The notes beneath the pieces are model-generated. The model did no database searches, was not told the DNA's origin, and saw only the letters and a list, made by a program, of their open reading frames with translations. A stretch of DNA of 23,662 bases from a virus. Positions within the stretch are counted from its first letter, which is position 1; every line of letters begins with the position of its first letter. The stretch is taken from the IMG/VR virus record IMGVR_UViG_3300043410_002039, positions 1 to 23,662 of that record; one strand, given 5' to 3'. Both the position numbers and the translations under genes were made by a program. Shown one piece after another: positions 1 through 23,662 of this stretch.

Positions 1-1
1 A

Positions 2-688
<687 letters not shown>

Positions 689-701
689 TTTAATATAGAT
701 T

Positions 702-727
702 GGGCTGCTTAGGCAGCCCTTTCTTTT
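702..727 (+). terminator. Rho-independent terminator after nrdF
   Basis: GGGCTGC (702-708) pairs perfectly with GCAGCCC (713-719) around a TTAG loop and is followed by TTTCTTTTT. It ends the nrdF transcript just before the next promoter. Confidence 0.9.
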
Positions 728-737
728 TGGAAAGAAG

Positions 738-746
738 TGATATAAT
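738..746 (+). promoter_or_regulatory. Extended -10 promoter for the PA14/holin-like operon
   Basis: TGATATAAT (TGnTATAAT) at 738-746. No good -35 is seen, which is usual for extended -10 promoters. The expected transcription start, about 753, is the first base of the hairpin at 753-772. Confidence 0.7.
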
Positions 747-752
747 TAAATA

Positions 753-772
753 GTTAAGCTTCCCAGCTTAAC
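753..772 (+). promoter_or_regulatory. 5'-terminal mRNA hairpin
   Basis: GTTAAGCT (753-760) and AGCTTAAC (765-772) form a perfect 8-bp stem with a TCCC loop at the predicted 5' end of the transcript. It could protect the mRNA end or affect translation of the next gene. The Shine-Dalgarno-like AAGGGGTGA (774-782) lies directly downstream. Confidence 0.6.
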
Positions 773-827
773 GAAGGGGTGAAGGGAAATAAAAAGAGCT
801 GTTGCATATACAGGTTTAATCTCTTTA

Positions 828-1835
828 ATGACAATTTTGTTTGTCATTCTTTTTGCCGTACCCACAAAGGCTGATGTTGAGCAGGGACTTTATGTGGATG
901 TTTATACCTATAGTCCAGAATATTTGCCAGAAATGCAGCCATACACACTATGCAAGGATACAGTAGAAACATCGTGGACATCTGTTACTAACATAAACCA
1001 TGATTGGTATGGAGATATTGTCGCAGGGTGTCAGGGCGACTTCGTACTGATCCATTATTACGGATACATCACAATGCCAACAACAGGCGATGTTATATTT
1101 CAATCATTAGCAGACGATGGATTTTTTATGACAATAAATAATGAAACAGTTATAGATAATTGGTGGCTAAAGGGCTGCTCAGGAGGACAGGGAATACATT
1201 ATTTTGAACAGGGAGTAAGTCAACAAATCGATATTTGGTGGTATGAATATGGGGGTGTAGCTTGCAACATGCTATACACATACACAGATGAATTAGGATA
1301 TCAACCATTGCCAGACGAAGTATTTACACGAGATGCGATTCCAGTAGTTGTTGAGCCTACACCAGACCCCACACCAACCGATGAACCTACAGAAGAGCCC
1401 ACACCAGATCCTACACCCACTGAGCAGCCTACAGAAGAGCCAAAGCCAAAACCAAACCCACAGCCAAACCCACAGCCAGAACCACAGCCAGAGGTCGTAC
1501 AAGAGCCGCAGGTGGATGTTGAGCTACCACCAGTACTGCCAGAAGTAATAGAGCCAACTAAAGAAGAAATTATGCAAGAATTACTTGCCAAAGCACAAGA
1601 AGACGACCTAGTTGTGCCAGAAGAACTTGCTAGTGTTCCAGTTATTGGAGCAGCAGTACAAGCACTTGCTGACGCAATTAATTATTTTGGGAACGCAGGT
1701 GCAGACATGACACCAGAAGTTAGAGAGAAAGCAAAGAAGGTTGTTGTTGCAGCCCTTGTCGCAGGACAAGTCGCACAAGTAGCAGCAACCGCATCTGCAA
1801 CTGCTGCAACTGCAGCAACAAGGAGAGTGAAATGA
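828..1835 (+). CDS. Secreted PA14/GLEYA-like protein with Pro-rich stalk and C-terminal hydrophobic segment
   Basis: Residue numbers count from the ATG at 828. An N-terminal hydrophobic stretch ends in VPTKAD, a plausible signal-peptidase site. Residues about 18-155 resemble a PA14/GLEYA carbohydrate-binding beta domain, with SLADDGFFMTINNETVIDNW giving the usual Asp-Asp-Gly plus 'N...VIDNW' pattern. Residues 176-238 are a Pro/Glu/Gln-rich stalk containing a 14-residue tandem repeat. Residues 270-332 are helical and Ala-rich and end in RRVK, which could be a membrane anchor with the tail inside. The frame stays open upstream to 783. From an ATA at 789 it would add a Lys-Arg n-region and a Shine-Dalgarno-like site at ideal spacing, so the true start may be 789. 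The role is not known; a wall-spanning surface display or superinfection factor fits the layout. It overlaps the next gene by ATGA. Confidence 0.75.
   Translation: MTILFVILFAVPTKADVEQGLYVDVYTYSPEYLPEMQPYTLCKDTVETSWTSVTNINHDWYGDIVAGCQGDFVLIHYYGYITMPTTGDVIFQSLADDGFFMTINNETVIDNWWLKGCSGGQGIHYFEQGVSQQIDIWWYEYGGVACNMLYTYTDELGYQPLPDEVFTRDAIPVVVEPTPDPTPTDEPTEEPTPDPTPTEQPTEEPKPKPNPQPNPQPEPQPEVVQEPQVDVELPPVLPEVIEPTKEEIMQELLAKAQEDDLVVPEELASVPVIGAAVQALADAINYFGNAGADMTPEVREKAKKVVVAALVAGQVAQVAATASATAATAATRRVK
1353..1436 (+). repeat. 42-base in-frame tandem repeat (Pro-rich stalk)
   Basis: Two 42-base units encode EPTPDPTPTDEPTE and EPTPDPTPTEQPTE. They run into Lys-Pro, Asn-Pro, Gln-Pro and Glu-Pro dipeptides up to about 1541. 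Such repeats are extended, wall-spanning linkers in surface proteins. Confidence 0.8.
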
Positions 1836-2014
1836 AACTAATTAAAGAAATTATTAAAGATCTAATTGACCAATCTTGGACACTTCTGGGTATGGTTGTG
1901 GCTTGGTTAGTTTTGGAGGGTACAGCCAAACAGCTTACAGGAAACCTAATCCTAATTACCCTCTCAGTCTGGATAGTAACATTCAGATTAAGAAATCCTA
2001 AAAATAAGGAGTGA
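1832..2014 (+). CDS. Small two-helix membrane protein, holin-like
   Basis: 60 residues. The start overlaps the previous stop as ATGA and the AAGGAGAG just upstream is the ribosome site. Two hydrophobic segments are visible, about residues 14-31 and 36-52, separated by a short polar turn; the N-terminus is amphipathic with lysines and the C-terminus (RLRNPKNKE) is basic. Size, topology and place between a secreted protein and another small membrane protein fit a phage holin or holin partner, but no sequence motif proves it. It could instead be an accessory membrane protein for the PA14-like protein. Confidence 0.7.
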   Translation: MKLIKEIIKDLIDQSWTLLGMVVAWLVLEGTAKQLTGNLILITLSVWIVTFRLRNPKNKE

Positions 2015-2019
2015 TATAT

Positions 2020-2265
2020 ATGGATAAAGAAACAGCATTAATGATTCTAGGACGCATGGTAGCACTATTCCTAGTGTCAGCATTAACCACAGTTGGTGCT
2101 GGTGCGATTATTGGAATCGATACAATACAAACAGCAATTCTTGCTGGTGTACTTGGCGTAGCAAACGTTTTAGAAGACCTTGCTCGTGGTTTCCTCAACG
2201 ATGGAAGACTCTCTAAGAAAGAGATCAACGATGCATTTGCTAAAAACACACCACCAGTAAAATAA
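2020..2265 (+). CDS. Small membrane protein, holin-like
   Basis: 81 residues. The ATG at 2020 is preferred over the GTG at 2011 because AAGGAGTGA sits at the right distance before it. Two hydrophobic helices are seen (about residues 6-29 and 33-52), with Gly/Ala/Thr-rich faces, then a charged tail containing LSKKEINDAF. Small proteins of this type are often labelled holins in actinophages. It is the third gene of the 741 promoter transcript, and with 1832-2014 it makes a pair of adjacent small membrane proteins, a common holin/antiholin layout. The function is inferred from topology and context only. Confidence 0.75.
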   Translation: MDKETALMILGRMVALFLVSALTTVGAGAIIGIDTIQTAILAGVLGVANVLEDLARGFLNDGRLSKKEINDAFAKNTPPVK

Positions 2266-2266
2266 C

Positions 2267-2295
2267 TTGACAAGTCCCCTTTGTTGATGTATAAT
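2267..2295 (+). promoter_or_regulatory. Consensus sigma-70/SigA promoter for the cupin gene
   Basis: TTGACA (2267-2272), a 17-base spacer and TATAAT (2290-2295): a perfect match to consensus. Transcription should start near 2302, leaving a short leader with AAAGGGGA before the ATG at 2321. Confidence 0.92.
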
Positions 2296-2320
2296 AAATA
2301 TACAACAGCAAAGGGGATTC

Positions 2321-2650
2321 ATGTTTGAAGAACGTCCTTGGGGGCATTATAAAATTGAAAAGACTGCAGATGATCATCAGATTAAGACAATCTTTGTAAA
2401 GTCTGGTCAGCGTCTTAGTTTGCAAACTCATAACTTCAGAGCGGAACATTGGTTTTGTGTTTCTGGCAAGGGTGTGCTAACATATGGAGAAACTGAATTT
2501 ACATTTGGTCCAGGTGATAGCATCGACATTCCAGTAAATGTTGCTCACCGAATTGCAGCAAAAACAGATTTGACATTCATTGAAGTACAGACTGGTACAT
2601 ATTTTGGAGAAGATGACATTGTTCGACTCCAAGATGACTATAATAGATAA
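2321..2650 (+). CDS. Cupin, mannose-6-phosphate isomerase type II-like
   Basis: 109 residues, the size of the isolated C-terminal cupin of ManC/AlgA-type enzymes. Diagnostic stretches are RPWGHYK near the N-terminus, SGQRLSLQTHNFRAEHW (His37, Glu42 and His43 as metal ligands), the PGDSIDIPVNVAHRI block (His76) and the end EVQTGTYFGEDDIVRLQDDY. Such domains interconvert fructose-6-phosphate and mannose-6-phosphate, the entry step to GDP-mannose; the guanylyltransferase half is absent. It is transcribed alone from its own consensus promoter just before the tRNA cluster. A GDP-mannose 4,6-dehydratase gene later in the window suggests both serve one sugar pathway. The start at 2321 has AAAGGGGA six bases upstream. 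A different sugar-phosphate substrate is possible. Confidence 0.85.
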   Translation: MFEERPWGHYKIEKTADDHQIKTIFVKSGQRLSLQTHNFRAEHWFCVSGKGVLTYGETEFTFGPGDSIDIPVNVAHRIAAKTDLTFIEVQTGTYFGEDDIVRLQDDYNR

Positions 2651-2660
2651 GTAAATACTT

Positions 2661-2732
2661 TCCTTCCTAGCTCAACGGCAGAGCACCGAGCTGTTAACTC
2701 GTAGGTTCTTGGTTCGAATCCAAGGGAGGGAG
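2661..2732 (+). tRNA. tRNA-Asn (GTT)
   Basis: The acceptor TCCTTCC pairs with GGAGGGA (2725-2731). The T arm is CTTGG-TTCGAAT-CCAAG and the anticodon GTT is at 2693-2695 in loop CTGTTAA. Discriminator G; CCA is not encoded. Confidence 0.93.
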
Positions 2733-2782
2733 CGGATGCACGAACGATTGTTCCTAATTTGTGGAAGTGGTCGTAACTGTCC

Positions 2783-2861
2783 CTGGAGGTTTTGGCAAGC
2801 ACGTGCTACGTAGCTGACTCTGCTTCAAGTAATAAATAAATAATGTTTTATTTTCCTCCAG
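2783..2861 (+). other. Stem-closed spacer in the tRNA cluster
   Basis: The 133 bases between tRNA-Asn and tRNA-Asp hold no gene. CTGGAGG (2783-2789) and CCTCCAG (2855-2861) form a 7-bp outer stem. Inside are AAGCA/TGCTT, the palindromes AGCACGTGCT and CTACGTAG, and an A/T hairpin. There is no T arm, so it is not a normal tRNA; it may be a processing structure, a decayed tRNA or a small RNA. Confidence 0.4.
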
Positions 2862-2865
2862 TTTT

Positions 2866-2938
2866 GGTCCTGTAGAGCAGCGGAGTGCTCGCCACCCTGT
2901 CACGGTGGAGGTCGTGGGTTCGAATCCCATCAGGATCG
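2866..2938 (+). tRNA. tRNA-Asp (GTC)
   Basis: The acceptor GGTCCTG pairs with CAGGATC (2931-2937). The anticodon stem is CCACC/GGTGG with GTC at 2899-2901, and the T loop is TTCGAAT. Discriminator G; no encoded CCA. Confidence 0.94.
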
Positions 2939-3003
2939 CTATGCGGATTATACGCCGCAGAGGACCGTAACTGGTTCGCCCTAGCTGTAATGGCTAGGAG
3001 CTT

Positions 3004-3076
3004 GCCGCTTTAGCTCATTTGGTAGAGCACCATACTTGTAATATGGGGGTGCAGGGTTCGAATCCCTGAAGTGGCT
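3004..3076 (+). tRNA. tRNA-Thr (TGT)
   Basis: The acceptor GCCGCTT pairs with AAGTGGC (3069-3075). The anticodon stem is CCATA/TATGG with TGT at 3037-3039, and the T arm is GCAGG-GTTCGAAT-CCCTG-like. The discriminator is T; no CCA is encoded. The 65-base gap before it (2939-3003) contains two small hairpins, TGCGG/CCGCA and CTAGC/GCTAG, and no gene. Confidence 0.94.
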
Positions 3077-3077
3077 C

Positions 3078-3167
3078 GGAAATATGGCTGAGTGGTCTAA
3101 AGCACGTCACTGCTAATGACGAGTAGGGTAAAATCTACCGTAGGTTCGAATCCTACTATTTCCGCCA
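3078..3167 (+). tRNA. tRNA-Ser (GCT)
   Basis: Class II tRNA. The acceptor GGAAATA pairs with TATTTCC (3157-3163), the anticodon loop CTGCTAA carries GCT, there is a long variable arm (TAGGGTAAAATCTA), and the T arm is GTAGG-TTCGAAT-CCTAC. Unlike the three tRNAs before it, CCA is encoded (3165-3167). Only one base separates it from tRNA-Thr. Confidence 0.94.
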
Positions 3168-3168
3168 A

Positions 3169-3245
3169 GCCGTGAGTGCTGGGACACACAGGGGTCTGTA
3201 AAATCCCTCCCTCTGGGTAGCAAAGTTCGATTCTTTGGCACGGCA
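3169..3245 (+). tRNA. tRNA-Tyr (GTA), with reduced D arm
   Basis: The acceptor GCCGTG pairs with CACGGC; the seventh pair is an A/G mismatch. The anticodon stem GGGGT/ATCCC encloses CTGTAAA with GTA at 3198-3200, followed by the long variable arm CCCTCTGGG expected for bacterial tRNA-Tyr. The T arm is CAAAG-TTCGATT-CTTTG. The D region (3176-3190, 15 bases) is short, with a 3-bp GTG/CAC stem at best. It may be functional but unusual, or decaying. It starts two bases after tRNA-Ser. Confidence 0.8.
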
Positions 3246-3312
3246 CAAAAACGCTTCTGACCGCATATTTACATGAAGTCAATGTATACTGGTATTGAAG
3301 GAGATGATGCCA

Positions 3313-3969
3313 ATGGCAAAATCACAATACCCAGTAAATGGGAAATTCGGCAAGGACTTTAAAGTTCCTGCAGGTGGCGATTACGGATACAGAATGCATC
3401 CAATTCGTCACGAGCGAATCCATCACAACGGCGTTGACCTTTGGGGAGCAAAAGAACCACTGCTTCTTGAGGTCTGGCACGATGGAGTCGTAATCGTTTC
3501 AGCAACAAACATGGCTTCTTTTGGTCACTATGTTGTTATTCGTAGCAAGGTGGGCAAGGTTTGGATTACATCACTTTATGCACACATGAAGTCACCATCC
3601 AAACTCAAGAAGGGTCAAAAGGTTGAGGCTGGCACGGTAGTCGGAATTATGGGATCAACAGGTCCTGTAACTGGCAAGCACCTTCACTTTGAAATTGGTA
3701 AGGGAAAAAATCACCCTTTCATTTTTGGTGGAGATGGATCACGCTATTACGATCCACTCAAGTTTGTCAAGGCCACAATCAAACGTGAAGAGGCTGAAGC
3801 AGAACAGGCAGAGGCAACAACCCTTGCTGGCACAGCGACACCACTTCCAGCAGAAGGCGAGGTAGTTCAGGTAGCACCAGTTGCATCCTTAACACCAGAA
3901 GATGCTGCAACACTACCAGCTCCAAAGCCAATAGCAAAAAAGAAACCAGCTCCAAAAAAAACTAAATAA
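3313..3969 (+). CDS. M23 (LytM-type) peptidoglycan endopeptidase, lysin 1
   Basis: 218 residues from the ATG at 3313. AAGGAGATGATGCCA upstream aligns with the ribosome site of the next paralogue, so the in-frame TTG at 3295 and ATGs at 3304 and 3307 are less likely. The M23 domain spans roughly residues 1-155, with zinc and catalytic motifs His38-x3-Asp42, Tyr-Ala-His91 and His123-Leu-His125. It cleaves peptide cross-links of peptidoglycan. The tail (about 160-218) is Ala/Pro-rich, then PKPIAKKKPAPKKTK, a basic segment that could bind acidic wall polymers. No signal peptide is present, so export would need a holin. First of three hydrolases in a row, close in sequence to the second. A weak TATACT lies upstream near 3285. 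Confidence 0.92.
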   Translation: MAKSQYPVNGKFGKDFKVPAGGDYGYRMHPIRHERIHHNGVDLWGAKEPLLLEVWHDGVVIVSATNMASFGHYVVIRSKVGKVWITSLYAHMKSPSKLKKGQKVEAGTVVGIMGSTGPVTGKHLHFEIGKGKNHPFIFGGDGSRYYDPLKFVKATIKREEAEAEQAEATTLAGTATPLPAEGEVVQVAPVASLTPEDAATLPAPKPIAKKKPAPKKTK

Positions 3970-4003
3970 GTAAATAGCTTCTTTCATGTCGAAAAACTAT
4001 TCT

Positions 4004-4032
4004 CTACTAACTTAGTAGACAAATGGTATAAT
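4004..4032 (+). promoter_or_regulatory. Extended -10 promoter with 6-bp inverted repeat at the -35 position
   Basis: TGGTATAAT (4024-4032) is an extended -10. At the expected -35 place there is instead a perfect inverted repeat, CTACTA (4004-4009) and TAGTAG (4013-4018), a possible operator for a regulator that controls lysin 2. Confidence 0.65.
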
Positions 4033-4036
4033 AGAT

Positions 4037-4067
4037 AAGGAAGAGGCTATTTCCTTTTCTAGAAGGA
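4037..4067 (+). promoter_or_regulatory. Leader with two competing hairpins over the lysin 2 ribosome site
   Basis: AAGGAA (4037-4042) can pair with TTCCTT (4051-4056). Alternatively TCCTT (4052-4056) can pair with AAGGA (4063-4067), which is the Shine-Dalgarno sequence of lysin 2. The two are mutually exclusive, so the first hairpin would expose the site and the second would hide it. This is inference from base pairing only. Confidence 0.4.
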
Positions 4068-4077
4068 GGTGATATAA

Positions 4078-4662
4078 ATGGCTAAAGCACAATTCCCTAT
4101 TGATGGAAAACTAGGCAAGGACTTTAAAGTTACTTCCTACATGGGTTGGCGTATTCACCCAACTAAACACATCAAGAAATTCCACACAGGAACAGATCTT
4201 ATTGCTAAGAAACAGCCCTGTGTGATCGAAGCACCTTACGATGGTAAAGTAGTTCGTGTTACATTAAACGATGTAAACTATGGAAACTTTGTTATCATTC
4301 AGCACAAGATTCAGGGCAAGATGTATACAACCCTTTACGGTCACATGAAAGATGGATCGGTTAAAGTTAAAAAGGGTCAGAAGGTTACTGCTGGTACTGT
4401 TATCGGTAAGATGGGTACTACTGGAGCATCTACTGGTGTTCACTTGCACTGGGAGCTTTGTGCTGGTAAAAAGTGGGCATTCTCAAAGACAGGCAAGAAC
4501 TTTATTGAACCAACTAAATTCTTTACAGCTCTGATTGAACTTGAGAAGCACATTGCAACTGCACCTGTTGAAGCACAAGAGGCAGATCCAGTAGCACCAG
4601 CACCAACACACGATGAAGCTGGGGCAAAGGTTGCAGCAAATGAAACAAAAACATTTAGTTAA
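4078..4662 (+). CDS. M23 (LytM-type) peptidoglycan endopeptidase, lysin 2
   Basis: 194 residues with a textbook AAGGAGGTGA ribosome site. The N-terminal MAKAQFPIDGKLGKDFKV is nearly the same as in lysin 1, so the two are paralogues from a duplication. Zinc and catalytic residues are present: His36-x3-Asp40, Tyr-Gly-His89 and His122-Leu-His124. The catalytic domain spans about 15-155, followed by an Ala/Pro/Glu-rich tail that is acidic, unlike the basic tail of lysin 1. It should cut peptidoglycan cross-bridges. It has its own promoter and a possible translational switch, which suggests that its timing differs from lysin 1. Confidence 0.92.
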   Translation: MAKAQFPIDGKLGKDFKVTSYMGWRIHPTKHIKKFHTGTDLIAKKQPCVIEAPYDGKVVRVTLNDVNYGNFVIIQHKIQGKMYTTLYGHMKDGSVKVKKGQKVTAGTVIGKMGTTGASTGVHLHWELCAGKKWAFSKTGKNFIEPTKFFTALIELEKHIATAPVEAQEADPVAPAPTHDEAGAKVAANETKTFS

Positions 4663-4673
4663 GACTAGAAATA

Positions 4674-4737
4674 GTTCATAACATAATAGAGTCATGGTTG
4701 GTTTAGAAACTCGCTGTGAGGCTAGGATGTTATGAAC
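4674..4737 (+). ncRNA. Candidate structured RNA closed by an 11-bp perfect stem
   Basis: GTTCATAACAT (4674-4684) and ATGTTATGAAC (4727-4737) are exact complements enclosing 42 bases. The inner part can form small GTT/AAC and CTC/GAG hairpins. No U-tract follows, so it is not a simple terminator. It sits in the 108-base gap between lysin 2 and lysin 3 and may be a leader control element. The layout resembles that of the element at 12751-12832, without sequence identity. Confidence 0.45.
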
Positions 4738-4770
4738 ATTTTAGTACCATAAAATAAATAAGGAGAAAAT

Positions 4771-5400
4771 ATGTCAAATTTTCAAAGACCAACAAATACA
4801 ACAAGAATCAGTGACAGCTTTGCTGCACACAAGGCTCGTGGATCGAAGAATCCAGGGGTAGATTATGTTGTAGGAGTAGGCACACCTGTCTTCGCAATTG
4901 GAGATGGAACAGTGTGCAAAACAGTAACAACAATTACAGGTGCAGGTGGACGCATGGTATGGCTAGACCTAGCAGATGGTGGTTTCGCAGACTACCTTCA
5001 CCTTAGCAGAATCGATGTAGCTCCTGGAGCAAAGGTAAAGAAGGGTCAGCAACTAGGACTCTCTGGTGCATCAGGTCTTGGCAAAGAGAACGGTTATGGA
5101 GCACACCTCCACTTCTCATACAGCACAGATCACAGTCACACAACACCTTCAGGTAACGTTGACTTTGAGGCAATTATGGGTGGAGCAACACCAGCAGCTT
5201 CATCAAATCCTGGTGGACGTGCAACACTCAAGAAGGGCTCAAAGGGTGCAGATGTTAAGTACCTGCAGGGCAAGCTTGGCATTGCTGCTGACGGAGACTT
5301 CGGTCCCAAGACACATGCTGCAGTTGTATCATTCCAAGGTTCGAAAGGTCTTGCTGCTGATGGTATCGTTGGTCCAAAGACTTGGGCTGCAATTGGTTAA
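4771..5400 (+). CDS. M23-type lysin 3 with C-terminal peptidoglycan-binding domain
   Basis: 209 residues, with AAGGAG seven bases before the ATG. The N-terminal M23 fold (about 10-135) keeps Asp31, His77 (YLHLS) and His112-Leu-His114, but the first zinc-ligand His of the HxGxD motif is Asn27 (NPGVDY). It could be a variant enzyme or a binding-only module. Residues 152-209 are a PG_binding_1 domain: GSKGADVKYLQ, ADGDFGPKTHAAVVSFQ and ADGIVGPKTW. A Ser/Pro/Gly hinge joins the two. This is the classic actinophage LysA layout (catalytic plus wall binding) and the only hydrolase of the three with a recognised binding domain. A promoter at 5416 follows, so it may end its transcript. Confidence 0.9.
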   Translation: MSNFQRPTNTTRISDSFAAHKARGSKNPGVDYVVGVGTPVFAIGDGTVCKTVTTITGAGGRMVWLDLADGGFADYLHLSRIDVAPGAKVKKGQQLGLSGASGLGKENGYGAHLHFSYSTDHSHTTPSGNVDFEAIMGGATPAASSNPGGRATLKKGSKGADVKYLQGKLGIAADGDFGPKTHAAVVSFQGSKGLAADGIVGPKTWAAIG

Positions 5401-5415
5401 TTGACGAATTTATAG

Positions 5416-5450
5416 TATAATGGTAGTCCCCCTGGAATTTTCTGGGGGGA
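5416..5450 (+). promoter_or_regulatory. Promoter followed by 5' hairpin
   Basis: TATAAT (5416-5421) with a weak TTGGTT 17 bases upstream (5393-5398). The predicted start, about 5428, coincides with a hairpin: TCCCCC (5427-5432) pairs with GGGGGA (5445-5450), followed by TTATTATTT. It may be a 5' stabilising hairpin or a leaky terminator ahead of the small-gene operon. Confidence 0.6.
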
Positions 5451-5468
5451 TTATTATTTAGGAGAATA

Positions 5469-5645
5469 ATGGCATTATATGAATATAAATGTCCCAAGTG
5501 TGAAGCTCTGGAAACAGTACAGCGAGGGATGATGGAAGATGATCCTGGATATACCTGTAAGACTTGCAATATTGCACTAAATAGGGTATACTCTAATGTA
5601 GGAGTTAGTTTCAAAGGCTCTGGTTTTTATTCCACCGATAAGTAG
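5469..5645 (+). CDS. FmdB-family zinc-ribbon protein
   Basis: 58 residues, starting MALYEYKCPKCEALE with TAGGAGAATA upstream. Two CxxC knuckles (Cys8/Cys11 and Cys30/Cys33) form a zinc ribbon, and the end VSFKGSGFYSTDK is the signature FmdB tail. FmdB-type proteins are small putative regulators; their biochemical role is not settled. It is the first gene of the operon that begins at the 5416 promoter. The match is strong over the full length. Confidence 0.88.
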   Translation: MALYEYKCPKCEALETVQRGMMEDDPGYTCKTCNIALNRVYSNVGVSFKGSGFYSTDK

Positions 5646-5653
5646 GAGTTTCA

Positions 5654-5899
5654 ATGTTAGAAACAGAAGAAAAAGTATTTACCCTCACTGCCCTGGATCG
5701 ATGTGATGCAGGTGATTGTGGATCACAAGCTTACGTAAAGGCAGTAGGAGTTAATGGAGAACTGCTCTTCTGTGCTCACCACTATGGCAAGATTGAAAAC
5801 GATCCTGTTGCATCAATTAAGATGCTGGAGTTTGTTTTTGAAATTGTAGACGAGCGTGAGCGTCTCATTGAAAATCGCTTGAAGGGAACTGAAAACTAA
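5654..5899 (+). CDS. DUF7455-like zinc-binding protein
   Basis: 81 residues, with TAGGAG upstream. The pattern LTALDRCDAGDCGSQAYVKA followed by GELLFCAHHY is that of a small actinobacterial and actinophage family (DUF7455-like): two Cys near the N-terminus and a CxHH later, probably binding one metal. Function unknown. The last codons overlap the next start as TAATG, so translation is probably coupled. The family name rests on recognition of the pattern, not on a search. Confidence 0.8.
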   Translation: MLETEEKVFTLTALDRCDAGDCGSQAYVKAVGVNGELLFCAHHYGKIENDPVASIKMLEFVFEIVDERERLIENRLKGTEN

Positions 5900-6225
5900 T
5901 GGAACCAGAGATTACCTATATGGAGAATCTTATTCTCAAAGGAGCACTTGAGGTTGCAGGTCTTTCTGAGGATGGAAGCTTTACTTATAGATTTACAGAA
6001 AAGCTAGACGAAGTAGATCCAGAACTTAAGGATAAAATTGAGCACGGATTCTATGAAGCAGTGATGCACCTATGGTCGCTTGATTTTCTTGTTGTGCAGT
6101 CCGATGATGGTGAAGCAAAAGTTACCATTTCAGAAAAAGCATTAGATTCTAATGCAGTATCAGAGCTTGAGGTTTATTATCAAAAGATCCTCGCACTGAT
6201 CATTGAGGCACTGCAAAAGCAATAG
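5899..6225 (+). CDS. Hypothetical acidic helical protein
   Basis: 108 residues, TAATG-coupled to the gene before it. Acidic, with long predicted helices (KLDEVDPELKDKIEHGFYEA and a C-terminal helix rich in Leu/Ile). No Cys and no membrane segment. I do not recognise the family. It lies in a set of soluble small proteins typical of phage accessory regions; a protein-binding role is possible but unsupported. Confidence 0.8.
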   Translation: MEPEITYMENLILKGALEVAGLSEDGSFTYRFTEKLDEVDPELKDKIEHGFYEAVMHLWSLDFLVVQSDDGEAKVTISEKALDSNAVSELEVYYQKILALIIEALQKQ

Positions 6226-6231
6226 TATAAT
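6203..6231 (+). promoter_or_regulatory. Sigma-70-like promoter
   Basis: TTGAGG (6203-6208), 17-base spacer, TATAAT (6226-6231). It lies inside the end of the preceding gene and would start transcripts near 6238 for the gene at 6247. Confidence 0.8.
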
Positions 6232-6246
6232 TATTGTAGGTGAACG

Positions 6247-6672
6247 ATGGAGTATTTTCTAGGCTCAGTAATAACCATAATTGCATTATGGGTATTTAGC
6301 AAGCTTGAAGGAGCAAGGCCAGATACAAGTCCAATTCAAGTTACATATTCACAATCTCACGTTTTTGAATTGGTTAAGCCTTTTATTCCAGACGATGCAT
6401 TCTTGCCACCAATCGTTCCAACACAATCATTAAAGCATCTTTCCTCTATAACAACACGAGTTTTATTTATGGAGAACCAGGCGTACTTTATTAAAAACAA
6501 TACTCTCTTTGTCGCAGAAATTATTGATGGAGAAGTTGCAGAAGAATCTGCAGTTGCAGTTGACACAATGGGTATGAATAAGGTACAATTAGACAAGACA
6601 ATATTTATCGTAGAACAACTAAGAGAAGGGTTATTAGATGATAGTTGGGATTCAGGCGACTCGCAACTTTGA
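6247..6672 (+). CDS. Membrane-anchored hypothetical protein
   Basis: 141 residues. Residues about 2-19 (EYFLGSVITIIALWVFSKL) are one hydrophobic helix; the rest is soluble, with beta-strand-like segments and an acidic C-terminus (DDSWDSGDSQL). The first ATG after TAGGTGA is the likely start. Its mRNA would start near 6238, giving a very short leader. The last 35 bases overlap the next gene in another frame. Family not recognised. Confidence 0.75.
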   Translation: MEYFLGSVITIIALWVFSKLEGARPDTSPIQVTYSQSHVFELVKPFIPDDAFLPPIVPTQSLKHLSSITTRVLFMENQAYFIKNNTLFVAEIIDGEVAEESAVAVDTMGMNKVQLDKTIFIVEQLREGLLDDSWDSGDSQL

Positions 6673-6988
6673 TAACTATGCCGTTTTTCTCAGGGGTATC
6701 AGTGTCGCTCTTTCAGACATGAAGGATGAAGATAAGAGTATTACTATCTTCTCAGCAGGACCTGTCAATCTGAATTCGATGGCACTTGAGTTTTCAAATA
6801 AGACTGAGGATAGTCTTAAGGCAAGAGGAATTAAAATTAAAACTGTTAAGGTTCCTTCACGTTGGTTTGAAGAAAACATGCATACGCTAGATTACTTTGC
6901 ATATTTTAGTCTGCCAAAGGAGCCTGTAACGCCACTGATCAAGGAAGCCAATGACCACGATGTGGAGAATGGAATATTTCGATACTAA
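6638..6988 (+). CDS. Hypothetical protein, possible SLOG/YspA-like Rossmann fold
   Basis: 116 residues. The start is inside the previous gene, with AGAAGGG seven bases upstream. The N-terminal pattern, VGIQATRNFDNY then SITIFSAGPVNLNSMALEFS, resembles SLOG/YspA-type nucleotide-binding folds (small residue, RNF, strand, then SGGA.G.D..A), but the Gly-rich loop is degraded. The C-terminal half is unlike that family. The match is weak and should be read as a hint. Coupled to the deaminase gene by TAATG. Confidence 0.7.
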   Translation: MIVGIQATRNFDNYAVFLRGISVALSDMKDEDKSITIFSAGPVNLNSMALEFSNKTEDSLKARGIKIKTVKVPSRWFEENMHTLDYFAYFSLPKEPVTPLIKEANDHDVENGIFRY

Positions 6989-7368
6989 TGGAGAGCGACC
7001 TGAGTAGAAGTGAACAAGCTTACCTATCCGTTGCACGTTACTTTGCTGCAAAGTCAAAGTCTCGTAGAATGCATGGAGCGGTAGTTGTTAAATCTGGACG
7101 AGTAGTTGGCACTGGATTTAACAAAGACAAAAACAGTCCTTACATTGTTTCGCCTGAGCATATCAAGACACATTGTTCTGTACATGCTGAGGTAGATGCA
7201 ATTAGGGATGCCAACTGGAATGTAAGGGGAGCTATTCTCTATGTGGCACGAGTCAATCGTAGAGGAGAGGATAGGAATAGCAAACCTTGTCCAAGGTGTC
7301 AAATCGTAATTGAAGAGGCACAAATCAAAAAAGTAATATACACGGAAGGCGATAATAATGAAGATTAA
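6988..7368 (+). CDS. dCMP/cytidine deaminase-family protein
   Basis: 126 residues. The zinc and catalytic motifs of the CDA fold are present: His66-Ala-Glu68 (HAEVDA) and Pro100-Cys101-x2-Cys104 (PCPRC). The N-terminal strand MHGAVVVKSGRVVGTGFN is the usual substrate-pocket start. The most likely role is dCMP to dUMP, feeding the ThyX encoded further on; a deaminase acting on free nucleosides cannot be excluded, and a base editor is less likely at this size. The start overlaps the previous stop (TAATG) and the end overlaps the next gene by 11 bases. Confidence 0.85.
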   Translation: MESDLSRSEQAYLSVARYFAAKSKSRRMHGAVVVKSGRVVGTGFNKDKNSPYIVSPEHIKTHCSVHAEVDAIRDANWNVRGAILYVARVNRRGEDRNSKPCPRCQIVIEEAQIKKVIYTEGDNNED

Positions 7369-7567
7369 TTCGCTAGAACAAGCAGAGAAGATTGTAGAAA
7401 ACAATAAGTCTCTCACGTGGGATGGATGGAATATCGTTCAGCTCACAAAGTCACCGACTGCATGGATGAAGCCAGAGGGTATTCGCAAGGATAACGAATG
7501 GTTTCTCCAGAAGCACTACAACCTTTCCGAAGAGGGATGGGAGCTTCCTGCTAAGTTTGTGAGGTAG
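7358..7567 (+). CDS. Small actinophage-type hypothetical protein
   Basis: 69 residues, Trp-rich: LTWDGWNIVQL, PTAWMKPEG, NEWFLQ and EEGWELP. I have a general impression of similar WDGW...GWE proteins in actinophages, but no known function. It starts within the deaminase gene after AAGGCGATA, indicating coupled translation. Confidence 0.8.
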   Translation: MKINSLEQAEKIVENNKSLTWDGWNIVQLTKSPTAWMKPEGIRKDNEWFLQKHYNLSEEGWELPAKFVR

Positions 7568-7570
7568 CCC

Positions 7571-7855
7571 ATGATGAAAAATCAGGAGTGGAGAGATGAA
7601 TCTCTTTGCGAAGGCTATGACACAAACCTCTTCTTCGATAAATACGAAGAGAATGAAAAGTTAAGATCAGCAATAGACAAGCTATGCTCTACATGCCCAG
7701 TAGCAAGACAGTGTTTCGCAACTGGTGTATCCAACAAAGAGTGGGGAGTATGGGGAGGCGTTTATCTGGAATCGGGAAAAATCTCTAAAGAGTTTAATTC
7801 TCATAAGGATAAAGAAGCTTGGTCAGAAACATGGAAATATCTAACAACGGATTAA
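7571..7855 (+). CDS. WhiB-family iron-sulfur transcription regulator
   Basis: 94 residues. Four cysteines follow the WhiB pattern: Cys13, then Cys39-x2-Cys42-x5-Cys48, the ligands of a 4Fe-4S cluster. The helix turn GVWGGVYL (residues 59-66) is the family's G(V/I)WGG motif, which contacts sigma factor or DNA. WhiB proteins bind region 4 of the host housekeeping sigma factor, so a phage copy can redirect host transcription. The C-terminus (GKISKEFNSHKDKEAWSETW) is less basic than in many WhiBs. Start 7571 or 7574; the two ATGs are adjacent. This gene is the strongest taxonomic marker in the window. Confidence 0.95.
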   Translation: MMKNQEWRDESLCEGYDTNLFFDKYEENEKLRSAIDKLCSTCPVARQCFATGVSNKEWGVWGGVYLESGKISKEFNSHKDKEAWSETWKYLTTD

Positions 7856-7856
7856 A

Positions 7857-8114
7857 ATGGAACAGGCAATATATTACACACCAGCAATGCGAAGAGCATT
7901 CCATTCGCTGACACCACCCACAGGGTTCGCAGTAACTATTGTGGAGCACAATGTAGAGGGAATGGGATTCCTTGAGATCGTGGCTGACGAGAAGCAATTC
8001 TTTAGACTCCACGACTTTGAGAAGCGTCGTGCTGTTGAGTATCTGGTGCAAGTTAAAAAGGCACTAGAGGATAACGGTGCAATTGTTCAAATAACCAGAA
8101 GGGCAGTTAAATAA
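7857..8114 (+). CDS. Hypothetical protein
   Basis: 85 residues; begins one base after the WhiB stop and ends in a TAATG overlap. A mixed alpha/beta composition with a basic C-terminus (IVQITRRAVK). No motif that I recognise. Tight packing between the WhiB gene and a membrane protein suggests co-translation with both. Confidence 0.75.
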   Translation: MEQAIYYTPAMRRAFHSLTPPTGFAVTIVEHNVEGMGFLEIVADEKQFFRLHDFEKRRAVEYLVQVKKALEDNGAIVQITRRAVK

Positions 8115-8551
8115 TGGACGTTATCAGTATTATATCTCTCGTTGCATTTATTGTATTCCTTGCAGGATTGCTAACAAGTGTCTATGTCTCAATTAGGTTT
8201 AGAAATAAATACGTTAAGGCACACGAAAGATACATCCAGGCACTCGTTGATAAGAACGCAATTGAAAAGAAGTTGCAGGAATTTATCCAGGAGAAGAGCA
8301 ACAAAGATCTAGAAAAGACTGATGGATTTGTAAAGTTTATTTCTGAGTCTCGTGATTGGGCCTTTGAATACATTGAACAAACACAGTCTGTTCTTACAGA
8401 GTTTGTCGAAAAGGTAGGGCCAGTGTTGGACTACTACGACAAATACGGAAGAATACATGAGAGTGAATCTATGAATAAAATCCTAGATGCATATCAGAAT
8501 CTCATAACGGTTCTTCCAGAAAATGAAAACACAAACAAGGAGAAATCATGA
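8114..8551 (+). CDS. Single-pass membrane protein with coiled coil
   Basis: 145 residues. Residues about 2-27 form a hydrophobic helix (VISIISLVAFIVFLAGLLTS), followed by a basic stretch and a long charged helix (residues 33-70) with heptad character, then more helical sequence. Similar in layout to phage spanin-like or membrane-tethered coiled-coil proteins, though actinophages have no outer membrane in the usual sense. It overlaps the holin-like gene by ATGA, which supports a membrane or lysis role; this is inference. Confidence 0.75.
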   Translation: MDVISIISLVAFIVFLAGLLTSVYVSIRFRNKYVKAHERYIQALVDKNAIEKKLQEFIQEKSNKDLEKTDGFVKFISESRDWAFEYIEQTQSVLTEFVEKVGPVLDYYDKYGRIHESESMNKILDAYQNLITVLPENENTNKEKS

Positions 8552-8820
8552 ACACAAAGCAACTAGTCGCACTACTTGCCTCATACGGACGTAGCCTTCT
8601 GGCTGCTGGACTTGCACTCTATGCTGCAGGTGTCACCGATCCTACACAGCTTGCAAACGCTCTTTGGGCAGCTTTGCTTCCTGTAATCATTCGATACGTC
8701 AACCCTAACGACCCTGCCTTTGGTCTCGTACCAACTGCGGTAGAAGTTGAAAAGGCTGTATCAAAGGCTAAGGCTCCTGCCAAGAAGCCAGCAACCGTTA
8801 CTAAGGTAGCAAAGAAGTAA
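8548..8820 (+). CDS. Holin-like membrane protein with Lys-rich tail
   Basis: 90 residues, with AAGGAG at good distance and ATGA overlap. Hydrophobic, Ala-rich helices at about 14-28 and 34-50 with a short polar loop (GVTDPTQ), then a Lys/Ala/Pro-rich tail (VSKAKAPAKKPATVTKVAKK). Two helices and a charged cytoplasmic tail are common in holins. It closes the operon before a strong terminator. Together with 1832 and 2020 this makes three holin-like candidates, so the true holin cannot be singled out by sequence. Confidence 0.72.
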   Translation: MNTKQLVALLASYGRSLLAAGLALYAAGVTDPTQLANALWAALLPVIIRYVNPNDPAFGLVPTAVEVEKAVSKAKAPAKKPATVTKVAKK

Positions 8821-8835
8821 CTAAATAAAAAGAAT

Positions 8836-8865
8836 AGCCAGGGTTAATAGCCCTGGCTTTTTCTT
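8836..8865. terminator. Bidirectional terminator between convergent transcripts
   Basis: AGCCAGGG (8836-8843) and CCCTGGCT (8851-8858) form a perfect 8-bp stem, followed by TTTTTCTTTT on the plus strand. On the minus strand the same stem is followed by ATTCTTTTTAT, so it can also end the leftward glycosyltransferase transcript. Confidence 0.92.
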
Positions 8866-10773
8866 TTAGTGATATGATTTTGCATCGTATCTAATAAAGA
8901 TTTTGTCATGACCAAGCTTTTGAAATTCTTGGCATAAAACAACCATCTCACAGTCAAACTCTTTTGTTACTTTATTTATCCAGTGATGCCTAGCACCCTT
9001 ACGGAAAGCGTCTGTGCGGTATAGGCAAACCCCATTTGATGTTGAGTAGTACTTACCATAAACCTTTTGTCTCCAGTCATCTTCTAGAGCAGGACCTTCA
9101 CGGTATTCAGGGGTAGTTCTAGTAGCCCACATATCGTAATGAGACCCATTAGGACGAATAGAGGTAGTAGAGACAATATCAAAGTCTGGCTCTAGCTCTT
9201 CAAATGAGAGAAGTTTTTTAACATCAGCAACAGAATATCTAACGTCACCTTCAACCATTAGAACATAGTCACAGATATCAATAAAGTCTCCAGCCTCAAT
9301 TGCCTTGTTTCTAGCCTTAGATAGATTCTCAACCCTAGTGGCATCCTTTACTGATGTAAAGTATTGAGTGTTTATATTTTCAGAAATTATTGAGACACCA
9401 GCAAAGATTGACCAATCTTTTGTAAACAGTTCCCTCTTTGTTTTATCTGCAGAATCATTCTCATAGATAGATAGGTAGAATTCGTATTCTGGCATTGAGT
9501 TGACGATTGCAACCAACTGATCGTAATACTGTTTCATTTGAGATCCACGATTGCGAATGATTGAATAGACAAGAACTTTCTTTTTCTGAATATCAGACTT
9601 CGGAATAACATTTCCAGAGAATACCCCATCTAATACGTCTTGGATAGATGCTGCAAAATCTCTTTGAATTTTGTGCCAATCATAATTTTTAAACGTGTCA
9701 ATAGTATTCTTAACTATCTTTGCGTAATTCTTTTTATTTTCAAGAGCTATGATAGCGTCAGCAAACTCTTTGTCATCATTTGCAATCAGCATAGAGCTGT
9801 CAATTTCTTTTTTAGTAAATCCTCTAGCACCAACATCAGTGCTAATAATTGGGATGCCATAGCTAAGGGCTTTCATCATCTTAAGATGTGTACCAGATCC
9901 AGTCTCCATTGGATTAATAAAAGCAAATGAAGTACTAAATAATTCGTGTAACTTTTCGTCAGTGACCTCTCCAAGAATTTGAAGATTTTCTGGGGCATCC
10001 TTTTGAGAGACACCATTACTGGCACGACCACAAGCAATAAACTTATAATCAGGCATTGTATTGGCAATGTCGATAAGTCTCTTTGCAGCGACAACATTTG
10101 GTGGGTGTCCACTTCCAACAAAGAACAGTGTCTTGGAATCAAGTCTTAGCTCAATATCAAACTGCTCCTGCTTGTCTGCACCATTTGGAACGTAGTAGGT
10201 CTTATCAGTGAATGAGTATCTCTTGCGTAGTTCAGCAAGATCTTCTTCAGAGCAATAGCCAACAGCAGATGCCTGTTCAAGAGCAGAGCGTTCCATTTTC
10301 CCAGTTATCTCTAGAGCTTGTTTGCTATCTGGGTAGAGCTGTTCACCCATAGCAATCTCACAGTTCTGAGAATTATAAAAGATAGGAACATCCTTGATAT
10401 CCTCAAGCAACGGTGCTCCAGAATAATGATCAAGAATAATGATGTCAGTCTCGTCAGCAAGACTTCTAAGTTTAGTTTTAAATCCAACCAATCTGTCCTT
10501 GAGAATATCAATACAAAGATCGTGATTCAACTTGGCGTGGTTTCGTACAAGATTGTTTCTACGGTTGATCATGGTGCGTTCTGCACCAATCTTAATAAAA
10601 GTAAGATTGTCACGGATTTGTTCAATTTTATTTCCAGGTTCCCAGCTAAAGACTAGGACTGTTACGTTGTGTTCCCAAAGTGATTCAGCAAGCGTAAAAG
10701 TTCTTTCACGTCCACCGCTATTCTTTTTCCATTCTCCGCCAACGTTAGCGTTTACTAGTAAGATATTTGCCAT
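8866..10773 (-). CDS. Two-domain glycosyltransferase: GT4-type fused to CAP59/GT69-like domain
   Basis: 635 residues. Residues 1-385 are a GT-B glycosyltransferase of the GT4 type: SGGRERT near the N-terminus, VGSGHPPN (219-226), and NPMETGSGTHLKMMKALSYG (287-306), which holds the donor-binding Glu/Gly-Lys pattern. Residues 398-633 resemble CAP59/GT69 mannosyltransferases: SIYENDSADKT (435-445), a DxD-like VEGDVRYSVADV (507-518), and FDCEMVVLCQEF (606-617). One protein could therefore add two sugars in sequence. It stands alone on the minus strand, divergent from the Dps-like gene, and ends at a bidirectional terminator: the layout of a separately expressed accessory gene. It appears to be leaderless. 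Acceptor unknown; host wall glycan or phage virion protein are both possible. Confidence 0.85.
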   Translation of the reverse strand: MANILLVNANVGGEWKKNSGGRERTFTLAESLWEHNVTVLVFSWEPGNKIEQIRDNLTFIKIGAERTMINRRNNLVRNHAKLNHDLCIDILKDRLVGFKTKLRSLADETDIIILDHYSGAPLLEDIKDVPIFYNSQNCEIAMGEQLYPDSKQALEITGKMERSALEQASAVGYCSEEDLAELRKRYSFTDKTYYVPNGADKQEQFDIELRLDSKTLFFVGSGHPPNVVAAKRLIDIANTMPDYKFIACGRASNGVSQKDAPENLQILGEVTDEKLHELFSTSFAFINPMETGSGTHLKMMKALSYGIPIISTDVGARGFTKKEIDSSMLIANDDKEFADAIIALENKKNYAKIVKNTIDTFKNYDWHKIQRDFAASIQDVLDGVFSGNVIPKSDIQKKKVLVYSIIRNRGSQMKQYYDQLVAIVNSMPEYEFYLSIYENDSADKTKRELFTKDWSIFAGVSIISENINTQYFTSVKDATRVENLSKARNKAIEAGDFIDICDYVLMVEGDVRYSVADVKKLLSFEELEPDFDIVSTTSIRPNGSHYDMWATRTTPEYREGPALEDDWRQKVYGKYYSTSNGVCLYRTDAFRKGARHHWINKVTKEFDCEMVVLCQEFQKLGHDKIFIRYDAKSYH

Positions 10774-10781
10774 AATAATAA

Positions 10782-10821
10782 ATTATATCATGTTAGAGGT
10801 ATTGCAACATTATGATATAAT
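10782..10821. promoter_or_regulatory. Symmetric divergent promoters giving two leaderless mRNAs
   Basis: ATTATATCAT (10782-10791) and ATGATATAAT (10812-10821) are exact inverted copies. Each contains an extended -10, TGATATAAT, one per strand. Plus: -10 at 10816-10821, start codon at 10828. Minus: -10 at 10787-10782, start codon at 10773. The -35 regions would overlap, so the two promoters may compete. Confidence 0.75.
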
Positions 10822-10827
10822 TGTGGT

Positions 10828-11277
10828 ATGAACGAACAGCTTATTAAAACACTTAAAGTTCTTTTAGGAACCACCGTCGATGCCAAATTTAGAGCACACG
10901 GACATCACTGGAATGTGGAAGGAGACGACTTCAAGCAGTACCACGCACTCTTCTCAGATATCTATGAATCACTTGATGGCTCAATTGATGAATTAGCGGA
11001 GTGGATCCGTATGCTTGATGGCTATGCACCGTTTAAGCTTTCTCGTTTTGCTGAACTTTCTGTTTTGCCAGATACAGAGGTTTCTTCAAACCCAATGGTA
11101 ATGGCTCAGGATCTATATTCAATGATGGAAACAATTAAGGAAGGCTACAAGAACGCTGGCACAGAAGCAACAGGTGCTCAGGAATATGCATTAGCCAACT
11201 TCTTCGCTGACCAACAGGGTAATGCTCAGAAGTGGTGCTGGCAGCTTCGTGCAAGTCTTAAAGACGTAGGAGAATAA
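10828..11277 (+). CDS. Dps-like ferritin (starvation-type DNA-binding protein)
   Basis: 149 residues. The Dps ferroxidase ligand spacing is exact: His27, His39, Asp54 and Glu58 (intervals 12, 15 and 4, as in Escherichia coli Dps), within AHGHHWNVEGDDFKQYHALF and DELAEWIRMLDG. Dps dodecamers oxidise and store iron and protect DNA from peroxide. There is no long basic tail, so DNA binding is uncertain. The ATG is six bases after the -10 and has no Shine-Dalgarno, so the mRNA should be leaderless. First of three plus-strand genes with a structural or sugar theme. Confidence 0.9.
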   Translation: MNEQLIKTLKVLLGTTVDAKFRAHGHHWNVEGDDFKQYHALFSDIYESLDGSIDELAEWIRMLDGYAPFKLSRFAELSVLPDTEVSSNPMVMAQDLYSMMETIKEGYKNAGTEATGAQEYALANFFADQQGNAQKWCWQLRASLKDVGE

Positions 11278-11278
11278 T

Positions 11279-11707
11279 ATGCCATATCACGTTGGTGCTA
11301 AAGGATCTAATGGCTGTAGCGGTTACCCTGCTGTAAAAGAAGGTGGCGAGGTTATGGGATGTCATGCTACAGAAGCAGAGGCCCTGGCTCAAGTTCAGGC
11401 TCTATATGCTAATGAAGCAGAGAAGTCCGATTCAGGCATCACCCCCTCTCAGACATCATCTGATGAAGCAATCTATCCTAATCTTGGTATTAAAAAGCCT
11501 ACACAGGGAAAGGCTGGAGACAGCACAACTGGTGGTAATGTAAAGAGCAAATACGGAAAGAAGCCAAAGCACATGAATCGTGGTGCTGGCGGTAATCCAA
11601 ATGATAGCACTGGAGCTATCGCTACAACATCTGCCACATCAATGGGAACTAAGTCTGATGAAGATTTTTGGGCTGGATCAGCTTTTAGTAAGAGAAAGAC
11701 TCGTTAA
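11279..11707 (+). CDS. Phage protein with N-terminal HATEAEA motif
   Basis: 142 residues, with AGGAGA upstream. The N-terminal 45 residues, [20 protein letters not shown] then [16 protein letters not shown], match a short domain seen in actinophage proteins, often as part of capsid-protease or structural genes; here it is free-standing. The remainder is low-complexity, rich in Gly, Ser, Thr and Lys, with no clear fold. It may be a virion or scaffold-associated protein. TAATG overlap with the GMD gene. Confidence 0.75.
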
Positions 11708-12735
11708 TGAAGGTAGCTTTAATTACTGGCATTACTGGTCAGGATGGTTCCTACTTGGCAGAACTTCTGCTATCCAAGGGCTATTCTGTTCACGGTATTG
11801 TTAGACGATCATCAACAATTAAACTAGATCGCATCTCTCACATAGTTAGCAACCCTAATCTTCGCATACATTCTGGGGACCTGACAGATTTTGGTATGCT
11901 TACTAATCTTATAAAAGAAATTGAGCCAGACGAGATCTATAATCTTGGAGCACAGAGCCACGTACAGGTTTCCTTTGAGAACCCAATGTCTACAGCAGAC
12001 ATCGATGCTATGGGTCCACTCCGTATTCTTGAAGCTATTCGTGTACTTGGTTTAAAGACACGATTCTATCAGGCATCCACCTCTGAGATGTTTGGCAAGG
12101 TAGTTGAAGTACCACAGACAGAGACAACCCCATTCTATCCACGTTCACCATATGGCGTAGCAAAACTTTATGGTCACTGGATCACCAAGAACTACCGTGA
12201 ATCTTACGATATGTATGCCTGTTCTGGCATTCTTTTTAACCATGAATCCCCTCGTCGTGGTGAGAATTTTGTTACAAGCAAGATCGTTCTCAGTCTTTAT
12301 GGTATTGCAGTTGGCAAACAGGAAGTCCTAGAACTAGGAAACATCGATGCCAAGCGTGATTGGGGACATGCTAAGGACTACGTAGAGGCTATGTGGCTTA
12401 TGCTACAGCAGGACAAGGCAGAGGATTACGTAATTGGTACTGGTCAACAGCACAGCGTCAGGGAGTTTATTGAGAAGGCAGCACCATATTTTGGTATGGA
12501 CATTGAGTGGTCTGGTTCTGGGGTAGATGAAGTAGGAATTGATAACAATACAGGCAATATAGTTGTAAGAATTAATCCTAAGTTTTATCGTCCAGCAGAA
12601 GTAGAGACTCTTTTGGGTGACTCCAGCAAGGCACACTCTGAGCTTGGTTGGACATGCAAGCACACCTTTGAAGATCTCGTAAAGGACATGTGCCTTAACA
12701 CACCAATGAATTATCCAAATTATATTCCAGAATAG
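11707..12735 (+). CDS. gmd: GDP-mannose 4,6-dehydratase
   Basis: 342 residues, full length for the family. NADP-binding TGITGQDG (7-14) with the RR that selects NADP (33-34). Catalytic Thr125/Glu127 in ASTSEMFG and Tyr149-x3-Lys153 in [10 protein letters not shown]. Also [17 protein letters not shown] and [20 protein letters not shown], which are GMD signatures. It converts GDP-D-mannose to GDP-4-keto-6-deoxymannose, the precursor of GDP-fucose, GDP-rhamnose and related sugars. No second-step reductase or aminotransferase is visible in the window; the host or another phage gene would supply it. Linked in theme to the cupin at 2321, the fusion glycosyltransferase and the Stealth protein. Confidence 0.97.
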
Positions 12736-12738
12736 GTG

Positions 12739-12832
12739 TATACTATAAGTGTCCCTCACACTATCTTAGGATGGACTAGTTACCCAAATGATAAGACCGT
12801 GGCTAACTGCAGCGGATTTCGGTGTGAGGGAC
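12739..12832 (+). ncRNA. Candidate small RNA closed by an 11-bp perfect stem, with its own -10
   Basis: TATACT (12739-12744) is followed at the proper distance by GTCCCTCACAC (12751-12761), the exact complement of GTGTGAGGGAC (12822-12832). The predicted transcript therefore begins at the 5' strand of the stem. Inside, AGTTA and TAACT can pair around a loop. The 3' end is followed by TTGACTTTTCCCCC, which is both a short T-run and the -35 of the next gene. No coding frame uses it. Confidence 0.5.
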
Positions 12833-12861
12833 TTGACTTTTCCCCCAACGTCCTGTAAAAT
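12833..12861 (+). promoter_or_regulatory. Promoter for the 12888 operon
   Basis: TTGACT (12833-12838), 17-base spacer, TAAAAT (12856-12861). The -35 starts on the base after the RNA stem ends. Confidence 0.8.
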
Positions 12862-12887
12862 AGAGATATCAAACACAAGGAGAGACT

Positions 12888-13202
12888 GTGGACCTCAAAA
12901 AGATTACAAAGAACATTCAAAAGTTGGCTAACGAAAACTACGAACTTGGATATGAAACTGGCATTGAGAACAGCTACCAAGACGGTTACGAAGAGGGTGT
13001 CAACGATGGTGTCCTTGCAGAACGTGAGCGTATTGAAAACGTTATCAAGATGAAGATTGTTTGGGCAATGGAAGAGGGCAAGGGTACTCAGATTGTATTC
13101 TGGAAGAACGCCCTTGAAATTCTTATTGATCTTCCTCGTCATATGGCTAATGCTCTTACGGAAGAAGGGCTTCGTGAAGAACTTGAGGAGTTTGGATTCT
13201 AA
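12888..13202 (+). CDS. Small helical protein of an ERxRI-type family
   Basis: 104 residues, GTG start with AAGGAGAGACT. It contains Tyr/Gly-spaced sequence (YELGYETGIENSYQDGYEEG) then GVLAERERIENVI. Comparable G-x(n)-ER-x-RI stretches occur in the genes at 19294 and 19479, so it may be a divergent relative. Acidic at the C-terminus. Function unknown. First gene of an operon leading through two tiny ORFs to ThyX. Confidence 0.75.
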   Translation: MDLKKITKNIQKLANENYELGYETGIENSYQDGYEEGVNDGVLAERERIENVIKMKIVWAMEEGKGTQIVFWKNALEILIDLPRHMANALTEEGLREELEEFGF

Positions 13203-13375
13203 TGGAAGATCTCTGGAGTGTAGTATTTGGCATTGACCACATCATTGCTGAATTCTTTTGGAATGCTGTGTTTGCAGGGGCTGTATTTGCATTGTCAAAG
13301 GCCAAAGCTAAGCGTAGCATCCACAAGTATATTGATGAAAAGCATGGTATTGACCATGAGAAAGGTGGCTACTAA
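13202..13375 (+). CDS. Tiny membrane protein
   Basis: 57 residues; TAATG overlap at both ends. Residues about 8-33 are hydrophobic (VVFGIDHIIAEFFWNAVFAG), followed by a basic stretch (KAKAKRSIHKY) and a His/Gly-containing end. One membrane helix with the tail inside by the positive-inside rule. No family recognised. Confidence 0.7.
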   Translation: MEDLWSVVFGIDHIIAEFFWNAVFAGAVFALSKAKAKRSIHKYIDEKHGIDHEKGGY

Positions 13376-13551
13376 TGGCTACAAATGACGAGGTAGTAGA
13401 GGAACTTCTACAAGACCAACTATTCCTAGATACATTCGCACTAATGACAGAGCGTTTCCCAGAAGTTGAAAAAAGCTTCATTGGAGAACTTCTTGTCGTT
13501 GGAGTTCTATATGAACGTGGAATGATCACACGAGGTGAGGATTCTGAATAA
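13375..13551 (+). CDS. Tiny acidic hypothetical protein
   Basis: 58 residues, TAATG-coupled to the previous gene. Acidic and helical: NDEVVEELLQDQLF then PEVEKSFIGELLVVGVLYERG. No motif recognised. The last 17 bases overlap the GTG start of thyX, so thyX translation probably depends on it. Confidence 0.7.
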   Translation: MATNDEVVEELLQDQLFLDTFALMTERFPEVEKSFIGELLVVGVLYERGMITRGEDSE

Positions 13552-14230
13552 GCGTGTTTTGGACAAAGGCTATGTACGTCTGGTTGATAAGATGGGAGAC
13601 GATCTCTCTATTGTCAATGCTGCTCGTGTTTCCTACGATAAAGAGTCGGAGGAATTTGGAGAGCGTGACCAAAAACTAATTCAGTTCCTTATCCGTGAGG
13701 GACACACAAGCCCATTCCGCCACGCTGCTCTAACATTTGAGGTTTATGCACCTCTCTTTGTAGCACGTCAATGGTGGAAGTATGCAGTGGCATCTACACA
13801 CTTGGACGACCAGAATGGATGGAATGAATCTTCACGTCGTTATGTAACTGAGGATGAAGAGTTTTATGTTCCAAACAAATATGAGTGGCGTAGCAAGCCT
13901 GAGAATAGTAAGCAGGGTAGCGGTGAACCGTTAGGTAGCGAAACTGGTGATTATTTCTACCACGAGCTTCTTCAAACAATTGATGATGGCGTTAAATATT
14001 ATCACGAAGCTATGGATGCAGGTGTTGCACCAGAGTTAGCACGTTTGTTTCTACCAGCATATGGAATGTATGTACGCTGGCGTTGGACGGTATCACTTCA
14101 GGGGGCAATGACATTCCTTGAGCAACGTCTTGGACATGATGCACAGATAGAAATTCAAGAGTATGCGAGGGCAGTGGCTCAGATCGTAGGAGAAGCCTTC
14201 CCTGAAACATACAAAGCATTTAATGTATAA
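13535..14230 (+). CDS. thyX: Flavin-dependent thymidylate synthase, divergent motif
   Basis: 231 residues, GTG start inside the preceding ORF. It makes dTMP from dUMP using FAD, NADPH and methylene-tetrahydrofolate. Family segments: EGHTSPFRHAALTFEVYAPL, FVARQWW (75-81), NESSRRYV (97-104), FLPAYGMYVRWRWTVSLQG and a C-terminal LGHDAQIEIQEYA. The usual RHRxxSxNExSxR motif is altered: RHR is read as Lys82-Tyr-Ala and about nine residues (THLDDQNGW) are inserted between the Ser and the Asn-Glu-Ser-Ser-Arg. With the deaminase at 6988 and NrdF it completes a dTTP route. The substrate-binding Arg in NESSRR is kept, so activity is likely. Confidence 0.9.
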   Translation: MRILNKRVLDKGYVRLVDKMGDDLSIVNAARVSYDKESEEFGERDQKLIQFLIREGHTSPFRHAALTFEVYAPLFVARQWWKYAVASTHLDDQNGWNESSRRYVTEDEEFYVPNKYEWRSKPENSKQGSGEPLGSETGDYFYHELLQTIDDGVKYYHEAMDAGVAPELARLFLPAYGMYVRWRWTVSLQGAMTFLEQRLGHDAQIEIQEYARAVAQIVGEAFPETYKAFNV

Positions 14231-14241
14231 TAGGAGATAAG

Positions 14242-14889
14242 ATGGTTACGGTTGATACAAGTAGTTATCCTCGTTCTTATTTTGGGGATAACCCACCACC
14301 TATGGAGGAAGTAAAAATGGAAACAGAAGTAGAAAAGCCAAAGGCAAAGCGTAAGGCAGTGTCGCCACAACAGGCAGCACAGAAGAAGGCAGAGCGACAG
14401 AAGCTTGCTACCTATGCACGACAGGAAGCAAAACGTGCTCCAAAGGTGCAGATCGATCAGCGATTGATTCTGTGGACATGGATTACTGGTATCATTGTTG
14501 CCTTTGTTTCTTCAGCTTTAGTTTCATTTAATGGCATTACGGCAGTAGCACAGTTTGTAGGACTCAGCTACGACTGGATCGGATACCTGTTCTTCTTCTT
14601 CATTGAGTTGATGTATCTGCTCTTCCTTATTGCATACCTTCTTCTTGCATCTCGTGTAGACGAAGATGGAGTACCAGAGCGTACAACAGGAGCCTTCTGG
14701 GGCATGTTTTCCTTTGGTGCAATTGCAGTTGTAGCTAACGCATTCCACACAATTGATTTCTGGCAGTATGACTTTACAGAGCCACGTCTCTGGGCAGGTA
14801 CAGTCCTTTCAATTGCAGCACCTATTGCTATTATCAGTGCATCTAAGATGGCTTCTAGAGTAGTGTTTGCCAAGGCTATACGTCTCTAG
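14242..14889 (+). CDS. Four-helix integral membrane protein
   Basis: 215 residues, AGGAGATAAG before the ATG. The first 70 residues are soluble, Lys/Ala/Gln-rich and strongly basic (KAKRKAVSPQQAAQKKAERQ). Four hydrophobic segments follow, at about 76-98, 110-135, 150-170 and 180-200. It resembles actinobacterial DUF2637-like phage proteins in layout, but I am not certain. The N-terminal basic cytoplasmic domain could bind nucleic acid or the polymerase at the membrane. It ends eight bases before tRNA-Ile. Confidence 0.8.
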   Translation: MVTVDTSSYPRSYFGDNPPPMEEVKMETEVEKPKAKRKAVSPQQAAQKKAERQKLATYARQEAKRAPKVQIDQRLILWTWITGIIVAFVSSALVSFNGITAVAQFVGLSYDWIGYLFFFFIELMYLLFLIAYLLLASRVDEDGVPERTTGAFWGMFSFGAIAVVANAFHTIDFWQYDFTEPRLWAGTVLSIAAPIAIISASKMASRVVFAKAIRL

Positions 14890-14896
14890 TCCAACT

Positions 14897-14973
14897 GGGG
14901 CAGTAGCATAACTGGTAAATGCAATACTCTTATAAGGTATCGATAGTGGGTTCAAGCCCCACCTGCCCTACCA
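14897..14973 (+). tRNA. tRNA-Ile (TAT)
   Basis: The acceptor GGGGCAG pairs with CTGCCCT (14963-14969, first pair G-U). The anticodon stem ATACT/GGTAT has loop CTTATAA and TAT at 14931-14933. The T arm is GTGGG-TTCAAGC-CCCAC. Discriminator A; CCA is encoded. An unmodified UAU anticodon reads AUA directly, without the lysidine route used by host CAU isoacceptors. Confidence 0.88.
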
Positions 14974-14974
14974 A

Positions 14975-15047
14975 GCCCCTGTAGCTCAGAGGATAGAGCG
15001 TCGGACTTCTAATCCGTGCGTCGCTGGTTCGAATCCAGTCAGGGGTG
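14975..15047 (+). tRNA. tRNA-Arg (TCT)
   Basis: The acceptor GCCCCTG pairs with CAGGGGT (15040-15046, first pair G-U). Anticodon loop CTTCTAA with TCT at 15008-15010; the T arm is GCTGG-TTCGAAT-CCAGT. Discriminator G; no encoded CCA. It reads AGA/AGG, codons used often here and rare in high-GC actinobacteria. Its 3' nine bases overlap the stop end of the minus-strand Stealth gene. Confidence 0.92.
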
Positions 15048-15743
15048 CTCATAAGGTGAAGGTTCACTAAATACTTCTAGAACCTTCCCACGCACCATTT
15101 CAAATGAATCATCAATTGTAGATAAGAATGGTTGCTCATTATTTAAATAGTCATAGGACTTACCCATTAGCTTTCCGTTTCTATATACTTTTACATCTTC
15201 ATGCGTATCGCTGTGAGTGATAAACATATTGCCGTAAACAGATCTCCATAGGCTTGTAGAATCCTTCAGTGCCTCGTTGAGCTTATCCTTATTCATATTC
15301 ATTGGAACATGCATCTCAAAATCCAGGGGATTGTCAAAGCCCATCCGTAATAGACCATCATAAGTAACCTTAAGACAATTAGTATAGATACCATGTGGAG
15401 CCAACTTCTTGTATAGATCTATTTTGTCACTAAGTAATCCACCATTCCAGTCTGTAAATGTATCCGTATATTGTAAAACAAAGAAGTCATCGTTCATGAG
15501 AATAAAGTCATCGGAGATCTCGTCAGAGTCTGCAATAGTCTGTAGACCTATCTTCTCTCTATTAAATTTAAGAGGCACTCGTGTAGGGTCAGACGGTGCA
15601 AATATATAATTGCCTGTATACCATTCTGGCTTACCACCAACTACCCACAGATTATCGTGTGGTAAATTCTCCATCACACTTCTGATTGAGTATCTTAGTT
15701 CTTCGTTCTGTTTTCCAGGACGGCAGTTATAAACAATATCCAA
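15039..15743 (-). CDS. Stealth-family sugar-phosphate transferase
   Basis: 234 residues. The TTG start is fixed by an in-frame TAA directly upstream, with TAGGAATTAA as ribosome site. Stealth conserved region 1 appears as MDIVYNCRPGKQNEELRYSI and region 2 as RSVMENLPHDNLWVVGGKPEW then DEISDDFILMNDDFFVL (74-90), with the core MNDDFF. Stealth proteins are hexose-1-phosphate transferases that build phosphodiester-linked capsular or wall polysaccharides. A later TFTDWNGGLLSDKIDLYK segment fits region 3 poorly, so this may be a short variant. The stop codon lies within the tRNA-Arg acceptor sequence on the other strand. With the GT4-GT69-like fusion and GMD it points to phage-encoded surface glycan modification. 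Confidence 0.82.
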   Translation of the reverse strand: MDIVYNCRPGKQNEELRYSIRSVMENLPHDNLWVVGGKPEWYTGNYIFAPSDPTRVPLKFNREKIGLQTIADSDEISDDFILMNDDFFVLQYTDTFTDWNGGLLSDKIDLYKKLAPHGIYTNCLKVTYDGLLRMGFDNPLDFEMHVPMNMNKDKLNEALKDSTSLWRSVYGNMFITHSDTHEDVKVYRNGKLMGKSYDYLNNEQPFLSTIDDSFEMVRGKVLEVFSEPSPYEHP

Positions 15744-15764
15744 TTAATTCCTATCGACATTACA

Positions 15765-15786
15765 AGTATACCAAACATGCTATACT
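15765..15786. promoter_or_regulatory. Overlapping divergent promoters (Stealth gene / HNH gene)
   Basis: AGTATA (15765-15770; TATACT on the minus strand) and TATACT (15781-15786 on the plus strand) lie only ten bases apart. The plus copy is an extended -10 (TGCTATACT). Polymerase on one would block the other. Confidence 0.65.
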
Positions 15787-15793
15787 ATTACCG

Positions 15794-16057
15794 ATGTCCA
15801 TAACAGAACATTTACCAGCTCTACAACAGTATAAAGAAGAACACGGCTGTGCTGACTGTGGAGAGTCTTTCCCCCACTTTGTTTTGGAATTCGATCATCG
15901 TCCAGGAGAACGTAAGTTTGGTAATGTCTATCGTGTGCTCAAGAAGTATGGATGGGACAAGGCTTGGGCAGAGGTCAATAAGTGTGACGTTGTATGCTCA
16001 AACTGTCATAAGCTTAGAACTTATGCAAGAGAACAAGAACTACTAAACGCTTCTTAG
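15794..16057 (+). CDS. HNH-type endonuclease, leaderless
   Basis: 87 residues from the ATG at 15794, seven bases after TATACT, so no leader and no Shine-Dalgarno. Zinc pairs: CADC (19-22) and CSNCH (68-72). The catalytic segment LEFDHRPGERK (31-41) provides the Asp-His of the ββα-metal fold, and the final HKLRT is typical of HNH. Small free-standing HNH proteins in phages are homing endonucleases or packaging helpers; here the intergenic setting suggests homing. Its last 15 bases overlap the opposing gene. The promoter is nearly the same as that of the other HNH gene at 20722. Confidence 0.85.
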   Translation: MSITEHLPALQQYKEEHGCADCGESFPHFVLEFDHRPGERKFGNVYRVLKKYGWDKAWAEVNKCDVVCSNCHKLRTYAREQELLNAS

Positions 16058-16255
16058 GAGTCGCTCTAATGCCCAGTCAAGGACTGCGGCAGCGATATCA
16101 TCACCAGATGCATCCTTTTCTTGAATCATTCTACGCATTTCTAAAGACATTTTAGTTCGTTGCTCTTCGACTGTTGACTGGTAAAGTTCGATAAGATGGT
16201 TTTCGATAATAGCCATATGTACTCTTCCATCTCTACCTATATTAGTATCCTTCAT
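16043..16255 (-). CDS. Small helical hypothetical protein
   Basis: 70 residues from the ATG at 16255, which overlaps the HAD stop as TAATG. A GTG at 16270 would add five residues. Helical and amphipathic: ENHLIELYQSTVEEQRTKMS then RRMIQEKD, ending DWALERLLRSV. No motif recognised. Co-transcribed with the HAD phosphatase; a regulatory or partner role is possible. Confidence 0.7.
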   Translation of the reverse strand: MKDTNIGRDGRVHMAIIENHLIELYQSTVEEQRTKMSLEMRRMIQEKDASGDDIAAAVLDWALERLLRSV

Positions 16256-16620
16256 TACCAGATCTCCCACATCTTTTCTACTTGAGGAAGCGAGGCAGGG
16301 TCCAGTGTTTTGAGTCCAGCTCTTCTGTACCCTGCTCTCGCCTCTGAGTTGTTTTCAATAGCCAACGTTACCCCTTGCAAACGCTTTGCAGTCTGATACT
16401 TAAATTCATTGTCCGACAATGGACCTGGATTCATATATAACCGTGAGTAACGTACACCTGCTGCACGTAATGCTCTAACGGTTTCAGCCTTTTGCTTAGG
16501 GCTTCGCCCAGTGACAATGTAGATTGGCCCACGAAGGGTCTTAAGGTAGTTAATAGTCCTTTGGATAGGTTGTGTACCATTCCTCAGAAGGGTATCGTCA
16601 ATATCTACGATTGTCGCCAT
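16255..16620 (-). CDS. HAD-superfamily phosphatase
   Basis: 121 residues. The four HAD motifs are in order: VDIDDTLL (Asp6 and Asp8), IVTGRS (Thr37), Lys74 in FKYQTAKR, and AIENN (88-92), although motif IV lacks the usual Asp pair. The size and the Thr-Gly-Arg motif resemble the phosphatase half of T4 polynucleotide kinase and phage 5'-nucleotidase-like HADs. Substrate unknown; nucleotide or nucleic-acid 3'-phosphate ends are plausible. The start is six bases after a minus-strand TATAAT, so it is leaderless. Confidence 0.85.
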   Translation of the reverse strand: MATIVDIDDTLLRNGTQPIQRTINYLKTLRGPIYIVTGRSPKQKAETVRALRAAGVRYSRLYMNPGPLSDNEFKYQTAKRLQGVTLAIENNSEARAGYRRAGLKTLDPASLPQVEKMWEIW

Positions 16621-16626
16621 GTATTA

Positions 16627-16632
16627 ATTATA
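16627..16632 (-). promoter_or_regulatory. -10 element for the leaderless HAD gene
   Basis: TATAAT on the minus strand at 16632-16627, with TAATAC between it and the ATG at 16620. No convincing -35. Bases 16633-16748 carry no gene that I can support. Confidence 0.65.
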
Positions 16633-16748
16633 CAGGACATTCAGAGTGAGTGGACAAAAACTGATCCATTTCGTAAATGCTGAAAGAATAGATAGTCTCA
16701 TTACAAAAATCGCAGGTAGAGCTAAGAGAAACTTCTTTAGTTATAAGT

Positions 16749-16777
16749 TTGACCACACATAAAGTATAGCCTATAAT
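16749..16777 (+). promoter_or_regulatory. Promoter for the leaderless 39-residue gene
   Basis: TTGACC (16749-16754), 17-base spacer, TATAAT (16772-16777), then six bases to the ATG at 16784. Confidence 0.85.
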
Positions 16778-16783
16778 AGATGT

Positions 16784-16903
16784 ATGAACTTTGAATATCC
16801 AATCTTTCCAGATCGTACATACCGAATTGATGTTGACGGTGAAAAATATTACATCACAGGGGAGAATTTAATCGCTCTCGTACTTGACAAAATCAACGAT
16901 TGA
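16784..16903 (+). CDS. 39-residue leaderless protein
   Basis: Starts six bases after a near-consensus promoter and has no Shine-Dalgarno. The sequence has the look of a small beta-hairpin fold: RTYRIDVDGEKYYITGEN followed by a helix (LIALVLDKIND). The reading frame holds the -35 of the next promoter near its end, so the two units are nested. No family recognised. Support comes from the promoter geometry and plausible folding composition. Confidence 0.65.
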   Translation: MNFEYPIFPDRTYRIDVDGEKYYITGENLIALVLDKIND

Positions 16904-16912
16904 TGGGATAAT
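16884..16912 (+). promoter_or_regulatory. Promoter for the leaderless gene at 16919
   Basis: TTGACA (16884-16889), 17-base spacer, GATAAT (16907-16912), then AGGGGT and the ATG at 16919. Confidence 0.85.
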
Positions 16913-16918
16913 AGGGGT

Positions 16919-17161
16919 ATGAAGAAAATATTTATCCCAACACCTCGTAACCTTAAGCGTAGAGACGAACTCATGATGAAGCGTGGTGCTCGTCAAATGA
17001 AAGAGCGTCTCGTAGAGCTTGTAGAGAATCGCATGGAAAACGGTATCTTTGAGATTGAGGATGCCTACAAGCAGGGACACCCCAAGATGGGTGACTACTT
17101 GAGTGGTGCTGTTGCAGCCTGTACAGCAATTATCGGATCTATCAGAAAGAATGAATTCTAA
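16919..17161 (+). CDS. Small basic helical protein, leaderless
   Basis: 80 residues. N-terminal half strongly basic: RNLKRRDELMMKRGARQMKER, then helical with EIEDAYKQG, ending in a Gly/Ala-rich hydrophobic run (MGDYLSGAVAACTAIIGSI). It could bind nucleic acid through the N-terminus. No motif recognised. The ATG follows the -10 by six bases, and TAATG couples it to the next gene. Confidence 0.75.
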   Translation: MKKIFIPTPRNLKRRDELMMKRGARQMKERLVELVENRMENGIFEIEDAYKQGHPKMGDYLSGAVAACTAIIGSIRKNEF

Positions 17162-17370
17162 TGACAGACTATACAACAATTAAGTTGGACGACCTTGACG
17201 AATTCCAGCAGGATATTGTCAATGCAGTAATCAATGAGGGAAGAATGCGACAAAAAGAAGAAGTCTTAGCAAAGATTGAACGCAAGATTACAGAGGCATA
17301 TGCCAACAATGACCGTGAACTGGTTGTATTTCTTGAAGAACTAATTAGAGACCTTGACCTTGATATGTAA
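17161..17370 (+). CDS. Small acidic helical protein
   Basis: 69 residues, TAATG-coupled. Acidic: IKLDDLDEFQQDIVNAVI then NEGRMRQKEEVLAKIERKI and a Leu/Asp-rich end. The NEGRMRQKEEV segment vaguely recalls the G-x(n)-ER-x-RI pattern of the genes at 12888, 19294 and 19479. Function unknown. A basic partner is encoded directly upstream. Confidence 0.75.
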   Translation: MTDYTTIKLDDLDEFQQDIVNAVINEGRMRQKEEVLAKIERKITEAYANNDRELVVFLEELIRDLDLDM

Positions 17371-17440
17371 GAAACACCGTGTCCCCTACCGTGGGGGATA
17401 TTGCAGAATCTGTTATGAAGAAAGGCAGAAGCGTGGCTAA
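17360..17440 (+). CDS. Possible 26-residue zinc-knuckle peptide
   Basis: An open frame overlapping the previous gene reads CKKHRVPYRGGYCRICYEER, a Cys-x2-His ... Cys-x2-Cys arrangement that is hard to get by chance. The start is uncertain: TTG at 17360 or 17354, with only a weak AGAG upstream. Its stop overlaps the GTG of the next small frame. Tiny single-zinc proteins of this kind occur in actinophages, but I cannot confirm translation. Confidence 0.45.
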   Translation: MICKKHRVPYRGGYCRICYEERQKRG

Positions 17441-17543
17441 GACAATTGTACATTTTGGATCTCCAGAAGGGACTAAGTATGGAGACAAAGACACTTCAAA
17501 GATTGTTATTATCGATGGGAGCAGTCGTGCCAACCCAAGTTGA
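17433..17543 (+). CDS. 36-residue frame overlapping the next gene
   Basis: GTG start with AAAGG seven bases upstream. It reads AKTIVHFGSPEGTKYGD then KIVIIDGSSRANPS, which looks protein-like. It overlaps 17479-17772 by 65 bases in another frame. Either two genes overlap, or a single longer gene has been split by a frameshift near 17520-17545. Confidence 0.45.
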   Translation: MAKTIVHFGSPEGTKYGDKDTSKIVIIDGSSRANPS

Positions 17544-17772
17544 AATGCGTGTTAACGGAAGCATTATTCAAACACTTCACGTTGGTAGAATCGAAGGTAC
17601 TGAGGATAAGCACTCAATCAATACCTACCTTGCAGTAATCCGTCGTCCAGGAGAGCAACCAGACTGGTATGCAGACGATGCCGTAGAGTTTCAGCACCAG
17701 TATGGCAACGGTATTGTAGAACTGACTCGCAGAGCACTAAACGCAATTAAGGAGAATGAAGAGAATGGATAA
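17479..17772 (+). CDS. Hypothetical protein
   Basis: 97 residues from the ATG at 17479, with AGAAGGG eight bases upstream; the TTG at 17446 has no such site. The conserved-looking part begins at QVEMRVNGSIIQTLHVGRIE and continues through DWYADDAVEFQHQYGNGIVE with a C-terminal helix. The first 20 residues overlap the 36-residue frame and look less protein-like, so the native start may differ. No family assigned. Its end overlaps the MazG/DUF1599-like gene by eight bases. Confidence 0.7.
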   Translation: METKTLQRLLLSMGAVVPTQVEMRVNGSIIQTLHVGRIEGTEDKHSINTYLAVIRRPGEQPDWYADDAVEFQHQYGNGIVELTRRALNAIKENEENG

Positions 17773-18043
17773 ATTCGATAACGATGTAGCCAATGTGTAC
17801 GATATTGCACAAAAGGTTCTACTCAAGAAACACAAGGATTATGGTCCCAAGAACATCAGTGGGTCTCCAGGTGGGGCATTGAATGGTTTGCGTGTACGTA
17901 TGCATGACAAGCTTGCTCGTATTAACCACCTCATTGATTCTGGTGCAACACCTGAGAATGAATCCTTAATTGATTCCTTCCTTGATCTTATGAACTATGC
18001 TGCAATTGCACAGTTAGTGATTAGAGATGAGTGGCCTGAGTGA
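17765..18043 (+). CDS. DUF1599 / MazG-like nucleotide-associated protein
   Basis: 92 residues from the ATG at 17765, chosen over 17756 because GGAG (17751-17754) is too close to the latter. Pattern: KKHKDYGPKNIS, PGGALNGLRVRMHDKLARIN and ENESLIDSFLDLMNYAAIAQ, which is the DUF1599 all-alpha signature with its Glu-Ser-Leu-x-Asp and Asp-Leu-x-Asn metal-site-like residues. These proteins resemble all-alpha NTP pyrophosphohydrolases and are often found in phages near nucleotide metabolism genes. A house-cleaning or modified-nucleotide role is plausible. Confidence 0.82.
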   Translation: MDKFDNDVANVYDIAQKVLLKKHKDYGPKNISGSPGGALNGLRVRMHDKLARINHLIDSGATPENESLIDSFLDLMNYAAIAQLVIRDEWPE

Positions 18044-18171
18044 CAAAAACTATTTTAGAACATTCTGATACGTTTGAACGTATTGAGGTGGATATCGTAG
18101 CCACCACTAATCGTTGGGCATACACATCCGATGGATACTACTACGATCTTAGATTTTGGAGGGTACAGTGA
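18040..18171 (+). CDS. 43-residue protein
   Basis: GTG start overlapping the previous stop (GTGA), and its own stop overlaps the next GTG in the same way. Aromatic-rich: TTNRWAYTSDGYYYDLRFWR, suggesting a small beta sheet. No family recognised. The tight double overlap supports translation by coupling. Confidence 0.6.
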   Translation: MTKTILEHSDTFERIEVDIVATTNRWAYTSDGYYYDLRFWRVQ

Positions 18172-18506
18172 AAAACAAAGTAGAAATTAAATATGTTAGT
18201 AGTAAGAATGAAGACTTTCTAACATTTATACCAGACCATTGGGAAATGACAGTTTGGAGTGATATTGTTGGTAAGCAAGTTATTCACCTTACTACAGAAC
18301 AGGCAATGGTAGTAGCTCTTGGAATTGGTGTCGTAAAGGATGCTGGTAAAAAGGAAGGTTACGAAAAGGCTAAGAAGAAGTACAAGGCTATTAATAATAT
18401 CTATAAGATGAATATCCCTGTACAGGAAACAATTAAGCCTTGGGAAGATGCAGATGTCCCCATGAAATGGAATCCTAACTGGAAGCTTAATGATCCAAAC
18501 GCATAA
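18168..18506 (+). CDS. Hypothetical protein
   Basis: 112 residues from the GTG at 18168; TTGGAGG six bases upstream supports this start over the TTG at 18156. N-terminal beta-like half (VEIKYVSSKNEDFLTFIPDH), a helix TEQAMVVALGIGVV, then a basic helix (GKKEGYEKAKKKYKA) and a Trp/Pro-rich end. No motif recognised. Confidence 0.75.
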   Translation: MKNKVEIKYVSSKNEDFLTFIPDHWEMTVWSDIVGKQVIHLTTEQAMVVALGIGVVKDAGKKEGYEKAKKKYKAINNIYKMNIPVQETIKPWEDADVPMKWNPNWKLNDPNA

Positions 18507-18615
18507 TCACCTAGAGTGCATATGTGGAACAGTATGTACAAACATGATACATCCAGAACAAATCGAAGACTTTTGGGAAGCACACGAGGAATGTTATGAA
18601 CAACGAAAACTTTAG
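18490..18615 (+). CDS. Possible 41-residue Cys-containing protein
   Basis: ATG at 18490 with GGAAG upstream; the frame bridges the gap between two genes and overlaps both. It contains CICGTVC, one later Cys, and an acidic, aromatic helix (PEQIEDFWEAHEECYEQ). The stretch of 89 bases would otherwise be the only gap in this packed operon. Plausible, not proven. Confidence 0.5.
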   Translation: MIQTHNHLECICGTVCTNMIHPEQIEDFWEAHEECYEQRKL

Positions 18616-18781
18616 CAGTGCGTTGCAAAAAGCAATGGACAACTCAGAATACATTGGACGTATCAAAGCACAGAATGAGGTCCTTAAGCTTGTTTGGGAA
18701 TTGAACAAGCAGGGTAGGATTAGCAATGACGTGGCACAGGTATTTGCACTTGAATTGTCACTTGACTTACCACCCAACTAA
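18596..18781 (+). CDS. Small helical hypothetical protein
   Basis: 61 residues; GAGGAATGTT precedes the ATG. Helical: FSSALQKAMDNSEYIGRIKA then NEVLKLVWELNKQGR. The first half resembles other small phage helical proteins here only loosely. A promoter overlaps its end. Confidence 0.7.
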   Translation: MNNENFSSALQKAMDNSEYIGRIKAQNEVLKLVWELNKQGRISNDVAQVFALELSLDLPPN

Positions 18782-18790
18782 CGGTATAAT
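18762..18790 (+). promoter_or_regulatory. Promoter for the DNA glycosylase operon
   Basis: TTGACT (18762-18767), 17-base spacer, TATAAT (18785-18790). Unlike several neighbours it gives a normal leader with AGGAGA before the ATG at 18815. Confidence 0.9.
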
Positions 18791-18814
18791 AGATACATAA
18801 CGCATAGGAGAGAC

Positions 18815-19294
18815 ATGCAAACCTTTTTACCATTTTACAGCAGTCAGGCATCAGCAGAGGTGCTTGACTCACGTCGTCTTAACAAGCAGATTCTAGAAGG
18901 CTACCAGATCCTCAAGGTTCTTGGCAATCCAGATCCTCGTGCTGGATGGCGTAATCATCCTGCTGTCAAGATGTGGCGTGGTCACGAGTTCTCATTGTTT
19001 GGATATATCATGAACATGGTTGCAGAAGCCAAGACTCGTGGTATCAAGACTGACAAGAACGAAGCCAACCTTTGGGAACTTCACGCTACTCAGTTTGAAC
19101 AGTGGGGTCTTGGTATGCCTGACTGGTATCAGGACGAGGAAAAGATGAAGCGTGTTACTACTACACACAAGGCTAACCTTTATCGTAAAGATCCTGTTTA
19201 CTATTACCACTTTGCAGATGCAGTAGACGACGAATACAACAAGCCCTGCTGCGAGAAGTGCAACTACTACTGGGTTACACACGAGGTAGCGTAA
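18815..19294 (+). CDS. Pyrimidine-dimer DNA glycosylase family protein (MSMEG_6728-type)
   Basis: 159 residues. The N-terminus MQTFLPFYSSQASAEVLDSR then RRLNKQILEGYQIL, WRNHPAVKMWRGHE, and the later HKANLYRKDPVYY are the signature blocks of the actinobacterial MSMEG_6728 family, related to pyrimidine-dimer glycosylase (T4 DenV-like). It would cut the glycosidic bond at UV dimers and begin base excision repair. The final Cys-Cys-x2-Cys segment (CCEKCNYY) may add a metal site. First gene of a transcript that continues into three small paralogues. UV repair suits a phage of surface waters, but this is speculation. Confidence 0.85.
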   Translation: MQTFLPFYSSQASAEVLDSRRLNKQILEGYQILKVLGNPDPRAGWRNHPAVKMWRGHEFSLFGYIMNMVAEAKTRGIKTDKNEANLWELHATQFEQWGLGMPDWYQDEEKMKRVTTTHKANLYRKDPVYYYHFADAVDDEYNKPCCEKCNYYWVTHEVA

Positions 19295-19479
19295 TGACTG
19301 AAGATCGATGGGAAGCTTTTGGTGACTATGATGATGATATTAAGTTTAATGAAGGGGTAAAGCATGAGCGTGAACGCATCCTTGATCTGCCACTTATGCA
19401 CGAAGGATGGGGCGGTAAGCACCGTTCAGAAGATTGCGTTACCTGTGATAACATCGCTCTTATCAAGGGAGAGAACTAA
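19294..19479 (+). CDS. Small ALIKGEN-family protein 1
   Basis: 61 residues from the ATG at 19294 (TAATG overlap). It contains FNEGVKHERERILDLP, a CVTCDN pair, and the C-terminus IALIKGEN, which recurs in the next two genes. The first of a tandem set. Function unknown; the G-x(n)-ERxRI helix also occurs in the gene at 12888. Confidence 0.78.
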   Translation: MTEDRWEAFGDYDDDIKFNEGVKHERERILDLPLMHEGWGGKHRSEDCVTCDNIALIKGEN

Positions 19480-19679
19480 TGAGCAAAGAAACCGAAACAT
19501 CATACAAGCGTGGGGTAGCAGTTGAGCGTTTACGAATTATCGACCTGATAAATGCATGCCCAAGAGTAGATGGAGAAAAGTGGCATGTCGAAAACGTGAT
19601 GTGTTGTGAAGGGCGTTGTGACTTTGACCTTGCAGAATATCAAGACCGCCTCATCGCACTTATCAAGGGAGAGAACTGA
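19479..19679 (+). CDS. Small ALIKGEN-family protein 2
   Basis: 66 residues, TAATG overlap. YKRGVAVERLRIIDLINACP matches the ERxRI helix, followed by Cys-Cys-x3-Cys and an identical IALIKGEN end. DNA at the junction (CTTATCAAGGGAGAGAACT) is repeated at the end of the previous gene, which points to tandem duplication. Four Cys in the middle may bind a metal. Confidence 0.8.
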   Translation: MSKETETSYKRGVAVERLRIIDLINACPRVDGEKWHVENVMCCEGRCDFDLAEYQDRLIALIKGEN

Positions 19680-19939
19680 TGGCTGAAGGCTGGGAACCTT
19701 TCGGTATTGTCACCGAAGCAGGGAAGAAACTTTTTATCTACATGAACATGCACTACGGTTCTGGTGTTTGGGGTCGTGTAGGAGAAGGAATTGTCGAAGT
19801 AGAAAAAGAAGTAACCGAACGCATCATCGCACTACTCAACGAAATGCTGGCAGACAACTGGGATTGGGCAGAGGACTGCGACTGTGACGGCTGTATCCGT
19901 ATCAACAAGATGTTCGCACTTATCAAGGCAGAGAGCTAA
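19679..19939 (+). CDS. Small ALIKGEN-family protein 3
   Basis: 86 residues, TGATG overlap. Longer and more divergent: GEGIVEVEKEVTERIIALL, then CDCDGC, and the C-terminus FALIKAES in place of IALIKGEN. The N-terminus (MAEGWEPFGI) resembles that of copy 1 (EDRWEAFG). It keeps the same end-of-gene DNA with two changes, so it is probably the third copy of the set. Confidence 0.78.
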   Translation: MAEGWEPFGIVTEAGKKLFIYMNMHYGSGVWGRVGEGIVEVEKEVTERIIALLNEMLADNWDWAEDCDCDGCIRINKMFALIKAES

Positions 19940-20124
19940 TGGCAGTAATTCGTTGCAACAATTGTGAGGTTGGTGTTCACTACACTGATGTCTGCTGGGG
20001 TGGCAAAAATGGAAAGCCACGTCTTACAAAACAAGAACACAGAAACCTTACTATTAGATCCTGGATAATTCCAATAGGCATAGTAGTTGGAATTGATGCA
20101 ATAGTCCTATTTCTGGTGAAATAA
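19939..20124 (+). CDS. Zinc-knuckle protein with C-terminal membrane helix
   Basis: 61 residues. N-terminal CNNC (6-9) with a later Cys, then a basic middle (KNGKPRLTKQEHR) and a terminal hydrophobic helix (IIPIGIVVGIDAIVLFLV). Possibly a small membrane-bound metal protein. TAATG overlap with the previous gene. No family recognised. Confidence 0.72.
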   Translation: MAVIRCNNCEVGVHYTDVCWGGKNGKPRLTKQEHRNLTIRSWIIPIGIVVGIDAIVLFLVK

Positions 20125-20125
20125 A

Positions 20126-20146
20126 TTCGGCGGAAAAGTTCGGCGG
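20126..20146 (+). repeat. TTCGGCGG direct repeat
   Basis: TTCGGCGG at 20126-20133 and 20139-20146, 13 bases apart, upstream of a promoter. Related TTCGG-containing words recur at 20655 and in the gene-free region (21613, 21749, 21822), so this may be one class of binding site. Confidence 0.45.
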
Positions 20147-20162
20147 TATAGAGTAACAACGC

Positions 20163-20191
20163 TTGACAAACAAGCGACCAAACGGTATAAT
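20163..20191 (+). promoter_or_regulatory. Perfect consensus promoter for the leaderless gene at 20198
   Basis: TTGACA (20163-20168), 17-base spacer, TATAAT (20186-20191), then ATACAT and the ATG. Confidence 0.93.
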
Positions 20192-20197
20192 ATACAT

Positions 20198-20389
20198 ATG
20201 ACAAAACTTATTAACTATCCTGAATGGGGGAAAAAGATGGGACCATTTGTTAGTCGAAAGACACACGAGTTTGAACTCTATAAGCAGCGAGTTCGTAATG
20301 AAATGTCCGAATTGATGGACAAGGTTTGGGACCTTGAAGCAAAGATCGAAAAGCTTGAAGACAAAATTAACGAGATGAAAGGTAAGTAA
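20198..20389 (+). CDS. Small coiled-coil protein, leaderless
   Basis: 63 residues. The first 20 are basic and aromatic (INYPEWGKKMGPFVSRK); the rest is a heptad-repeat helix (LMDKVWDLEAKIEKLEDKIN). It could form a dimer. Six bases separate the -10 from the ATG and there is no Shine-Dalgarno. Followed directly by the next gene. Confidence 0.8.
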   Translation: MTKLINYPEWGKKMGPFVSRKTHEFELYKQRVRNEMSELMDKVWDLEAKIEKLEDKINEMKGK

Positions 20390-20653
20390 ATGGCAGAACC
20401 AATTAAGCAACCAATTAACGTATTCGGAGCATACTCAGGTGTTAACGACTGGGGATTCGAAGAACCTAAAGCAACAGTAGAAGTATATGTTGCCAATTCT
20501 CGTGCCAATGCATATGTAACTCTTTCCGTTGAAGAGGCACATCAGGCAATCGAGATTCTTAAGGATGCTATTAAGGAAGCTGAGAAGGAACTTAAGAAGA
20601 TGCAGAAGCGTGAAGATAAGCGTTCGAAGCGTTCTGGACGTGAGCGTTTTTAA
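20390..20653 (+). CDS. Hypothetical protein with basic C-terminus
   Basis: 87 residues, starting on the base after the previous stop. Beta-like first half (EVYVANSRANAYVTLSVEEA), a helix (HQAIEILKDAIKEAEKEL) and a very basic tail (RDKRSKRSGRERF region). The tail could bind nucleic acid. No family recognised. Confidence 0.75.
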   Translation: MAEPIKQPINVFGAYSGVNDWGFEEPKATVEVYVANSRANAYVTLSVEEAHQAIEILKDAIKEAEKELKKMQKREDKRSKRSGRERF

Positions 20654-20677
20654 TTTTCGGAGGTAGACGCAAAGGTG

Positions 20678-20704
20678 GGGGGTATGTGTAAAAAGCATAC
20701 CCCC
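20678..20704 (+). promoter_or_regulatory. 9-bp hairpin overlapping the HNH promoter
   Basis: GGGGGTATG (20678-20686) pairs perfectly with CATACCCCC (20696-20704). No T-run follows, so it may end transcription weakly, act as an operator for the HNH promoter immediately downstream, or both. Confidence 0.55.
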
Positions 20705-20706
20705 TA

Positions 20707-20715
20707 TGCTATACT
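20707..20715 (+). promoter_or_regulatory. Extended -10 for the leaderless HNH gene
   Basis: TGCTATACT at 20707-20715, six bases before the ATG at 20722. It is the same nine-base word, in the ATGCTATACT context, as at the other HNH gene (15778-15786). Confidence 0.75.
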
Positions 20716-20721
20716 TATCGT

Positions 20722-21069
20722 ATGCACAAACTAACAGAAGTAAACTCAGAGGAAAGAACAGCTATATGCGAAGTCTGTGGTCCTGTATCCATTCGTAATA
20801 GAGGAAAGAAATCAAATGGATACCAACGATGGAGATGTGCAGTAAAAGGATTACAGTTTGACTATTCTTATAAAAGACCGTATAGAAAATTTGTATCTCA
20901 AGTTTGTCAAATATGTGGGTTTGTTCCAGAAGATCTTTGTCAATTAGATGTAGATCATATTGACGGAAATAGAAAAAATAACGATCCATCTAATCTTCAG
21001 ACATTGTGTGCCAACTGTCACAGACTCAAGACAAAGCGTAACAAGGACTATAAAATTTCGACGGTATAA
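20722..21069 (+). CDS. HNH endonuclease with extra zinc knuckle, leaderless
   Basis: 115 residues. An N-terminal Cys set (CEVC at 16-19, a later WRC at 37-39) is a second zinc site, as in some homing endonucleases. CQIC (62-65), LDVDHIDGNRKNN (75-87, catalytic Asp78-His79) and CANCHRLKTKRNKDY (96-110) form the HNH fold. It is probably a homing or nicking enzyme. The gene borders the 860-base gene-free region: it could have invaded there or could serve replication or packaging from it. No Shine-Dalgarno. Confidence 0.9.
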   Translation: MHKLTEVNSEERTAICEVCGPVSIRNRGKKSNGYQRWRCAVKGLQFDYSYKRPYRKFVSQVCQICGFVPEDLCQLDVDHIDGNRKNNDPSNLQTLCANCHRLKTKRNKDYKISTV

Positions 21070-21226
21070 GAAAAACTATCCCCCATTACCTATATAAACA
21101 CCTATAGAAACACCTTGTCCTGATGTTTGGATACAGAGGATAGCCCCAATATATAGGTCCTCAGATAGCCTCTGAAGGCTTCCTAGACCCCTTTGAGAGA
21201 CATATTCATCTGACTGAGATATAGAG

Positions 21227-21246
21227 TTATACACAGGCTGTGGATA
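21227..21246. repeat. DnaA-box-like inverted pair 1
   Basis: TTATACACA (21227-21235) followed by CTGTGGATA (21238-21246), the complement with one change. The bacterial consensus DnaA box is TTATCCACA; each half differs by one base. A second such pair lies at 21884-21892 and 21907-21915. Confidence 0.6.
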
Positions 21247-21275
21247 TCTTTGAGATGAAGTGTTTGACAGTCCAC

Positions 21276-21546
21276 TATATATAGGGGCATCGTAATGTCC
21301 AAACCACAACATATGGCACTTGACAAACACCCAAACATGTGCTACAACCATGCCCAAACCACCATATCTAGTATCTACCCCCCCTAAACACCACAATATC
21401 TAGTATTTGTTTATCCCCAAACACATTGTTTTTCTATCAAAACATAACAAATTTGTAATAAAACGTGTAAAAAATAAGCTATTTTCTTTACATATCAGGG
21501 AAATGTGTAAAGTGTGTTTATATATAGGGTATTTATATATAGGGGG
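21276..21546 (+). repeat. TATATATAGGG boxes
   Basis: TATATATAGGGG at 21276-21287 and two copies 15 bases apart at 21518-21529 and 21533-21544. A shorter TATATAGG is at 21150-21157. The latter two give a phased tandem repeat. Confidence 0.6.
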
Positions 21547-21612
21547 ATCAGGAGACATCTTCGTAATACCTCCAAACATATATACCAAACAATCCTATTT
21601 GACATCTGCTGC

Positions 21613-21851
21613 TTTCGGGGGTATTAAACAAGAGATCGTAATACTACCTATATAAGTAATGCATTAATAGTATAAAGCTTATAGGTATAGAGAGTATAAA
21701 ACATAGTTTGATGAAGTATTCCATACCCTCCAATTTAGCAAACATATGTTTCGGGATTATTTCTGATTCGTTCGTAATGTGTTAAATATATTTTATACAA
21801 ATTGTACAGAATAGGAAACACTTTCGGGAAAAATTGTTTGGTGTTCGTAAT
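21613..21851 (+). repeat. Three TTTCGGG-N16-TCGTAAT elements with fixed spacing
   Basis: Copy 1: 21613-21619 and 21636-21642. Copy 2: 21749-21755 and 21772-21778. Copy 3: 21822-21828 and 21845-21851. Each has exactly 16 bases between the half-sites, and the spacers are unrelated. A weaker fourth (TATAGGG, 16 bases, TCGTAAT) is at 21538-21567. The layout is that of a -35/-10 promoter with a non-standard specificity, or of a two-site protein-binding element. Confidence 0.8.
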
Positions 21852-21892
21852 AGAGTATATTTCAATTTTGTCTCGGGCCACAGTTATACACA

Positions 21893-21926
21893 GAAAAATC
21901 CCCCACCTGTGGATAGGTGAGGGATT
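21893..21926 (-). terminator. Terminator of the leftward small-gene operon
   Basis: On the minus strand AATCCCTCACCT pairs with AGGTGGGGGATT around ATCCAC (12 pairs, one mismatch), followed by TTTTCTG. It follows the stop at 21940. The stem and loop contain half of the second DnaA-box-like pair. Confidence 0.8.
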
Positions 21927-21939
21927 AGTCTTTGTTTAG

Positions 21940-22200
21940 TTAAGCTGCTTCTGCCAGAATCTCGTCTAGAAATTCCCAACCCTTGTCTTCGTCAATACCA
22001 AGACCAGAAAGCAACAGGCTGAAGGCTTCCTCAATAAACTTTGCGGCTTGCTCTGTCTGTTTTACAATCCCATTAGAGATAGCATAGGCAAGAGGCAGAC
22101 CCAAATCGTTGTATTCGATGAAGTCTTTGAATTCCCCATCGTTACGATATGTGAGCCATACGTCACCAAGGATTTCACACTTGTTCTCAAATGATGTCAT
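21940..22200 (-). CDS. Conserved-looking acidic phage protein
   Basis: 86 residues from the ATG at 22200, preceded by AAGGAGGAACGAA; the longer frame to 22236 lacks such a site. Acidic: CEILGDVWLTYRNDGEFKD, then FIEYNDLGLPLAYAISNG, ending with DEDKGWEFLDEILAEA. The YNDLGLPLAYAI stretch has the look of a conserved actinophage protein family, function unknown to me. Last gene of the leftward transcript. Confidence 0.82.
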   Translation of the reverse strand: MTSFENKCEILGDVWLTYRNDGEFKDFIEYNDLGLPLAYAISNGIVKQTEQAAKFIEEAFSLLLSGLGIDEDKGWEFLDEILAEAA

Positions 22201-22375
22201 TTCGTTCCTCCTTTTCCCATTCCAGCATTTCTCCAAGCAAGATGATTCGATTTACAGTTACTCGTGGTGAGAGTTGAGCAATGTAATAAGCAATGTCTAC
22301 AATGTCAAACCGCAAATCAGAAATAACATCAGCAATCTTCTTGGCTACCACTTCTTCTCGTGTCATTCGTTTCAT
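22187..22375 (-). CDS. Small helical hypothetical protein
   Basis: 62 residues; AGGAG six bases before the ATG at 22375. Helical with a basic N-terminus (KRMTREEVVAKKIADVI) and an amphipathic middle (IVDIAYYIAQLSPRVTVNR). Overlaps the next gene by 14 bases. No motif recognised. Confidence 0.75.
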   Translation of the reverse strand: MKRMTREEVVAKKIADVISDLRFDIVDIAYYIAQLSPRVTVNRIILLGEMLEWEKEERNDII

Positions 22376-22394
22376 TTTATTCTCCTAGTAGTCT

Positions 22395-22423
22395 ATTGTA
22401 TCAAATTGGAGGAGGGAACGCAA
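22395..22423 (-). promoter_or_regulatory. Promoter of the leftward operon 22375-21940
   Basis: On the minus strand TTGCGT (22423-22418), a 17-base spacer and TACAAT (22400-22395). Upstream, at about 22465-22500, a hairpin (AGCAC-ACGAA / TTCGT-GTGCT with one bulge) could end the preceding leftward transcript. Confidence 0.6.
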
Positions 22424-22499
22424 GTAGTGAAAGGAAAAAGTCTACTCACGTTCTACCCCCTCCAGCACGACGAACCCCCATTCGTGTGCTCCTCCACCA

Positions 22500-22850
22500 C
22501 TACATTGTGGTAGGCCCTGTGTATGTTAGTACTGATGCATGTTTCTTAGTCTTGTGAAGATCGATTCCATTCAGTACCTTGGCAATGCGACGTGTAGGAA
22601 GCTCCGTCTCGTCCAGGAAAACCCAGAAGTCGGAACCATACTCTTCCATAGGAAACTGCTCAGCAAGGACCTGAGTTTCGAATTCATCACACTCAATGAG
22701 CACACCAGTCTCAATGTTGTATACCGCTCCGTTGTCGTCGTACACACGAACGTATGGTTCGATGGTAAACGTTTCGCTCCAGGTGGTTCCAGTCTCAGGG
22801 GACCAGTCTTCCCTGTAGAAGATGTTCAAGTCTAGTACACGGCTGTCCAT
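22500..22850 (-). CDS. Hypothetical acidic beta-rich protein
   Basis: 116 residues. AGGAAGG precedes the ATG, and TAATG couples it to the gene upstream. Acidic and aromatic: LNIFYREDWSPETGTTW, EPYVRVYDDNGAVYNIETG and a C-terminal half with DFWVFLDETELP. The repeated D-N-G/Y turns suggest a beta fold. No family recognised. Confidence 0.78.
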   Translation of the reverse strand: MDSRVLDLNIFYREDWSPETGTTWSETFTIEPYVRVYDDNGAVYNIETGVLIECDEFETQVLAEQFPMEEYGSDFWVFLDETELPTRRIAKVLNGIDLHKTKKHASVLTYTGPTTM

Positions 22851-22996
22851 TAGTAAACCTTCCTAACGTTGACACTGAGGTTGTTGAGGATGTCATCAAA
22901 CACGCTACCCTCGTTGTGGTCGTCATCATAGAAACGAGTCATCGTGAAATACTCGCCAGTGGGTGTATGGATTACTTCGATTTCATATTCATTCAT
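22850..22996 (-). CDS. 48-residue acidic protein
   Basis: ATG at 22996 with AGAGAGGC upstream; TAATG overlap with the next gene. Sequence MNEYEIEVIHTPTGEYFTMT then a Glu/Asp-rich segment (FYDDDHNEGSVFDDILNNL). It looks like a small two-strand plus helix protein. No family recognised. Confidence 0.72.
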   Translation of the reverse strand: MNEYEIEVIHTPTGEYFTMTRFYDDDHNEGSVFDDILNNLSVNVRKVY

Positions 22997-23010
22997 TATC
23001 TAGCCTCTCT

Positions 23011-23532
23011 TTAGTAGTGGAAGTCCACAGGTACAAGATACCACACACCACCGACATCTAACCTGTCCTTAGTCATGTGGATAGGATTGGTTGACCAGTG
23101 TTCAAGGTCGTAAAAGTAAGAGTTGAAGTCCCACTCACCCTGAAGCATGTCAATCATCTTGCCGAGAGGATAGAGTTTCATAGAGTAGTCAGTGTCTCCG
23201 TCGTACTCGTCAAGGGTAGCCTCAAGGTTGATGTTACTACGCTCCCACTCAGAGCGGTACTGCTTGAATTCAGCCATACGAGAATCAATACAATCAGCAA
23301 CAGTCTGTTCGAACAACTCAACATTGTCAGAACTAACAATCATGTTGGTCTTGCCGTTCTTGTAGGCTTCCTGCCAGTCTTCATCTTGGGAAACATTGAA
23401 GCGACCACCGCCAACTACATACCAGTCATACCAAGAGCCAGTGTCCATGTCTTCTTGAAGTTTTGATTCAACAAGGTCGTAAGCCTCGTCAGCAGTCTCA
23501 GCCTTTACTGCCATGTATTGCAAAACGTGCAT
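23011..23532 (-). CDS. Hypothetical actinophage-type protein
   Basis: 173 residues, with AAAGGAAAAACA before the ATG. Aromatic signature WYDWYVVGGGRFN (34-46), then an acidic middle and a C-terminal half with WDFNSYFYDLEHW and VGGVWYLVPVDFHY. The W(Y/S)DW...GGGR block is something I associate with actinophage hypotheticals; function unknown. It is co-directional with its neighbours and may share a transcript. Confidence 0.82.
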   Translation of the reverse strand: MHVLQYMAVKAETADEAYDLVESKLQEDMDTGSWYDWYVVGGGRFNVSQDEDWQEAYKNGKTNMIVSSDNVELFEQTVADCIDSRMAEFKQYRSEWERSNINLEATLDEYDGDTDYSMKLYPLGKMIDMLQGEWDFNSYFYDLEHWSTNPIHMTKDRLDVGGVWYLVPVDFHY

Positions 23533-23546
23533 TGTTTTTCCTTTTC

Positions 23547-23662
23547 TTAGAAATCTACGAGGGTGTCACCGTCAAGTTGCTTGTTGAGAATGATAATAAC
23601 ATTACCGTCACTCTCCTCGTCAAGCAGATAGTCTGGAGCAAACTTTGCTACCTCAGTAAGTA
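23547..23662 (-). CDS. 3' part of a leftward gene (start outside window)
   Basis: The open minus-strand frame runs from the window edge to a TAA at 23549-23547. The visible end is acidic: LTEVAKFAPDYLLDEESDGN then VIIILNKQLDGDTLVDF. The stop lies 15 bases before the next start, with the ribosome site between. Family not recognisable from the fragment. Confidence 0.7.
   Translation of the reverse strand, partial: LTEVAKFAPDYLLDEESDGNVIIILNKQLDGDTLVDF

Follow-up and report, generated by a model that had tools for sequence, protein, structure and literature searches.

The three TTTCGGG-N16-TCGTAAT elements in a gene-free region of the analysed DNA (the window, a virus record of 23,662 bases) are best explained as copies of an asymmetric two-part operator for a putative regulator, clustered in an origin-like terminal region; in our estimate this explanation has about an even chance of being correct. 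At the level of sequence, a family of such sites, its clustering in the gene-free region that most likely corresponds to the terminal-repeat junction and, in related phages, its placement on or directly 5' of sigma-70-like promoters in helical phase with the -10 box are established. Each copy (read leftward: TTACGAA, approximately 16 bp, CCCGAAA) would be the binding site for one protein touching the DNA at two places about 23 bp apart. The candidate protein would regulate leftward, probably early, small genes: promoters with their -35 box inside the site would be repressed, those located just downstream of the site contacted or activated, and the array beside the DnaA-type boxes may represent its main loading or control site in the origin-like terminal region. 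No description of early-gene control in large terminal-repeat actinophages was found in the literature searched; the site family, common to environmental phages and the cultured Streptomyces phages Samisti12 and Gilson, provides a defined DNA bait and test phages for the regulator and marks a probable origin-like control region beside the terminal repeat.

Array copies in the window

The window carries a WhiB-like gene and a ribonucleotide reductase beta subunit with closest matches in Gordonia and Mycobacterium phages, and is therefore an actinophage fragment. Its last rightward gene ends at 21069, and the leftward block starts with the gene ending at 21940; the A+T-rich region in between and its borders comprise the following features:

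21070-21939, no strand: gene-free region between the convergent gene blocks, most likely corresponding to the unique/terminal-repeat junction of Samisti12
21227-21235, plus strand: DnaA-box-like TTATACACA, then TGTGGATA
21290-21296, plus strand: lone TCGTAAT half-site, 3' of TATATATAGGGG, with counterparts in relatives
21538-21567, plus strand: degenerate copy TATAGGG-N16-TCGTAAT, 2 mismatches, 12.7 bits on the matrix described below
21613-21642, plus strand: element copy 1, TTTCGGG-N16-TCGTAAT (leftward ATTACGA-N16-CCCGAAA), exact match, at the same place in 5 relatives
21749-21778, plus strand: element copy 2, TTTCGGG-N16-TCGTAAT, exact match
21822-21851, plus strand: element copy 3, TTTCGGG-N16-TCGTAAT, exact match
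21884-21892, plus strand: DnaA-box-like TTATACACA, with TGTGGATAG at about 21908
21897-21926, minus strand: intrinsic terminator of the leftward gene block, 12-bp stem and T-run
21940-22200, minus strand: last gene of the leftward block, with relatives in 17 of the 17 loci compared

An earlier sequence-only reading of this DNA had reported three exact copies and a degenerate fourth one in a region free of genes, and both were recovered as described; the gene-free region lies between convergent genes. TTTCGGG occurs 3 times in the 23.7 kb, both strands counted, each time followed by N16-TCGTAAT, and none of 300 dinucleotide shuffles of the window contained an exact element. Of the degenerate copy, relatives retain the TATATAGGGG part only, without its TCGTAAT, as seen in the alignment. 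The spacers, which had been called unrelated, do differ between the copies, but five relatives retain most of the spacer found in the site at 21613. An inverted repeat in 21613-21736 pairs GGGGGTAT of copy 1 with ATACCCTCC some 110 bases further on and recurs in most of the aligned relatives.

The distances from copy to copy are irregular (136 and 73 bp in the window; 120, 83 and 37 bp in the related locus L128); helical phasing between array copies was rejected, as the window distances fit a 10.5 bp period and those of L128 fail to do so. Neither at the class A nor at the class B distance (promoter classes defined below) was a convincing leftward -10 box found for the three window copies, the best candidate near them being a TACAAT approximately 14 bp beyond copy 3 without a -35 box. 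In the 1.7 kb of the leftward block inside the window there were no single sites; most of the block lies beyond the window end. The window copies are array copies, and function is less certain for the array than for the single sites, because a convincing -10 box beside the window copies is missing and the greater part of the leftward block is cut off by the window end.

A site family at the probable terminal-repeat junction

Relatives were gathered by two scans of viral contigs, one with the exact pattern and one with a neighbouring protein; both led to one contig (L005/L053) with copies in the same convergent gap, and the presence of the motif in close relatives, named beforehand as a test, was confirmed. 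Clusters of relaxed copies were found in many further contigs, on one strand per contig without exception; a weaker relative locus (L006) contained no site. The matrix A-TTTSGGGGAAAA-N-GGTTCGTAAT, built from 84 seed sites in related viral contigs, comprises two conserved heptamers with a variable spacer between them. It detected 180 sites in 17 loci (window included) versus 1 in the reversed sequences (1 match at 9 bits in approximately 0.3 Mb), a count that is partly circular as these loci served to train the matrix; the matches in Samisti12 and Gilson are out of sample. The half-site gap proposed to be exactly 16 bases is so in all three window copies, but family-wide it amounts to 16 bases in 81 cases and 15 in 19. 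In near-complete records (92-116 kb) the sites were confined to the region of the leftward block. Along the genome axis, the orientation of the sites is constant, also across subfamilies. The window copies are accordingly placed by their sequence in a large family of probable protein-binding sites, found at the corresponding place in many related phages. A description of the motif was not found in the literature searched, and a DNA-level search of cultured phages with the window region returned HNH-gene matches only.

The leftward block includes a gene of 340 residues (DUF932-like, as judged from its sequence) with its best cultured relatives in Streptomyces BE-type phages, where these are situated in the direct terminal repeat of approximately 11 kb (PMC5764925). 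The layout of Samisti12 matches that of the window: its rightward genes end at 122,611, followed by a gene-free stretch and the leftward repeat genes; given its length of 10,666 bp, the terminal repeat begins at 123,045, within the gene-free stretch. The element array of Samisti12 is located just past this position (scored copies within the repeat, 262 and 644 bp away from the left end as sequenced), and the rest of the genome yielded no matrix matches; when five BE phages are aligned, the blocks of the terminus that stay invariant include TCGTAAA half-sites. Based on the shared layout, the position of the array and the invariant half-sites, the gene-free region of the window most likely marks, by homology, the corresponding junction. 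Two further features of the Samisti12 terminus are a long, strongly conserved stem (GTCCCTGGGG...CCCCCAGGGAC, with an inner hairpin; L145:780-850) near the end of the BE leftward repeat genes, without Rfam match, and a terminal-repeat protein with a ribosomal L7/L12 C-terminal-like domain (L145:2417-2857).

DnaA-type boxes are nine-fold denser in the array regions than elsewhere (1.9/kb, 48 in 25 kb, versus 0.21/kb, 60 in 283 kb) and often occur there in groups of 3-5 boxes spaced 11-21 bp apart. Such clusters were found in the window (21227-21250 and 21884-21915), at L136:2956-3045, L137:3793-3837 and L157:25999-26030, suggesting an oriC-like phage region; the gene-free region of Gilson has an array of two elements together with TGTGGATAA boxes, and in the Samisti12 terminus no DnaA boxes were seen by eye. 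An origin-like role of the array region appears plausible because of this nine-fold enrichment.

Single sites on leftward promoters of the relatives

According to gene calls from a simple purpose-made caller, single sites were present in 66 of 167 leftward intergenic gaps of at least 90 bp, in 3 of 62 gaps of 40-89 bp and in none of 153 gaps below 40 bp, and 11 of 159 sites were positioned inside predicted genes. In the window's relatives the sites of the leftward block are always antisense to the block genes; read leftward, as TTACGAA-N-CCCGAAA, the element straddles or abuts sigma-70-like leftward promoters. In class A, TTACGAA is followed by TTGACA or TTGACT, then by CCCGAAA and, four or five bases on, by the -10 box, so that the -35 box lies inside the spacer, in most cases exactly 17 bp before the -10 box; some class A genes are apparently leaderless. 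In class B, the end of the element adjoins a promoter whose spacer contains ATGTCGGTGGT. The -35 boxes of class A match the consensus better than those of class B (4.4/6 versus 3.5/6, P 0.008), which suits repression of class A and assistance of class B promoters, the sign of the effect being a guess.

The distance from the element to the -10 box follows a period of 10.5-11 bp (R 0.48-0.52 for 29 gene families), a value reached in 0 of 5000 random draws, the promoter modules being partly duplicated between genes and the test therefore not fully independent. This periodicity points to a putative protein located on the same face of the DNA as the leftward RNA polymerase. Array copies, too, occupy such a position in other contigs: in L139 (6960) and L137 (4399) they are placed on the class A promoter of a small leftward gene.

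The ATGTCGGTGGT module is also found as a second promoter module in L129, L130, L133 and L136 (e.g. L130:8563-8823), where it lies in the -35/-10 spacer (TTGACAATGTCGGTGGTNNNNNTATAAT) and almost only on the leftward strand; it is probably the site of another regulator. The array regions of L137 (4173-4355), L139 (6725-6907), L143 (4802-5053) and L132 (6507-6722) encode a small conserved NLWYAFTAVTGISKLFSYTP-like protein with an apparently leaderless mRNA; none was seen in the window.

Alternative readings and known systems

The sequence-only reading had left the choice between a rightward, ECF-like promoter and the site of a two-domain protein or an iteron-like site; the second is better supported. 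Were the elements rightward promoters of unusual specificity (-35 TTTSGGGGAAA, -10 TTCGTAAT) for a divergent sigma-type factor from phage or host, the leftward early genes would be covered by antisense or non-coding transcripts and their promoters occluded. We consider this unlikely, although two unrelated heptamers 16 or 15 bp apart have a sigma-like geometry, in agreement with the box spacing of about 16-18 bp in sigma promoters. A position upstream of, and pointing into, their own genes was found only in Gilson, a member of another subfamily (Loccivirinae), and in Blueeyedbeauty: in Gilson the element lies in sense just 3' of stop codons, with a rightward gene or a tRNA shortly after it; the Blueeyedbeauty variant, whose half-sites are 14 bases apart, occupies similar gaps; and in both phages 15-80 bp separate the sites from the rightward genes and tRNAs downstream. 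In the window clade and in Samisti12, by contrast, rightward genes are free of sites. Relative to the genes, the orientation is thus opposite in Loccivirinae and the window clade, whereas along the genome it is conserved; as a consequence, the reading as a promoter of the adjacent gene is weakened in both groups. Moreover, helical phasing refers to the -10 boxes of the opposite, leftward strand, and in Loccivirinae the hairpin arms flank TTCGTAA on both sides, so that the 5' arm would escape transcription from such a promoter. In 12 related records, mostly fragmentary ones, no Sigma70_r2 or Sigma70_r4 domain scored over the cut-off, a result compatible with a divergent or host factor. A protein-binding site is therefore preferred in view of the site-free rightward genes, the phasing to the leftward -10 box, the reversed orientation in Loccivirinae and the lack of a sigma-70 domain over the cut-off. 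That the elements are promoters of a sigma-like phage factor, with terminal arrays, and single copies that overlap many of the early promoters, firing antisense RNA and occluding these promoters, appears decidedly unlikely; if true, back-to-back overlapping promoters would form a genome-wide early shut-off switch.

On the iteron reading, the array would be where the initiator binds within a phage replication origin of the terminal region, and the promoter copies would be autoregulatory. The A+T-rich array region, its grouped DnaA-type boxes and the combination of array and boxes in Gilson agree with this explanation; it is nevertheless quite unlikely, given that the copies lack the regular, helically phased arrangement of iterons, that many single sites are located at promoters up to approximately 12 kb off, that no initiator was found, and that no boxes were seen by eye in the Samisti12 terminus. 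Terminal-repeat or packaging signals, comparable to the terminase-binding repeats of cosB, would account for the copies close to the left end of Samisti12 within its terminal repeat and for the constant orientation along the genome axis, but hardly for single copies at promoters, kilobases off and helically phased, and are highly improbable.

The operator model does not explain the Loccivirinae sites, which are in sense, in short gaps after stop codons and often in hairpins. Most single sites of this subfamily fold as hairpins with TTCGTAA in or near the loop, usually followed by CAAGCTT; intergenic hairpins in L161 and L157 (e.g. L161:3197-3240 and 26065-26110), often of the same composition, are possible processing or termination signals, and Loccivirinae may use the element sequence for another purpose. 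In the window clade, stable or conserved hairpins were absent and the sites had no hairpin tendency (mean z -0.02 and -0.29), and the Rfam search gave no match except tRNA. An RNA element was rejected for the window clade, which has neither hairpin nor Rfam family, the strong alignment-fold z-scores in the gene-free region not being element-specific.

As to the protein that would bind the operator, a search covering the HTH_3 family gave nothing over the cut-off in the 12 related records, and Lsr2 (PF11774) was not found in these records. WhiB is present in near-complete records, but nothing ties it to the element. The 'DNA binding protein' gp31 of Samisti12 was likewise rejected, being ferritin-like and without a good relative in the site-bearing records.

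Among known systems, cluster BE1 Streptomyces phages (Stanwilliamsviridae) share the gene order (convergent gene-free region, leftward small genes, DUF932-like gene; PMC5764925) and the element array at the terminus; that study covers the repeats and their genes, whereas a description of the element was not found in the literature searched. ECF or alternative sigma promoters likewise possess two unrelated short boxes 15-16 bp apart and a CGT in the presumed -10 box; the window-clade sites differ in being antisense to the adjoining genes instead of upstream of rightward ones, and no sigma-70 region 2 or region 4 domain exceeded the cut-off among the 12 related records. The iterons of plasmid and phage origins with DnaA boxes resemble the array as same-strand repeats beside DnaA-type clusters in an A+T-rich gene-free region, but the present copies are irregularly spaced, bipartite and spread over the promoters of a long gene block. 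The L5-type operator/stoperator system relies on a monomeric protein whose two DNA-binding domains recognise an asymmetric 13-mer, located at promoters and between genes in an orientation tied to transcription (PMC9283540). The asymmetric, one-orientation sites at early promoters and intergenic gaps of L5 and TipsytheTRex (cluster A mycobacteriophages; PMC9283540) have their counterpart in the elements described here. L5 sites, however, are contiguous 13-mers of temperate phages, whereas here two heptamers are separated by 16 or 15 bp, arrays occur in a terminal gene-free region, the phages are large and without detected immunity repressor, and the gene-relative orientation differs between subfamilies. 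The L5-type system is the closest analogue: the present sites would at most work like it and are not members, because they lack the contiguous 13-mer.
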